From: Pseudomonadota bacterium
GTDB lineage: Bacteria; Pseudomonadota; Gammaproteobacteria; Burkholderiales; Rhodocyclaceae
NCBI GenBank assembly: GCA_018241725.1
Contig: JAFEDI010000110.1
Span: 20,655 to 84,654 of the forward strand
Length of the DNA stretch: 64,000 nt
Direction: 5' to 3'
The notes under the pieces were generated by a model. The model saw only the letters and a list, made by a program, of their open reading frames with translations, made no database searches and had not been told where the DNA came from. This document shows, in pieces, positions 1 through 64,000 of this stretch; positions within the stretch are counted from its first letter, which is position 1; each line of letters begins with the position of its first letter. The position numbers and the translations under genes are program-made.

Positions 1-255
1 CCGTCGGCCAAGCCAGCCCTGCTCGACACCCTGCGGGTAACCATGGGCTGGGCATGGACCTACCTGGTGGTGGCCGAGCTGGTGGCCTCCAACTCCGGCC
101 TCGGCTATGCGGTGCTCAAGGCTCAGCGCTTCCTGCAGACCGACAAGATCTTCGCCGGCATCCTGTTGATCGGCCTGATCGGCCTCCTCATCGACCAGGG
201 CTTCCGCCTGGTCCATCGCAAGGCCTTCCCCTACCTCGCCGGGAGACACCGATGA
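1..255 (+). CDS. ABC transporter permease, C-terminal fragment
   Basis: The 5' end lies outside the window; 84 residues remain. The visible part has one clear hydrophobic segment (around IFAGILLIGLIGLLIDQG) followed by a short basic tail, as at the end of SsuC/TauC-type inner-membrane permeases. The stop overlaps the ATG of the following ATPase gene by four bases, so the two are translationally coupled. The next genes are DUF1989 proteins, a urea-type carboxylase and allophanate hydrolase, so the transporter most likely imports guanidine or a related nitrogen compound. The substrate is inferred from context; the permease call is firm because of the paired ATPase. Confidence 0.85.
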   Translation, partial: PSAKPALLDTLRVTMGWAWTYLVVAELVASNSGLGYAVLKAQRFLQTDKIFAGILLIGLIGLLIDQGFRLVHRKAFPYLAGRHR

Positions 256-1109
256 CCGCCAGCATCGACATCCGCGACGCCTTCAAGACCTTCGGCCACG
301 GCACCCAGGCCATCCAGGCGCTGGAGCAGGCCAACCTGGCCATCCGCCCCAACGAGTTCGTCACCTTCGTCGGCGCCTCGGGCTGCGGCAAATCCACGCT
401 GCTGCGCATGATCGGCGGGCTGGAAAGCCTCAGCCGCGGCAGCATCGCGGTGAACGGCCAGCCCATCGCCGGCCCCGGTGTGGACCGGGCCATGGTGTTC
501 CAGCACTACAGCCTCTACCCGTGGCTGACGGTGACCCAGAACATCAAGTTCTGCCGCCAGCTCAAGGCCCACACCCACGATCGGACCTCGGCCGACGTGG
601 AGCAGGCCGCCGGCCGCGCCGACGCGCTGATCCGCCTGATGGGCCTCAGCCATGTCGCCGATGCCTACCCGAGCCAGCTGTCGGGCGGCATGCAGCAGCG
701 CGTGGCGATTGCCCGCGCGCTGATGAGCCGGCCACCGATCCTGCTGATGGACGAGCCCTTCGGCGCGCTGGACGCCCAGACCCGCGAGGTGATGCACGAC
801 CTCATCCGCCACGTGCACCGCATGGAAGGCAGCACCATCGTGTTCGTCACCCATGACGTGGAAGAGGCCATCTACCTGGGCCAGCGCATCGTGCTGATGG
901 CGCCCCGCCCCGGCCGCATCGACACCCTCTACGACGTGCCCCTGCCCGCCGAGCGGCACCAGGACATGAAGCTCGCCCCCGAGTTTCTCGCCTTGAAGCG
1001 CGAGATCCTGGAACGCATCCGCGAGACCTCCGGCATGAAAACCGACCTCGAGCAGCTCGCCCGCCTCAACGCCGCCGTCGGCGCCGACGCTGCCCTCACC
1101 ACGGACTGA
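252..1109 (+). CDS. ABC transporter ATP-binding protein (nitrate/sulfonate/taurine family)
   Basis: 285 aa. It powers uptake through the upstream permease at the inner membrane. Walker A GASGCGKST lies at residues 41-49; the signature LSGGMQQR and Walker B ILLMDEPFGALD follow in order, then a conserved switch histidine (FVTHDVEEA). The family is the SsuB/TauB type commonly linked to urea/guanidine carboxylase operons. The ATG at 252 overlaps the permease stop (ATGA); a longer in-frame reading further upstream overlaps the permease and is not credible. Only 4 bases separate its stop from the next start, so it is in the same operon as the DUF1989 genes. Confidence 0.93.
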   Translation: MTASIDIRDAFKTFGHGTQAIQALEQANLAIRPNEFVTFVGASGCGKSTLLRMIGGLESLSRGSIAVNGQPIAGPGVDRAMVFQHYSLYPWLTVTQNIKFCRQLKAHTHDRTSADVEQAAGRADALIRLMGLSHVADAYPSQLSGGMQQRVAIARALMSRPPILLMDEPFGALDAQTREVMHDLIRHVHRMEGSTIVFVTHDVEEAIYLGQRIVLMAPRPGRIDTLYDVPLPAERHQDMKLAPEFLALKREILERIRETSGMKTDLEQLARLNAAVGADAALTTD

Positions 1110-1113
1110 ACCC

Positions 1114-1902
1114 ATGAACGCCCTGCTCACCCCCACCGACGCCGTCGACGTGGACACCCGCTGGCAACAGCTCGCCGCCGACCTGCCGGAAGACAAGATT
1201 CTGTTCTCCGACGTGGTCCCCGGCGGCTGCCACTGGTCGTGGGTCCTGCCCCGCGGCACCACCCTGCGCCTGGTCGCCCAGGCCGCCGGCGCCAACCTGT
1301 CGATGGTGCTCTACAACGCCCGCCAGCCGCTCGAGCGCTACAACATGCCCGACTCCCTCAAGGCCCAGCACACCGCCCACTACGGCCGCGGCCACGTACT
1401 GATGAGCGACATGGGCTGCGCGATGGCCTCCATCACCGCCGACAGCCTCGGCTGGCACGACCCCCTCGGCCTGCTGCTCGACGCCCCGCGCATGCACGAC
1501 AAATACGGCCAGCACCCCTACCAGCAGTACCGCAACGGCATGTACCGCGCCGGCCGCGACGGCCTGCTGATCGAGATCGGCAAGTACGGCCTGGGCCGCC
1601 GCGACCTGGTGGCGCCGGTGAACTTCTTCAGCAAGGTCAGCGTGGACGAGGAAGGCCGCTTCCACTTCCAGCCCGGCCACGCGCCGGCCGGCGCGATGGT
1701 GGAAGTACGCCTCGACATGGACGTGATCGTCGCCGTGTCCGCCGCGCCGCACCCCCTCGACCCGCGCCCGGACTACGCGCCGGCGCCGGTGGGCATCGTC
1801 GCCTGGCGCTCCGGCCCGGCGGCGGCGGACGACTACTGCCGCCAGTTCCGCCCGGAAGGCGCCCGCGCGCTGCACAACACCGATCTGCACTACCTGGCCT
1901 GA
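1114..1902 (+). CDS. DUF1989 protein, urea carboxylase-associated protein 1 (probable carboxyguanidine deiminase subunit)
   Basis: 262 aa, DUF1989 throughout. Proteins of this kind beside a urea-type carboxylase were named UAAP1/UAAP2; the pair is now known as the two-subunit carboxyguanidine deiminase (CgdAB), which converts carboxyguanidine to allophanate and ammonia. Visible family marks are a WHD at the position of the GRHD motif, and VNFF near residue 168. The Cys seen in the partner's VSNC segment is Ala here (VSAAPHP), so the metal site may be carried mainly by the other subunit. It lies between the ATPase gene and its paralogue, with 10 bases to the latter. Function is inferred from family and operon. 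Confidence 0.85.
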   Translation: MNALLTPTDAVDVDTRWQQLAADLPEDKILFSDVVPGGCHWSWVLPRGTTLRLVAQAAGANLSMVLYNARQPLERYNMPDSLKAQHTAHYGRGHVLMSDMGCAMASITADSLGWHDPLGLLLDAPRMHDKYGQHPYQQYRNGMYRAGRDGLLIEIGKYGLGRRDLVAPVNFFSKVSVDEEGRFHFQPGHAPAGAMVEVRLDMDVIVAVSAAPHPLDPRPDYAPAPVGIVAWRSGPAAADDYCRQFRPEGARALHNTDLHYLA

Positions 1903-1912
1903 GGAGACCGCC

Positions 1913-2566
1913 ATGACCGCCACCGCCATCCGCCTCCGGGAAAGCGAACTCGACCCGGCCCGGGCCGTCACCGACGTGGTGCTGCCCGCCGGCGAACCCT
2001 GGCTGCACGAGGTGAAGCAGGGCCAGACCCTGCGCATCGTCGACCTCGCCGGCAACCAGGCCGCCGACGTGATCTTCTACAACCGCCACGACACCGACGA
2101 GCACTACAGCGCCACCCAGACCCTGCTGCAACAGGGCGGCATCTACCTCACCACCGGCTCGGTGCTGATGAGCAACGAAGGCCGCCCGATGCTCACTATC
2201 GTCGCCGACACCTGCGGCCGCCACGACACGCTGGGCGGTGCCTGCGCCGCCGAGAGCAACACCGTGCGCTACGCGCTGCACAAGAAGTACATGCACAGCT
2301 GCCGGGACAACTACCTTCTGGCCATCCAGCACTCCGACTCCGGCCTGACCAAGGCCGACCTGGTGCCCAACGTCAATTTCTTCATGAACGTGCCGGTCAC
2401 CGCCGACGGCGGCCTCAAGTTCGACGACGGCGTGTCCGGCCCCGGCAAGTACGTCGAACTGCGCGCCGAAATGGACCTGTGGGTGCTGGTCTCCAACTGC
2501 CCGCAGCTCAACAACCCCTGCAACGCCTACAACCCCACGCCGGTGCAGTTCCTGATCTGGGAATGA
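1913..2566 (+). CDS. DUF1989 protein, urea carboxylase-associated protein 2 (probable carboxyguanidine deiminase subunit)
   Basis: 217 aa, a paralogue of the preceding gene and probably its heteromeric partner. It keeps the full set of family motifs: GRHD followed by a Cys-containing GGAC, VNFF, and VSNCPQ near the C terminus, which are likely metal ligands. A Shine-Dalgarno sequence (GAGGAG) precedes the ATG. In the guanidine pathway the deiminase acts between the carboxylase and allophanate hydrolase, matching the two genes downstream. A 201-base gap with two hairpins separates it from the carboxylase gene, so downstream expression may be tuned separately. Confidence 0.86.
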   Translation: MTATAIRLRESELDPARAVTDVVLPAGEPWLHEVKQGQTLRIVDLAGNQAADVIFYNRHDTDEHYSATQTLLQQGGIYLTTGSVLMSNEGRPMLTIVADTCGRHDTLGGACAAESNTVRYALHKKYMHSCRDNYLLAIQHSDSGLTKADLVPNVNFFMNVPVTADGGLKFDDGVSGPGKYVELRAEMDLWVLVSNCPQLNNPCNAYNPTPVQFLIWE

Positions 2567-2576
2567 CGGCCCCCGA

Positions 2577-2597
2577 GGGCCGGGCCTGGCCCGGCCC
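2577..2597 (+). terminator. GC-rich stem-loop after the DUF1989 pair
   Basis: Perfect 8-bp stem GGGCCGGG (2577-2584) and CCCGGCCC (2590-2597) around a 5-base loop, starting 10 bases after the stop. No T-run follows, so it may slow or process the transcript rather than act as a full intrinsic terminator. Confidence 0.45.
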
Positions 2598-2612
2598 ACC
2601 CCCCAAGGGGGG

Positions 2613-2649
2613 CGCAAGAAAACTTGGGGCGACCCGGCGTTTTCTTGCG
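2613..2649 (+). repeat. 11-bp inverted repeat in the intergenic gap
   Basis: CGCAAGAAAAC (2613-2623) pairs perfectly with GTTTTCTTGCG (2639-2649) across a 15-base loop. It sits in the middle of the 201-base gap before the carboxylase gene. The arms carry A/T runs, so it could act as an attenuator or as an RNA-processing site; no protein-binding consensus was recognised. Confidence 0.5.
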
Positions 2650-2767
2650 GCCGACCAAGGCCAGGCTGTATCGACTATCAACCGGCACTCGCCGGCCCCC
2701 GGGACGACCCGGGCGGACAGGATGACCGGGCGGGACGACCCGCCCCCTCGCTCCGAGAGCCTCCACC

Positions 2768-5700
2768 ATGTTCAGCAAAGTCCTCATCGCCAACCGGGGC
2801 GCCATCGCCTGCCGGGTGATCCGCACGCTCAAGAAGCTCGGCATCGCCTCGGTGGCCGTGCATTCCGAAGCCGACGCCAACTCCCTGCACGTCAGCCTCG
2901 CCGACGAGGCGGTGTGCATCGGCCCGGCCCCCGCCGCCGACAGCTACCTCAAGGCCGACACCATCCTCGCCGCGGCCCGCGCCAGCGGCGCCCAGGCCAT
3001 CCACCCGGGCTACGGCTTCCTGTCCGAGAACCCGGACTTCGCCGACGCCTGCGAGGCCGCCGGCATCGCCTTCATCGGCCCGACCCGCGCCCAGATGCTG
3101 GCCTTCGGCCTCAAGCACACCGCCCGCGAGCTGGCCGAGCAGGCCGGCGTGCCGCTGCTGCCGGGCAGCGGCCTGCTGTCCGGCGTCGACGAGGCGCACC
3201 GCGAGGCCGCCCGCATCGGCTACCCGGTGATGCTCAAGAGCACCGCCGGCGGCGGTGGCATCGGCATGCGCCTGATCGGCGGCGAGGCCGAGCTGGACGA
3301 GGCCTACGCGTCGGTGGACCGCCTGGCCCGCGCAAACTTCAAGGAGGCCGGCATCTACCTGGAGAAGTACGTCACCGCCGCCCGCCACATCGAGGTTCAG
3401 GTCTTCGGCGACGGCCGCGGCCGCGTGCTGGCCCTGGGCGAGCGGGACTGCTCGGTGCAGCGCCGCAACCAGAAGGTCATCGAGGAAACCCCGGCGCCGG
3501 GCCTGTCCGCCGCCCAGCGCGCCGGGCTGGCCGCCACCGCGGTGCGCCTGATGGAGTCCGTCGCCTATCGCTCCGCCGGCACCGTGGAGTTCGTGATGGA
3601 CGCCGACAGCGGCGAGTTCTACTTCCTGGAGGTGAACACCCGCCTGCAAGTGGAACACGGCGTCACCGAGGAAGTCACCGGCATCGACCTGGTGGAATGG
3701 ATGGTGCTGCTCGCCTCCGGCGACCTGACCCTGCCCGCCACCGCGCCACAGCCGCGGGGCGCGTCCATCCAGGTGCGCCTCTACGCCGAAGACCCGGCCA
3801 AGAACTTCCAGCCATCCTCCGGCCTGCTCACCGAGGTGCGTTTTCCGCCCGGCGTGCGCGTCGAAACCGCCGTCGCCACCGGCTCGGAAGTGCCGCCCTA
3901 TTACGACCCGATGGTCGCCAAGATCATCGTCCATGCGGACAGCCGCGAAGCCGCCACCGACAAGCTGATCGCCGCGCTGGACGCCACCCGCGTGTACGGC
4001 ATCGAGACCAACCGCGCCTACCTGCGCCAGATCCTCGACGGCGAGGTGTTCCGCGCCGGCCGCCAGACCACCCGCTACCTGAATACCTTCGACTACCGCC
4101 CGGCCACCTGCGACGTACTGGAGCCCGGCGTGCAGACCTCAGTGCAGGACTGGCCCGGCCGCGTCGGCTACTGGGACGTGGGCGTGCCGCCATCCGGCCC
4201 GATGGACGACCTGGCCCTGCGCGCCGCCAACCGCCTGGTCGGCAACCCGGAAGGCGCCGCCGGCCTGGAATGCACGATGAGCGGCCCGACCCTGCGCTTC
4301 AACTGCGACACTGTGATCGCCCTCACCGGCGCGCCCACCGCCGCCACGCTGGACGGCGCACCGCTGGCCTGGTGGCAGGCCCACGCGGTGAAGGCCGGTT
4401 CCACGCTGAAGGTCGGCGCCGTCATCGACGCCGGTTGCCGCAGCTACCTGGCGATCGCCGGCGGCGTCGACGTGCCCGACTACCTGGGCAGCAAATCCAC
4501 CTTCACCCTCGGCCAGTTCGGCGGCCACGCCGGGCGCTGCCTGCGCCTCGGCGACGTGCTGGCGATCCAGCCCACCACCGCCCTGCCCGCCCCCGTCGCG
4601 CTGCAGCCGCCCGCCTATGGCCATCACTGGGAAGTGGCGGTGCTCTACGGCCCCCACGGCGCGCCGGACTTCTTCACCGATCCGGACATCGCTGGCTTCT
4701 TCGCCACCGACTGGGAGATCCACTACAACTCCAGCCGCACCGGCGTGCGCCTGATCGGGCCCAAGCCCCAGTGGGCGCGGACCGACGGCGGCGAGGCCGG
4801 CCTGCACCCGTCCAACATCCACGACAACGCCTACGCCATCGGCGCCATCGACTTCACCGGCGACATGCCGGTGATCCTCGGCCCGGACGGCCCCAGCCTG
4901 GGCGGCTTCGTATGCCCGGCGGTGGTGATCCAGGCCGACTTGTGGAAGCTCGGCCAACTGCGCCCCGGCGACACCCTGCGCTTCGTGCCGGTCAGCGCCG
5001 CTACCGCGGCACGGCGCCTGGCCGCTGCCGACGCAGCCCTGGCCCATGCCGACGGGCCCCTCGCGCTGCCGGTGATCGCCGAGCCGGACACCGTCACCAC
5101 GCCGATGCTGGCCGAGCTGCCGGCCGCCGGCGAGCACCCCCACGTGGTCTATCGCCAGGCCGGCGACGCCTACCTGCTGATCGAATACGGCCCGCTGGTG
5201 CTCGACCTGGAGCTGCGCTTCCGCGTGCATGCGCTGATGGACTGGCTGAAGGCCCATCCCCAGCCCGGCATCGTCGACCTGACCCCCGGCATCCGCTCCC
5301 TGCAAGTCCATTTCGACGCCCGCCGCACCGACCGCGCCGCGCTGCTCGCCGCACTGCAGGCCGCCGAAGACGCGCTGCCCGCCATCGACGACATGGCAGT
5401 GCCGAGCCGCACGGTGTATCTGCCGCTGTCGTGGGACGACCCGGCCACCAAGCTGGCCATCGACAAGTACATGCAGTCGGTGCGGAAGGACGCCCCCTGG
5501 TGCCCGTCCAACATCGAGTTCATCCGCCGCATCAACGGTCTGGATTCCATCGACGAGGTGTACCGCACCGTCTTCGACGCCAGCTACCTGGTGCTGGGCC
5601 TCGGCGACGTGTACCTCGGCGCGCCGGTGGCCACGCCGATGGACCCGCGCCACCGCCTCGTCACCACCAAGTACAACCCGGCGCGCACCTGGACGCCGGA

Positions 5701-6373
5701 GAACGCGGTCGGCATCGGCGGCGCCTACATGTGCGTGTATGGCATGGAAGGCCCCGGCGGCTACCAGTTCGTCGGCCGCACGGTGCAGATGTGGAACCGC
5801 TGGAACCACGGCGCCCGCGGCACCGAGCAGTTCGACAAGCCCTGGCTGCTGCGCTTCTTCGACCAGGTGCGCTTCGTGCCGGTGGGCGAGGAGGAGCTGC
5901 TGCAGCTACGCAAGGACTTCGCCGCCGGCCGCGCCCGCCTGCGCATCGAGGACGGGGTATTCCGCCTGGCCGACTACCGGCGCTTCCTGGCCGACAACGC
6001 CGCCCCCATCGGCGCCTTCAAGGCCCGCCAGCAGGCCGCCTTCGAGGCCGAGCGGGAACGCTGGAAGGCCGCCGGCCAGGCCGAGTACATCAGCGAGGCC
6101 GACATCGCCGCGGCGGCCGCCGACTCCGAACTGGACCTGCCGGAAGGCGCCCAGCTGGTGGCCAGCTACGTGCCCGGCAACATCTGGAAGCTGCTCGTCG
6201 AGGCCGGCCAGCACGTGAGGGCCGGCGACCCGCTGGCGGTCGTCGAATCCATGAAGATGGAATTCACCGTGACCGCCCCCGCCGACGGCGAAGTGCTCCA
6301 GCTGCTGTGCCGCGAAGCCAGCCCCGTCGCCGCCGGCCAGGATCTGCTGATCCTGCGCACCGCCACCCACTGA
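2768..6373 (+). CDS. Urea-type carboxylase, probable guanidine carboxylase
   Basis: 1201 aa, single-chain biotin enzyme. Order: biotin carboxylase (1-440; ATP loop GGGGIGM, catalytic [10 protein letters not shown]), carboxyltransferase made of a KipA-like part (about 445-780) and a KipI-like part (about 790-1000), and C-terminal biotinyl domain with ESMKM, biotin Lys1163. It carboxylates urea or guanidine with ATP and bicarbonate in the cytoplasm. The two DUF1989 genes upstream, needed for carboxyguanidine but not for urea, argue for guanidine as the main substrate. Length is normal for the family and no motif is missing. The substrate call is inferred; the enzyme family is certain. Confidence 0.93.
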
Positions 6374-6383
6374 TTGCGGAGAG

Positions 6384-8186
6384 ATGACCATGCTGCCCAC
6401 CAGCCTCGACCTCACCACCCTGGCCGCCGCCTACCGCGCCGGCCTCAAGCCCAGCGCCCTGTTCGCCCACCTCCACGCCCGGGCCGCCGCCGACACCCAC
6501 CACGCCTGGATCAGCCTCATGCCGGAGGCCGAACTGCTGGCCCGCGCCCGCGCACTGGACGCCCAGGACCCGGCCAGCCTGCCGCTGTACGGCGTGCCCT
6601 TCGCAGTGAAGGACAACATCGACCTGGCCGGCCTGCCGACCACCGCCGGCTGCCCGGACTTCGCCTACGCGCCGCAAACCGACGCGGCGGTGGTGGCGCG
6701 CCTGATCGCCGCCGGCGCGATCCCCCTCGGCAAGACCAACCTGGACCAGTTCGCCACCGGCCTCAACGGCACCCGCAGCCCTTACGGCGCCTGCCGCAAC
6801 GCCTTCCAGCCGGACCACATCTCCGGCGGCTCCAGCTCCGGCTCGGCGGTCGCCGTGGCGGCCGGCCAGGTGAGCTTTGCGCTGGGCACCGACACCGCCG
6901 GCTCCGGCCGCGTGCCGGCCGCCTTCAACAACCTGGTCGGCCTCAAACCGAGCTGCGGCCTGCTGTCGTCCACCGGCGTCGTGCCGGCCTGCCGCAGCCT
7001 CGACACCGTCTCGATCTTCGCCCTCACCGCCGCCGACACCGCCACGCTGTTCGGCGTCGCCCGCGGCTTTGATGAAACCGACGCCTACAGCCGCCCGGCG
7101 GAGGCCCACGGCCGGCGCTTCCCGGCCGGCCAGCCCTTCCGCTTCGGCGTGCCGCGCCCGGACCAGCTGGCCTTCTTCGGCGACGCCCACAACGCCGGCC
7201 TGTTCGCCGCTGCAGCAGCCCGCCTGCAAGGCCTCGGCGGCACGCCGGTGGAGCTGGATTTCGAGCCCTTCCTGGAAACCGCCCGCCTGCTCTACGGTGG
7301 CCCATGGGTCGCCGAACGCTACCACGCGATCAAGGACTTTATCGAGCGTCAGCCGGAATCCCTTTTCCCGGTGACGCGGGCGATCACCCTCAGCGGCGCC
7401 ACGCCCAGCGCCGTGGACGCCTTCGACGCCCAGTACCGGCTGCGCGCCCTCAAGCGCCGCTGCGACGCCGCCTGGCAAGAGGTGGACCTGATCCTCACCC
7501 CCACCGCCGGCTACCACCCGACCATCGCCGCCGTCGAAAGCGAGCCGATCCGCATCAACACGGAGCTGGGCCATTACACCAACTTCATGAACCTGCTGGA
7601 CTACGCCGCGGTCGCCGTGCCCGCCGCCTTCCGGCCCGACGGCCTGCCCTTCGGCGTGACCCTCTTCGCCCCCGCCCACCAGGATCTGCCGCTGCTCGAA
7701 CTGGCCGCCCGCTGGCAGGCCGACACCGGCCTGCCCCTCGGCGCCACCGGCCAGCCGCTGCCGGACCAGGCCTTCCCCGCCGTGCCCGGCGCCGACGGCA
7801 TGGTGCAGGTCGCCGTCTGCGGCGCCCATTTGTCCGGCCTGCCCCTCAACGGCCAGCTCACCCAACGCGGCGGCCGCCTGCTGCGCAGCGTGCGCTCCGC
7901 GCCGGAATACCGCTTCTACGCGCTGGCCGGCAGCCCGCCCCAGCGCCCCGGCATGGTCCGCGTCGCCGAAGGCGGCGCCAGCATCGAAATGGAAATCTGG
8001 GAACTCCCCGCCCATCACTTCGGCAGCTTCGTCGCCGCCATCCCCGCCCCGCTGGGCATCGGCAAGGTAAAACTGGAAGACGGCAGCCAGGTCTGCGGCT
8101 TCATCTGCGAAAGCGGCGGACTGACGGGAGCGGAGGACATCACCGGGTACGGCGGGTGGAGGGCGTGGTTGGGGCTCAGGCCTTAA
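6384..8186 (+). CDS. atzF: Allophanate hydrolase
   Basis: 600 aa. Hydrolyses allophanate to ammonia and CO2, the last step of urea or guanidine assimilation through carboxylation. The N-terminal amidase-signature domain shows the Ser-Ser-Lys set: Lys in FAVKDNID, Ser in GGSSSGSA, and nucleophilic Ser in DTAGSGR. The last 170 residues form the allophanate hydrolase C-terminal domain. The ATG follows a GGAGAG ribosome site and lies 10 bases after the carboxylase stop. It is the last gene of the operon; its end overlaps the tail of the convergent regulator gene by 4 bases. Confidence 0.94.
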   Translation: MTMLPTSLDLTTLAAAYRAGLKPSALFAHLHARAAADTHHAWISLMPEAELLARARALDAQDPASLPLYGVPFAVKDNIDLAGLPTTAGCPDFAYAPQTDAAVVARLIAAGAIPLGKTNLDQFATGLNGTRSPYGACRNAFQPDHISGGSSSGSAVAVAAGQVSFALGTDTAGSGRVPAAFNNLVGLKPSCGLLSSTGVVPACRSLDTVSIFALTAADTATLFGVARGFDETDAYSRPAEAHGRRFPAGQPFRFGVPRPDQLAFFGDAHNAGLFAAAAARLQGLGGTPVELDFEPFLETARLLYGGPWVAERYHAIKDFIERQPESLFPVTRAITLSGATPSAVDAFDAQYRLRALKRRCDAAWQEVDLILTPTAGYHPTIAAVESEPIRINTELGHYTNFMNLLDYAAVAVPAAFRPDGLPFGVTLFAPAHQDLPLLELAARWQADTGLPLGATGQPLPDQAFPAVPGADGMVQVAVCGAHLSGLPLNGQLTQRGGRLLRSVRSAPEYRFYALAGSPPQRPGMVRVAEGGASIEMEIWELPAHHFGSFVAAIPAPLGIGKVKLEDGSQVCGFICESGGLTGAEDITGYGGWRAWLGLRP

Positions 8187-9712
8187 TCGATGCCATAGCG
8201 CCTCAGCCGGTTGGCGATGGCGGAGTGGGAGGTGCCAAGGCGCTTGGCCAGGCGGCGGCTCGATGGAAACTCGCGGTACAGGCGCTGCAGCAGGCTCTTC
8301 TCGAAATCGGCAACGGCCTGTTCCAGAGTCGCAACCTCTCGCTCATCGCCGGCCGGCTCAGGCGCGGCGACCTGGGCAAGCTCCAGGTCTTCCACGTTGA
8401 TGATGTTGCGCTCCGTCATCGTCACCGCCCGGAAGATCACGTTCTGCAACTGGCGTACATTGCCCACCCACGGGTTGGCCAGCATGGCGGCGCATGCGCC
8501 CTGGGACAGGCGCATGGGTGGGCGCGACGCCTGGGTGCAGGCGCGGCCGAGGAAGGCGTGGGCGATCGGCAGGATGTCGCCGGGGCGCTCGCGCAGCGGC
8601 GGAACGTGCAGGTGGAGCACGTTCAGGCGGAACAGCAGATCCTGGCGGAAATGGCCGCTGCTCACCATGTCTTCGAGCTTGCGATGGGTGGCGCTGATGA
8701 TGCGTACGTTCATCCTCACCTCCCGCTCGCCGCCGACCCGCCTGAAGCTGCCGTCATTGAGGAAACGCAGCAGCTTGGCCTGCAGATACGGTGACATCTC
8801 GCCGATTTCGTCGAGGAACACCGTGCCGCCGTGCGCCAGTTCGAGCAGGCCGGGCTTGCCGCCGCGCAGGGCGCCGGTGAAGGCGCCCGCGGCGTAACCG
8901 AAGAGTTCGCTTTCGGCCAGGCTTTCCGGCAAGGCCGCACAGTTGAGGGCGAAGAAGGGCTGGCCACTGCGGCTGCTGCCGGCGTGGCAGGCGTGAGCCA
9001 GCAGCTCCTTACCGGTACCGGTTTCGCCGGTGATCAGCAGCGGCGCATCCACCGTGGCCATGCGGGCGGCACGCTGCTTGAGCTGCTCCATGGCGGGTGA
9101 GCTGCCGAGGACGGCTTCGAAACCGCCGGCATCGTAGTTCTGCAAGGCGCTCATGCGCTCGCCCATGCGGCTCGGGGCGTGCAAGGTCATCACCGCACCG
9201 GCGACGCGGCCGCCGGCTTCATGCAGCGGCATCGTTTCCAGCAAGTAGGGCTCGCCGTTCATGACGACCTCGCACACCGGCAGGTGGTAGCCCCCGTTGA
9301 CCAGCTCGCGCAGCAGTTCGGGGTTGCCGATCAGTTCCTGCATGGAGGTGCCGATCAGGCGTGCCTCGTCCAGGCTGCAGGCGCCGATTGCCGCGCCGTT
9401 GGCGACCACGATGCAACCTGCTTCATCGACTGCGAAGATCGGGTCGGGCTGGGAGGCAAGCAGGGCGTCGAGGTAGAGGCGCCGTTGGGCGCCCGGCAGC
9501 ATCTGCACGGGCTCCACGCTGCGCACCCCTGCAACCCCCATCAACTGGGCGCGCAACTCGTCGAGGCTGGCCTGATCGACGGCCGGGGCCTCAATGAAGA
9601 TATGCGGCGGGTCCACCTCCACCGCCGTCACGTTGAAGCTGCGCCGGGCCAGCTCTGCCAGCACTTCCTGGGCGATCCCGACCCGATCGGAAAAGAACAC
9701 ATCGATGCGCAT
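8183..9712 (-). CDS. TyrR-like sigma54-dependent activator (ACT-PAS-AAA+-HTH)
   Basis: 509 aa. An N-terminal ACT-like amino-acid-sensing domain (1-70), a PAS domain (80-180), an AAA+ domain (200-430) with Walker A GETGTGKE at 229-236, and a TyrR-type C-terminal HTH (SSRRLAKRLGTSHSAIANRLRR). The sigma54-contact loop GAFTGA is intact at 276-281, unlike E. coli TyrR, so this should be a true sigma54 activator. It is divergent from dadA, which has a matching promoter at 9902-9917, so the likely target is the D-amino acid catabolism operon. The start has no clear Shine-Dalgarno, but the ACT domain begins right there. Confidence 0.9.
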   Translation of the reverse strand: MRIDVFFSDRVGIAQEVLAELARRSFNVTAVEVDPPHIFIEAPAVDQASLDELRAQLMGVAGVRSVEPVQMLPGAQRRLYLDALLASQPDPIFAVDEAGCIVVANGAAIGACSLDEARLIGTSMQELIGNPELLRELVNGGYHLPVCEVVMNGEPYLLETMPLHEAGGRVAGAVMTLHAPSRMGERMSALQNYDAGGFEAVLGSSPAMEQLKQRAARMATVDAPLLITGETGTGKELLAHACHAGSSRSGQPFFALNCAALPESLAESELFGYAAGAFTGALRGGKPGLLELAHGGTVFLDEIGEMSPYLQAKLLRFLNDGSFRRVGGEREVRMNVRIISATHRKLEDMVSSGHFRQDLLFRLNVLHLHVPPLRERPGDILPIAHAFLGRACTQASRPPMRLSQGACAAMLANPWVGNVRQLQNVIFRAVTMTERNIINVEDLELAQVAAPEPAGDEREVATLEQAVADFEKSLLQRLYREFPSSRRLAKRLGTSHSAIANRLRRYGID

Positions 9713-9732
9713 GAAGGAGCCCGTAATGAATT

Positions 9733-9747
9733 CGATACAGCGTATCG
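9733..9747. promoter_or_regulatory. Palindrome upstream of the TyrR-like gene
   Basis: CGATAC-AGC-GTATCG, 6-bp arms with a 3-base centre, 20 bases upstream of the regulator's start. A possible autoregulatory operator; the sequence differs from the classical TyrR box. Confidence 0.35.
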
Positions 9748-9749
9748 AT

Positions 9750-9765
9750 AATGATACGGATCATT
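9750..9765. promoter_or_regulatory. Second palindrome in the dadA-regulator gap
   Basis: AATGAT-ACGG-ATCATT, 6-bp arms with a 4-base centre, directly beside the palindrome at 9733. The two together could bind one or two regulator dimers. Confidence 0.3.
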
Positions 9766-9819
9766 CAAGTCACTGAGTAATAAGGGTAATCAGCAGCAAA
9801 GCAAGCCTGCGCCAATCAA

Positions 9820-9841
9820 TTCGTAACGATATCAATACGAA
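9820..9841. promoter_or_regulatory. Candidate upstream activator site for dadA
   Basis: TTCGTA (9820-9825) and TACGAA (9836-9841) form a 22-bp interrupted palindrome about 60-80 bases upstream of the sigma54 promoter, a usual place for an enhancer site of an AAA+ activator. The protein that binds is not known; the divergent TyrR-like regulator is the natural candidate. Confidence 0.4.
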
Positions 9842-9901
9842 ATTTTCTGAAGAACAACCAAGAAATCAAGCAACCAATTGTTTTTAATGAAGTTTTCTTG
9901 A

Positions 9902-9917
9902 TGGCACGGGAATCGCT
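9902..9917 (+). promoter_or_regulatory. Sigma54 (-24/-12) promoter of dadA
   Basis: TGGCACGGGAATCGCT. The -24 GG (9903-9904) and -12 GC (9915-9916) are exactly 10 bases apart as sigma54 requires, and 15 of the 16 positions fit TGGCACG-N4-TTGCW (C for the second T of TTGC). It lies 48 bases before the dadA ATG. Confidence 0.75.
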
Positions 9918-9964
9918 AAATGGCATTCATCGAATGGCAACCCGTTTCATCAAGGAGAACTTCC

Positions 9965-11218
9965 ATGCATGTCCTCGTCCTCGGCAGTGGCGTCATTGGG
10001 ACCACCACCGCCTACTACCTGGCCAAGGCTGGGCACCAGGTCACGGTGGTGGACCGCCAGCCCGGACCGGCACTCGAGACCAGTTTTGCCAACGCCGGGG
10101 AAGTGTCACCCGGCTATTCCGCACCGTGGGCGGGGCCAGGCGTTCCAGTCAAGGCGATCAAGTGGATGCTGATGCACCACAGCCCGCTGGTCATCAAGCC
10201 CATGCTCGACCCCGCCATGTGGCGTTGGACCATGGCCATGCTTCGCAACTGCACGGAATCTGCCTACCAGGTCAACAAAAGCCGGATGGTGCGCATCGCC
10301 GAGTACAGCCGCGACTGCCTGAAACAGCTGCGCGCCGACACCGGCATTGCCTACGACGAGCGCACCCAGGGCACGCTGCAGCTGTTCCGCACCCAGAAGC
10401 AGTTCGACGGCATCGGCAAGGACGTGGAGATCCTGCGCCAATCCGGCGTGCCCTTCCAGGTGCTCGACCGGGACGGCTACCTGGCCTACGAGCCCGCCCT
10501 GTCCCCGGTCAAGCACAAGTTCGTCGGGGCCCTGCGCCTGCCGGGGGACGAGACCGGCGACTGCTACAAGTTCACCCGCAATCTGGCCGGCATGGCCGAG
10601 TCGCTGGGCGTGACGTTCCGCTTCGGAACCACCATCACCGACATCGAACAGGATGGGCAGCGCATCACCGGCATCCACACCAGCGCCGGTACGCTGGCGG
10701 CCGACCAGTATGTGCTCGCCCTCGGCAGCTACTCGACCCGGCTCCTCAAGCAGGTGGGTATCGACGTTCCGGTCTATCCGGTGAAGGGCTTCTCCATCAC
10801 CGTGCCCATCACCGACCAGGCCATGGCGCCGGAGTCCACCATCATGGACGAAACCCACAAGGTTGCCGTCACCCGCCTGGGCGACCGGATCCGGGTCGGC
10901 GGCACCGCGCAGCTGTCGGGCTTTGATCTGGGCCTCGAAGCGGGACGGCGCAAGACCCTGGAGTTCGTGGTGTCCGACCTCTTTCCCCACGGGGGCGACC
11001 TCTCCCGGGCCGAGTTCTGGACCGGCCTGCGGCCGATGACGCCGGACGGCACGCCCATCATCGGCAAGACCCGCTTCGACAACCTGACCCTCAGCACCGG
11101 CCACGGCACGCTGGGCTGGACGATGGCCGCCGGCACCGGCCGCGTGGTGGCGGACATGCTCAGCGGCCGCAAACCCGAGATTCCCGTGGCCGACCTCAGC
11201 GTCGCGCGCTACGCCTGA
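9965..11218 (+). CDS. dadA: D-amino acid dehydrogenase, small-subunit type
   Basis: 417 aa FAD enzyme that oxidatively deaminates D-amino acids, chiefly D-alanine, passing electrons to the respiratory chain at the inner membrane. The Rossmann motif [16 protein letters not shown] starts at residue 4, and the typical [19 protein letters not shown] segment follows. The ATG at 9965 is chosen over a longer reading from 9920 because AAGGAGA lies 7 bases upstream and the dinucleotide motif then sits at the N terminus as usual. First gene of dadA-ridA-permease-dadX, driven by the sigma54 promoter at 9902. Confidence 0.95.
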
Positions 11219-11263
11219 TCCCCTGCAATACCCACACCAATCCATAACCGAGGAGACACCACC

Positions 11264-11638
11264 ATGCACGTCATCGCCACATCCGGAGCCCCCCAGGCCA
11301 TCGGTCCCTACGCCCAGGCCATCGTTGTCGACGGCTGGCTGTTCAGCTCGGGGCAAATCCCGCTGACGGCCGCCGGCGAGCGGCTCGCCACCGATATCGA
11401 AGCCCAGACCGAACAGGTGTTCGACAACCTCAGCGCCGTGCTGGAGGCGGCCGGCGCGTCCCTCGCCCAGGTCGTCAAATGCACCGTCTTCGTCAGGGAT
11501 CTGAATGACTTCGCGCGCCTCAACGCCGTCTATGAGCGCCGCTTCGGCACCCACAAGCCAGCCCGTTCAACGGTCGAAGTGGCGCGCCTGCCCTGCGACG
11601 TCAAGGTCGAGATCGAAGCCATTGCCCGCCTGGGCTGA
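11264..11638 (+). CDS. RidA family enamine/imine deaminase
   Basis: 124 aa, full length for the YjgF/YER057c/UK114 family. RidA proteins hydrolyse reactive enamine/imine intermediates; D-amino acid dehydrogenases release 2-imino acids, so this gene probably clears the DadA product before it harms PLP enzymes such as the racemase encoded downstream. Conserved parts are the SSGQIPL segment and, near the C terminus, the Arg of PARSTVEV and the Glu of VEIEAIA. A GAGGAGA ribosome site precedes the ATG, 45 bases after dadA. Confidence 0.93.
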
Positions 11639-11689
11639 CGGCGCGTCCCATCGTCTGATCCGGCGGGGCCGGACTGAAAGGAATTTGTC

Positions 11690-13102
11690 ATGACAGATGT
11701 CAAAGCACTGCTTGCCGAGGAAGGCCGTCACGAGGCGAGGGATCTCCACCGTGGCCTGAAGGACCGGCACATCCAGATGATCGCCCTCGGCGGCGCCATC
11801 GGCGTCGGCCTGTTCCTGGGCGCCGGCCGGGCCATCGCCGTTGCCGGGCCGGGGCTGCTGCTGAGCTATGCCCTCGGCGGCCTGATCATCTTTTTCATCA
11901 TGCGCGCGCTTGGCGAGCTCCTGCTCTACCGCCCGGTGGCCGGCTCCTTCGCCACCTACGCGGAAGAGTTCGTCGGGCCCTTCGCCGGCTTCGCCACCGG
12001 CTGGTCCTATTGGTTCACGTGGGTGACCATCGGCATGGCCGAGATCACCGCCGTCGCCGTGTATATCCACTACTGGTTTCCAGGGGTTCCCCAATGGATA
12101 CCGGCGCTCGTCACACTCGCCGTGCTGTATTCGGTAAATCGCATCTCGGTGGCACTGTTCGGCGAGTTGGAGTTCTGGTTCGCGCTGATCAAGGTCGTCA
12201 CCATCGTCGCGATGATCCTGATCGGCCTGGCCATCATCTGTTTCGACCTGACGCCCCTCGGACATACGGCCAGCTTCTCCAATCTGTGGAGCCACCAGGG
12301 CTTCATGCCCTTCGGCATCCTGGGCGTCGTGATGACACTGCAGATCGTCATGTTCGCCTACCAGGGGGTCGAACTGATCGGCGTCACCGCCGGCGAGGCA
12401 CAGAACCCGGAGAAGGTCCTGCCGAGCGCCACCAACAGCATCATCTGGCGCATCCTGGCCTTCTACCTCGGTGCGCTCGTGGTCATGATGGCCCTCGTGC
12501 CGTGGAATGAGCTCAAGCCCGGCATCAGCCCCTTTGTGTTCGTCTTCGAGCGCATCGGCATTCCCGGCGCCGCCGGGCTGATCAACTTCGTCGTCATCAC
12601 CGCAGCGGCATCGTCCTGCAACAGCGGCATCTTCAGCACCGGCCGCATGCTCTACACCCTGGCCCAGTTCCGCCAGGCGCCACAAGCCTTCGGCAAGGTG
12701 GACGGGCACCACCTGCCGGCCAACGCCATCACCTTCTCGGCGGCCCTGATGAGTATCGGCGTAGTGCTCAACTACATCGTGCCGGAGGAAGTCTTCGTCT
12801 GGGTGACCAGCATCTCCCTCATCGGCGCGTTGTGGACCTGGTCGATCATCGTCATCGCCCACCTCGGCTACCGCAAGGCCGTGGCCGCCGGGCAAGCCAG
12901 GGCGGTGGCCTTCCGCATGCCGGGCGCCCCCTACATGAACTGGATCGTGGTCGCCTTCATGGTCGCCGTCGGCGCCCTCCTCGCCCTCGATCCCAGCACG
13001 CGGGTCGCCCTCTACGTGGCCCCCGCCTGGTTCGCCCTGCTAGGCATCGGCTATCGCCTGAGCAAGGCCGGAAGACCGCAGCTCGTAGCCACCAACGCCT
13101 GA
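11690..13102 (+). CDS. Amino acid permease (AAT/CycA-like, APC superfamily)
   Basis: 470 aa with about 12 membrane segments. The N-terminal block HIQMIALGGAIGVGLFLGAG is the signature of the amino acid transporter family that includes CycA, AroP and GabP; these are proton symporters in the inner membrane. Position between ridA and dadX makes D-alanine, L-alanine or D-serine the likely substrate, as for CycA. The ATG follows AAGGAA, 51 bases after the ridA stop. A strong hairpin follows the stop. Confidence 0.9.
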   Translation: MTDVKALLAEEGRHEARDLHRGLKDRHIQMIALGGAIGVGLFLGAGRAIAVAGPGLLLSYALGGLIIFFIMRALGELLLYRPVAGSFATYAEEFVGPFAGFATGWSYWFTWVTIGMAEITAVAVYIHYWFPGVPQWIPALVTLAVLYSVNRISVALFGELEFWFALIKVVTIVAMILIGLAIICFDLTPLGHTASFSNLWSHQGFMPFGILGVVMTLQIVMFAYQGVELIGVTAGEAQNPEKVLPSATNSIIWRILAFYLGALVVMMALVPWNELKPGISPFVFVFERIGIPGAAGLINFVVITAAASSCNSGIFSTGRMLYTLAQFRQAPQAFGKVDGHHLPANAITFSAALMSIGVVLNYIVPEEVFVWVTSISLIGALWTWSIIVIAHLGYRKAVAAGQARAVAFRMPGAPYMNWIVVAFMVAVGALLALDPSTRVALYVAPAWFALLGIGYRLSKAGRPQLVATNA

Positions 13103-13111
13103 TTCCCCCCG

Positions 13112-13131
13112 GCCCCGCCTCCGGGCGGGGC
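13112..13131 (+). terminator. Hairpin between permease gene and dadX
   Basis: GCCCCGCC (13112-13119) and GGCGGGGC (13124-13131) form a perfect 8-bp stem with a TCCG tetraloop. There is no T-run, so partial attenuation or protection of the upstream mRNA from 3' decay is more likely than full termination. Confidence 0.45.
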
Positions 13132-13175
13132 AGTTCGACGCCGCCCACTCACGCCTCATCTCGAAGGACCCCGGC

Positions 13176-14300
13176 ATGACCGACCAGCACCCCATCAGGG
13201 CAGGCGCCCTGCTCAGCATCGACCTCGACGCCCTCTGCGACAACTGGCGGAGCCTCAAAGCAAGGCTGGCAAATGCGGAATGCGCCGCCGTGGTCAAGGC
13301 CGACGCCTACGGCCTGGGCGCCGAGCGGATTACCCCGGCGCTGTATCGCGCCGGCTGCCGCAACTTCTTCGTCGCCCACCTCAACGAAGGCATTGCGCTC
13401 CGCCCCACATTGCCCGCCGATGCATCCATTTATGTCCTGCACGGCCCCCACCCTGGCGACGAACGCGAGTTCGTCCACCACCGGCTCGTTCCCGTCCTCA
13501 ACAGCCTGCCGCAACTCGGCGCCTGGCAGGCCCTCGCCCGCGACCTGGATACCGTCCTGCCAGCCATCCTCCAGGTGGACACTGGCATGGCCCGCCTCGG
13601 TCTCGCCCCCGACGAATTTGAACGCGTGGTGGCCAGCCCGGCCTTGCTGCTGAGGCTCTCGCTCAAGTTCATCATCAGCCACCTGGCCAGTGCCGAAGAC
13701 CAGGACAACCCGGCCAATCCCCTGCAGCTCGCGCGCTTTCGCCAGGCCATGGCACGCTTGCCCGGCGTGCGCGGCAGCCTCGCCAATTCCTCCGGGATCT
13801 TTCTCGGCGACGACTACCACTTCAACCTGGTCCGCCCGGGCGCCGCACTCTATGGCGTTGCCCCGGTGGCCGGGCAAACCAACCCGATGCGACCCGTCAT
13901 CCGCCTGCAGGGCAAGGTGCTGCAGACGCGCACCATCGCAACCGGCACAGCGGTCGGCTATTCCCACACCTGGACCGCACAACGCCCCTCGCGCATCGCC
14001 ACCGTGGCAGTCGGCTATGCCGACGGCTACCTGCGCAGCCTGAGCAACCGCGGCACCGTCAGTTGGGACGGCATCCCGCTGCCCCTTATCGGCAACATCT
14101 CCATGGACACCCTCATTGTCGATATCACCGACCTACCGGAAGGACGCATCGCGGAAGGCGAACTGCTCGACCTCGCCGACCCGCTGAATGGCGTGGATGC
14201 CATCGCCGCCCGAGCCGGCACCATCGGCTACGAGATCCTGACCAGCCTGGGACGCCGCTATGCACGCCGCTACCTCGGAGGCGGCGAAGAAGGCGTTTGA
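13176..14300 (+). CDS. dadX: Alanine racemase, catabolic
   Basis: 374 aa PLP enzyme interconverting L- and D-alanine. The PLP lysine is Lys41 in VVKADAYG and the second catalytic base is Tyr262 in VGYSHTW. Length fits Alr/DadX. As the last gene of the dadA operon it should act catabolically, supplying D-alanine to DadA, rather than as the biosynthetic Alr; the sequence alone cannot tell the two apart. The ATG follows a GAAGGA site 74 bases after the permease stop. Confidence 0.92.
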   Translation: MTDQHPIRAGALLSIDLDALCDNWRSLKARLANAECAAVVKADAYGLGAERITPALYRAGCRNFFVAHLNEGIALRPTLPADASIYVLHGPHPGDEREFVHHRLVPVLNSLPQLGAWQALARDLDTVLPAILQVDTGMARLGLAPDEFERVVASPALLLRLSLKFIISHLASAEDQDNPANPLQLARFRQAMARLPGVRGSLANSSGIFLGDDYHFNLVRPGAALYGVAPVAGQTNPMRPVIRLQGKVLQTRTIATGTAVGYSHTWTAQRPSRIATVAVGYADGYLRSLSNRGTVSWDGIPLPLIGNISMDTLIVDITDLPEGRIAEGELLDLADPLNGVDAIAARAGTIGYEILTSLGRRYARRYLGGGEEGV

Positions 14301-14324
14301 TGCGCCGAGTTGAACCATTGCTGT

Positions 14325-14371
14325 CCGGACTTGAACTTTCGATATCCGGATCTGAACAAGTTCAAGTCCGG
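14325..14371. repeat. 14-bp perfect inverted repeat downstream of dadX
   Basis: CCGGACTTGAACTT (14325-14338) and AAGTTCAAGTCCGG (14358-14371) with a 19-base spacer, 24 bases after the dadX stop. No T-run follows. It could be an operon end structure or an inverted-repeat scar of a mobile element. Confidence 0.55.
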
Positions 14372-14451
14372 GTTGAACTGGCTCAACGAAAAGATGAACC
14401 CACGGCGCTCAGTGCCGCATCAGCAGCTGGTCAGCAGTCATTCGAATCGGC

Positions 14452-14661
14452 TCAGCGATGAAGGGCTGCTTTCTTTTGCGACGAATGTGGCGTAGCCATC
14501 GACCGGAGAGCAGCTGCGGCACGGCTTAGATTACCGCTTATCGCCTGCTTGCTGGCCGCAATGCGACCGAGCTGAGCTGTAACTGCGCGCACAGCTGCCA
14601 CGTAACTATCGAGTGTGTCGCTGCCAGTTTGGATATTCCGGGTCGGGGTCAAGGGCATCAT
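14452..14661 (-). CDS. Small hypothetical protein with strong ribosome site
   Basis: 69 aa, no family recognised. Support: an unusually good ribosome site GGAGGT just upstream of two consecutive ATG codons (14661 or 14658), and a promoter-like pair upstream on the same strand (TTGCAT, then TATGCT about 15 bases later). The product is polar, rich in Ala, Ser and Arg, with no membrane segment. It lies alone in the AT-richer gap between dadX and the DUF4139 gene. It may be a real small gene or a fragment of a lost one. Confidence 0.35.
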   Translation of the reverse strand: MMPLTPTRNIQTGSDTLDSYVAAVRAVTAQLGRIAASKQAISGNLSRAAAALRSMATPHSSQKKAALHR

Positions 14662-14943
14662 CCACCTCCATCCATGGGCTATATCTGTAGCATACCATGA
14701 GGGTCGAAAATGCAATATGAATTTGCTTTGCTTTCGGAATACTGAACCCATCACAGGCTCCGCGCCACTCATTTCGTGGTCCGACATAACTTGATGTTAT
14801 GCCACGCGGAAGCCACGCAGGCGGCAGGGACGCCTGCTGTCGGGACAGATTGGCAATGACCGGTTGTGGCCGAATTCAGAAGTCGGCAGACGCCCATCAA
14901 GATCCCTCGATTTCCCCGTGAGCTGACATCCAACGCATGAGGG

Positions 14944-16551
14944 CTAGCGCAATCCATAGATACTGCCCTCCCTCGGGTATTCGATGTTGTACTCGACCTT
15001 GAAGGTTGCGGTTTCAGATGGGGCCAGCGTCTTCTTCCAGGCGACTACCCCCTGTCGTTGCTCCCAAGCTTCCACGGTCGGTTTCGGATCAAACATTGCT
15101 TTCACTTTGATCTCGTCCGCCGTACTCACCGGGGACGACTCCAGGACCAGCACATCCACTGGTGTCTTATGGGCGCTGCTGAGCGCAAATACATCGCCTA
15201 TACGACGCTCGTTGTGCTTTTCCAATATTCCCGTTGCCCCGGAGATGCTTTTCACCGGATTAACCGTCACCCGCAGCAGTTCGTCTCGACCAAAAGGAAT
15301 TACAAAGCGCTCCGCTGCCTTGGGATCCCAATCGCTCGATCCGACATAGCTGCCATCCCGGTAAAGTTGCATGTTGCCAGGCAACCAAACGCCTGGTGGC
15401 CGCTCCGTTTCGGCACTGACAAAGCCAGTGCGGTCGAACCGTGGCACCACCCGCACCTCCTGCCGAACCGGCAAGGTTTGCTTTGACAAAACGACGGAGG
15501 TTTCGCGCCCATCAGCGGCTAGAGTCACCCGCGCCGGCACTTCAAATTCGGTCGCAAAGGTGCTGTTGGTCTCGAAGGTCGGCGGGCTATAGCCTTCCTC
15601 CCGATCCTCCTCTTTTTGTTTTGCCGCCATCGGTGCGGCCGCAACGGCGGCGGGAGCAACCCGATATTCTGAAAACTTCTGCGGTAACGAATAGGACAGC
15701 AGCCAAGGCTGGGGTGTGATGCCTTGTGGCGAGAGTCCGGGCTGGGCCGTCGATAGAGAGAGTTTGACGTTGCGCCAGTCCTCACCTGTCTTTTGAGAAA
15801 TGGTTGCCAAGCGTTCCAGTTCAACCTTGGATGATGCGGAATCCAGCCCTGCACGATATGCGGGCTTCCATCCAGCGTTATGGACCTGATAGGAGATTTT
15901 CAGGGTGCCTGGTCGATCCGCCACCAGGTTGACCGTGACCATCCGCGTGTCCTTGGCGCCTGTACGAAGCCGCGCCAAGTCTCGTTGCAGTGCATCGATC
16001 CTTTTGGTGAGTTCGCGCTTTTGCACTGCGATGCGCTGCATCTTGGCAAACGCCTCCTGAGCGCCCCGTCCCAAGGTATCGATGATGGCGCCCAGTGTCT
16101 TGCCGTCGATGGATGCGGTCGGATGATCGCCCGCCGTTCCGTTGCTGCCGAATCGCTCCAGGTAACCCGTCACGATTCCCGCCGATTTGGCCTCGGCATC
16201 GAGGGTAGCCACCTGATCCTGGAGCATCTGTATCTTGCCTTCCAGGTCCGCCTCGGCCGGACTGGCCGCTTGGAGCGTGGCGATCTCCTGCACGACGATT
16301 TCACCGATCTGAATACCAGATCCGGCTTCCACCCTCAGCGTCTGACGGTCAAGTTGTGCGGAGAGACCGGCGACTACAAGCTGCGTCGTGCCCGGTGCGA
16401 CCTGCGCTGTGCGCACTACCGTTGCGCTGCCAGGGTAAAGAGCTACAGCCGTGATCGGGGCTGCGAGTTCGGCCCCGAGGCAAGCCACCGGTGCAGCGAG
16501 CGCAGAGACGACGGTACCAGTCTTCATCCACGCCCACGTAAATTGTCCCAT
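14944..16551 (-). CDS. DUF4139/DUF4140 (MuiA-type) exported protein
   Basis: 535 aa from the chosen start. The N terminus looks like a signal peptide (basic start, then TGTVVSALAAPVACLGA). A DUF4140 N-terminal domain (LYPGSATVVRTAQV), a coiled-coil stretch around residues 105-205, and a C-terminal DUF4139 beta domain follow, as in bacterial mucoidy-inhibitor MuiA homologues, whose biochemical role is unknown. The ATG at 16551 is preferred over 16635 because it has GAGGG 9 bases upstream and puts the signal peptide at the N terminus. Base composition is AT-richer than the neighbouring operons. No partner genes are adjacent. Confidence 0.82.
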   Translation of the reverse strand: MGQFTWAWMKTGTVVSALAAPVACLGAELAAPITAVALYPGSATVVRTAQVAPGTTQLVVAGLSAQLDRQTLRVEAGSGIQIGEIVVQEIATLQAASPAEADLEGKIQMLQDQVATLDAEAKSAGIVTGYLERFGSNGTAGDHPTASIDGKTLGAIIDTLGRGAQEAFAKMQRIAVQKRELTKRIDALQRDLARLRTGAKDTRMVTVNLVADRPGTLKISYQVHNAGWKPAYRAGLDSASSKVELERLATISQKTGEDWRNVKLSLSTAQPGLSPQGITPQPWLLSYSLPQKFSEYRVAPAAVAAAPMAAKQKEEDREEGYSPPTFETNSTFATEFEVPARVTLAADGRETSVVLSKQTLPVRQEVRVVPRFDRTGFVSAETERPPGVWLPGNMQLYRDGSYVGSSDWDPKAAERFVIPFGRDELLRVTVNPVKSISGATGILEKHNERRIGDVFALSSAHKTPVDVLVLESSPVSTADEIKVKAMFDPKPTVEAWEQRQGVVAWKKTLAPSETATFKVEYNIEYPREGSIYGLR

Positions 16552-16670
16552 GGCAAAATCCCTCGAATTGTCTGAATGTTTATCGGACGATAGCTGCAGT
16601 TGCATGCGCGCATCTTGCTGCAATTCAAATTGCATGGCAATTATGGGGCGATGGCCCGTCCACAGGAACG

Positions 16671-16790
16671 GTCTCGAGAGTCGCCCCCCTGATCTACAAG
16701 CACATAAAGAACCTGCGGGCAGTTAAGTTGCAGCCTGGGCAGGCCAAGTTGGAAAGCACAGTCAGGTATCTCGGCATCAAGGTGGACGAC
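16671..16790 (+). pseudogene. Tyrosine recombinase/integrase, C-terminal remnant
   Basis: The frame from 16671 reads LIYKHIKNLRAVKLQPG and then AKLESTVRYLGIKVDDAL. This is the C-terminal end of a common family of site-specific tyrosine recombinases (NLRAVQLLLGH-KLESTVRYLG-DDAL). The active-site Tyr of RYLG is kept, but the GH histidine is Gln (PGQ), and no upstream catalytic core or start codon exists. It is a decayed leftover of a mobile element, and marks this region as a former insertion site. Confidence 0.7.
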
Positions 16791-16882
16791 GCACTGTCGG
16801 CCAGGAGCGGCCGGAAAGCAGTCCGCCGACAAATAAGAAATCACATAGGCATTTCTGCGCCTGCACAACCTTTTGGTCCTAA

Positions 16883-17035
16883 ATGCACCTCAAAAATCAG
16901 ATTGACCAAATATTCAGCCTTGATGCATGTGGAGACGTGCTGCTCTATCGCTTTCCTGGGGGCTTACGATTTGAATCGTCCGAGAGCGGCACTCCACTGG
17001 AGCAGGTTCTGACACCACTCCGGAAAGCAACAGCA
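16883..17035 (+). pseudogene. Fragment resembling the start of a DUF3885-type protein
   Basis: About 50 codons from ATG 16883 read like a real protein N terminus (MHLKNQIDQIF..., then LLYRFPGGLRFE and LEQVLTPLRKATAI), similar to what I recall of DUF3885 proteins. The frame then runs into low-quality sequence and ends at 17191 with nothing family-like, so the gene appears truncated. No ribosome site is evident. It sits just after the integrase remnant, in line with an insertion/deletion scar. The family match is from memory and uncertain. Confidence 0.35.
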
Positions 17036-17359
17036 ATCTCATTGCCGCCCGATTCAGATCGCCGGGCCAAGGTCGGGTTTGGCCGTGGCAAAGCACCGCG
17101 GATCAGCAGTTGGACCTCGGCCATTCGTGGCCGCAAGCCAATTGCTGCGTCTGACCGCCCCAGCTTTGACCGCAGTGGCCATTTTCGCTGACTTGGCGTG
17201 AGTCGATCCCAGAACAGGAGCTGTCTTTGCGCCGGTTCGGTTAGGACGACTGAGACACCCGGTTAGCTTCACGGAGTCCAGCTACCTGGTTGATCTGTGT
17301 TGGTACCGGACGAGAATAACCGATTAGACTCCTGACTGTTATCGCAAGAATCAATAAAA

Positions 17360-18535
17360 ATGAACAAGGAACCAGCGGTCAGCCCCACCCAGGAAGATCA
17401 ATTGGAGGTTGACACTATTTGCGTGACTGCTCTGTTTGAGCGTGCTCGCAAGGCGACGATGTTGTCGCCGATAGGCACAGGATTCATGTTCTGGCTGGTA
17501 CACGAGATCGTGGCGGCGAAGCTCGTGCTGGCCTGGATCATCCTCAATACCTTGCCAGATACCATTACCTTCATTCTGACCTCGCGTCTGATAAAGCGCC
17601 CGCTCCCCAACCAGCAGATAACCTATTGGCACAACTTGCAGATCGCCCTTCGTTCCTTGCAGGGATTGTGCTGGGGATCCGCTGTGATCTTCTTCCATGT
17701 GGCGTGGCCTGTTTCCTTGGTTCACGACATGACCATCTTGTTGGTGTTGGTTGCCGTCGCCACCGCAGGCATTGTCAATACGGCGCCTTCATTTCGTACC
17801 TCGTTCGGTTTTACCTTCTGCTTGCTAATAGTCCCGATTTGCTATTACTTCTGGTTGGGCGACCCGATCCATATCAAGCTGGCTACTGGCTCCACCATAC
17901 TGCTGCTGGTCACACTCCAATTTGGGTGGGATGCTTACCAACAGTTCGTCGATGGCGCGAAACAGTTAGTGTTGAATCGACGAATCGCCCTACAACTGGA
18001 AATGCGGAACAATGAGCTTGATGAACTTAATAGGCAGCTCAGTGTGACTGCCACTCACGACAGTTTGACCGACCTGTACAACCGGCATTTCATCGTTGAT
18101 CAATTGAAGCAGCAACTAAATCTTTTTAGGCGCCATGGAAATCCATGCAGCATCGTTTTGATTGATATCGATCGATTCAAACAGGTCAACGACCAGTTTG
18201 GGCATGCCTCGGGCGATGAGGTACTGGTTGCCTTCAGCCGGCAGACTGAGTCGCAAATACGATTAGGCGATACTTTCGGACGCTATGGAGGCGAAGAGTT
18301 CTTGCTGGTATTGCCGATGACAGAATTACCCGCTGCACTGAATCTCGCCGAGCGCATACGTGGCCATTTGGCGAGTACGCCTCTGCTAGGGCATCCTCGA
18401 CCTTTGACGATTACTGCCTCATTCGGCGTTGCACAATTAAAGGCCGACGAATCGATCGACACCTGGCTTATCCGAGCCGATAAGGCACTTTATCGTGCCA
18501 AGGAAAATGGTAGAAACTGCGTAATGGCTGATTAA
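17360..18535 (+). CDS. Membrane-bound diguanylate cyclase (GGDEF)
   Basis: 391 aa. The N-terminal half (about 45-200) has roughly five to six hydrophobic segments with no recognised sensor domain; a short coiled region leads into the GGDEF domain (about 225-391). The active motif GGEEF is at 310-314. An RxxD inhibitory site (RLGD, 301-304) lies five residues upstream, so the cyclase should be active and subject to feedback by c-di-GMP. The ATG has no good Shine-Dalgarno (only A-rich sequence). The gene stands alone between the insertion scar and sbcD, and its codon use is AT-richer than the neighbouring operons. Confidence 0.88.
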   Translation: MNKEPAVSPTQEDQLEVDTICVTALFERARKATMLSPIGTGFMFWLVHEIVAAKLVLAWIILNTLPDTITFILTSRLIKRPLPNQQITYWHNLQIALRSLQGLCWGSAVIFFHVAWPVSLVHDMTILLVLVAVATAGIVNTAPSFRTSFGFTFCLLIVPICYYFWLGDPIHIKLATGSTILLLVTLQFGWDAYQQFVDGAKQLVLNRRIALQLEMRNNELDELNRQLSVTATHDSLTDLYNRHFIVDQLKQQLNLFRRHGNPCSIVLIDIDRFKQVNDQFGHASGDEVLVAFSRQTESQIRLGDTFGRYGGEEFLLVLPMTELPAALNLAERIRGHLASTPLLGHPRPLTITASFGVAQLKADESIDTWLIRADKALYRAKENGRNCVMAD

Positions 18536-18538
18536 TGT

Positions 18539-18600
18539 CGACCAGAAGCGGACGGTCGTCACGTATGCTGGCCAGCCATTCGATAGGCCGCTTCGGGTCG
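18539..18600. repeat. Near-perfect 13-bp inverted repeat after the GGDEF gene
   Basis: CGACCAGAAGCGG (18539-18551) pairs with CCGCTTCGGGTCG (18588-18600), 12 of 13 positions, beginning 4 bases after the stop codon. No T-run. Possible transcript end structure. Confidence 0.4.
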
Positions 18601-18784
18601 GGTCCGGTTGTTGGTCAAACGGGTAAGCAGCTATTGATCACCTTCAGCGCCTGAACGGCAGCAAAGGCCTGGCAACAACCTGACGTGACAGACCATTTAT
18701 CAGCCCGTCCCAATAGACGTGGTCTTGCCACCCGCAACTGCGGAAGATCCCGAACAGCATAATCAACCCGGCGCGAGTCCCACC

Positions 18785-18798
18785 GGGATAGTCGCGAG
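18785..18798. repeat. Copy of the GGGATAGTCGCGAG dispersed repeat
   Basis: The same 14-mer occurs at 59032-59045 inside the palindrome cluster. Flanking bases here (CACC before, GTCCTCGGCGGGGGTCGC after) also echo that cluster. It lies 61 bases before sbcD. Confidence 0.5.
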
Positions 18799-18859
18799 GT
18801 CCTCGGCGGGGGTCGCAGTGGAGTAAATTAGCGCCCCTGTCGCCCTCTGCCCCGATTCC

Positions 18860-20089
18860 ATGCGCATCCTCCACAGCTCCGACTGGCACCTCGGCCAGCA
18901 TTTCATCGGCAAGACCCGCCAGGCCGAGCACCAGGCGCTGATCGCCTGGCTGCTCGAACAGGTGGAGGAACAAAAAGTGGATGCGGTGCTGATCGCCGGC
19001 GATATCTTCGACACCGGCACGCCGCCGAGCTATGCACGGGAGCTGTATTCGCAGCTGGTGGTGGGCCTGCACGAAGCCGGCGTGGCGCTGCTGCTGCTCG
19101 GCGGCAACCACGATTCGGTGGCGACCCTCGGCGAGAGCCGCGACCTGTTGGCCCGCCTCGGCGCCACGGTAGTGCCAGCCGCCGACGTGGCAGACGAGCA
19201 GGTCCGCGTGCTGCCCCGGCGGGACGGTACGCCAGGCTGCGTGGTCTGCGCGATCCCCTTCATCCGACCCCGCGACGTGATCCGCAGCCAGGCCGGCGAC
19301 AGCGCGGAGGACAAGCAGGCCTCACTGCAGGCGGCGATCCAGGCCCACTACCACGCCGTCTTCGCCGCCGCCGAGGCCCGCCGCAGCGCACTCGCCACCG
19401 AGCTGGGTCGCAGCCTGCCGCTGATCACCACCGGCCACCTGACCACCGTCGGCGCCAGCGCCAGCGAATCGGTGCGCGAGATCTACGTCGGTGCGCTGGA
19501 GGCCTTTCCGACCAGCGCCTTTCCGCCGGCCGACTACATTGCCCTCGGCCACATCCACCGCCCGCAGCGGGTCGGCGGGCTGGAGCACATCCGCTACAGC
19601 GGTTCGCCGATCCCGCTGTCCTTCGACGAGGCCGGCCAGCACAAGGAAATGCTGCTGGTGGACCTGGACGCCGCCGGCCTGCAGGCGGTCACGCCGCTGC
19701 CGGTGCCGCGCTTCCAGGCCCTGGCCAGCCTGACCGGCAACCTCGACGAACTGCAGGCCGCCGTCGCCGCCACCGCACTCGACGGCAATCCAGAAAACCC
19801 GGTTTGGCTGGAAGTGGTGGTGCGCACCGACGACTACCTGGCCGACCTGCCGGCCCGCATCGAAAGCCTGACCGACGGCCTGCCGGTGGAAGTGCTGCGC
19901 ATCCGCCGCGCCCGCGGCACCGCTGCCGCCAGCCTGGTCTCCGAGGCCCGCGAGACCCTGGACGAACTGACGCCGGACGACGTCTTCGCACGCCGCCTGG
20001 CCCTGGAAGAGCTGTCCGACGAACTGCGCGCCGCCCTCACCGAGCGCTTCCGCGGCGTGCTCGCCGGCCTGGAGGAGAACCCGGCATGA
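18860..20089 (+). CDS. sbcD: Exonuclease subunit SbcD
   Basis: 409 aa, Mre11-type nuclease subunit that with SbcC opens hairpins and trims DNA ends. The metallophosphoesterase motifs appear in order: DWHLGQ at the N terminus, GDIFDTG, GGNHDS, and GHIHRPQ. Length is typical. It overlaps sbcC by four bases (ATGA), so the subunits are coupled. The enzyme is of interest here because large palindromes, its known target, occur elsewhere in the window (59014-59069). Confidence 0.96.
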
Positions 20090-23000
20090 AGATCCTGCGC
20101 CTGCGCCTCAAGAACCTGAACTCCCTCAAGGACGAGTGGACCGTCGACTTCACGCGGCCCCCCTTCTCCGACAACGGCCTGTTCGCGATCACCGGCCCCA
20201 CCGGTGCCGGCAAGTCCACACTGCTCGACGCCATCTGCCTGGCCCTCTACCACGAGACGCCGCGCCTGAAGAGCATCTCCGCATCGGCCAACGACATCAT
20301 GACCCGCCACACCGCCGACTGCCTGGCGGAGGTCGAGTTCGAGGTGAAGGGCGCGGTGTACCGCGCCTTCTGGAGCCAGCGCCGGGCGCGCAACAAGCCC
20401 GACGGCGCGCTGCAGGCGCCCAAGGTGGAACTGGCCGAAGTGGATGCCGCCAGCGGCGAAGGCAGGATCCTCAGCAGCCAGATCAACGACAAGCTGAAGC
20501 GCATCGAGGCGATCACCGGGCTCGACTTCGCGCGCTTCACGAAGTCCATGCTGCTCGCCCAGGGCGGCTTCGCGGCCTTCCTCAACGCCAGCGCCAACGA
20601 ACGCGCCGAGTTGCTTGAAGAGCTGACCGGCAGCGACATCTACGGCCTGATCTCGGAGCGCGTCTACCGCCAGACCCAGGAAGCCCGCCAGCAACTCGAC
20701 CACCTGAAGGCCCGAGCCGAAGGCGTAGAACTTCTGAACGCTGAAACCCGCGCGGAGAAGGAACAGGCCCTCGCCGCCCTCGCCAACGTCCAAACCGACA
20801 CCCGCCGCGAACGGGACGCCACGCTGGCCCTGCGCCAGTGGCGAAGCGGCGTGGACGACGCCGAAAAGGACACCGGCGCCGCCGCCATCCGCCTGCAGGC
20901 TGCCGACCAGGCCATCGCCGACGCCGCCCCGCTGCTCGACCGGCTCGCCGCCGACGAACCCGCCGAAGCCCTCAAGCCGGTGCATGAGCAATGGCAGCAG
21001 GCCGAAGCCGCCGTCCGCCACGGCGAAGCGCAGCTGCAGCAACTCGCCACCGAGCGTCTCATGCTGGAAGGCGAGCAGGACCGCCAGCACGCCACCGCCG
21101 ACCAGCTGGCCCGTCACATCGCCGCCGCCACGCGCCGGTACTGGCAGCAGCTGCAGGATGAGCAGCTGCGCCTCGACGCCTTCTGCACCAGCCATGCCCG
21201 CCGCGCCCAACTGGGCGAGCAGCTCGGCGCCTGGCGCCAGCAGTTCGAGCAGCGCCAGACGCTGCAGCAGGCCTTGAGCGATGGGCAACGCAGCGTCGAC
21301 GCGCTGGCCGCGGAAATCCTCCAGCACGAAACCCGGCTCGCCCAACAGACCCAAGCTCTGGCTACAGCCGGGCAGGCCCGGACGCAGGCCGAAGCGGAAC
21401 TCAACACCGCCCAGGCGACCCAGCTCCAGCGCCTGGCCGGCACCAGCCTCGGCGAGCTGCGCCAGCGCTGGCAGCACGCCCAGGGCGCCGTCGCCCTGTG
21501 GCAGCAGCTCGACGAGCTGGCCGGCCGGCGCCGCGAACAATCCGCCCGCCACGCCGAACTGAGCAGCCAGCTGCAGCGGGAGCAGGCCGTCATCGAGGCC
21601 CGCGACAAGGCCCTCATCGCGCTGCGGGAAAAGCACGCGGTCCTCAAGGAACAGGTCGCCGACAAGCAGAAGATGCTCGACCAGGAACGGCGCATCCAGA
21701 GCCTGGAAGCCCACCGCCAGCACCTGCAGCCGGGCGAGGCCTGCCCCCTGTGCGGCGCCACCGAGCACCCGGCCGTCGCCGCCTACCTGGCCCTCGACAT
21801 CTCCGCCACCGAGGCCGCGCTGAAGGCCCGGCAGGCCGAGCTGGAGGCGCTCATCGAGCAGGGCCAGAAAGCCCGCAACGAGCTGACCGCGCTGCAAACC
21901 CGCCGCGACGCTGCGCAGGCCGAGCACACCCGACTCGGCGGCGAGCTGGCCCGCCTGGCCGCCGAGTGGTCCGAGCGCCACGCCGCGCTCGGCGATGCGC
22001 TGGCCACCAACGACTGGCAGCATCCAGAACGCCTGCAAGCTGCCCGCGCCACCGCAACTCAGGCCCTGAACCACCTCGCAGAGACCCTGCAGGGCGCCGA
22101 GCAAGGCGAGCGCCTCGTCCAGCAGGCCACCCAAATCGCCCACACTCGCAGCCAAGCCTGGCAGGCCGCAGGCAGCCAGCTGGAACTGGCCCGCCAGGCG
22201 CTGGCCACCAGCCGGACCCGCCACGCCGACAACACGAGGCAGCTCGACGTACGCCGGCAGGAGCTGGCCGCCCTCGACGCCCGCCTCGGCGCCAGCCTGG
22301 CCGACGCCGGCTTCAGCCTGCCCAGCGAGCCCGGCCCATGGCTGCGCGAACGCGACGCCGAATGGCAGGAGTGGCAAGCTGTGCAGCAACGCCGCCAGCT
22401 GCTGGCCACCGAACTCAGCCGCCAGCAGACCCGCTGCGAGGCCGCCGATGCCGACGCCGCCCAATGGGAATCCCGCTGGGAAAAGCTGCAGGAGATGCGC
22501 GACACGGCCGTCGCCGAGCTATCGCCCCCCGGCGACGATGCCACCGCCGCGCTGGCCCGCTGCGCCGAACGGATCGGCAGCCTGGCCGCCGAACTCGCCG
22601 CGCTGCACGGCCGCCGCCAGCAACTGGAACGCAGCCTGGCCGACCAACGCAGCACACTGATGACGGCCAGCGGGAACTGGCAAACCGCCCTCGCCGCCAG
22701 CCCCTTCGCCGACCGGGACGCCTTCCTCGCCGCGCTCTTGCCGGCCGACGAGCGCCAACGCCTGCAGCAGCACAAGGACAAGCTGCAGCAGGCCCGCCAG
22801 CAGGCCGACACCCTGCTGCGCGCAGCCCGCGGCAAGCACGCCGACCTGCTCGCCGAAGCCCGCACGGCGCTACCGTTGATCGAACTGGAACGCCTGCTGG
22901 CCGAACAGGAAAGCCGCCTGCGGGAACTCGACGAACGCCACGGCGCCGAACGCGCCCTGCTCGACAGCGATGCCCAGCGCCGCCGCAGCCAGCAGGCCCT

Positions 23001-23535
23001 GTTCGCCCAGATCGACGTCCAGGCTGCCGAAACCGAGCTGTGGCTGCGCCTCGACGGCCTGATCGGTTCCGCCAAGGGCGACAAGTTCCGCAAGTTCGCC
23101 CAGGGCCTCACGCTGGACCACCTGCTGCACCTGGCCAACCACCACCTGGCCCGCCTGCACGGCCGCTACCTGCTGCGTCGCAGGAGCAGCGGCGAACTGG
23201 AGCTGGACATCGTGGACAGCTGGCAGGGCGAGACCGCCCGTGACACCCGCACCCTGTCCGGCGGGGAGAGCTTCCTGGTCAGCCTGGCGCTGGCCCTGGC
23301 CCTGTCGGACCTGGTCAGCCACAAGACCTCCATCGACTCCCTGTTCCTCGACGAAGGCTTCGGCACCCTCGACGGCGAAACCCTCGACATCGCACTGGAC
23401 GCCCTCGATACCCTCAACGCCAGCGGCAAGATGATCGGCATCATCAGCCATGTGGAAGGCCTCAAGGAACGCATCCCCGCGCAGATCCGCGTGGACAAGG
23501 GCGGTGGCGTAGGGCACTCCCGGCTGACGGTGTAG
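20086..23535 (+). CDS. sbcC: Exonuclease subunit SbcC (Rad50-like ATPase)
   Basis: 1149 aa. Head domains at both ends are joined by long coiled coils. Walker [10 protein letters not shown] is near the N terminus; the zinc hook CPLC is at 553-556, mid-protein; the C terminus has the signature LSGGESFL, Walker [10 protein letters not shown] and D-loop GTLD. The start is the ATG at 20086, overlapping the sbcD stop; a longer upstream frame only covers sbcD. All key residues are present. A strong hairpin follows the stop. Confidence 0.96.
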
Positions 23536-23548
23536 GCCGGCTATTTCC

Positions 23549-23572
23549 GAGGGGGCGAATCCACGCCCCCTC
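23549..23572 (+). terminator. Hairpin after sbcC
   Basis: GAGGGGGCG (23549-23557) and CGCCCCCTC (23564-23572), perfect 9-bp stem, 6-base loop, 13 bases after the sbcC stop. No T-run, so a non-canonical terminator or stability element. Confidence 0.55.
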
Positions 23573-23673
23573 CCGTACATCATATACAGGCAGCAAACAG
23601 GAAGACGCCTGTCCGGGATTTCAGTTTTTCCGGTTTATGCCGTAATCAAGGGCCAACAAGACATAACCTTGGC

Positions 23674-26578
<2,905 letters not shown>

Positions 26579-26586
<8 letters not shown>

Positions 26587-27601
26587 ACAGCTCCACACCC
26601 CCACATCGTCCGGATGCGACCACCGTCCCAAGCTGCTCCTGGTGGATGACGAACCCACCAACCTGCAGGTGTTGCGCCATATCCTGCAACAGGATTACCG
26701 CCTGCTCTTCGCCAAGGACGGCCCCCGTGCGCTCGAGTTGGCCAGCACAGAACAACCGGCGCTGATCCTCCTCGACGTGATGATGCCGGGCCTGACCGGG
26801 CTCGATACCTGCCGCCAGCTCAAGCAGAACCCCTGCACGGCGACGATCCCGGTGATCTTCGTCACCGCCCTGAACGACTCGACGAACGAGACGGAAGGCT
26901 TCGAAGCCGGTGCGGTGGACTACATCACCAAACCTTTGAGCGCCCCCGTGGTACGTGCCCGCGTGCGCACCCACCTGTCGCTGGTGAGGGTCGAGGAACT
27001 CGCCACCACCCGCCTGCAGGTCATTCAGCGCCTGGGACGGGCGGCCGAGTTCCGCGACAACGAGACCGGCCTGCACGTCATCCGCATGAGCCATTACGCC
27101 CGCATCCTGGCGCTCGGCGCCGGCCTGAGCGAGCAGGCCGCCGACGACATATTCCTCGCCGCGCCGATGCACGATGTGGGCAAGATCGGCATTCCGGACG
27201 CCGTCCTGCTCAAGCAGGGCCCACTGGACGAGGCCGAGTGGAAAATCATGCGTCGCCACTGCGAGATCGGCGCCGAGATCATCGGCGAACATCCGTCCGG
27301 GCTGCTGCGCATGGCCCGCAGCATCGCCCTGAGCCACCACGAAAAGTGGGATGGCAGTGGCTATCCGAACGGACTGGCCGGCGAGGCCATTCCACTCGAA
27401 GGCCGCATCGTCGCCATCGCCGATGTCTTTGATGCGCTGACCAGCGCACGCCCCTACAAACAAGCGTGGGACGTCGATGACGCGGTCGGCAGCCTGCGCC
27501 AGAATGCGGGCACGCACTTCGAGCCGGCTCTGGTGCAGTGCTTCATCGACAAACTGCCGGACATCCTGGCCATCAAGGCACGCTGGCCGGACGAGCCCTG
27601 A
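26579..27601 (+). CDS. HD-GYP response regulator, c-di-GMP phosphodiesterase (RpfG-like)
   Basis: 340 aa. The receiver domain (about 15-135) has the acidic pair in LLVDDEPTN, phospho-Asp in LILLDVMMP and the conserved Lys in ITKPLS. The HD-GYP domain (about 145-335) has MHDVGKIGIPD, HHEKWDGSGYP and ADVFDALTS, a complete metal-binding set, so it should hydrolyse c-di-GMP. The ATG at 26579 lies inside the end of the kinase gene (8-base overlap), showing coupling to it. Only one base separates its stop from that of the convergent nitronate monooxygenase gene. Confidence 0.93.
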
Positions 27602-27602
27602 T

Positions 27603-28643
27603 TCAGCGCAGACCTTCGACCAGGCTCCGCGTCACCTCCGCCGCGCCAACCTCCCGACAACCGAGCACGTTCTGGCCGCACCACAGCGGCGAGAAGTCGC
27701 CGCTGCCGCGGCTTTCGGCGGCGGCACGCAGCGGGGCGATGGCCGAGGTGGCCAGCGGGAATTCCGGCGCCGCGGGGCTGAGCGGGCCAAGCTCGCGCAT
27801 CACGCGATTGACGATGCCCCGCGCCGGGCGGCCGGTGAACAGGTTGGTGAGGGCCGTGTGGCCGGCGGCCGAGCTCTTGAGGGCAGCGCGGTGCACGGCG
27901 CTGGTAGTGGCTTCGGGGCACAGCATGTAGGCGGTGCCTGCCTGCACGCCGGCCGCACCGAGGGCCAGGGCCGCTTTCACGCCACGGGCGTCGACGATGC
28001 CGCCGGTGGCGATCACCGGCACCTTCACCGCATGGACCACACGCGGCAGCAGTGCAAAGGTACCCGACTGGACACTCAGGTCATGGTTCAGGAAATGGCC
28101 GCGGTGGCCGCCCGCCTCCAGGCCCTGGGCGATGATCGCATCGGCGCCGTGGGCTTCGAGCCACAGGGCCTCTTCCACCGTGGTGGCGGACGACAGCACC
28201 TTGGCACCCCATTTTTTGACCCGCGCCAGCAGCTCGGCGGACGGCAGGCCGAAGTGGAAGCTGACCACCGGCGGGCGAAAGGCCTCGATGATGTCCGCCG
28301 TCTCGGCAGTGAACGGATTGCGGCCGGGGCCGGCCGGAATGCCCGCCGGGTCGATGCCGAACTCCGCGTAGTACGGCGCCAGCGCGGCGCGCCACGTGGC
28401 CTCCCGCTCGGCGTGGGGTTGCGGCGGGCGGTGGCAGAAGAAATTGACGTTGTAGGGCTTGTCGGTGGCCACGTGGATGGCCGACAGTTCCTTCTCCAGC
28501 GCCTCTGGGCTCAACATCGCGCAGGGCAGCGAGCCGAGGCCGCCCGCCTCGGATACCGCGATAGCCAGCGCACTCCCCTGCACGCCGGCCAGCGGGGCCT
28601 GGATAACTGGCAGGGTGATGCCGAAAAGCTCGGTGATGCTCAT
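27603..28643 (-). CDS. Nitronate monooxygenase (2-nitropropane dioxygenase family)
   Basis: 346 aa FMN-dependent TIM-barrel enzyme that oxidises alkyl nitronates such as propionate-3-nitronate. Family features are ITLPVIQAPLAGVQG at the N terminus, the EAHGADAIIAQGLEAGGHRG segment, and the phosphate-binding VIATGGIVDARG. An AAGGAG site precedes the ATG. It follows the HD-GYP gene on the same strand with only 12 bases between them, so the two are probably co-transcribed, though no functional link is obvious. Confidence 0.9.
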   Translation of the reverse strand: MSITELFGITLPVIQAPLAGVQGSALAIAVSEAGGLGSLPCAMLSPEALEKELSAIHVATDKPYNVNFFCHRPPQPHAEREATWRAALAPYYAEFGIDPAGIPAGPGRNPFTAETADIIEAFRPPVVSFHFGLPSAELLARVKKWGAKVLSSATTVEEALWLEAHGADAIIAQGLEAGGHRGHFLNHDLSVQSGTFALLPRVVHAVKVPVIATGGIVDARGVKAALALGAAGVQAGTAYMLCPEATTSAVHRAALKSSAAGHTALTNLFTGRPARGIVNRVMRELGPLSPAAPEFPLATSAIAPLRAAAESRGSGDFSPLWCGQNVLGCREVGAAEVTRSLVEGLR

Positions 28644-28655
28644 CAGAAAATCTCC

Positions 28656-29918
28656 TTAAATGCCGAAATGCAGGCGGACGCGCTCGTCCAGCAACTGCCT
28701 GGCCTGGTCTTCATCGCAGTCGGCCAGGCGGTCAAAGACTTCCCGCGCGATGGGCCGGAAGGCGTCCATCACGGCGGGATCGAAATGGCTGCCGCTGTCT
28801 TTGTCCAGGATCGCCATCGCGGCCTCAAAACCCAGCGGGGCCTTGTAGGGACGTTTGGAACACAGCGCGTCGAACACGTCGGCGACCGCGAAGATCCGCG
28901 CGGCCAGCGGAATCGCCTCGCCGGCCAGCCCGCGCGGATAGCCGGCACCATTCCATTTTTCGTGGTGACCGGCCACCACCGCGGCGGCACCTTCCAGCCA
29001 GCCGATGCCGGTGACGATCTCCTCGCCCTGCTGCACATGGGTACGCATGGTGTCGAACTCGGCTTCATCGAGCTTGCCCGGCTTGAGCAGGATCGCATCC
29101 GGAATGCCGATCTTGCCGACGTCGTGCAGGAAGCTGCCGGCGATCAGGGCCTGCATTGCCTGGCCGTGCAGGCCCAGCCGCTCGGCGATGCGGGTGGCGA
29201 TCCAGGCGACCCGGTAGTTATGGGCGCCGGTATCCGAATCCCGCTTGGCGATGGCGCGGCCGAGGGCGTCCATCATCGAGATGTGCGAGTCGAGTACCTC
29301 GCGGGCCTTGCGCTGGTTGTCCGCCGACAGGCGCACCACCACCGGATAGATCACCGCGCCGCACAGCAGCGAGGCCAGCCCGGCCAGCAGGGCCGCACTC
29401 AGCGCATTGGCCCGCATCTGCTCACGCTGCCAGGCGGACACCACCCGCACACCCTCGAAATAGCCGCTGATGCGGCTCAAGCCACCGGCTTCCGCCTCCT
29501 GCAAGGGCACGAAAACCCGCAACACCCACAGCGCATCGCCGAAGCTCAGGCTTTCATAGGAGGCCGCCTGGTAGGTCGGCCGGCCGTGTCCGGGCAGCCG
29601 CTCCTCCACGGCAGCACCAGCGTCGGTCATCGCCTCGGCAAGCTTGTTGCCGTGTTCATCGTAGATCTCGGCGATGTCGAACAGCCCACCGGCGATGGTA
29701 CGTGCCGCCTTGGCGGCCTTCTCCTGCGCCTTGGGACCATTCAACGTGACGGCGCCGAAATAGCGCAGCAAACGGCGCGACTCCTCCATGGCCAGGGAAA
29801 CGGTGGCTTCCTCCGCGTTTTCGCGGGCCACGAACCAGGCGATCGGGCTGGCGATCGCCGCCAGCAACAGGCTGACGGCGGCAATGCGAATGGCGGTACG
29901 CCTGTTGAACCTGTTCAT
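28656..29918 (-). CDS. Membrane-anchored HD-GYP protein
   Basis: 420 aa from the chosen ATG. The N terminus RTAIRIAAVSLLLAAIASPIAWF is a membrane anchor, followed by a periplasmic region (about 35-160) with no recognised domain, a second membrane segment (ALLAGLASLLCGAVIYPVVV), and an HD-GYP domain with FLHDVGKIGIPD, GHHEKWNGAGYP and ADVFDALCS. All metal ligands are present, so c-di-GMP phosphodiesterase activity is likely. An ATG 57 bases further upstream would add a short polar leader; 29918 puts the anchor at the N terminus. It lies between the quinone oxidoreductase and nitronate monooxygenase genes on the same strand. Confidence 0.85.
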   Translation of the reverse strand: MNRFNRRTAIRIAAVSLLLAAIASPIAWFVARENAEEATVSLAMEESRRLLRYFGAVTLNGPKAQEKAAKAARTIAGGLFDIAEIYDEHGNKLAEAMTDAGAAVEERLPGHGRPTYQAASYESLSFGDALWVLRVFVPLQEAEAGGLSRISGYFEGVRVVSAWQREQMRANALSAALLAGLASLLCGAVIYPVVVRLSADNQRKAREVLDSHISMMDALGRAIAKRDSDTGAHNYRVAWIATRIAERLGLHGQAMQALIAGSFLHDVGKIGIPDAILLKPGKLDEAEFDTMRTHVQQGEEIVTGIGWLEGAAAVVAGHHEKWNGAGYPRGLAGEAIPLAARIFAVADVFDALCSKRPYKAPLGFEAAMAILDKDSGSHFDPAVMDAFRPIAREVFDRLADCDEDQARQLLDERVRLHFGI

Positions 29919-29993
29919 GCCCACAACGATGCTTGTCTCTTGTGACGAGGACGCCATTATCGCCGCGAGGCCCATGCCACCGCCAATCGACCA

Positions 29994-31013
29994 TCAGGGC
30001 CGCAACAGGATCGCTCCGTGACTGCGGCCGGACTCCAGCAGATGCTGCGCATCGGCGGCACGGGCCAGGGGCAGCACTTCACCGACGCAGGCCTGCAGGC
30101 CGGACTGCAGGCGGGCCAACGTCGCAGCGGCGCCTTCCCGGTAACGCCCCGGATCGGCCATGAAGCGGAACACGCCGGGCCGCGACAGGGCGATGGAGCG
30201 GGCAGGACCGAGCTGGGCCAGATCCAGCGGACCGCTGTCGCCGGCCACCTGGCCGATGCTGGCCACCATGCCGTAAGGACGCACCGCGCCCAAGGTCGCG
30301 GTCAGCGTGGCGCCGCCGATGCCGTCGATGGCGTAGTCCACACCCTGGCCTCCGGTCAGGTCCTGCACCGCGCCGACGAAATCCGCGTCCCGGTACAGGA
30401 TGGCGTGATCCAGGCCATGGAGGCGCGCCAGCTCGGCCTTGGCCGGCGAACCGACGGTGCCGATGACCCGCGCACCAAGTGCCTTGGCCCACTGCACCAG
30501 CACCAGGCCCAGGCCACCGGCCGCCGCATGAACCAGCAGGGTGTCGCCAGCCTTCACCGGGCGAACGTGAGTCAGGAGCATGTGGGCGGTGATGCCGCGC
30601 AACAGCAGGGACGCAACGGTGTCGTCGGCCACATCCTCCGGCAGAGCCACGGCACGTGCCGCCGGCAGGTTGCGGGCCGTAGCGTAACTGCCGGCAGGCG
30701 GGCCCGCATAGGCGATGCGCTGGCCCACCTGGAGCCCTTCCACCCCAGCGCCGATGGCCTCGACGACACCCGCCGCCTCGACGCCCAGCGCCGCCGGCAG
30801 GGCGGGCAACGGATACAGACCGGTACGGTGATAGACATCCACGAAATTGACGCCAATGGCCGTATGGCGCACGCGGATCTCGCCGGCCCCTGGCGCGGGC
30901 AGGCGGACGGTTTCCAGTTCGATTTCCCCTGCGCCGCCATAGCGATGGATGACGGCTTGGGTGGCCGGGGCGAAGGAACTGCTGTCGCCCGACAATGCGG
31001 TGCTGCTGCTCAT
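29994..31013 (-). CDS. Zinc-type alcohol dehydrogenase family, quinone oxidoreductase (QOR-like)
   Basis: 339 aa MDR protein. It starts with the quinone-reductase pattern QAVIHRYGGAGEIELE, has VNFVDVYHRTGLYP, and an NADPH Rossmann motif AAAGGLGLVLVQWAKALGA. No catalytic zinc cysteines are visible, as in QOR-type enzymes that reduce quinones to semiquinones with NADPH. The ATG at 31013 has CAGGAGC just upstream; the longer frame to 31130 lacks this. It is divergent from a LysR regulator, which is its likely controller. Confidence 0.9.
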   Translation of the reverse strand: MSSSTALSGDSSSFAPATQAVIHRYGGAGEIELETVRLPAPGAGEIRVRHTAIGVNFVDVYHRTGLYPLPALPAALGVEAAGVVEAIGAGVEGLQVGQRIAYAGPPAGSYATARNLPAARAVALPEDVADDTVASLLLRGITAHMLLTHVRPVKAGDTLLVHAAAGGLGLVLVQWAKALGARVIGTVGSPAKAELARLHGLDHAILYRDADFVGAVQDLTGGQGVDYAIDGIGGATLTATLGAVRPYGMVASIGQVAGDSGPLDLAQLGPARSIALSRPGVFRFMADPGRYREGAAATLARLQSGLQACVGEVLPLARAADAQHLLESGRSHGAILLRP

Positions 31014-31114
31014 GATCTGCTCCTGGGAGTTGAAGTGGGCATCCCGATGGGATTGCAGGCACAGCGTACGGCGCGCAAAATCACTCAACAATTCCAAATA
31101 CGTAAACACTTTCT

Positions 31115-32032
31115 GTGCAAAAAAGCCCAATCAATCCGGCCGCTGCTGCAGTCCTGCAGTGGGACGACGTGCGCCACTTCCTGGCTCTGGCCCGCCACGG
31201 CAGCCTGTCCGGCGCCGCACGCCGGCTCGCAGTCGAACACAGCACGGTGGCGCGCCGCGTGGAGGCGCTGGAACACGCCCTCGGCCTGCGCCTGTTCGAC
31301 CGCCTGCCGCGGGGCTGGACGCTGACGCCGGAAGGGGAAGCCCTGGCCGAACAGGCCGGGCGCATGGAGGACGAGGCGCTGGCCTTCTCGCGCCTGGCCC
31401 TGGGCGTTGGCGCCCTGCAGGGCACGGTGCGCATTTCCGCACCGCCAGTGATCGCCAGCCATTTCCTGGTGCCGCGCCTGCTGCCGCGGCGGGAGGCCTG
31501 GCCGGGCATCACGCTGGACATCGTCGGCGAGAGCCGCGAAGCCAACCTGGCCCGCGGCGAGGCGGACCTGGCCGTGCGACTATCCCGCCCCAGCGCAGGC
31601 GGCCTGGTGGCCCGCCCCCTCGGGCAGCTCGGCTACGGGCTCTACGCCACCCCCGGCTACGCGGCGCGGCCGGCGGATGCCTGGCAGTTCCTGGGCTACG
31701 ACGACAGCCTGAGCCAGGTGCCGCAGCAGAAATGGCTGGACGAGGTTGCCGCGGGGCGCCGTTTCATCCTGCGCAGCAACGACCTCGCCGCGCTGCTGCA
31801 GGGCGCCCGCAGCGGCCATGGCATCACCGCGCTGCCCCATTTCCTGGGTGCCGGCGATCCCGCATTGGCGCCACTGGCCGGCGGCCCCTGTCCGACGCTA
31901 CGTCCGATCTGGCTGGTCATGCATCCGGACGTGCGCCGTTCGCCACGGGTGCGCACGGTCGCCGACGCGCTGCTGTCAGTCTTCGCGGATGCCGCTGGCC
32001 TGCTCAGCGGCGAAACCGTTAATGGAGCCTGA
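31115..32032 (+). CDS. LysR family transcriptional regulator
   Basis: 305 aa. A winged-helix domain at the N terminus (FLALARHGSLSGAARRL, then HSTVARRVEALE) and a LysR substrate-binding domain after residue 95. The start is a GTG at 31115; no strong Shine-Dalgarno is seen, and a later start close to QWDDVRHF cannot be excluded. It is divergent from the quinone oxidoreductase gene across about 100 bases, the standard LysR target layout. The effector is unknown. Confidence 0.9.
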   Translation: MQKSPINPAAAAVLQWDDVRHFLALARHGSLSGAARRLAVEHSTVARRVEALEHALGLRLFDRLPRGWTLTPEGEALAEQAGRMEDEALAFSRLALGVGALQGTVRISAPPVIASHFLVPRLLPRREAWPGITLDIVGESREANLARGEADLAVRLSRPSAGGLVARPLGQLGYGLYATPGYAARPADAWQFLGYDDSLSQVPQQKWLDEVAAGRRFILRSNDLAALLQGARSGHGITALPHFLGAGDPALAPLAGGPCPTLRPIWLVMHPDVRRSPRVRTVADALLSVFADAAGLLSGETVNGA

Positions 32033-32188
32033 CCCCCACTCGGCAACGAACACCTCCCGAAACTGACGCGGCCAGGCCACACGCAGCTCGCCCAGGCGCC
32101 GGGCCGCCGTGGTGTTCATCAGCGCCGAACAGACCCGCGCATGATCCACGAGTTCTCAGCAGCTTGCCGCACCGAAACCACCGCCGGC

Positions 32189-32677
32189 TCACAACTGCAG
32201 CATGTCCTTGGTGCACGCCCCTTCATACACCGAATCCATCGTGATACGGATCTGCACGTCCTGGCCACCCTTATGGACAAGCTGCTGGACCTCGGAACGC
32301 AGGTGACGCGGCGCCACGGTGTTGTGGATCTGCATCTCCACCGAATTGCCGTCGGCCATCGTACAACTCATCTTCCAGCCGGCCTGGGCCTCGCTGCGGG
32401 TGGCATCCGAAATACGGCAGTGCGCCCCCTGCTTCTCCATCTTGTCCTGATCGATGCCAGGCGTCAGATAGGGATCGCGGGCCAGAAAGGCGGGTGTTAG
32501 ACAGAGCTGCGTATTCATCTCCGATACGGTGCGGACCGGACTGGCCGGGGTTTCGCGCGCGGTGACCACCGTCTTGACCTTCCAGCCCCCCGGCTGAATG
32601 GTGGGACCGGCGAGCACAGGCACGCCAGTCAGAACCAAAGGCAGGACGACGGCGCAGTGCAGGGTACGGACTGACAT
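32189..32677 (-). CDS. DUF3617 domain exported protein
   Basis: 162 aa. Signal peptide at the N terminus (MSVRTLHCAVVLPLVLTGV, then PVLAG). The remainder fits DUF3617: an N-terminal WKVKT strand, a Cys pair around CLTP and CRIS, and the CTMADGNSVEMQI core. Function of the family is unknown; the protein is expected in the periplasm. The ATG at 32677 has GGAGG 7 bases upstream, which decides it over a longer frame. It stands alone; a long gap and a perfect palindrome separate it from the chemoreceptor gene. Confidence 0.85.
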   Translation of the reverse strand: MSVRTLHCAVVLPLVLTGVPVLAGPTIQPGGWKVKTVVTARETPASPVRTVSEMNTQLCLTPAFLARDPYLTPGIDQDKMEKQGAHCRISDATRSEAQAGWKMSCTMADGNSVEMQIHNTVAPRHLRSEVQQLVHKGGQDVQIRITMDSVYEGACTKDMLQL

Positions 32678-33067
32678 GGAAACCTCCGGCCGGGGAATGA
32701 TGGATGAACGGAAGGATGGTGCCACGGACCGCCGGCTTCCGGCCCACGCCGCAGGACGCCCGTTGGCCGTGACATTTTCCGGCCTGCCGGACCACCTGTC
32801 CGGCCGGGAAACGCCCGGCGACACCTGGCACCATTGCGGTGCAAATACTCCTTTGTGGGTATCAAATTATGGATGTCAGCCAGAAACCGCACACATATGG
32901 TGCATATGTGTGAATTTCCGTGACGCCAGCAGGGAAAATATATTGCATAACGTAAAGTCCTAAGCACCTGATTCACCAAGGCGGTGCAGGCCGCTACGAC
33001 GCTTTAGGGCAAAACAGGCGCAGCTCTTGCTAACGATCCTGCTTAGTTTTGTAGCAGGAATCCGTCA
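32678..33067. other. Divergent promoter region, 390 bases
   Basis: AT-rich from about 32840. It holds the 23-bp palindrome and, at about 33041-33061, a smaller CCTGCT...AGCAGG inverted repeat just before the chemoreceptor ribosome site. No sigma28 consensus was found. Confidence 0.5.
32890..32912. promoter_or_regulatory. 23-bp perfect palindrome
   Basis: CACACATATG-GTG-CATATGTGTG, 10-bp arms with a 3-base centre, in the gap between the divergent DUF3617 and chemoreceptor genes. Its symmetry and length suit an operator for a dimeric regulator; the regulator is not identified. Confidence 0.55.
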
Positions 33068-35203
33068 ATGCTCAAGAGTCAGAACATGTCCCTCAGCGGC
33101 GCAGAGAAAGCCTGGCTGCCGTGGTTCGGCCGGACCGGCAAGATCGCCATGGGCTGGGCCACGTCCCGCAACCGGCATCGCTACCCCGCCATCGAACAGA
33201 CCTTCGAGGCCTTCGCGCAGACCCGCGTCCGTATCCTGAGCACCTGGGCCGACCAGCAGTGGGCCCACCTGGAAGGGCTGGCCCGCGAACTGGCCGGCAG
33301 CTGGCCGGACGTGGATGCCCGCCTGCTGCAACAGCGCCGCGAGCGCGCCGAGGACTTTTCCGAACTGTTCGTCGTCAACCAGCAGGGCATGATCATCGGC
33401 TCCACTGCCAAAGGCCGCGCCGGCTCCCGCGTGGCCGCCACCGCGCCGCTGCGCGCGGGGCTGGCCGGGCGCTTCCTGCACGGCCCCTACCGCGACCCAG
33501 TCACCCAGAGCCTGCCGCAGTCCACGTCCCGCTTCCACGACGCGGTGACGCTGATGTTCTACCAGCCGATCAGCGTGGATGGCAGCATCGTCGGCGCCCT
33601 GTGTGGCCGCGTGCCCAACGACGTACTTGGCGACCTGATCCAGCGCGAGGCCGGCCACATCTTCCACGAGTCCGGCGACAACTACCTGTTCATGGTCAAG
33701 TCGGTCTTCGACCCGCAGATCGCCCCCGGCACGGCCCTGTCCCGCTCGCGCTTCGAGGACGCCACCTTCACCGGCGGCGACAACCTGAAGGACGGCGTGC
33801 GCACGACCTTCGGCACCGTGCGCGTGCAGGAGCATACCGAACTCGAACTGGTCTTCAACGATCCGGCCACCGGCCAGCTCCACCCCGGCGTACGCGAGAC
33901 GATCCGCAAGGGCGACAACCTCTTCGTCACCTACCCGGGCTATTCCGACTACCGCCACGTGCCGGTCATCGGCAAGGGCGTCACCTTCCGCCTGCCCGGC
34001 TCGCCGGACACCTGGGGGATGATGTGCGAGGCCGACCTGGAAGAGGTCTACCGCTATCGCAGCATCCCTTTCCGCCTGCTGCGCCTGTACATGGCGATCA
34101 CCCTGGGCAGCTGGGGTGTCGCAGGGCTGCTCGCCGAGCTGGCCGGCCTCGGCCAGGCCGCCGTGCTCGGCACCGGGCTGGCGCTGCAACTGGTCGGCGC
34201 GGCGCTGTTCCACCAGCTGGGCTGCATGCCGGTCAGCCAGCGGCTGCGCGAGGCGACCCGCGTGCTGCGTTCCACCACCGAAGGCGGCGGCAATCTGTCC
34301 CAACGCCTGCCGCGGGCCAGCGAGCGCATCGACGAAGCCACCGTGCTGGCCCAGTGGGCCAACAGTTTCATCGACAACCTGGAACAGATGATCCGCCAGG
34401 TCGCCAAGACCACCAGCGAAATCGGCGATACCAACCGCAACATGCTGCAGAAGAACAGCCACGCGGACCAGGTGTCGACGAGCATGCAGGGCGCCATCGA
34501 CGACATCCTCAACGCGATCCGCGTACAGCTCAGCGAGATCGACGCCGCCACCACCAACACCGCTACCATGCAACAAGTCGTACAGCGCGTCAGCGAAGAG
34601 GCGCGCGAGCAATTCGCGCTGGTCGAAGCCCGCAGTCAGGGCATCCGCAGCTCGGTCAACCTGTCGGCCACGACCATCCGCCAGCTCGAACAGCGCACGC
34701 TGGAGATCGGCCGCATCGTGACGCTGATCAACGAGATCGCCGACCAGACCAACCTGCTGGCCCTCAACGCGGCCATCGAAGCGGCCCGCGCCGGCGAGAC
34801 CGGGCGCGGCTTCGCGGTGGTGGCCGACGAGGTGCGCAAACTGGCCGAACGCACCCGCGGCGCCACCGCCGACATCCGCGAGATGATCGACGGCGTGCAG
34901 AGCCAGGCCGAGGAAGCCGTACGCACGATGGAAAGCGGCATGTCGGAGATGGAGGAAGGCCTGCGCCTGGCCACGGCGGCGAGCACCGACAAGCGGGAGA
35001 TCGAGGCGGTCGTCGAGCGCCTGTTCATCACCATCAACCAGATCGCCGCGGCGACCCATGCCTACGGCGACCGGGTGGAGTCCATCTCCTCCGCCGCCGA
35101 GGCGATGCGCCACGCCACGCGGGAATCGGCGCGAAGCGCCGAACTCACCGGCTTTGCGACCGGCAAGCTGGAACAGACCATGGGCCAGTTCCAGGTCGCC
35201 TGA
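33068..35203 (+). CDS. Methyl-accepting chemotaxis protein with N-terminal cytoplasmic Cache-like sensor
   Basis: 711 aa. The C-terminal signalling domain is standard, with the hairpin tip [21 protein letters not shown] and [15 protein letters not shown]. Unlike most chemoreceptors there is no N-terminal membrane helix: residues 1-340 are soluble (Cache-like [14 protein letters not shown]), and the only hydrophobic stretch is a two-helix hairpin at about 343-385, followed by a HAMP-like linker. The sensor should therefore face the cytoplasm and read an internal signal. AGGAA precedes the ATG. No chemotaxis kinase genes are adjacent. Confidence 0.9.
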
Positions 35204-35323
35204 AGCCCGGCGTCAATCCCCCACCGCGGCCCACGGTAGTGGGCCTGTCCCGGAGGCCATGGTCCGCGAACGACTTGGGGAGCTTCTCCGCCACATCCGC
35301 CGGTGAGAAGGACTGCATGGGCG

Positions 35324-35830
35324 TCAGCCTTCGCCGCGCAGGCCTTCCACCAGGCCATCGCGCAGCGCCGTGTAGCGCTGCTCCAGCTCGCGGCGCAGCT
35401 CCTTGCGGGCCTGGGCAGCCTGATAGCGGCGTTTCTCGTCCGGAGTGAAGGCACGCAGCGGCGGCACGCTGACCGGCTTGCGGTTCTCGTCCACGGCGAC
35501 CATCGTGAAGAAGCAGCTGTTGGCATGGCGCACGACCTGGGTGCGGATATCCTCGGCGATGACCTTCACGCCGATCTCCATCGACGAGTTGCCGGTGTAG
35601 TTAACCGACGCCAGGAAAGTCACCAGTTCGCCGACGTGGATGGGCTGGCGGAACATCACCTGGTCCACCGACAGGGTCACCACGTAACAGCCCGAATAAC
35701 GCGCCGCGCAGGCGTAAGCCACCTGGTCGAGCAGCTTGAGGATGGCGCCGCCATGCACGTTGCCGGAAAAGTTGGCCATGTCCGGCGTCATCAGCACCGT
35801 CATGGTCAGCTGGTGAGCAGGGAAATTCAT
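35324..35830 (-). CDS. Acyl-CoA thioesterase (hotdog fold, YciA-like)
   Basis: 168 aa. The hotdog core is clear: MANFSGNVHGGAILKLLDQVAYACA with the catalytic Asp/Asn region, then VDQVMFRQPIHVGELV. The C-terminal 40 residues are charged and helical. It should hydrolyse acyl-CoA in the cytoplasm; the substrate is unknown. The ATG at 35830 has GGAGAC just upstream; the longer frame upstream overlaps the divergent kinase gene's leader. Divergent from the next gene. Confidence 0.9.
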   Translation of the reverse strand: MNFPAHQLTMTVLMTPDMANFSGNVHGGAILKLLDQVAYACAARYSGCYVVTLSVDQVMFRQPIHVGELVTFLASVNYTGNSSMEIGVKVIAEDIRTQVVRHANSCFFTMVAVDENRKPVSVPPLRAFTPDEKRRYQAAQARKELRRELEQRYTALRDGLVEGLRGEG

Positions 35831-36020
35831 TGTTGTCTCCGTGGGGTCTGCAAGCATGGAGTTCAGGATAAACGCGGTCACGCGGGATGTCTCCCCGCAC
35901 CGCGCGGAATCAGGCATCCTCTCGTGCACGGAACCTACAGACATGTCGACGGGCCTGCCCTGCACCACATGTCCCCCGAAAAACGGCACTACCTATTCCG
36001 CCAGCACCTTGGATGCCTCC

Positions 36021-37310
36021 ATGAATGCCCAGGACAGCATGCAGCCTCCCCGCACCACCCGCAGCGTGGTGCTCGTCGTCGACGACGAGCCGGTGAACCG
36101 CCTGGTGCTGGGCCGCGTCCTCGAACCCTTCTACACGGTCATCAAGGCCGCCAACGGGACGGAAGCCCTGCAGGCGGCGGTCCAGGACCCGCCGCCCGAC
36201 CTGATCCTGCTCGACATCATGATGCCGGACCTGGACGGCTTCGAAGTCCTCCAGCTGCTGCGCCGCGATCCCCGCACAGCCACCATTCCGGTGATCTTCG
36301 TCACCGCACTGATCGATGACGACAGCGAGCAGCGCGGTTTCGAGCTGGGCGCCTGCGACTACATCCACAAACCGATCCGCGCGATCGTCGTGCGCGCCCG
36401 GGTGCGTGCCCAGCTGGAAGCCAAGGCAGCCCGCGACATGCTGGACAAGAACAACCAGCGCCTGCGGCACAAGGTGGAAGGCGGTGCCAAGGCCCTCGAA
36501 ACCGCCCAGATGCAGTTGCTGCAGTCCGAGAAGATGGCCTCCCTCGGCCAGCTCGCAGCCGGTGTCGCCCACGAGATCAACAACCCGATCGGCTTCGTCG
36601 GCTCCAACCTGGGCAGCCTGGAGCGTTACCTGCAGGACTTGTTCGCCATCGTGGACGCCTACGAGGCGGCGCTGGCTACCAGCACGCCCGAGGCCGTTGC
36701 GGCCGTCGAGGCGCTGCGCCGCCAGCTCGACTATGACTTCCTGAAGGAAGACGCCCTACAACTATTGAAGGAATCCGCCGACGGCGTGGACCGCATCCGC
36801 AAGATCGTCAGCGACCTCAAGGATTATTCCCACACCGGCAGCGCCGACTGGCACTGGGCCGACCTGCACGCCGGCCTCGAATCGACCCTCAACATCGCCG
36901 CCAATGCGCTCAAGTACCACTGCTCGGTGGTCAAGGACTACGGCGAACTGCCGCAGGTCTATTGTCTGCCGTCCCAGCTCAATCAGGTGTTCATGAACCT
37001 GATCATCAACGCCGCCCAGGCCATCGAAGGCCAGGGCACGATCACCCTGGCCACCCGGCGGAGCGGCGACAACACGGTGCAGATCAGCATCAGCGACACC
37101 GGCAAGGGCATTCCGCCGGAAGACCTGCAGCGTATTTTCGAGCCCTTCTACACCACCAAGCCGATCGGCAAGGGCACCGGTCTCGGCCTGTCCCTGTCAT
37201 GGGGCATCGTCGACCGCCATCGTGGCCGCATCGAGGTGAGCAGCCAAGTCGGCAAAGGCAGCACCTTCACCGTCACGCTGCCGATCGAGGCGCCCACCGA
37301 GCACGCCTAG
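36021..37310 (+). CDS. Response regulator fused to histidine kinase
   Basis: 429 aa, cytoplasmic. An N-terminal receiver domain (about 18-135; VVDDEPVNR, phospho-Asp in LLDIMMPDLDG, Lys in IHKPI), a coiled linker, HisKA with the phospho-His in AAGVAHEINNP, and a HATPase domain with SDTGKGIPP and GKGTGLGLSLSWG. With the receiver first, it is probably a relay kinase taking phosphate from another sensor. The ATG at 36021 is placed by the domain start; ATG 35943 is an alternative and neither has a strong ribosome site. Confidence 0.85.
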   Translation: MNAQDSMQPPRTTRSVVLVVDDEPVNRLVLGRVLEPFYTVIKAANGTEALQAAVQDPPPDLILLDIMMPDLDGFEVLQLLRRDPRTATIPVIFVTALIDDDSEQRGFELGACDYIHKPIRAIVVRARVRAQLEAKAARDMLDKNNQRLRHKVEGGAKALETAQMQLLQSEKMASLGQLAAGVAHEINNPIGFVGSNLGSLERYLQDLFAIVDAYEAALATSTPEAVAAVEALRRQLDYDFLKEDALQLLKESADGVDRIRKIVSDLKDYSHTGSADWHWADLHAGLESTLNIAANALKYHCSVVKDYGELPQVYCLPSQLNQVFMNLIINAAQAIEGQGTITLATRRSGDNTVQISISDTGKGIPPEDLQRIFEPFYTTKPIGKGTGLGLSLSWGIVDRHRGRIEVSSQVGKGSTFTVTLPIEAPTEHA

Positions 37311-37322
37311 ACGCCTCAGGTA

Positions 37323-37352
37323 AAAAAGACGGCCCGCTGTCACCAACGGGCC
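37323..37352 (-). terminator. Rho-independent terminator of the porin gene
   Basis: Read on the minus strand: GGCCCG, a 10-base loop, CGGGCC (37352 to 37331), then GTC and a run of six T. It lies 42 bases beyond the porin stop and may also serve the convergent kinase gene in part. Confidence 0.75.
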
Positions 37353-37393
37353 GAATCAGGTGCCAACTTGCCTGAGGAGAAACGGAGCCCGGA

Positions 37394-38287
37394 TCAGAAG
37401 ACCCGGTTGACCGACGCGATCCAGGTGCCGGCGTTCATGTCCTTGGTGGTGCCGTTGCCGGCCACGCTGGGGTAGTTCTTCCAGTAATCGGCACCGGCCG
37501 TCGTCGTATAGGCCAGGCCCAGCGTCCAGCTACCCGGCATGGCCTTGGTGACACCGACCTTGTAATCGGAATAGTCCAAGCCCTTCGAATTTGCAATGGT
37601 CTGACGACCGGCATGCAGCGTGGCCGTCCATGTCGGCAGGAACTCGTAGTTCACGTTGGCTTCGATGTACCAGGAGCCGGTGGTGTCCTTGCCGGTCACG
37701 CCCGCCCCCGGCTTGTTGGGGAAGGCACCGGGGCCGGCGTTGTTGTCGGTGAACCCGAAGTAACCCACATTGGTCATTGCCCGCGAATACTTCAGGTTGA
37801 GCCACTGCCAGGTGCCGGAGAGGTAGAACTCGGTGGAGTCGTAGGTCTTCTTGGCATAGCTGCCGGCCGGCGTGATCTTGTCGTAGTTGGCCTGCGGGAA
37901 GATGAACTGCAGCACCCCCACGTCGTAGCTGAAGTCACCCACCGCGCCGCGGTAGCCGCCATACAGGTCGACCTCGATGTTGGCGTTGGCGTAAAGGTTG
38001 CCGCTTGTGTTGGACATCCACGTACCCACGTAGAGGCCGGACGCATGAGCGTAATCCACGCCACCCTGGATCGCCGGGTTGCCCCAGGTCTGGCGGATGC
38101 CGCGGAACACGTATTCCGACACTACGCCGATGTTGCTGGTCAGTTCCGGAGCGGGCGCCGGTGCGTCCTCGGCATGGGCCGGCGCGGCCAGCGCGGCGGC
38201 GGCGATGGCCGGCAGCGCACAGTAGCCAAGGTGCCGGACAGCATTCCGTAGGGCGGTCTTCTTCGCGGGTTTCATGCCGGTTTTCAT
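37394..38287 (-). CDS. TorF-family putative outer-membrane porin
   Basis: 297 aa. Signal peptide with a basic start and the hydrophobic stretch CALPAIAAAALAAPAHA, then the family pattern ELTSNIGVVSEYVFRGIRQT and alternating beta strands to a C-terminal Phe (VNRVF), as expected of an outer-membrane beta barrel. GAGG lies 8 bases before the ATG. It is divergent from the amine-catabolism operon with 172 bases between the starts, so it may be the outer-membrane entry route for that operon's substrate; this is inference from position. Confidence 0.88.
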   Translation of the reverse strand: MKTGMKPAKKTALRNAVRHLGYCALPAIAAAALAAPAHAEDAPAPAPELTSNIGVVSEYVFRGIRQTWGNPAIQGGVDYAHASGLYVGTWMSNTSGNLYANANIEVDLYGGYRGAVGDFSYDVGVLQFIFPQANYDKITPAGSYAKKTYDSTEFYLSGTWQWLNLKYSRAMTNVGYFGFTDNNAGPGAFPNKPGAGVTGKDTTGSWYIEANVNYEFLPTWTATLHAGRQTIANSKGLDYSDYKVGVTKAMPGSWTLGLAYTTTAGADYWKNYPSVAGNGTTKDMNAGTWIASVNRVF

Positions 38288-38459
38288 GCTTTTGCCTCTG
38301 TCGGTGTTGGGATGGCAGCCATTTCACGCCCGCGCGCCTACTCCCTCAATTCCCCCTCGGACCTACTCCCAAAGTCGAATTGTTCGCCCCCCGCCCGGCG
38401 GCGGACAGTGCAGGCCATTGCAGTCCCATCGCATTTTTTCGACATCGAGGAGTACGCAG

Positions 38460-40148
38460 ATGAACACGACGACAGTGGATGCCGTAGCGAGCGGCATCGG
38501 CGGTGCGAGCGCAACGCTCCACCGCAAGATCGGCTGGGCCGGGGCCTTCTGGGTGGCCAGCGGCGTCCCGGCCCTGGTGCTGTTTTCCATCGGCTCCATT
38601 GCCGCCACGGTAGGCAAGCCGTCCTGGGCGGTGTGGATCATTTCCATCGCCTTCGGCTTCCTGCAGTCCTTCTCCTACGCGGAGATCGCCGGCCTGTTCC
38701 CGCACAAGTCCGGCGGCGCCTCGGTGTACGGGGCGGTGGCCTGGGTGCGCTACAGCAAGCTGCTGGCGCCACTGTCGGTGTGGTGCAACTGGCTGGCCTG
38801 GTCGCCGGTGCTGGCCATCGGTTCCGGGCTGGCAGCGGGCTACATCCTGTCCATCCTGTTCGCGCCGGACGCGGCCATCAACACCTGGCAGATCACCCTG
38901 CTCGACCTGGGCTTCATCAAGGGCGGCCTGTCCCTGCGCATCAACGCCACCTTCGTGCTCGGCGCGGCGGTGCTGCTGGCCGCCTTCGCCATCCAGCACC
39001 GCGGCATCCTGCAGGCGGCGCGCATGCAGATGGTGCTCGGCATCGCCGCGCTGGCACCGCTGATGCTGATCGGCCTGTGGCCGCTGCTCTCCGGTGATGT
39101 GCCGGCCGCCAACCTGACCCCGCTGTTTCCGCTGGCCAAGGACGCCAGCGGTGCGGTGATCGACGGCACCTGGGACATGGGCGGCCTGACCCTGATGGCC
39201 GGCGGCCTGTTCATGGCGGCCTGGTCCACCTACGGCTTCGAGACTGCGGTGTGCTACACCCGCGAATTCCGCGACCCACGCACCGACACCTTCAAGGCCA
39301 TCCTGTACTCCGGCCTGCTGTGCATCTTCGTGTTCACCGTCGTGCCACTGGCCTTCCAGGGCAACATCGGCCTCGGCCAGCTGGTCACGCCGGAGGTGAA
39401 GGACGCCGCCGGCAACGTGGTCACCCCGGCGGTATACGACGGCATCCTGTCGCCGGACATTTACAGCGGCATGGGCGTCGCCCACGCCATGGCCCACATG
39501 CTGGGCGGCGGCGCGCTGGTCGAGCACGTGCTGATGGCGATGCTGGTGCTGGCCCTGGTGCTGTCCATCATGACCTCGATGGCCGGCTCCTCGCGCACCC
39601 TCTACCAGGCTTCCGCCGACGGCTGGCTGCCCAAGTATCTGTCCCACGTGAATGCCAACGGCGCGCCGATCCCGGCGATGTGGACCGACCTCGGCTTCAA
39701 CCTGATCCTGCTGCTGATGTCCGACTACGTCTTCGTGCTGGCCATCTCCAACGTCTGCTACATCCTCTTCAACTTCCTCAACCTCAACGCCGCCTGGATC
39801 CACCGCCTCGACCGCCCGAGCTGGCCGCGCCCGTTCAAGGCACCGCTGTGGCTGATCGCCATCGGCACCGTGCTGGCCTTCGCCAACCTGTGGCTGATGG
39901 GCATGGGCGCCGACATCTGGGGCGCCGGCACGCTGGCCTCCGGCCTGCTCGTCGCCGCGCTGATCGTGCCGGTCTTCCTGTACCGCCACTACGTCACCGA
40001 CAAGGGCCAGTTCCCCGCCGCGATGCAGGAGGACATGCACCTCGGCAGCGAAGAAGGCGTCGGCACCCGCGCCGGCATCCTGCCCTACCTGACCCTCGCC
40101 GGCGGCGCCGCGGTGGTGGCCATCGCCCACGCCTGTGCGGTGATCTGA
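38460..40148 (+). CDS. APC-superfamily permease, first gene of the amine operon
   Basis: 562 aa with about 12 membrane segments, larger than usual because of an extended outside loop (VTPEVKDAAGNVVTPAVYDG). N-terminal HRKIGWAGAFWVASGVP fits amino acid/polyamine transporters. A GAGGAG site lies 8 bases before the ATG at 38460; longer in-frame readings to 38274 lack one. It heads an operon with three dimethylamine monooxygenase-type subunits, a flavin monooxygenase pair and an amine demethylase-like protein, so it probably imports an N-methylated amino acid or amine. 11 bases separate it from the next gene. Confidence 0.9.
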   Translation: MNTTTVDAVASGIGGASATLHRKIGWAGAFWVASGVPALVLFSIGSIAATVGKPSWAVWIISIAFGFLQSFSYAEIAGLFPHKSGGASVYGAVAWVRYSKLLAPLSVWCNWLAWSPVLAIGSGLAAGYILSILFAPDAAINTWQITLLDLGFIKGGLSLRINATFVLGAAVLLAAFAIQHRGILQAARMQMVLGIAALAPLMLIGLWPLLSGDVPAANLTPLFPLAKDASGAVIDGTWDMGGLTLMAGGLFMAAWSTYGFETAVCYTREFRDPRTDTFKAILYSGLLCIFVFTVVPLAFQGNIGLGQLVTPEVKDAAGNVVTPAVYDGILSPDIYSGMGVAHAMAHMLGGGALVEHVLMAMLVLALVLSIMTSMAGSSRTLYQASADGWLPKYLSHVNANGAPIPAMWTDLGFNLILLLMSDYVFVLAISNVCYILFNFLNLNAAWIHRLDRPSWPRPFKAPLWLIAIGTVLAFANLWLMGMGADIWGAGTLASGLLVAALIVPVFLYRHYVTDKGQFPAAMQEDMHLGSEEGVGTRAGILPYLTLAGGAAVVAIAHACAVI

Positions 40149-40159
40149 GGAGAACGACC

Positions 40160-40741
40160 ATGCTGCATTCCGACATCAAGAGCCGCCCCATCTACACCCA
40201 GCTGGAGCCGGACCTGTCCGGCAGCCAGCACCTGCTGATCGTCGAAGGCGACACCGTGCTGCCGGGCCGCCTCGACTCCCTGGCCGGCACCTTCGCCCCG
40301 GTGGAAGAACAGCTGCACACCTGGCTGGTCGGCACTCAGGCCGGCGGCCTGGGCCTCGGCAAGGTATGGCGCCTGCCCGACGTGGCCGACGTGGTCGATG
40401 CCTTCGCCTGTGCCACCCGCGGCTACGGCATCGGCGACCGCCTCTACGTGCAGGGCACCGAGCCCTTCCTGTGGTCGGTGGCCAAGGCCGCGGCAATCAT
40501 CGGCTTCAGCGCCGACCAGATCCACCTGCACCACGCCGGCAGCCTGCGCCGCCGGGTGTGGTGCACCCACTGCCATACCGTCACCGAAAACGTCACCACC
40601 AGCATCGCCAGCTGTGCCGGCTGCCACCGCCATCTGCTGGTGCGCGACCACTTCTCCCGCCGCCTTGGCGCCTTCATGGGCGTGATGGTGGATGCGGAAG
40701 CCCCGGGTGAAGTGCCGGCCGTCGAGGAGAACTTCGCATGA
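40160..40741 (+). CDS. dmmA: Dimethylamine monooxygenase subunit DmmA family protein
   Basis: 193 aa. Matches the DmmA family: an N-terminal alpha/beta part and a C-terminal zinc-ribbon with CTHC and CAGC spaced about 20 residues apart, followed by the conserved HFSRRLGAFMGV. In characterised methylotrophs DmmABC oxidises dimethylamine to methylamine and formaldehyde with NADPH. GAGGAGA precedes the ATG. The stop overlaps the start of the reductase gene by four bases (ATGA). The true substrate here may be another secondary amine. Confidence 0.85.
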   Translation: MLHSDIKSRPIYTQLEPDLSGSQHLLIVEGDTVLPGRLDSLAGTFAPVEEQLHTWLVGTQAGGLGLGKVWRLPDVADVVDAFACATRGYGIGDRLYVQGTEPFLWSVAKAAAIIGFSADQIHLHHAGSLRRRVWCTHCHTVTENVTTSIASCAGCHRHLLVRDHFSRRLGAFMGVMVDAEAPGEVPAVEENFA

Positions 40742-41688
40742 TCGGCGAAACCCTCCGGCTCAAGGTGGCCGCTGCCTGCGCCATCTCGCCCAGCCTGCGC
40801 CACCTGCGCCTGGTGGCGGCGGACGGCGGCAAGCTGCCTCCGGCGGCGGCCGGCGCCCACCTCCAGCTCGTACTGAAGGGCGCCACGCGGACCCACCGCA
40901 ACGCCTATTCGCTAATCAGCCGCCCCGGCGCCCGCGACGCCTACGAGATCATCGTGCGGCGCGTGCCCGCCTCCCGCGGCGGCTCGGCCTTCATCCACGA
41001 GCAGATCAAGGTCGGCGATGTGCTGGAAGCCGGCTGGCCCGGCAACCTGTTCGCCCCGGTGCGCACCGCCCGTCGCCACCTGATGATCGCCGGCGGCATC
41101 GGCATCACGCCCTTCCTGTCCTACCTGGCCGACTTCGCCTTCGGCGGCGCCGACTACGCGCTGCACCTGTGCTGCCGCGAGGACGAGCAACACGTCTTCG
41201 ACCCCTGGCTGGCCGGCAAGAGCGGCGTCAGCGTGCACTGGGACACCGACGGCCGCCGCCTCGACATCCCCGCCCTGCTCGCCGCCCAGCCGGTCGGCAC
41301 CCACCTCTATGTGTGCGGCCCGGCCGCCATGAACGACGAAGTGCTGGAACTTGCCGCAGCCGCCGGCTGGCCCGCCAGCCATGTCCATTGCGAGCACTTC
41401 GGCAGCGCCCTGTCCGGTGGCGAAGCCTTCCACGCCTTCCTCGCCAAGTCCGGCGTCGAGGTCAGCGTCGGCGAAGACGAGAGCCTGCTCGAAGCCATCG
41501 AACGGATCGGCGTCAAAGCCCCCTGCCTGTGCCGCGGCGGCGCCTGCGGCGTGTGCGTGACGCCACTGCTGGAGGGCGAAGCCGAGCACCGCGACCACTA
41601 CCTGTCCGCCGCCGAGCGGGAAGCCGGCCGCCTGATCCTGCCCTGCGTGTCGCGGGCGCGGAGCGGACGGCTGGTTCTGGACCTGTGA
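40738..41688 (+). CDS. PDR/VanB family oxidoreductase, reductase subunit of the amine monooxygenase
   Basis: 316 aa, a phthalate-dioxygenase-reductase type protein. An FMN-binding barrel (about 1-105), an NAD(P)-binding domain (about 110-225; IAGGIGITPFLSYL), and a C-terminal plant-type 2Fe-2S domain with CLCRGGACGVC and a final LPC. It carries electrons from NAD(P)H to the haem subunit encoded next. The same reductase type accompanies DmmA and the haem N-demethylase in dimethylamine monooxygenases. Start overlaps the dmmA stop (ATGA). Confidence 0.92.
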   Translation: MIGETLRLKVAAACAISPSLRHLRLVAADGGKLPPAAAGAHLQLVLKGATRTHRNAYSLISRPGARDAYEIIVRRVPASRGGSAFIHEQIKVGDVLEAGWPGNLFAPVRTARRHLMIAGGIGITPFLSYLADFAFGGADYALHLCCREDEQHVFDPWLAGKSGVSVHWDTDGRRLDIPALLAAQPVGTHLYVCGPAAMNDEVLELAAAAGWPASHVHCEHFGSALSGGEAFHAFLAKSGVEVSVGEDESLLEAIERIGVKAPCLCRGGACGVCVTPLLEGEAEHRDHYLSAAEREAGRLILPCVSRARSGRLVLDL

Positions 41689-41719
41689 CATCCCCCTGAG
41701 CGCCCCCGAGGAGATCGAC

Positions 41720-42796
41720 ATGAGCATCGCTTTCAAACCCGAAGAAACCTTCCGCGGCGACTACAGCTACCGCAACAGCGACGCCGCCGTGCTGCGCTTC
41801 CCTTTCCCTTTCCCGGAAGACCGCTACATGTACAGCGTCAATATCGAGCCGCACGTACGCAGTGGCCCGAGCGACGTCTTCCTGCGCCCCTTCGACGTGG
41901 ATGAGCACTACATCGCCGAGTGCCGCGACAAGGCCATCACGCTGGAGCGCGACCCCGGCCGCTGCCAGGTGCTTCCGCACATGATGATGGCCCAGTGGGA
42001 CACCCTGGAGCTGCTGATGGAGAGCCTGTCCGCCGACTATCCGGAGCAGTTCTCCCTGATCAAGGAAGGCGACGACTTCGGCAGCCGGTGGACCTGGATC
42101 AACCGCCCGCTGGGCATCGAGCAGAGCTTCATCTTCGGCAATGCCGAAACCCTGCCCTGCGAACCCTTCGAGTACATCACCCGCCAGGCCCAGGGCGACT
42201 TCGCGATCTGCGACCAGCGCGACGACAACCTCTACATGGACGCCGGCATGGTCACCTCCCAGGCCGACTGGTCGCTGGAGTTCGATGTCGGCATGAGCTT
42301 CATGGAATGGCACGGCCCGGTGCCGCTGGCCCACCAGAGCGGCGTCTTCGAGCGGGCGCTGAAATACCTGCTGATGCTGCGCCTCGGCCAGCCGGTGCGC
42401 CGCCTCAATTGGACCATGAGCATCAACCCGCGTCTCGACACCTCGCCGGAGAGCTACCCCGAGTGGGGCCCGGACCGCGCCAGCGTCACCCCCGACAACG
42501 CCGGCCAGAAAGTGCACCTGCGTGTCGAGTTGCAGACCCTGTGGCGCCTGCCGCGCAGCAACGCGATCCTGTTCCCGATCCGCTGCTACCTGGCCTCCCT
42601 CGAAGACCTGGCCCGCGTGCCCAAGTGGGGCGCCCGCCTGCACCGGGTGCTGTCCTCGCTGCCGCCCCAGCTCGTCGAATACAAGGGCCTCACCCGCTAC
42701 CTCCCGGCCGCCCTCGAATGGCTGGCCCAGCACGACGACGGCCGCGAACTGCCCGTCGGCACCGAAGCCGGCATCACCACCCTCAGCCCGCGCTGA
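41720..42796 (+). CDS. Haem-dependent oxidative N-demethylase family protein (DUF3445)
   Basis: 358 aa. DUF3445 family, which includes the haem-containing catalytic subunit of dimethylamine monooxygenase. Recognisable parts are RYMYSVNIEPHV, the DWSLEFDVGMSFMEWHGPVP stretch, the His-rich MEWHGPV, and RLNWTMSINPRLDTSPES. It should perform the oxygen-dependent N-demethylation with electrons from the reductase. GAGGAGA precedes the ATG, 31 bases after the reductase gene. The assignment of catalytic role is by family; I cannot identify the haem ligand with certainty. Confidence 0.88.
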   Translation: MSIAFKPEETFRGDYSYRNSDAAVLRFPFPFPEDRYMYSVNIEPHVRSGPSDVFLRPFDVDEHYIAECRDKAITLERDPGRCQVLPHMMMAQWDTLELLMESLSADYPEQFSLIKEGDDFGSRWTWINRPLGIEQSFIFGNAETLPCEPFEYITRQAQGDFAICDQRDDNLYMDAGMVTSQADWSLEFDVGMSFMEWHGPVPLAHQSGVFERALKYLLMLRLGQPVRRLNWTMSINPRLDTSPESYPEWGPDRASVTPDNAGQKVHLRVELQTLWRLPRSNAILFPIRCYLASLEDLARVPKWGARLHRVLSSLPPQLVEYKGLTRYLPAALEWLAQHDDGRELPVGTEAGITTLSPR

Positions 42797-42862
42797 GACG
42801 CATCCGATCCATCCGCAAATCCGCATTCCACGACACCCCGAAACCACAAAAAGGAAACAGCC

Positions 42863-44245
42863 ATGAACGCCATCACCCAAATGACCCCCACCGGCATCGG
42901 TTCCGAATGGAGCCCCCAGTGGCTGCTCACCCCCGAGCAGAAGGCCCTGCAGGCCGACCTGATCGCCCTGTGCGAAACCACGCTGCGCCCCAACGCCATC
43001 GAAAGCGACAAGAAGTACGTCTATCCGCGCAAGAACTTCGAGGCCCTGGCCTCCATGGGCCTGCTGAGCCTGACCATCCCGAAGGAACTCGGCGGCCGCG
43101 GTGAGAGCCACCTGTGCGCCGCGATGGTGGTCGAGACCATCGGCCGCTACGGCTGCCCCTCCACCGCCATGTGCTACACCATGCACCTGGGTGCCTGCGC
43201 CGCCGCGCTCTTGCGCCACCACGACAACGAGCGCCTGAAGGACATCCTGCGCCGCGTCGACAAGGACGTGCTGATCGGCACCCTGTCCTACTCCGACCCG
43301 GAAACCGGCTCCCACTTCTGGTACCCGATGTCGTCCCGCGCCGAGCGCACCGAGAACGGCTGGAAGGTCTTCAAGAAGGCCTCGTGGACCACCTCCGGCG
43401 GCTTTGCCGACTGGTACATCATCCAGACCACCTCGCCGGACTTCGGCGGCGACTACTCCAACCTGTCCTGCTTCCTGGTCACCAAGGACCAGATCCACGC
43501 CGACCCGGCCAACTGGGACGGCCTCGGCATGCGCGGCAACCAGTCCGGCCCGATCTCGGTGGACGGCGTCGAGATCGCCCAGGACGCGCTGGTCGGCCCG
43601 ATCGGCGACGGCGCCAAGTCCAACGACGAAGTGGTCGACCCCTTCTTCCTGGTGTGCTCCTCCGCGTGCTGGAACGGCATCTGCCTCGCCGCGATGGACA
43701 TCACCAAGAACCACACCACCCGCAAGGTGCATAACGATGTGGGCATGCGCGTGGCCGACTATCCGACCATCCAGGACTACGTCGGCGAGTGCCTGATCGA
43801 CACCAACGCCAGCCGCAGCTACGTGTATCTGGCCGCCAAGGCGCTGGACGAGCAGACCAACAACTGCGACTGGTCCGCCCACGCCAAGATCGACCACCTG
43901 CCGCGCACCGAGCTGCTCAACTGGCTGTGGCAGGTCAAGTTCTTCGCCTCCAAGAACGTCACCTTCGTGGTGGACAAGATGCTCCACGCCTGCGGCGGCA
44001 CCGGCTACAAGCCGGCCCTCGGCATCGAGCGCCTGCTGCGCGACGGCAAGGCCGGCTGGGTGATGGGCCCCACCAACGAAGTGCTGCGCCAGTTCGTCGG
44101 CAAGGCCGCGCTGCTCGGCTTCGAGGTGCTGGACTACTGGAACCAGTCGGTCAACCAGCGCGTTCTCAACAACGAACTGAAGAAGATGAGCAAGGAAGAG
44201 AAGGCTGCCTTCGCCTCCAAGCTCCTCGCCGAGGCGCAAGCCTAA
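42863..44245 (+). CDS. Acyl-CoA dehydrogenase-fold flavoprotein, probable flavin-dependent monooxygenase
   Basis: 460 aa with the full ACAD fold (LTIPKELGGRG; GTLSYSDPETGSHFWYP; HACGGTGYKPALGIERLLRD). The position of the catalytic Glu in medium-chain dehydrogenases (the E of YEGT) is Gly402 here (WVMGPTNE), and the alternative isovaleryl-type Glu is not seen either. Such loss is typical of class D two-component flavin monooxygenases (DszC/HsaA type), and the next gene encodes a flavin reductase. It is therefore more likely to oxygenate an amine than to dehydrogenate a CoA ester. AAGGAAA precedes the ATG. Confidence 0.85.
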   Translation: MNAITQMTPTGIGSEWSPQWLLTPEQKALQADLIALCETTLRPNAIESDKKYVYPRKNFEALASMGLLSLTIPKELGGRGESHLCAAMVVETIGRYGCPSTAMCYTMHLGACAAALLRHHDNERLKDILRRVDKDVLIGTLSYSDPETGSHFWYPMSSRAERTENGWKVFKKASWTTSGGFADWYIIQTTSPDFGGDYSNLSCFLVTKDQIHADPANWDGLGMRGNQSGPISVDGVEIAQDALVGPIGDGAKSNDEVVDPFFLVCSSACWNGICLAAMDITKNHTTRKVHNDVGMRVADYPTIQDYVGECLIDTNASRSYVYLAAKALDEQTNNCDWSAHAKIDHLPRTELLNWLWQVKFFASKNVTFVVDKMLHACGGTGYKPALGIERLLRDGKAGWVMGPTNEVLRQFVGKAALLGFEVLDYWNQSVNQRVLNNELKKMSKEEKAAFASKLLAEAQA

Positions 44246-44259
44246 GGAGCCCCGCCGCC

Positions 44260-44790
44260 ATGCACGCCACCACCAGCCAGCCCATCGCCGCCCACCGGGC
44301 ACCCTTCGACGGGCGCCTGTTCCGCCGGGTCCTCGGCCTCTTCCCCACCGGCGTCACCATCGTCACCACCTGGGACGATGAGGGCCGGCCGGTGGGGGCG
44401 ACCGTCAGCTCCTTCAACTCCGTATCCCTCGACCCGCCGCTGGTGCTCTTCAGCCTGGCCAAGAACATGGCCTGCTGCGAAGCCTTCGCCGCCGGCGGGC
44501 CGCTGGCCATCCACGTGCTCGGCGACGAACAGGAGTCCCTGTCCAACCGCTTCGCACGGGGTGGCGGCGACAAGTGGGTGGATCTGGTCTACGGCGCCGG
44601 CGAGCATGGCGCGCCACTGATCGAAGGGGCGCTGGCCACATTCGAATGCCAGCCCTTCGCCCAATATCCCGGCGGCGACCACACCATCTTCGTCGCCGAA
44701 GTTCATCAACTGCGCTGCCGCGACGGCGAGCCGCTGGTCTTCGCCGGCGGCAGCTACCGGCGCCTGGCCGAGCGGGAGGTGTGCGCATGA
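44260..44790 (+). CDS. Flavin reductase (FMN-binding split barrel, HpaC-like)
   Basis: 176 aa. The family pattern FPTGVTIVTTWDDEGRPVGATVSSFNSVSLDPP is complete. These proteins reduce FMN or FAD with NAD(P)H and hand the free reduced flavin to a partner oxygenase; the ACAD-fold protein 14 bases upstream is the evident partner. The ATG at 44260 follows AAGGAG; the open frame extends upstream but only as a shadow of the previous gene. The stop overlaps the next start by four bases (ATGA). Confidence 0.92.
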   Translation: MHATTSQPIAAHRAPFDGRLFRRVLGLFPTGVTIVTTWDDEGRPVGATVSSFNSVSLDPPLVLFSLAKNMACCEAFAAGGPLAIHVLGDEQESLSNRFARGGGDKWVDLVYGAGEHGAPLIEGALATFECQPFAQYPGGDHTIFVAEVHQLRCRDGEPLVFAGGSYRRLAEREVCA

Positions 44791-46691
44791 ACGACCTCGT
44801 CCCGCCCACGGACATGGCGCAGGAAGGCGACCCCTTCCTGCTTGCTGCCGAGGCCGAACCGCGCTTCGCCCAAGACTTTCCCGAGCCGCTGGCGGCGATC
44901 CGCATCACCGCCGCCAGTGCCCGCGCTTTCGAAGTGAAGGCCGGGCAATACCTCCAGGTCATCGACGTGGACGGCCGCCAGTGCTCCGACCTCCTCGCCT
45001 TCGACGCCGCGGCCCTGGCCGCCGGCGAGGAATGGGGCCTCGACCCGACGGTGACGCGCACCCTGGCCGGCGCCGCCTATCCCCAGCCCGGCCTCCACGC
45101 CAAGTACTTCGACGCGCGCATGCAGCCGCTGCTCGAAACCGTGCAGGACACCGTCGGCCGCCACGACGCCTTCGCGCTGGCGTGCACCGCCAAGTACTAC
45201 GAGGATGCCGGCTTTCCCGGCCACGCCAACTGCAGCGACAACTTCAACGCCGCGCTGGCCAGCTTCGGCATCCGCCCGCGCGCCGGCTGGCCGGCCATCA
45301 ACTTCTTCTACAACACCTTCATCCAGCCCTGCGGCAGCCTCGGCTTCGCCGAACCCTGGTCCAAACCCGGCGACTACGTGCTGCTCAGAGCACTGAAGGA
45401 CCTGGTGGTGGCGGTGTCGTCCTGCGCCGACGACATCGACCCCGCCAACGCCTGGCAGCCCACCGATATCGAGGCGCGCATCTACGACGCCGCCCATTCC
45501 TTTCCCCGCGCGATGGCCCACCGCATGACACCCGACTCCCCCGTCCGCCTGACCCGGCCGACCGCCTTCGCGCCGGCGACCGAAACCCTCACCCGCGACT
45601 TCATCGACTACAAGGGCTACTGGCTGCCGCGCAGCTTCGTCGGCCACGGCACCCTCGCCGAATACTGGGCCTGCCGCGAGAAAGTGGCGGTCATGGATCT
45701 GTCGGCCCTGCGCAAGTTCGACGTCACCGGCCCCGACGCCGAAGCCCTGCTGCAGAAGGTGCAGACCCGCGACATGCGCAAGCTGGCTGTCGGCCAGGTG
45801 GTCTACACCGCCGTCTGCCACGCCCACGGCGGCATGATGGACGACGGCACGGTGTTCCGCCTCGGCCGCGACGTGTTCCGCTTCGTCTGCGGTGAAGACA
45901 CCACCGGCCTGTGGCTCAAGGAACAGGCCGCCGCCGCGGGCTTCAACGTGCACATCCGCGAAGCCACCGACGCGCTGCACAACCTCGCCGTACAAGGCCC
46001 GCGCAGCCGCGAACTGCTCAAGAAGATCCTGTGGACCGGCCCGCTGCAACCGACGCCGAACGAACTCGGCTGGTTCCGCTTCGCCTCCGCCCGCCTCGGC
46101 GGCCCCACCGGCATCCCGTTGATCATCTCGCGCACCGGCTACACCGGCGAGCTGGGTTTCGAGCTGTGGTGCGCCCCGAAGGACGGCCCGGCCCTGTGGT
46201 CCGCCGTGATGGAAGCCGGCGCCCCGCTGGGCATCGTGCCGCTCGGCTTCGACGCCCTCGACATGCTGCGCATCGAAGCCGGCCTCGCCTTCGCCGGCCA
46301 CGAATTCTGCGACCAGACCGACCCCTTCGAGGCCGGCATCGGCTTCACCGTCGCCCTATCCAAGCCAGACGACTTCATCGGCAAGGCCGCCCTCGAAGAA
46401 CGCAAGGCCCACCCGCGCCGCAAACTGGTCGGGCTCGCCATCGCCAGCAACGAAGCCGCCAGCCACGGCGACGGCCTCTACGTCGGCCGCGCCAGGGTCG
46501 GCGAAATCACCAGCACCACCCGCTCGCCGGTCCTCGACACGCAGATCGCGCTGGCCCGCGTTGATGTCGCCTACTCGGCACTCGACACCGAGCTGCAAGT
46601 GGGCCAATTGGACGGACACCGCAAACGGCTGGACGCAAAAGTCGTCGCATTTCCGCACTACGACCCGACGAAGTCGCGGGTCAGGACTTGA
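44787..46691 (+). CDS. DUF1989-GcvT fusion protein, TMAO demethylase (Tdm)-like
   Basis: 634 aa. The N-terminal third (about 30-250) is a DUF1989 domain with GRHD followed by Cys, INFF and VSSCADDID; residues 270-630 are a GcvT/aminomethyltransferase-like folate domain (YTGELGFELW, then DALDMLRIEAGLAF). This is the architecture of trimethylamine N-oxide demethylase, where a metal site in DUF1989 splits the amine oxide and the folate domain captures formaldehyde as methylene-THF. Here it would act between the flavin monooxygenase and the DmmABC-like enzyme. It is last in the operon and coupled to the reductase gene. Substrate unknown. Confidence 0.85.
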   Translation: MNDLVPPTDMAQEGDPFLLAAEAEPRFAQDFPEPLAAIRITAASARAFEVKAGQYLQVIDVDGRQCSDLLAFDAAALAAGEEWGLDPTVTRTLAGAAYPQPGLHAKYFDARMQPLLETVQDTVGRHDAFALACTAKYYEDAGFPGHANCSDNFNAALASFGIRPRAGWPAINFFYNTFIQPCGSLGFAEPWSKPGDYVLLRALKDLVVAVSSCADDIDPANAWQPTDIEARIYDAAHSFPRAMAHRMTPDSPVRLTRPTAFAPATETLTRDFIDYKGYWLPRSFVGHGTLAEYWACREKVAVMDLSALRKFDVTGPDAEALLQKVQTRDMRKLAVGQVVYTAVCHAHGGMMDDGTVFRLGRDVFRFVCGEDTTGLWLKEQAAAAGFNVHIREATDALHNLAVQGPRSRELLKKILWTGPLQPTPNELGWFRFASARLGGPTGIPLIISRTGYTGELGFELWCAPKDGPALWSAVMEAGAPLGIVPLGFDALDMLRIEAGLAFAGHEFCDQTDPFEAGIGFTVALSKPDDFIGKAALEERKAHPRRKLVGLAIASNEAASHGDGLYVGRARVGEITSTTRSPVLDTQIALARVDVAYSALDTELQVGQLDGHRKRLDAKVVAFPHYDPTKSRVRT

Positions 46692-46732
46692 TGGTATCCG
46701 CTGCGTTGGGCACCTAGCCCGCCGCTCGGTTC

Positions 46733-47090
46733 ATGTTGTCCCCCCGCGTCCCCAAGTGGCCCAGGCTGCTTGGGGATGTTTGCTGTGAACGAAGGATGTT
46801 GCGGGCGGCGAGATCTATGTTGCGTGGTGAACATTCGATGTCGGCGGGCGCGCACTCCATGTTGACGACGGAATGTTCGATGTTCAGTGCATCAAGTTCA
46901 ATACTGTGTGGCCAACATCGAATGCACTGGGGCGCTATTAAGAAGTTGACGCTGGAATGGTGAGCAATGCGGCACTGATACTCGATGCCGAAGACTCAAC
47001 ATCGATTGTTCACGCAACAAGATGAAGATAGCAGGACGCAGTGTCGTGACGGCGGGCTGTAAACCTGGATGTTGACGGACAATGATCTAG
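46733..47090. repeat. Degenerate tandem array with 21-bp period
   Basis: ATG or near-ATG anchors recur at exact 21-base steps: 46796, 46817, 46838, 46859, 46880, 46901 (ATA), 46922, then 46985, 47006 (TTG) and 47069, all in one 21-base register. A rough consensus is TCGATGTTGNNGNNGAACA. Two outlying copies at 46733 and 46776 are 1-2 bases out of register. About 13-16 units in all. An open frame crosses part of it but is broken by stops, so the array is a DNA feature rather than a gene. Confidence 0.75.
46749..46776 (+). terminator. Hairpin after the amine operon
   Basis: TCCCCAAG (46749-46756) and CTTGGGGA (46769-46776), perfect 8-bp stem, 12-base loop, followed by a weak T-rich stretch (TGTTTG). 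Probable operon end. Confidence 0.5.
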
Positions 47091-47175
47091 TCATACACGA
47101 TAAAGATATCGATGCAGGTCCAGCCCAAGAACAACGGGCCCTCCATCTTCTACAAGCTGCAAACTGAAATCCATC

Positions 47176-47619
47176 ATGAAAATCTTCCAGTGCACGCCGG
47201 AACATCTGCTCCCCGCTTCAGATTTGTTCAACAAGTACAGAATGTTCTACGAGCAGCCTAGCGATCTGGCCGGAGCAACCGCATTTCTCAAGGCGAACAT
47301 CTCCGAAAACCGTTCGCTCGTGTTCCTGCTCCAGGACGATGATGGTCAAGTGGTGGCATTTTCCCAGCTTTATGCCACCTATTGCTCAACGTCCATGAAG
47401 CCCTTCCTGTATCTGTCGGATTTGTTCGTCGATTCTTCAGCGCGGCGTAAGGGCTATGCAAAAGTCCTGATTTCGTACCTGATTGAGCACGCCAAGGAGC
47501 AGGGATACCAACGCTTGACACTCGAAACCGCCACGACCAATACCTCCGCCCAACGGCTCTACACATCTCTCGGGTACGAAAGGGATCAGGTGTTCCTCAC
47601 GTACCACCGGATTCTGTGA
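47176..47619 (+). CDS. GNAT family N-acetyltransferase
   Basis: 147 aa, a single GNAT domain. The acetyl-CoA-binding motif is SARRKGYAKVLISYLIEHAKEQG (R-x-x-G-x-A form), followed by the C-terminal ETATTNTSAQRLYTSLGY segment typical of the fold. It acetylates an amine on a small molecule or protein; the substrate cannot be told. The ribosome site is weak. Codon use is AT-richer than the neighbouring operons and it stands alone, so it may have been acquired horizontally. Confidence 0.88.
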   Translation: MKIFQCTPEHLLPASDLFNKYRMFYEQPSDLAGATAFLKANISENRSLVFLLQDDDGQVVAFSQLYATYCSTSMKPFLYLSDLFVDSSARRKGYAKVLISYLIEHAKEQGYQRLTLETATTNTSAQRLYTSLGYERDQVFLTYHRIL

Positions 47620-47923
47620 ATACGCCCCCTGCGTCGGAGTCGTCCAATCCCCAAAGGAGCCGCTGAACGACTCCCTGCACAGCCTTTCGGTTCATCCGCA
47701 CCATCGATCCCAGAGCCATGCCGCCAAGCTGATCACCTGACTCAGGGGATATGCTGCGAGCCAAACCTGCTCGCAGATCCATCTCGATTCAAGCATGAAA
47801 AAGGGGGGATGCACATCGGTTCTATGAGCACGAGAGCATGGTCAAGGCAGGCTTTCATTTCATCCAAAAAGTCGCGCTCAACAAGGGGCGCCGCGCGAGA
47901 TACTTCGCACAGCACGGCGACGC
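47620..47923. other. Gap between the GNAT and HDOD genes
   Basis: 304 bases, AT-richer; apart from the coupled small ORF nothing was recognised. Confidence 0.45.
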
Positions 47924-47927
47924 TCAT
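47742..47927 (-). CDS. Small ORF coupled to the HDOD gene
   Basis: 61 aa, no family recognised. Its ATG overlaps the HDOD stop codon as ATGA, the arrangement used for translational coupling elsewhere in this window. The N-terminal half looks protein-like (VERDFLDEMKACLDHALVLIE), the C-terminal half less so. There is no independent ribosome site. It may be a small partner of the HDOD protein or a chance frame. Confidence 0.3.
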   Translation of the reverse strand: MSVAVLCEVSRAAPLVERDFLDEMKACLDHALVLIEPMCIPPFSCLNRDGSASRFGSQHIP

Positions 47928-48763
47928 AGGTCGCAATAGCTTTCCTTGAGATCGCAGACGTCCTGTTCGGAGATGCCGAGGTGGGCCATCACCGCGGACT
48001 TGCCACGGCTCCAGTTGGTGTCATCGGTGAGGTAGCGCTGGCTGTGCGCGATATGCTCGGCAAGGGTCGCGAAGGACACCAGGGTGCGCGCCTGCGCGGC
48101 GGTATGGTCGGCATCGCCATCGAAGATCGACAGGTCATGATGCAGCAGCGTGGCTTTGCTGATCTCCTTGGGCAGGCCCCAGGTGCGCGTCAGGAAGTAG
48201 CCGACCGCGGCGTGGTTGGTCGCGTGGTGCGCTTCCTCGACGCTGGTGAAACTCTGGTCATAGGCCGCACTGGCACTCTCCAGCGTCTCGGTGTAACTCG
48301 GGAAGCGCTTCATCAGCACGGCGATACCGCAGTCGTGGAACAGGCCGAAGGAATAAGCCATCTCGGTCGGCACGCCCTTGAACTCGCGGCTCAGGTTCGC
48401 ACACAAGCTTGCAACGCGCGCGGCGGAGTCCCAGAAGCGCTCGAGGTAAAGGCTGCTGCCACCGGAGAGCGCGGCGCGCAGCATGATCCCGGCCGTCAAC
48501 GCGGACAGCGCCCGCATACCCAATACCGACACGGCCTGGGAAATGCTGCCGACGTGGCGTGACAGGCCCAGAGCGGGGGAATTGGCGACCTTCAACACCG
48601 AGGCTGCCAGCGCAACGTCGGTGCCCACGATTTGTGCGATGCGCCCCAGCGAGCCGTTCGGGGAGGCAATTTCCTGTTGCAGGGAGAGCAGGACCGCAGG
48701 ACAGGGCGGGATGTCGACTCCGCGCAGAAGGCGGTCGAGCGTGGCGTGGTCGGGAGACTCCAT
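47924..48763 (-). CDS. HDOD domain signalling protein
   Basis: 279 aa, HDOD domain over most of its length. Key segments are IAQIVGTDVALAASVLKVANSPALG, the SYAFGLFHDCGIAVLMKR-like HD region (MAYSFGLFHDCGIAVL), and AVGYFLTRTWGLPKEI. HDOD proteins lack a complete phosphohydrolase site and act in two-component and c-di-GMP signalling by protein contact. The start ATG at 48763 is followed directly by the domain. AT-rich sequence with possible promoter elements lies upstream (48780-48830). Confidence 0.9.
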   Translation of the reverse strand: MESPDHATLDRLLRGVDIPPCPAVLLSLQQEIASPNGSLGRIAQIVGTDVALAASVLKVANSPALGLSRHVGSISQAVSVLGMRALSALTAGIMLRAALSGGSSLYLERFWDSAARVASLCANLSREFKGVPTEMAYSFGLFHDCGIAVLMKRFPSYTETLESASAAYDQSFTSVEEAHHATNHAAVGYFLTRTWGLPKEISKATLLHHDLSIFDGDADHTAAQARTLVSFATLAEHIAHSQRYLTDDTNWSRGKSAVMAHLGISEQDVCDLKESYCDL

Positions 48764-48953
48764 GGCGACGCGGAATCCTGAAAAACGATAATTTTAACAA
48801 AAATACCATTTTTAAAGAATAAAACTCGCAATCAGAGAACATCCAGCTTCATGCCCCCTGTAACCGTCATACCCGCCACACCTCGCTGGACTTGCACCGC
48901 TTCATCTGTGGCGAGCGCCCGGCAACCGCTTTGGCACGAGGTAGAGCAAAGGC

Positions 48954-49745
48954 TCAGCTGACAGCAAGCGCTGCACCGATCGCCGTAGCCGACTCCTTCA
49001 GGTCGGCGAGATGGGCCTGGACCAGCTTTGCGCGGAGCTGGAACTTGCGCGGCCACAGCAGGCTGATGCAGGCGATCACGTCATCGCCATGGAAGATGGG
49101 TACGGCGATGGCGTCGAGCTGGTCGTCACGCAAGCTTTTGTCCAGGTCCGATCCGCCGAACAGTGGATCACGGGCGCCGTAGCCCTGTGCGCGGGTCTCG
49201 GCAAGCATTGCGTCCAGTTCCCGTTCCAGCACCTGACGACTGCGGGGATTCGCAGGCGGGTTGGCGCGCGCGCGGGCAATCGCGGCCTCGCGCTGTTCGT
49301 CACGGCAAAAGGCAAGATAGGCGCGGCTGGGGGCCGCCAGAAACATATCGACCTTATAGCCCAGCTCGTATTCCGCGATACCGAGCCCGGCGTAGCGGCG
49401 TGAGGTTTCGACAAGTTCCAGGCAGCCCTCCCGAGGAACCGTCAGGTCGGAGGGCCAGATGACTTTCTTCTGCAACTGGACGAGAAACGGCGCGGCGATC
49501 TCGGCAAGCTGCAGGGTCCGTTCGTCCAGTTGCCGGCGCGCGGCAATCGAGATCGTGCGGCGATAACATCCATCACCCATCGCGCGCCAGATGAAGCGGC
49601 TCTTCCGGAGCGTTTCGAGGATACGCAGCAGCGTGGCCTTCGGAATGCCCGTTTTTTCGTACAGTTCGGCAAGGGACTGCCCGCGCAGCTCATCCAGTTC
49701 CTGAAGTACAAGCAGCCCGCGTTCCAGCGTGTTGATGGTCTTCAT
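48954..49745 (-). CDS. IclR family transcriptional regulator
   Basis: 263 aa. An N-terminal winged helix (TLERGLLVLQELDEL, then GIPKATLLRILETLRK) and an IclR effector domain after residue 85, with the usual C-terminal CISLLWPRKF segment. The ATG at 49745 is preferred over a TTG at 49766, since the latter overlaps a palindromic operator. It is divergent from the BASS transporter gene and probably regulates it together with the DUF1302-sulfatase genes that follow. The effector is probably a compound related to the imported substrate. Confidence 0.9.
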   Translation of the reverse strand: MKTINTLERGLLVLQELDELRGQSLAELYEKTGIPKATLLRILETLRKSRFIWRAMGDGCYRRTISIAARRQLDERTLQLAEIAAPFLVQLQKKVIWPSDLTVPREGCLELVETSRRYAGLGIAEYELGYKVDMFLAAPSRAYLAFCRDEQREAAIARARANPPANPRSRQVLERELDAMLAETRAQGYGARDPLFGGSDLDKSLRDDQLDAIAVPIFHGDDVIACISLLWPRKFQLRAKLVQAHLADLKESATAIGAALAVS

Positions 49746-49759
49746 CACCGTCGGCCCGT

Positions 49760-49777
49760 TTGACAAATCTCGAGATT
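49760..49777 (+). promoter_or_regulatory. TTGACA box with an overlapping palindromic operator
   Basis: TTGACA (49760-49765, perfect -35) is followed at once by AATCTCGAGATT (49766-49777), a perfect 12-bp palindrome lying in the promoter spacer. IclR-type repressors bind palindromes of this size; binding here would block transcription of the BASS gene. The -10 (about 49783-49788) is weak. Confidence 0.5.
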
Positions 49778-49819
49778 AAATCAGAAAATTCATCGACCCG
49801 GCCTCAGGAAGTCACGCCC

Positions 49820-50683
49820 ATGCACGCCGATCTCCAAGCACTTCTGGTGGCCTGTGTCGTCACAATGATGCTCTGCGTCGGACTGGATTTTCCGCTGGCC
49901 TCCTGGCGATCCCTTCTCAGAAATCCCTTGCCGCTATGGGTGGGGTTGGCAGCCCAGAATCTTGTCGTTCCCCTGGTGGGATTCACGGTCGCCCTGCTAT
50001 TTCACGATCAGAGCGAAATAGCATTGGGCATCGTTTTGATTGTAGCCGCCCCCGGCGGGCCAATCGCGAACGCAATCGTGCATTTTGCCGGGGCACGCAT
50101 CGACATATCCGTGTCGCTGACGGTGATCAATGCGCTCGTCAGCCTGGTCACCGTGCCCTTGATCGCCAGCGCAGGTTTTGCGCTTCTGGCCGAGGAGAAC
50201 ACAGCTATCCGCTTGCCTGTTGCAGAGACGCTGGCCCATATCGCCTTCATCATCGTGATGCCGATTGTCAGCGGCTTCGCCATTCAGCGTATTGCTGGCC
50301 GATCTGTTGAGCGGATCAGCAGATGGGCACGAGCCGGCACTGGCATCATGATGGCGCTCATTCTCGTCATCGTCTGTATTGCAAACGCCCAGGTACTGAT
50401 CGCCCATTTCAGCCAGATGGTTCCGGCGGCCCTGACGCTTTGTCTGGCCATGCTGGCCTGCGCTCATCTCTTTTCCCGCCTCAGCCGTCTCGCCCCCGAC
50501 GCGCGCTTCGCCGTGGCCAATGAGTCCAGCGTGCACAATGTGCCGCTGGCCTTGATCCTCGCGGAAGACATCATCCATCGCCCCGAGCTGGCCGCAATGA
50601 TTGCCGTTTACGCGCAATCGATCGGCGTCCTGACGCTCGCCTGGGCGCTCATCTATCGACGTCGGCTCACCCCCGCGAAATAG
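49820..50683 (+). CDS. BASS-type transporter (bile acid:sodium symporter family)
   Basis: 287 aa with about nine membrane segments. The pattern VVPLVGFTVALLF, then VAAPGGPIANAIVHFAG and a second half NESSVHNVPLALILAED, fits the bile acid:sodium symporter superfamily, with the two crossing-helix segments around the PGG and NESS motifs. AGGAAG lies 8 bases before the ATG at 49820. Members carry bile acids, steroid sulfates and other organic anions; the DUF1302 protein and sulfatase downstream make a sulfated lipophilic anion a reasonable substrate. Confidence 0.82.
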   Translation: MHADLQALLVACVVTMMLCVGLDFPLASWRSLLRNPLPLWVGLAAQNLVVPLVGFTVALLFHDQSEIALGIVLIVAAPGGPIANAIVHFAGARIDISVSLTVINALVSLVTVPLIASAGFALLAEENTAIRLPVAETLAHIAFIIVMPIVSGFAIQRIAGRSVERISRWARAGTGIMMALILVIVCIANAQVLIAHFSQMVPAALTLCLAMLACAHLFSRLSRLAPDARFAVANESSVHNVPLALILAEDIIHRPELAAMIAVYAQSIGVLTLAWALIYRRRLTPAK

Positions 50684-51005
50684 CCGGCCCCTCCTCGCAT
50701 GTGACCTGGCTGTAGCAAAAAGCCCCGACGCACACAAGTCGAGAAGCACGTGCATCGGTACATGGTTTCACCTGGTGACACGGGCGCGCTTGTCGATTGT
50801 GCAAGCGACACATCGCTGAAAAACTGAATCCCACGAAAAGCCAGGCTGATCAAGCCGGACTTTTCCGTGACACGGGCTGAATAAAAAACAGCTTCATCGT
50901 CGCTACGTGGCAGACGGGCCTCTCACCGCAGGAAGGTGATCCCTCCAAGACGACAGACGATCGAATCAAGCAGCCCGAAAAACAAAATAACGAGGAGACA
51001 ATCAG
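50684..51005. other. Gap before the DUF1302 gene
   Basis: 322 bases. It has a small hairpin CGCTTG...CAAGCG (50787-50807), an 11-bp direct repeat GTGACACGGGC (50775-50785 and 50867-50877), and an AT-rich leader with a GAGGAGA ribosome site. The DUF1302 gene may thus have its own promoter. No gene seen. Confidence 0.45.
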
Positions 51006-52829
51006 TTGAAGACCAAGCTGCCATGCGGGCGCCACGCCCTCAGGCCGGCGGATTTCATTCGCCTTGCCATTCCCTGCGGACTCGCGCTGAACAATGCCTA
51101 TGCGGCAACAGACTTTGAAGTGGCCGGTGCGGCCGGAAGCTTCAAAGCCGACATGACGATCGGCACGCAATTCAGGACCTCGTCGCCCAGTGCCGAACTC
51201 CTCAATAACAACAACGCGGCAACCATCGGCCGCAGTGGAAATACGAGCGGCGCAACTGGGCGCAATAACGACGACGGCAACCTGAACTTCAAGCGTGGCG
51301 ACCAGACCTCCACGGTCGCGAAAGTCCTTCTGGAATCGTCCCTGAAAGGCGACGTATTCGAAGGGATCGTCAAGGCCAAGGCCTGGTACGACTACCAGTT
51401 GAGCGACGGCGGCGTTCCCTACGGTAATTCGATCAACGGATACACAGCGGGCGAAGCGCTGGGCCAGCACGGCGCAAGTTCCCTGGCGCGGGCGTCGGGC
51501 ATCAGTCTGCTCGATGCCTACGTGAAGGCCAAGATGCGGCTCGGCACCGTGGCTTCGGATGTCTCCATCGGCAATCAGGTATTGACCGGATGGGGCGAGA
51601 GATTCGCCTTCGGCGGCGGCCTTTCTGCCCTCCAGCCACGGGATTTCGCGGCCGCGGCCAGGCCGGGCGCCTTGCCCGGCGAAATCTTCCGCCCATTTCC
51701 GATGATCGCACTGAAGGCCGCGTCGGCGGATCTCGGCACCGTCGAGGCCTTCTATCAGCTGGGACGAGCCGAGAATGCGCTGCCCCTGTGCGGCACATTC
51801 GCCACGCCGGCCGACTTTCAGGCGGATGGCTGCAACAAGGTCTATGTCGGACCGGGTTCGGATGCGTCGCGTGACCTCATCGGCCAGTACTTGACCCGCC
51901 CCGGCAATCTCCACGCCAGCGACCATGGTCAATACGGCCTGGCTTATCGCTTCACGCTGGAGCCGATCAAGACCCAGTTTTCATTGCACTACGCCAATTA
52001 CGCCTCGCGCATGGGCCTGATCGGGGTGACCAAGAGCACGAACCCGACCAACCCGCTGATCAATGGCGATCCGCTCGGCTCGAACGTCAGCTATTTCCTG
52101 GAATATCCAGAAGATATCAGGGTCTTTGGCCTGGGCTTCAACAGCCAGATTGGCAAGACAAAGATCTCGGGCGAATTGACTTATCGCCCCAACCAGCCCG
52201 TTTCCCTGAATGGCCCCGACATATTGAATGCATTTGCCAGCTACAGTGCGGCGACACCGCTGCGGTCCGCTGCACAGAATGCGCCGCTGGGACAGCCTTT
52301 CCACGGCTTCGACCGTTTCAAGGTCAGCCAATTGCAGCTGGCAGCCACGCGTGCTTTCGACAATGTGATCGGCGCGCAGGAATTCACGCTGTACGGCGAA
52401 GTCGGCATCAGGCACGTGGATGGGCTGCCCGACGTCAATGAAGTACGTTACGGCCGGGCCACCGTATTCGGAATCGGCCCCATTGGCGGCGTATGCCAGG
52501 GCGGCTCGACAAAGGGTTCGGCCCAGTGCAGCACCGACGGCTTTGCCTCCAGCACCATGTGGGGCTATCGCTTGCGCGGAAGTGCCCGTTACGCAGGCGC
52601 CATTTTTGGCGCCGACCTGGTGCCGACGCTTTCATTCGGACAAGACGTCAAGGGCTGGTCCGACGAAGGCATCTTCAATCAGGGGCGCAAGATCATGAAT
52701 CTCTCGGTGCGCGCCATCATGAACAAGAAATACTGGGTGGATGTGACGGCGCAATCGGCATGGGGCGGCACGTATGACCCGATGCGCGATCGCGATTTCG
52801 TGAATCTGTCCATCGGTGCAAGTTTCTAA
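51006..52829 (+). CDS. DUF1302 family outer-membrane protein
   Basis: 607 aa. A TTG start follows a GAGGAGA site; signal peptide (IRLAIPCGLALNNAYA), then DUF1302 with TSTVAKVLLESSLKGD, LGTVASDVSIGNQVLTGWGER, LEYPEDIRVFGLGFN and a C-terminal FVNLSIGASF strand, as in outer-membrane barrels. DUF1302 proteins are often encoded with steroid, terpene or other hydrophobic-compound catabolism genes and are thought to act in outer-membrane uptake. 22 bases separate it from the sulfatase gene, so the two are in one operon. Confidence 0.9.
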   Translation: MKTKLPCGRHALRPADFIRLAIPCGLALNNAYAATDFEVAGAAGSFKADMTIGTQFRTSSPSAELLNNNNAATIGRSGNTSGATGRNNDDGNLNFKRGDQTSTVAKVLLESSLKGDVFEGIVKAKAWYDYQLSDGGVPYGNSINGYTAGEALGQHGASSLARASGISLLDAYVKAKMRLGTVASDVSIGNQVLTGWGERFAFGGGLSALQPRDFAAAARPGALPGEIFRPFPMIALKAASADLGTVEAFYQLGRAENALPLCGTFATPADFQADGCNKVYVGPGSDASRDLIGQYLTRPGNLHASDHGQYGLAYRFTLEPIKTQFSLHYANYASRMGLIGVTKSTNPTNPLINGDPLGSNVSYFLEYPEDIRVFGLGFNSQIGKTKISGELTYRPNQPVSLNGPDILNAFASYSAATPLRSAAQNAPLGQPFHGFDRFKVSQLQLAATRAFDNVIGAQEFTLYGEVGIRHVDGLPDVNEVRYGRATVFGIGPIGGVCQGGSTKGSAQCSTDGFASSTMWGYRLRGSARYAGAIFGADLVPTLSFGQDVKGWSDEGIFNQGRKIMNLSVRAIMNKKYWVDVTAQSAWGGTYDPMRDRDFVNLSIGASF

Positions 52830-52851
52830 CGATCAAAAGGAGACACAGTTC

Positions 52852-54597
52852 ATGAAACTCAAACGCCTTTTGGGCCTTTCATTGCTTTCCGCCGCGTTCG
52901 CATCCCCGTCATTTGGCGCCGACGTCCATCGTCCGAATATCCTGCTCATTCTCGCCGACGATCTCGGGCTGACGGACGTCGGCGCCTACGGCTCGGAAAT
53001 CTCGACACCCAATCTCGACCGCCTGGCCAAGGGCGGTGCACGCATGAGCAGCTTCTACGCCTCGCCGTTCTGCTCGCCGACGCGGGCGATGCTGATGTCC
53101 GGCACCGACAATCACCTGGCGGGCTTTGGCGACATGGCGGAACTCCTGCTGCCCGAACAAAAGGGCAAGCCGGGTTACGAGGGCTACCTGAACGAGCGGG
53201 TACTCGCCATTCCGCAGGTCCTGCACGACGCGGGCTATCGCACGGTCATGGCCGGCAAGTGGCATCTCGGCACCGCCGAAAATCAAAGCCCGGCAGCCCG
53301 CGGTTTCGATCAGTCCTACGCGATGGTGCAAGGCGGCGCCAGCCATTTCGGGGATCAGACGGGCATCGTCGCGCTCGACGCAAACAAGCCACCCAAGGCA
53401 CTTTACCGGGAGAACGGAAAGTCCATCGATATTCCCCGGGAAGGTTTCTATTCCTCCGAGGTCTTTGCCAACAAGGTCATGGAATACCTGGACAAGACCG
53501 ACGGCACGAAAAAGCCCTTCTTTGCCTATCTCGCATTTACAGCGCCGCACTGGCCTCTGCAGGCCCCCGATGCCGATATCCAGAAATACGTCGATCGCTA
53601 CAAGGGCGGCTATGACGAGATCCGTCGCGAACGCGTGGAACGCCTGAAGAAGGCGGGCTTGCTGGATTCGAATACGCCGGTCTTCGAGGGCAATTCCCGT
53701 TGGCCGAAGTGGGACTCCCTGTCGCCCGCTGAAAAGCGCGCGGAAGCCAAACGGATGGCCGTCTATGCCGCGATGGTGGACAACATGGACCGCCAGATCG
53801 GCCGCGTGCTTGCCTACCTCGAGAAGAAGGGAGAGCTGGACAATACGGTCGTGTTCTTCCTGTCCGACAATGGCGCGGACGGCAATTCCGTCTATGACGT
53901 GGGCGAAACGCGGAAGTGGCTGCATCGGGACATGGACAACAGCATCGAGAACACCGGCCGCCCCGGTTCCTTTGTCGAATATGGGCCCGGATGGGCGCAG
54001 GTCGGCATGACGCCGATGCGCATGTACAAGGCCTTCACCTACGAAGGCGGCATCTCGGTGCCGGCCATCGCCTGGGGCCCCGGCGTCGGCATCAAGGGCA
54101 GCGAACGCGGCGCGCTGACTCATGTATCGGATATTGCACCGACCATTTATGAACTGGCCGGCACGCACCATCCGGGAACCGAGTATCGCGGCAAGTCCAT
54201 CCTGCCGGTGCGCGGCAAATCCCTGCTGAGCTACCTGAAAGGGGAAGCGCCGAACGTCCATGACGCCAACGAGGCGATTGGCTGGGAACTGGGCGGACGC
54301 AAGGCGCTGCGCAAGGGGGACTGGAAGATCGTGTATGCCAATCAGCCATGGGGTAGCGGTCACTGGGAGCTCTACAACATCGCCCAGGACCGCACCGAAA
54401 GCCATGATCTCGCCGCCGCGATGCCGGACAAGCTGAACGAACTGCTGGCCGCGTGGAAGCAGTACGTCGCCGAAACAGGCACGCTGGAGATCGAGGGACT
54501 GGCCAACCGGCCGGGCTACAGCAATGCGGGCCGCTACTACGAGGATCTGGCGGTGGAAGCTGCGCAGAAGCCCAGGGCCTCGGCTGCGACGAAGTAG
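52852..54597 (+). CDS. Secreted sulfatase (arylsulfatase family)
   Basis: 581 aa. Signal peptide (MKLKRLLGLSLLSAAF, cut near SFGA), then the alkaline-phosphatase-fold sulfatase domain: metal site NILLILADDLG, formylglycine motif CSPTR (C-x-P-x-R) followed by LMSGTDNHLAG, GKWHLG, and LSDNGADG. The Cys form requires the formylglycine-generating enzyme, which is not in the window. It hydrolyses a sulfate ester in the periplasm. AAAAGGAGA precedes the ATG at 52852. Context (DUF1302 porin, BASS transporter) suggests a hydrophobic sulfate ester. Confidence 0.93.
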   Translation: MKLKRLLGLSLLSAAFASPSFGADVHRPNILLILADDLGLTDVGAYGSEISTPNLDRLAKGGARMSSFYASPFCSPTRAMLMSGTDNHLAGFGDMAELLLPEQKGKPGYEGYLNERVLAIPQVLHDAGYRTVMAGKWHLGTAENQSPAARGFDQSYAMVQGGASHFGDQTGIVALDANKPPKALYRENGKSIDIPREGFYSSEVFANKVMEYLDKTDGTKKPFFAYLAFTAPHWPLQAPDADIQKYVDRYKGGYDEIRRERVERLKKAGLLDSNTPVFEGNSRWPKWDSLSPAEKRAEAKRMAVYAAMVDNMDRQIGRVLAYLEKKGELDNTVVFFLSDNGADGNSVYDVGETRKWLHRDMDNSIENTGRPGSFVEYGPGWAQVGMTPMRMYKAFTYEGGISVPAIAWGPGVGIKGSERGALTHVSDIAPTIYELAGTHHPGTEYRGKSILPVRGKSLLSYLKGEAPNVHDANEAIGWELGGRKALRKGDWKIVYANQPWGSGHWELYNIAQDRTESHDLAAAMPDKLNELLAAWKQYVAETGTLEIEGLANRPGYSNAGRYYEDLAVEAAQKPRASAATK

Positions 54598-54610
54598 TTT
54601 TCCGGCTGGC

Positions 54611-56836
54611 GTGCCCGTGATCTGCCTGCTTCGATGGCTCCGAGTCCTGCTGCTGCTGAGCGTCTTTGTGGCGCCCGGCAGCGAAGCGACGCCATCCACG
54701 GGCACGCCCCCTGGTTACGTGACGGAGCGGGTCTGCGGCGAATGCCATGCCAGCGTGACGAACACGTGGCAGGCCTCCCACCACGCATCGGCCATGCAAA
54801 CCGCCACCCGCCGCACGGTGGCGGGTGATTTCTCGGCCGGCACGGTGGACGATGGAGCAGACAGCGTGCAGCTGGAACAGCAGGGCGATGCCTTTTACGC
54901 CTGGGCCACGGATGCAGACGGCCAGCGCCGCAAGCACCGCATCCTCTACACCCTCGGCGTGAGCCCGCTGCAGCAGTACCTGGTAGCCGCGCCGGGCGGA
55001 CGCCTGCAGACCCTCACCATCGCGTGGGATGTCAGGCAGCGGCGCTGGTTCAGCCTTGCCGAACCCGGCGCCCAGCCCGGCGACGCGATGCACTGGAGCG
55101 GGCGTTACCGCAACTGGAACCTCATGTGCGCCGAGTGCCATACCACCGGCCTGCGCAAGGGCTACGACAGCGCCACCGATGCTTACAAGACCCGTTGGGA
55201 TGCGCTCGGGGTCGGCTGCCAGGCCTGCCATGGCCCAGGACAAGCCCATGTGGATGCGGCGCGCCGGGGCAGCAAGGTGCCGATGCCCGTCCTGCAGACG
55301 ACGCAGGGGCATGCGGAAGGACAGGTCGACCTGTGCGCCCGCTGCCACACCGTCCGCAGCCGGCTGGTCGAAGCGGACCGGCCCGATCATCCCCTGCTCG
55401 ACCAGTTCCGGCCCGAAGTGCTGCGCGAAGGCCTGTACTTTCCCGACGGCCAGCAGCAGGGCGAAGTCTTCGAGGTGGGCTCCTTCAAGCAGTCGCGGAT
55501 GTTTGCCGTCGGCGTCGGATGCACCGACTGCCACGACCCGCACGGCGGGAAACTGAAGCGCGAAGGCAATGCCACCTGCACGACGTGCCACAGCCCCGCC
55601 GGCAATCCGCGCTTCCCGACGCTTGCGCTGAAACGCTACGACGGCGCCTCCCACCATCGACATCAACCCGGCACACCGGGCAGCGACTGCGTGGACTGCC
55701 ACATGCCCACGCGCACCTACATGGGCGTCCATGCCCGTCGCGACCACGCGATCAGGATTCCGCGCCCGGACCTCAGCAGCGAACTGGGCACCCCCAACGC
55801 CTGCGACCAATGCCATGCCGGGCGCGGCCCACGCTGGGCCGCCGACGTGCTCGCCGGCCGCTCCGTGCCTGCCGATATCCGGCACAACGCCCAGTACGAC
55901 TTCGCAGCGACCTTCCTGCGCGCGCGCAAGGGCAATGCAGCCGCGGTGGGTGAATTGACCCTCATCGTGGCCGACCAGACGCGCCCCGCCCTCATCCGCG
56001 CCACCGCCGTCGATCTGCTCGGCACCCTCGGCGTGGCAATTCCGGAACCGGCCCTCCGCGATGCCGATCCGCTGGTCCGGTCCTATGCCGCCGCCGCAGT
56101 CGCGGCAGGCCGTGGCAGCGGCAAAATACTGATCGAGCTGCTGGACGATCCGGTACGTGCTGTACGCATGGCAGCAGCGCGCAGCCTCCTCACCCTCGGG
56201 CAATCCATCCCGCCGGACCGCACCCTGGCCTATGCGGTAGCCCTCGACGAATACAAGCGGGCCCAGATGGTCATGGCCGACTTTCCGTCCGCGCGCTTCA
56301 ACCTTGCGCTGCTCGCCCGCGATCAAGGCGCCGTCGACACCGCCATCGACCATCTGCAGTCCACCTTGCGGATGGACAGCCGATTCGAAGCGGCCCGACT
56401 CGAACTGGCGCGATTGCAGGCGGCCCTCGGCGACGCCGCCAAAGCAGAAACAACCTTGAAGGAAGGCATTCCCCTCACCAACAAGCCGGCGGAATTGCAG
56501 CTCGCCCTGGGCACCCTGCTGTCGAAGGCAGGCCGATTTGCCGAGGCCGAGCAGGCGTTTGCCGCCGCAGTACGTGCAGATCCCGCGGCATCGCGTGCCC
56601 GCTACAGCCACGCGCTGGTGCTGCTCCGTCTGTCACGCTGGACCGAGGCCGGCACGGAACTGCAGGCACTGCGCGCGGAGTTTCCCGATAACGCCGACGT
56701 GGCTTATGCGCTCGCGGCGCTGTGGATACAGAGCGGCCAGACGGCGACGGCCCGGGCCGCCCTTCCGGAACTGATGCGCGCCCATCCGGACGATCAGCGC
56801 TTGCGGCGCCTGTGGCTGCAGGTGGGAGCCCCGTGA
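54611..56836 (+). CDS. Octaheme c-type cytochrome with TPR repeats
   Basis: 741 aa from a GTG start chosen to begin at the signal peptide (CLLRWLRVLLLLSVFVAPGSEA). Eight CxxCH haem motifs follow in order: CGECH, CAECH, CQACH, CARCH, CTDCH, CTTCH, CVDCH, CDQCH. From about residue 430 a HEAT-like, then a TPR region extends to the end (ALGTLLSKAGRFAEAEQAFAAA). It is a periplasmic electron carrier or redox enzyme with a protein-interaction tail. It starts 13 bases after the sulfatase stop and is co-transcribed. Its role with a sulfatase is unclear. No strong ribosome site; GTG 54617 is an alternative. Confidence 0.85.
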   Translation: MPVICLLRWLRVLLLLSVFVAPGSEATPSTGTPPGYVTERVCGECHASVTNTWQASHHASAMQTATRRTVAGDFSAGTVDDGADSVQLEQQGDAFYAWATDADGQRRKHRILYTLGVSPLQQYLVAAPGGRLQTLTIAWDVRQRRWFSLAEPGAQPGDAMHWSGRYRNWNLMCAECHTTGLRKGYDSATDAYKTRWDALGVGCQACHGPGQAHVDAARRGSKVPMPVLQTTQGHAEGQVDLCARCHTVRSRLVEADRPDHPLLDQFRPEVLREGLYFPDGQQQGEVFEVGSFKQSRMFAVGVGCTDCHDPHGGKLKREGNATCTTCHSPAGNPRFPTLALKRYDGASHHRHQPGTPGSDCVDCHMPTRTYMGVHARRDHAIRIPRPDLSSELGTPNACDQCHAGRGPRWAADVLAGRSVPADIRHNAQYDFAATFLRARKGNAAAVGELTLIVADQTRPALIRATAVDLLGTLGVAIPEPALRDADPLVRSYAAAAVAAGRGSGKILIELLDDPVRAVRMAAARSLLTLGQSIPPDRTLAYAVALDEYKRAQMVMADFPSARFNLALLARDQGAVDTAIDHLQSTLRMDSRFEAARLELARLQAALGDAAKAETTLKEGIPLTNKPAELQLALGTLLSKAGRFAEAEQAFAAAVRADPAASRARYSHALVLLRLSRWTEAGTELQALRAEFPDNADVAYALAALWIQSGQTATARAALPELMRAHPDDQRLRRLWLQVGAP

Positions 56837-56992
56837 CCCCGCGTAGGAACGAGCAGGCTCCTCGCTCGCTTCATATCGCGCCCCGAAATATCGAGTGGGC
56901 GGAGTAAGCGGCATCCGCATGAATGCCAATTGCGTTATCGACATGTTAAGGTATGTCTCCACGCAACTTGAATTACAACATCATTTTGTCCT

Positions 56993-57547
56993 ATGCGTAT
57001 CGAAGGCACTCTCACAAAATGGAACGATGATCGCGGTTTTGGATTCATTACCCCCGCCAATGGGGAGCCGGAAGTCTTCGTGCATATCTCGGTATTTCCG
57101 AAGGATGGACATCGTCCGACTGTCGGAGAACGACTGACATTCGAAATAGAGACCGACAATACCGGCAAGAAGCGCGCGCGAAATCTGCTCTGCCCTGACC
57201 GTCCCGCCACGCGCCCTGTACGCCCCCTCGCCCCACGCCGTCATAAAGAAGAAAAGCGAAGCCTGCTTGGCCGGATCGTTCCACTTTTCGTCATCATCGC
57301 GCTGGCCAGTTACGGCTACGACAAATACACACACCGCACCGCACCGCAGCCGGCGGTCTCTTCTGTGTCTGCCGATCAGACAGCCCCGTCGCCTTTCCGC
57401 TGCGATGGTCGGACCCATTGTTCGCAAATGACGTCATGCGCCGAAGCGACTTACTTCCTGCGCAACTGCCCCAACGTCCAGATGGACGGCAACCACGATG
57501 GAGTGCCATGCGAACAGCAGTGGTGTACCAGCCCTTTTGCCAGATAG
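56993..57547 (+). CDS. Cold-shock domain-membrane-excalibur domain protein
   Basis: 184 aa. Residues 1-70 are a cold-shock nucleic-acid-binding domain (GTLTKWNDDRGFGFITP, VFVHISVF). A basic linker, one membrane helix (RIVPLFVIIALASYG, about 95-110), and a C-terminal excalibur calcium-binding motif (NHDGVPCEQQWC) with paired cysteines follow. The N terminus should be cytoplasmic and bind RNA or DNA, the excalibur part periplasmic. Such fusions are known as hypothetical DUF1294-like/CSD membrane proteins but the function is unknown. No clear ribosome site. AT-richer than the flanking operons. Confidence 0.85.
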   Translation: MRIEGTLTKWNDDRGFGFITPANGEPEVFVHISVFPKDGHRPTVGERLTFEIETDNTGKKRARNLLCPDRPATRPVRPLAPRRHKEEKRSLLGRIVPLFVIIALASYGYDKYTHRTAPQPAVSSVSADQTAPSPFRCDGRTHCSQMTSCAEATYFLRNCPNVQMDGNHDGVPCEQQWCTSPFAR

Positions 57548-57576
57548 CTCCACAGATCACCTTCGCATGGAAGCCC

Positions 57577-57899
57577 ATGAGCAACTTTGACGCGATAAAG
57601 AGGTGGTGTCGACAAGGCTATTGGTTCGACACCCCGCAGGGAATCTGTGCCTTCCTGTCTTTCCCAATCTGCTGGCTCGCGGCGCCCACGGCATTTATAT
57701 GGCGGTGGAATCAAGGCCCGTGTTCCTTTCCGCTGAACCCGTCCTATATTTGTTTGCACCAATACTGGCATTCCTCACCTTTCTGCGCCTTGGCCAGATC
57801 GGCGAGAAAAGGTATTCCTCATCCTTGCTTGCGACCATCGGCGTTTTGGTGATGGCGGCCATGCCTTTCTATACGCCTTATCTTCGTAGTCATGGCTGA
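57577..57899 (+). pseudogene. Small membrane protein interrupted by a frameshift
   Basis: Two frames join to give one sensible protein. From ATG 57577 the first frame reads MSNFDAIKRWCRQGYWFD, then FLSFPICWLAAPTAFIW; near 57712-57725 it turns into nonsense, while the frame ending at 57899 continues with FLSAEPVLYLFAPILAFLTF and LLATIGVLVMAAMPFYTPYL. The restored product would have three membrane helices in about 107 residues. A real frameshift or a sequencing error are both possible. No family recognised. Confidence 0.5.
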
Positions 57900-58041
57900 T
57901 GCGACACCATCCCAGGCTGCGGTCTCGATGCAGCACGTTGCTCATCGTCCGGACAAAGCCGGATCGAACCCGGTGAACGAATTACACTTGATGTCATGAA
58001 CATTCATCTCACAACAGACGCGGGAATTGAGAGCACATACG

Positions 58042-58644
58042 ATGAGCATCGACCACTTCGCCCATAAGGCGGGCAGTTACGACGGGAACCCCAGCCGGGT
58101 GGACAACGTCGCGAACATTGCCGGAGCCATCCGGAATGCCATCACGCTCGACCGGTCCATGCATCTCATGGATTTCGGTTCGGGCACCGGCCTGCTGCTG
58201 GAGCGGATCGCGCCGTATGTCGGGAAGATCACCGCGGTGGATGTCTCCAGTTCGATGAACGCGCAACTCCTGGCAAAGCAGGCTGGCTTGGGCTGCGCGC
58301 TGGAGATCATGGAGATCGATCTCGAAACGTCCGAACTCAGCGGCGCATTTGACGGCATCATTTCCTCGATGACGATGCACCACATCCGGGACACGGACGC
58401 GATGTTCCGGAAGTTCCACTTGCTGCTGAAGGACGGTGGCTTCATCGCCCTGTCCGACCTGGATCGGGAGGATGGCAGCTTCCATACGGAAGACACCGGC
58501 GTCCATCATTTCGGTTTTGACCGCAGTGAATTTGCGAAGTCCGCTGCAGCGGCGGGGTTCCGGATGATTCAAACGTCTTCGGCCAGCGTGGTGCATAAGC
58601 CCCGGGGGGATTTCCCGGTGTTTCTGCTCACCGCGCTTCGATAG
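58042..58644 (+). CDS. Class I SAM-dependent methyltransferase
   Basis: 200 aa. The SAM-binding motif MDFGSGTGLLLERIAP is at about 43-58, followed by ITAVDVSSSMNAQL (acidic residue for the ribose) and SSMTMHHIRDTDAMFRKFHLLLKDGG, which fit the Methyltransf_11/25 type. The substrate is unknown. The ATG at 58042 is used in place of an upstream TTG at 58027. It stands alone; palindrome-rich DNA follows the stop. Confidence 0.9.
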   Translation: MSIDHFAHKAGSYDGNPSRVDNVANIAGAIRNAITLDRSMHLMDFGSGTGLLLERIAPYVGKITAVDVSSSMNAQLLAKQAGLGCALEIMEIDLETSELSGAFDGIISSMTMHHIRDTDAMFRKFHLLLKDGGFIALSDLDREDGSFHTEDTGVHHFGFDRSEFAKSAAAAGFRMIQTSSASVVHKPRGDFPVFLLTALR

Positions 58645-58758
58645 CCCGGCTATCCTGCCGCGCCCCAGCGCGGTCCGCCCGTCCCCCGTCGAGCTGCTCC
58701 GCACAGGCAATCCGCTCCGCAGGACATCCCCCAAAGCCGTCCCGACCCTCCGCAAGCT

Positions 58759-59069
58759 CGTCGCGAGGAGCCTGGCGAGTGTCCTGCCCTATCCGTGAAT
58801 CCCTCGCGATCCCCTCCGGGACAGATCGCCCCTATTCCGCCAATACTCCCGCCCTATCCGGATGCTCCTCGCGAGGAGTTCAAAGCTGCTCGCGAGGCCC
58901 ACCGGGATAGGGACCGACTGTCCGGGGGCTCCTCGCGAGCAGCGCCGAGACAGACCCGCCCTATCCTCCGCACCCGATCGAGGACTTCCGATACAGGACG
59001 GACCACCCCGGCGGGGGTCGCGAGTACCTCCGGGATAGTCGCGAGTATCCCGGCGGTACTCGCGACCCC
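58759..59069. repeat. Cluster of large palindromes rich in TCGCGA
   Basis: TCGCGA occurs eight times in about 305 bases (58761, 58804, 58869, 58890, 58933, 59018, 59039, 59060), interleaved with CCCTATCC/GGGATAG motifs. It includes a 14-bp palindrome CTCCTCGCGAGGAG (58865-58878), a 13-bp inverted repeat (58885-58897 with 58931-58943) and the long hairpin at 59014-59069. The 14-mer GGGATAGTCGCGAG inside it recurs at 18785. Confidence 0.8.
59014..59069. repeat. 56-base near-perfect hairpin
   Basis: Outer arms GGGGTCGCGAGTAC (59014-59027) and GTACTCGCGACCCC (59056-59069) are a perfect 14-bp pair; inside a symmetric 2x2 mismatch lie CCGGGATA (59030-59037) and TATCCCGG (59046-59053), another perfect 8-bp pair, with an 8-base loop GTCGCGAG. 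Strong cruciform or RNA hairpin potential. Confidence 0.85.
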
Positions 59070-59143
59070 ATACTCCGGAGTAAAGACCGCTTCGACGCCC
59101 GCCGGCCCTGCGCATGAAACATGGCGTGTGGGAGCAAAGCTCC

Positions 59144-59172
59144 ATAAAAAAAGCCGCGATGAACGCGGCTTT
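59144..59172 (-). terminator. Rho-independent terminator of the adhesin gene
   Basis: On the minus strand: AAAGCCGCG, loop TTCAT, CGCGGCTTT followed by more T (seven T in a row including the stem end). Classic intrinsic terminator about 90 bases past the adhesin stop. Confidence 0.85.
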
Positions 59173-59262
59173 CGGGAAATGCTCGGGATTGGAAAGTTCT
59201 GCTGCCTTCCTTCCGCATGAGGCGGTCGCGAGCCATGCTTCGCAGCCGCCTCATGCCTGTGC

Positions 59263-62200
59263 TTACACCAGGAAATCCCAGTTCTGCACGCCGACCTTGT
59301 GGACCTCCATTTCCTGCGCGGTGGCGAAGTTCTGGGCCACCTGCTCCAGCGTCGTGCCGTGGGCCATCGCATCCACCCAATAGGCCAGGCCGCCGCTGTC
59401 GCCACTCCGATTGAAGACGCCCTGGTACAGCAGTTCAACGTCGTGCGCGGCGTCGCCGTTGAAGACCATCGGATGCTTGGCCTGTGCTTCCGCGGAGTTG
59501 ATCAGATCCAGCACCATCCTGCCCAGGCTGACGCCGTTCTTTTCCTCCGTGCCCCAGTAATCCATGCCCAGGTAGTCCGCCTGACGGCCCAGGACGCTCT
59601 GGTACAGGCCGTCGATGGTGTCGAGCACCGAGCGGGTTTGCACCGCCACCGTGGCGTCGCTGAATGTCAGGTTTTCCACGTTGATCACCAGCGTCTGCTG
59701 ATCGGGCTGCGCGCTGGAGGTGACCATCACGTAACCATCGTGGTTCTCGATCGTGTAGTCGGCACGGGCACCGGAAAAGACGGCGGTATCGCTGCCCTGT
59801 CCGCCATGCAGCACGGTGGTGGTGACCTGTGTGGCCCCGATGGTCGCACTTTGAGGCGCCGGCGATGCGCCGAACTGCAGGACATCGTCACCGCCACCCG
59901 CGAACACCTGACTGCTGCTGTTCGCAATGGTGAAATGCTGGTTGGCTGCATCGCCGGTCAGGATCTGGCCACTGGTATTGCCGGTCACGCTGGCCGAGCC
60001 AATGATCGCCGCAAAGTCCACTTGCTGAAGGCTGATGCTGGAGCCGGACGGCAACTGGCTGGCGTCGATCACCAGGGCAGTGTGTTGCGAGTCGGAACTG
60101 GTGCCGGTCAGCGTCAGGGCCTGGGTGGGGGCCGTGCTACCGACGGTCGGCGCCACGGTCTGCACCAGCAGCGGTACCGACGCAGGCAGCAGGTTCAGGA
60201 AGCTCTGGCCATTGCCGGTCAGGTGCGACTGGTCGCTTGGCGCATTGTTCGGCGTCGCCGCGATGATGGCCGCGATCAGATGCTCCAGCGAATTGCCGGC
60301 GGGCTGGCTGTCGCCGCCAGTGGCGCTCAGGCCGAAACCCTGCGGCACATGGGCCGACAGGAGGGTGCTGGTGTCCTGGGTGACCAGCGGAATGTCGGCA
60401 AGGCCCGCGCTGCCGGTGTCGTCCACGCGGTCGCTGGTGACGACCGGAATGCTGACCTGGGTGCCGGAGCCACCGCCAGGCAGTGTGGTCGGCGTCTGCT
60501 CGACCATCACGCCGTCGATGATGGTGCCCGGAGGCGCCTCGATGGTCAGCGCCAGGCCGCTGCTGGCCACCGAGGTGTTGCCCGCCCCATCGGTCTGCTT
60601 GACGCTCAGGGTATGCACCCCTTCGCCCAGCGTGCTGCTGGTGATGCTCCAGTTGCCGGAACCGTCGGCCGTGGCGGTACCCAGCACGGTCGTGCCGTCG
60701 GTGTCGTACAGCGTGACGGTCGCGTGGGCCTCGCCCGTGCCGGTGACGATCGGCGTAGTGAGGTAGGTCTTGTTGTCACCCAGCGTGCCGGTGTCGCTGC
60801 CGGCCGACAGCACGGGCAGGCCCGGTGCCGACGGCGCGGTCGAGTCGATGTCCAGTGTCAGGCCGCTACTGGCCACCGAGGTATTACCCGCCGCGTCGGT
60901 CTGCTTGACGGTGACTGTATGCGATCCATCGACCAGCGTGCTGCTGGTGATGCTCCATTTGCCGGAACCGTCGGCGGTGGTGGTGCCCAGCAGGGTGGTG
61001 CCATCGGTGTCGTACAGCTTGATGGTCGCGTGGGCCTCACCCGTGCCGGTAAGCTCCGGCGTGGTGACCTTGGTCTGGTTGTCGCCCAGCGTGCCGCTGT
61101 CGCTGCCGGCCGACAGCACGGGCATGGCCGGCGCCGACGGTGCGGTCGAATCGATGGTCAGGGCCAGGCCGCTGCTGGCTACCGAGACGTTGCCCGCCGC
61201 ATCGCTCTGCTTGACGGTGATGGTATGCAGGCCGTCGCTCAACGTACTGCTGGTGATGCTCCACTTGCCGGAACCGTCGGCGGTGGTGGTACCCAGCAGG
61301 GTGGTGCCGTCGGTGTCGTACAGCTTGATGGTCGCGTTGGCCTCGCCGGTACCGGTGATCACCGGCGTGGTGACCTTGGTCTGGTTGTCGCCCAGCGTGC
61401 CGCTGTCGCTGCCGGCCGACAGCACCGGCAGACCCGGCGCCGACGGCGCGGTGGCGTCGATGGTCAAGGCCAGCGCTGTGCTGGCCGTCGAGGCCGTCCC
61501 CGCCGCATTGGTCTGCTTGACGGTCAGGCTATGCACGCCATCGCTCAGCGTACTGCTGGTGACGCTCCAGTTGCCCGAACCGTCCACGACAGCCGTGCCG
61601 AGCACGGTGGTCCCGTCGGTGTCATACAGGGCCACCGTGTCACCCACCGTACCGGTGCCGGTGATCACCGGCGCGGTGACCTTGGTCGTGCCATCGCCCA
61701 GCGTGCCGCTGTCACTGCCAGCCGCCAGCACCGGCGCGCCCGGCGCCGACGGGACGCTGGTGTCGATGTTCAGCGTCAGAGGGCTGCTAGCGCTCGAGAC
61801 GTTACCCGCCGCGTCGGTCTGCTTGACGGTCAGGCTGTGCGATCCGTCACCCAGCGTGCTGCTGGTGATGCTCCACTTGCCGGAACCGTCGGCGGTCGTC
61901 GTACCCAGCACGGTCGTGCCGTCGGTGTCGTACAGCTTGATGGTCGCGTGGGCCTCGGCCGTGCCGGTAATCACCGGCGTGGTGGCGTTGGTCTTGTTGT
62001 CGCCCAGCGTGCCGCTGTCGCTACCGGCCGACAGCACCGGCAGACCCGGCGCCGACGGTGCGGTCGAATCGATGGTCAAGGCCAGGCCGCTGCTGGCGCT
62101 GGAGACGTTGCCTACCGCGTCGGTCTGCTTGACGGTGAGGGTATGCACGCCGTCGCTCAGCGTGCTGCTGGCAATGCTCCACTTGCCGGAACCATCGGCG

Positions 62201-64000
62201 GTGGTGGTGCCCAGCACGGTCGTGCCGTCGGTGTCGTACAGCGTGACGGTCGCGTTGGCCTCACCCGTGCCGGTAAGCACCGGCGTGGCGACCTTGGTCA
62301 CGTTGTCGCCCAGCGTGCCGCTGTCGCTGCCGGCCGACAGCACCGGCAGGCCCGGTGCCGTCGGTGCTGTCGCGTCGATGGTCAGCGCCAGACCGCTGCT
62401 GGCCACCGAGGCATTGCCCGCCGCATCGCTCTGCTTGACGCTGAGGGTATGCACGCCATCGCTCAGCGTGCTGCTGGTGATGGTCCACTTGCCCGAACTG
62501 TCGGCGGTGGTGGTGCCCAGCAGGGTGGTGCCATCGGTGTCGTACAGCTTGATGGTTGCGTTGGCCTCGCCGGTACCGGTGATCACCGGCGTGGCGATCT
62601 TGGTCTTGCCATCGCCCAGCGTACCGCTGTCGCTGCCAGCCGACAGCACCGGCGTGCCCGGCGCCGACGGGGCGCTGGTGTCGATGTCCAGCGTCAGGGG
62701 GCTGCTGGCTACCGAGACGTTGCCCGCCGCGTCGGTCTGCTTGACGGTCAGGCTGTGTGATCCGTCGGCCAGCGTGCTGCTGGTGATGCTCCACCTCCCG
62801 GAACTGTCAGCCTTGGTCGCGCCCAGCAAGGTGGTGCCGTCGGTATCGTACAGCCTGACGATCGCGTTGGCCTCGGCCGTGCCGGTAATCACCGGCGTGG
62901 TGGCATTGGTCAGGAAGTCGCCCAGCGTGCCACTGTCGCTGCCGGCCGACAGCGCCGGCGTCCCCGGCGCCCACGGCGAGGTCGAGTCGATGGTCAGCGC
63001 CAGGCCGCTGCTGGCCACCGAGACGTTGCCCGCCGCATCGGTCTGCTTGACGGTGACAGTGTGCACGCCGTCGCTCAGCGTGCTGCTGGTGATGCTCCAG
63101 TTGCCCGAGCCGTCGGCCGTGGTGGTACCCAGCAGGGTGGTGCCATCGGTGTCGTACAGCTTGATGATCGCGTTGGCCTCGCCGCCGCTCCCGGTGATCA
63201 CCGGCGTGGTGACCTTGGTCACGTTGTCGCCCAGCGTGCCGCTGTCGCTGCCGGCCGACAGCACCGGCCGGCCCGGCGCCGTCGGTGCGGTCGCGTCGAT
63301 GGTCAGCGCCAGGGCTTTGCTGGCCGACGAGGCGGTCCCCGCCGCGTTGCTCTGCTTGACGGTGAAGGTATGCACGCCATCGCTCAGCGTGCTGCTGGTG
63401 ATGCTCCAGTTGCCCGAGCCATCCACGACGGCCGTGCCCAGTACGGTGGTCCCGTCAGTGTCGTACAGGGAAACCGTGTCACCCACCGTGCCGGTGCCGG
63501 TGATCACCGGCGTGGTGACCTTGGTCAGGCTATCGCCCAGCGTGCCGCTGTCGCTGCCGACCGCCAGCGACGGCGTACCGGGCTCCGACGGGACGCTGGT
63601 GTCGATGTCCAGGGTCAGGGTGCTGCTGGCGCTCGAGACGTTGCCCGCCACGTCGGTCTGCTTGACGGTCAGGCTGTGCGATCCGTCGACCAGCGTGCTG
63701 CTGGTGATGCTCCACTTGCCGGAGCCGTCGGCCTTGGTCGTACCCAGCAGGGTGGTGCCGTCGGTGTCGTACAGCTTGATGCTCGCATTGGCCTCGGCCG
63801 TGCCGGTGATCACCGGGGTGCTGACATTGGTCAGGAAGTCGCCCTTTGTACCGCTGTCGCTGCCGGCCGACAGCACCGGCGTGGCCGGCGCCGACGGGCT
63901 GGTCGTGTCGATGCTCACCGCCAGGCTGCTGCTGGCGCTCGAGACATTGCCCGCCGCATCGCTCTGCTTGACGGTAACGGTATGCGCGCCTTCACTCAGC
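59263..64000 (-). CDS. Giant Ig-like repeat adhesin with DUF4214 C terminus (5' end outside window)
   Basis: About 1579 residues visible, open at the window edge. From the N-terminal side there are 11 full near-identical bacterial Ig-like repeats of about 103 aa plus part of another (PVLSAGSDSGTLGD; LYDTDGTTLLGTT; GSGKWSITSSTL; VKQTDAAGNVS). Then a unique region of about 250 aa, an RTX-like AGGGDDVLQFG segment, and a C-terminal DUF4214 region (GLYQSVLGRQADYLG; LLYQGVFNRSGDSGGLAYW). Glycine/aspartate-rich repeats and this C terminus suggest a type I-secreted surface or biofilm adhesin. A real terminator follows the stop. Confidence 0.92.
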   Translation of the reverse strand, partial: LSEGAHTVTVKQSDAAGNVSSASSSLAVSIDTTSPSAPATPVLSAGSDSGTKGDFLTNVSTPVITGTAEANASIKLYDTDGTTLLGTTKADGSGKWSITSSTLVDGSHSLTVKQTDVAGNVSSASSTLTLDIDTSVPSEPGTPSLAVGSDSGTLGDSLTKVTTPVITGTGTVGDTVSLYDTDGTTVLGTAVVDGSGNWSITSSTLSDGVHTFTVKQSNAAGTASSASKALALTIDATAPTAPGRPVLSAGSDSGTLGDNVTKVTTPVITGSGGEANAIIKLYDTDGTTLLGTTTADGSGNWSITSSTLSDGVHTVTVKQTDAAGNVSVASSGLALTIDSTSPWAPGTPALSAGSDSGTLGDFLTNATTPVITGTAEANAIVRLYDTDGTTLLGATKADSSGRWSITSSTLADGSHSLTVKQTDAAGNVSVASSPLTLDIDTSAPSAPGTPVLSAGSDSGTLGDGKTKIATPVITGTGEANATIKLYDTDGTTLLGTTTADSSGKWTITSSTLSDGVHTLSVKQSDAAGNASVASSGLALTIDATAPTAPGLPVLSAGSDSGTLGDNVTKVATPVLTGTGEANATVTLYDTDGTTVLGTTTADGSGKWSIASSTLSDGVHTLTVKQTDAVGNVSSASSGLALTIDSTAPSAPGLPVLSAGSDSGTLGDNKTNATTPVITGTAEAHATIKLYDTDGTTVLGTTTADGSGKWSITSSTLGDGSHSLTVKQTDAAGNVSSASSPLTLNIDTSVPSAPGAPVLAAGSDSGTLGDGTTKVTAPVITGTGTVGDTVALYDTDGTTVLGTAVVDGSGNWSVTSSTLSDGVHSLTVKQTNAAGTASTASTALALTIDATAPSAPGLPVLSAGSDSGTLGDNQTKVTTPVITGTGEANATIKLYDTDGTTLLGTTTADGSGKWSITSSTLSDGLHTITVKQSDAAGNVSVASSGLALTIDSTAPSAPAMPVLSAGSDSGTLGDNQTKVTTPELTGTGEAHATIKLYDTDGTTLLGTTTADGSGKWSITSSTLVDGSHTVTVKQTDAAGNTSVASSGLTLDIDSTAPSAPGLPVLSAGSDTGTLGDNKTYLTTPIVTGTGEAHATVTLYDTDGTTVLGTATADGSGNWSITSSTLGEGVHTLSVKQTDGAGNTSVASSGLALTIEAPPGTIIDGVMVEQTPTTLPGGGSGTQVSIPVVTSDRVDDTGSAGLADIPLVTQDTSTLLSAHVPQGFGLSATGGDSQPAGNSLEHLIAAIIAATPNNAPSDQSHLTGNGQSFLNLLPASVPLLVQTVAPTVGSTAPTQALTLTGTSSDSQHTALVIDASQLPSGSSISLQQVDFAAIIGSASVTGNTSGQILTGDAANQHFTIANSSSQVFAGGGDDVLQFGASPAPQSATIGATQVTTTVLHGGQGSDTAVFSGARADYTIENHDGYVMVTSSAQPDQQTLVINVENLTFSDATVAVQTRSVLDTIDGLYQSVLGRQADYLGMDYWGTEEKNGVSLGRMVLDLINSAEAQAKHPMVFNGDAAHDVELLYQGVFNRSGDSGGLAYWVDAMAHGTTLEQVAQNFATAQEMEVHKVGVQNWDFLV

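Follow-up and report, generated by a model that had tools for sequence, protein, structure and literature searches.

Trimethylamine (TMA), a fishy-smelling compound, is oxidized to trimethylamine N-oxide (TMAO) by Tmm, a one-component NADPH-dependent FMO whose fold differs from that of the acyl-CoA dehydrogenases (ACADs). The group D two-component flavin monooxygenases (HpaB, HsaA, DszC and Dms1-3) combine the ACAD fold with a PF01613 flavin reductase. To our knowledge, none of the group D members forms the N-oxide of a tertiary amine as part of a TMA pathway, and none appeared among the papers listed in literature searches. According to the available part of PMC13352529, the ACAD-fold group D enzymes Dms1-3 convert dimethyl sulfide (DMS) into DMSO, and Tmm, a class B monooxygenase, acts on DMS as well. 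Tmm serves as the marker by which genomes and metagenomes are screened for aerobic oxidation of TMA, as in PMC5520151 (text available in part), and within the available part of PMC11446756 only a tmm-bearing Aminobacter cluster is described.

The locus considered here lies in a window (the whole stretch of DNA analysed) of 64,000 nucleotides from a bacterium that resembles Zoogloea. With a probability of about two in three, its sequence points to an operon that degrades TMA and TMAO, in which an ACAD-fold protein and a flavin reductase would stand in for Tmm as a non-homologous replacement and form a new group D family. The pair is proposed as the TMA monooxygenase because genes for the route's remaining steps are present, leaving the conversion of TMA into TMAO without its known enzyme. 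Its proposed reaction and its place upstream of the TMAO demethylase Tdm are those of Tmm (NF058570; PDB 5ipy, 6kbw), but its architecture is that of an ACAD-fold protein with a separate reductase.

Organization and conservation of the operon

The seven-gene collinear operon described in a sequence-only reading is real: all seven open reading frames lie on the + strand between 38460 and 46691. Two junctions are ATGA overlaps, that of dmmA with dmmB (40738–40741) and that of the flavin reductase gene with tdm (44787–44790), and the others are gaps of 11, 14, 31 and 66 bases. The neighbourhood comparison across genomes called for in that reading covered the 80 loci fetched with the ACAD-fold protein as query. 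Tdm is present in 59 of them and the identical seven-gene order in 13 of the 14 Zoogloea-like loci (among which L011 is a 3.8 kb contig with 3 of the genes and Tdm of L009 runs off the contig), so the operon goes beyond chance. By sequence, five of the seven genes fit the known TMA route, namely those for a predicted TMAO permease, DmmA, DmmB, DmmC and a Tdm-type demethylase; the novel part is the ACAD-fold protein with the flavin reductase.

Divergent from the operon, and perhaps associated with it, is a gene for a putative porin of the TorF family (37394..38287, − strand; TIGR02001, 140.5 bits for a cut-off of 47.15). Among the 80 ACAD loci it is confined to the Zoogloea-like ones, 13 of 14 of which have it; the exception is the 3.8 kb contig. 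A TorF-family porin also occurs within a Tmm–Tdm cluster on an Aquabacterium plasmid.

TMAO permease and dimethylamine monooxygenase

The first gene (38460..40148, + strand) encodes an APC-type permease (AA_permease_2, E 6.8e-65) that passes the TMAO permease equivalog model NF053774 with 845.3 bits (cut-off 690). The permease type had earlier suggested an N-methylated amino acid as substrate; the equivalog match and the methylamine modules found beside many relatives speak against this. With a TMAO permease the operon could run on external TMAO, which counts against the main reading and favours an alternative in which TMAO is imported ready-made and the pair N-oxygenates another small tertiary amine (e.g. 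a dimethylalkylamine), the N-oxide of which would also be split by Tdm.

The following three genes encode the complete set of DmmABC subunits in the order dmmA–dmmB–dmmC. The DmmA-like subunit of dimethylamine monooxygenase (40160..40741, + strand; PF22289 and PF22290; DmmA-like_C, 1.8e-21) scores 104.4 bits with NF041259 (cut-off 60). The PDR-type [2Fe-2S] reductase (40738..41688, + strand; Fer2, 2.7e-13, with weaker FAD/NAD reductase domains) is DmmB by its position between DmmA and DmmC. The DUF3445 protein (41720..42796, + strand), initially taken for an extra demethylating system, is DmmC, the alpha subunit of the haem-dependent oxidative N-demethylase (HODM), as judged from PF11927 (HODM_asu-like; 229.3 bits, E 7.3e-68) and PDB 5lte (E 1.1e-147). 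The idea of a separate demethylase was rejected, since it belongs with DmmA and the PDR reductase. The operon differs from described DmmABC systems in having no separate dmmD (GcvT-only) gene.

The Tdm-type demethylase

The last gene (44787..46691, + strand) encodes a predicted DUF1989-GcvT TMAO demethylase (GCV_T, 9.3e-67; DUF1989, 9.8e-45) that matches PDB 9q59 with E 1.8e-245. It shares with Tdm the DUF1989-GcvT core and the Cys3/Asp/His metal site, and differs from it in missing the N-terminal DUF1989-like domain: with NF053776 only profile positions 150–762 of 763 are matched, for 1074.8 bits, 25 bits short of the equivalog cut-off of 1100. The most distant in-frame start falls inside the flavin reductase gene and would lengthen the protein by 71 residues. 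The metal-site residues D68, C133, H146, C149, C213 and D216, matched by spacing to those named in PMC12560246 (in its available part), are all kept; five of them are present in 67/67 rows and one in 66/67.

A short Tdm was considered as a hallmark of ACAD systems and rejected, as nearly all other loci have room for the domain. Ahead of the DUF1989 core there is room for no more than 113 residues in 13 of the 14 Zoogloea/Azoarcus-type loci (221 in L010) and for no more than 83 in 14/14 cyanobacterial loci, but for some 150 or more in almost all the remaining loci, bar L035 (113). These values are frame lengths only, and an open frame does not prove the presence of the domain.

The ACAD-fold protein and its proposed flavin reductase partner

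The candidate oxygenase of a second type of TMA monooxygenase (P0005; 42863..44245, + strand; Acyl-CoA_dh domains) matches ACAD- and ACOX-type Pfam models only (Acyl-CoA_dh_N, 1.2e-17). Its AlphaFold model (mean pLDDT 82, low at 146–153 and 220–225) has the ACAD fold, and the 50 Foldseek matches listed are nearly all ACADs; 5z8t, which bears the title flavin-containing monooxygenase, ranks 24th. Pfam, AlphaFold and Foldseek thus agree on the fold expected of a group D enzyme; the fold is also that of the acyl-CoA dehydrogenases, from which Foldseek does not separate the protein, a point against the main reading. These best sequence and fold matches would suit an enzyme acting on thioesters, such as an ordinary acyl-CoA dehydrogenase, that stands in the cluster by chance. 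Such an assignment appears very improbable, given that the protein's highest score with an NCBIfam acyl-CoA dehydrogenase model is 195.7 (cut-off 600), that the ACAD family is conserved near Tdm across several phyla, that a flavin reductase homologue accompanies it in 44 of the 80 loci, and that the position of the dehydrogenase catalytic Glu is occupied by Gly402 in 46/46 aligned members. This column holds Glu in four of the five ACADs shown in the alignment (two of these are apparently the same protein); the fifth, 7p98, an acyl-CoA enzyme, has Thr there, which weakens the argument. In helix G, Phe261 is conserved in 46/46 members and Phe262 in 45/46; the alternative isovaleryl-type catalytic site presumably corresponds to Phe261.

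Closest in kind to the proposed TMA monooxygenase are the group D enzymes, among which Dms1-3 also have a small dimethyl heteroatom compound as substrate. The protein differs from them in its NCBIfam scores, which fall far short of the cut-offs for DszC, HsaA and p-hydroxyphenylacetate hydroxylase. A separate reductase partner is encoded next to it, the short flavin reductase (44260..44790, + strand; PF01613, Flavin_Reduct, E 1e-41) being the candidate supplier of reduced flavin; its nearest NCBIfam models are of the FerA, HpaC and HsaB types, all below cut-offs. Against the main reading, a flavin reductase was found in 0/24 cyanobacterial ACAD loci, of which 14 span less than 15 kb.

The family (66–98% identity over the loci fetched) passes no NCBIfam model and, per record titles, extends over Proteobacteria, Gemmatimonadota, Latescibacterota, Armatimonadetes and cyanobacteria. 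In a draw of 300 genomes from the window's own order, the window's copy was the only one to pass E 1e-100, so the family is thinly spread there. A plasmid search with the ACAD-fold protein retrieved only four distant records (30.5–32.7%). In two Tmm-bearing genomes, a sister ACAD (50% identical) has a flavin reductase, a cupin, an aldehyde dehydrogenase and a DAO-GcvT fusion in its vicinity, so not every member of the wider family has to act on TMA.

Co-occurrence with Tdm and exchange with Tmm

A search of the window's genome for Tmm at E 1e-20 gave no match. At the same threshold Tmm was found in only 6 of 50 ACAD-bearing genomes; since many of these genomes are drafts or MAGs, part of the absences may reflect missing sequence. 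Tdm is present in 48 of the 50; two are without it, and in a third (G336) its frame holds a stop. With HODM alpha in 26/50, the ACAD family tracks Tdm and not DmmABC. In a sample of 397 genomes from Xanthobacter's order, 6/6 genomes with an ACAD ortholog (70–78%) are among the 85 with Tdm (Fisher test, p 8e-5, uncorrected for kinship). There, Tmm occurs in 72 of 80 Tdm-bearing genomes, and the Tmm-exclusion test weakens from p 0.0007 to p 0.011 once the three Labrys genomes are included. The ACAD–flavin reductase pair occupies the place directly upstream of Tdm that Tmm holds in the Tmm-type clusters of Aquabacterium and Paracoccus (L084, L085), and a Tdm tree of 75 rows requires a minimum of four changes between the ACAD and Tmm types of locus.

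The joint presence of ACAD and Tmm in six genomes, two of which have Tmm within the same locus (L032, L040), would not be expected from simple replacement. Like the sister ACAD of Tmm-bearing genomes, this would fit N-oxygenation of an amine other than TMA; that alternative is judged unlikely in view of the 44 of 50 genomes where Tmm was not seen, of the frequency of methylamine-type modules as downstream parts, and of the interchange on the Tdm tree.

It is more doubtful still that the pair acts later, on dimethylamine or methylamine (e.g. by N-hydroxylation). The 24 of 50 genomes without an HODM alpha match would have a gap at dimethylamine, and ACAD-fold relatives include DnmZ (4zxv), an enzyme of the nitrososynthase type. 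Against such a role, the window's own operon has its dimethylamine enzyme, its genome has elsewhere a putative MgsC-like gene (92% identical to the Azoarcus one), five of the six MgsC-less genomes belong to cyanobacteria whose ACAD locus encodes a copper amine oxidase, and the family follows Tdm rather than HODM.

Recurrent neighbours also bear on whether the pair mainly oxidizes DMS to DMSO, as the precedent of Dms1-3 and the DMS activity of Tmm would allow (PMC13352529, available part), and stands beside Tdm for shared regulation. No sulfur gene appears among the nameable recurrent neighbour clusters (several are unnamed); those that do recur include genes for Tdm, an ammonium transporter and MgsC-like proteins. 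This account is hardly credible.

Proposed route

The proposal that the pair takes the place of Tmm before Tdm and DmmABC, already made in the sequence-only reading, is supported at the level of comparative genomics, by co-occurrence with Tdm, rarity of Tmm, operon position, the lost ACAD base and exchange on the Tdm tree. TMAO would enter via the permease, perhaps after passing a TorF-type porin. The flavin reductase would feed reduced flavin to the ACAD-fold protein, which would oxygenate TMA to TMAO, presumably by a C4a-hydroperoxyflavin. Tdm would then split TMAO into dimethylamine and formaldehyde, and DmmABC would convert dimethylamine into methylamine, both reactions being established for the respective families; methylamine may leave via the N-methylglutamate route, to which the putative MgsC-like gene elsewhere in the genome would belong. 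Nothing useful was found in the literature on growth on TMA of ACAD-bearing, Tmm-lacking strains, and papers on Xanthobacter aminoxidans and Labrys contained no data on TMA. Starkeya novella, which may or may not carry the ACAD, is recorded as showing no growth on TMA.

Implications

It seems rather probable that TMA monooxygenase evolved twice and that the ACAD-fold type was repeatedly swapped with Tmm, opening a TMA/TMAO sink missed by Tmm-based surveys. If an unrelated enzyme does the work of Tmm elsewhere, cyanobacteria included, the distribution of TMA/TMAO turnover would be underestimated, and a new enzyme type would be at hand for the production of tertiary amine N-oxides.

Gene content and residues of the operon

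The seven open reading frames of the operon (38460–46691) all lie on the plus strand, where the sequence-only reading had placed them, and include two ATGA overlaps. According to Pfam and NCBIfam, the permease is of the APC type and passes the equivalog model for the TMAO permease; the remaining frames encode DmmA, a PDR-type reductase, the alpha subunit of a haem-dependent oxidative N-demethylase (HODM alpha, DUF3445), the ACAD-fold protein P0005 (42863–44245), a short flavin reductase (44260–44790) and a DUF1989-GcvT protein that resembles the TMAO demethylase Tdm (44787–46691). The haem protein matches PDB 5lte (E 1.1e-147) and the DUF1989-GcvT protein PDB 9q59 (E 1.8e-245). A DmmABC-like system accompanied by a separate haem demethylase had been proposed; because of the family assignments and the match to 5lte, DmmA, the reductase and the DUF3445 protein are instead the single enzyme DmmABC. 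The closest named isolate is Zoogloea sp. LCSB751, with an ACAD protein of 98% identity.

The residues C263, C279, C343, H276, D198 and D346, named for Methylocella Tdm in a 2025 paper (PMC12560246), correspond by spacing to C133, C149, C213, H146, D68 and D216 in the window; they are kept in 67/67 rows, with the exception of D216 (66/67). That paper calls a third, N-terminal DUF1989-like domain ubiquitous in Tdm homologs, but the window's Tdm is devoid of it. Cyanobacterial Tdm frames leave no room for this domain (14/14), which is seemingly missing from most Zoogloea/Azoarcus-type copies and from the cyanobacterial ones.

Around the operon, a TorF-family porin (37394–38287) is divergently oriented in 13 of the 14 Zoogloea-like loci and is also present in the Aquabacterium Tmm-Tdm cluster. 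The ~480 bases on the 3′ side (46692–47175) hold no frame of at least 90 amino acids; a single imperfect inverted repeat of 14 bases and a single direct repeat of 12 bases found there may be due to chance. In Zoogloea dura, a second dmmA-dmmB pair lies on the minus strand ~4 kb upstream of the permease (L010:1-1500, its locus), and the genome also has a second HODM alpha.

The ACAD-fold protein

P0005 stays below every NCBIfam cut-off (top score 195.7 versus 600). Its AlphaFold model (mean pLDDT 82, pTM 0.84; weak at 146–153 and 220–225) has a predicted ACAD fold, and ACADs rank first in Foldseek, so the fold does not decide the type of enzyme. A scan of genome contigs gave 102 relatives, from which 80 loci were kept (66–98% identical). 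In an alignment of P0005 with 45 proteins from these loci (n = 46), mean column identity is 78% and the helix-G residues Phe261 and Phe262 are found in 46/46 and 45/46 proteins. The dehydrogenase base is lost: the Glu of the IYEGT motif of solved ACADs aligns with Gly402, a Gly in 46/46. Glu occupies this site in four of the five ACADs printed in the alignment (3pfd, 8i4p, 7w0j and 2dvl, of which 8i4p and 7w0j seem to be the same protein). However, 7p98, an acyl-CoA enzyme, has Thr at the catalytic-Glu position, and loss of Glu alone is therefore not decisive.

Association with Tdm and rarity of Tmm

Tdm occurs in 59 of the 80 ACAD loci, followed by flavin reductase (44), HODM alpha (29), permease (24), ammonium transporter (17), copper amine oxidase (13), PhyH-type oxygenase (13), MgsC-like protein (12) and Tmm (2); many of these loci are short contigs. 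Among the 52 that reach at least 15 kb, Tdm is found in 46, namely 12/12 Zoogloea-like, 6/10 cyanobacterial and 28/30 other loci, the groups being drawn from record titles and similarity. Copper amine oxidase, PhyH and type III glutamine synthetase carry names that were checked against models; ammonium transporter and Fhs were identified by eye.

At the genome level, 50 genomes were searched, the window's own and 49 that belong to the 80 loci; many are drafts or MAGs. Tdm is present in 48/50, in one of which (G336) the frame holds a stop, and was not found in a Leptolyngbya (L053) and an archaeal-labelled MAG (L055). The L055 contig, from a MAG of 1.6 Mb labelled Euryarchaeota, carries a divergent flavin reductase besides the ACAD gene. 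HODM alpha occurs in 26/50 genomes, once as a fragment. Tmm, searched at E 1e-20 with a Paracoccus plasmid gene that scores 838.9 with the TMA monooxygenase model (cut-off 675) and matches PDB 5ipy, is found in only 6/50: three Labrys and the genomes of L032, L040 and L080, with Tmm inside the ACAD locus itself in L032 and L040.

In Xanthobacter's order, sampled around a genome picked because it bears the ACAD gene, Tdm is present in 85/397 genomes. ACAD matches (E 1e-100) occur in eight, six at 70–78% and two at 50% identity, all among the 85 (Fisher p 8e-5 for the six and 3e-6 for the eight, kinship ignored). Both Tmm and ACAD were tested in 80 of the 85, and Tmm is found in 72; the contrast with 6/50 is one across different taxa, one genome being common to both sets. 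The close ACAD occurs in three of the 80, all among the eight without Tmm, and in none of the other five of those eight; the p value for exclusion, kinship ignored, goes from 0.0007 to 0.011 once the three Labrys genomes with both genes are added.

The two genomes with the 50% sister ACAD both have Tmm and Tdm. The sister is accompanied by a flavin reductase (L095:6121-15549 and L096:7496-15925) and, in L095, by a cupin, an AraC-type regulator, a DAO-GcvT fusion and an aldehyde dehydrogenase (Pfam), L096 being alike by sequence; it may be a related monooxygenase that acts on a different N-methyl compound.

Exchange between the two types is seen in the Tdm tree (n = 75, quick search, some rows long-branched), labelled by locus and not by genome (49 ACAD, 18 Tmm, 2 with both and 6 with neither in the stretch examined). 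At least four changes between ACAD-type and Tmm-type are needed, and the starred branches force at least four changes of the ACAD label. Tmm is directly upstream of Tdm in the Tmm-type clusters of Aquabacterium (L084, 66% identical to the probe) and Paracoccus (L085); in Rhizobium (L086) it lies ~3 kb from Tdm on the opposite strand, and none was found within the stretch examined of L083.

Routes for methylamine

An amidotransferase, a GXGXG protein and an FMN-binding glutamate synthase-like protein form a trio that would correspond to MgsA, MgsB and MgsC of N-methylglutamate synthase. These proteins pass no NCBIfam model; the labels follow an arrangement annotated beside a Tmm-Tdm cluster in Paracoccus, in which the trio adjoins a type III glutamine synthetase. 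The MgsC-like protein is found in 33 of 39 genomes searched among the 50, including the window's (92%). The six others are that of L051 and five cyanobacteria with copper amine oxidase in their ACAD loci; in the five cyanobacterial genomes among the 39 that have the MgsC-like protein, this oxidase was not seen in the ACAD-locus stretch examined. This pattern points to two alternative routes for methylamine removal, for which the ACAD protein would not be needed.

The 24 cyanobacterial ACAD loci (e.g. L054, L078 and L081) contain Tdm (14/24), copper amine oxidase (13/24), PhyH-type oxygenase (13/24) and ammonium transporter (12/24); flavin reductase was seen in 0/24, and a full HODM alpha in few genomes of cyanobacteria with ACAD loci.

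A candidate second TMA monooxygenase

Aerobic TMA oxidation via Tmm is described in PMC13390433 (June 2026), Dmm and DmmD are covered in PMC5520151 and group D enzymes in PMC10696468; a search by title and abstract opening, with most subscription journals and preprints outside its coverage, returned no report of an ACAD-fold TMA monooxygenase. The reading of the pair as such an enzyme has two weak points: ACAD-type and Tmm-type genes coexist in six genomes, and no reductase was seen in the cyanobacterial loci. A close chemical precedent is provided by group D enzymes that oxidize DMS to DMSO, as described in PMC13352529, where DMSO is also formed by reduced flavin alone, so that a reductase-only control matters. 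By this reading, P0005 and its flavin reductase would make TMAO from TMA and thus constitute a second, non-homologous TMA monooxygenase feeding Tdm.
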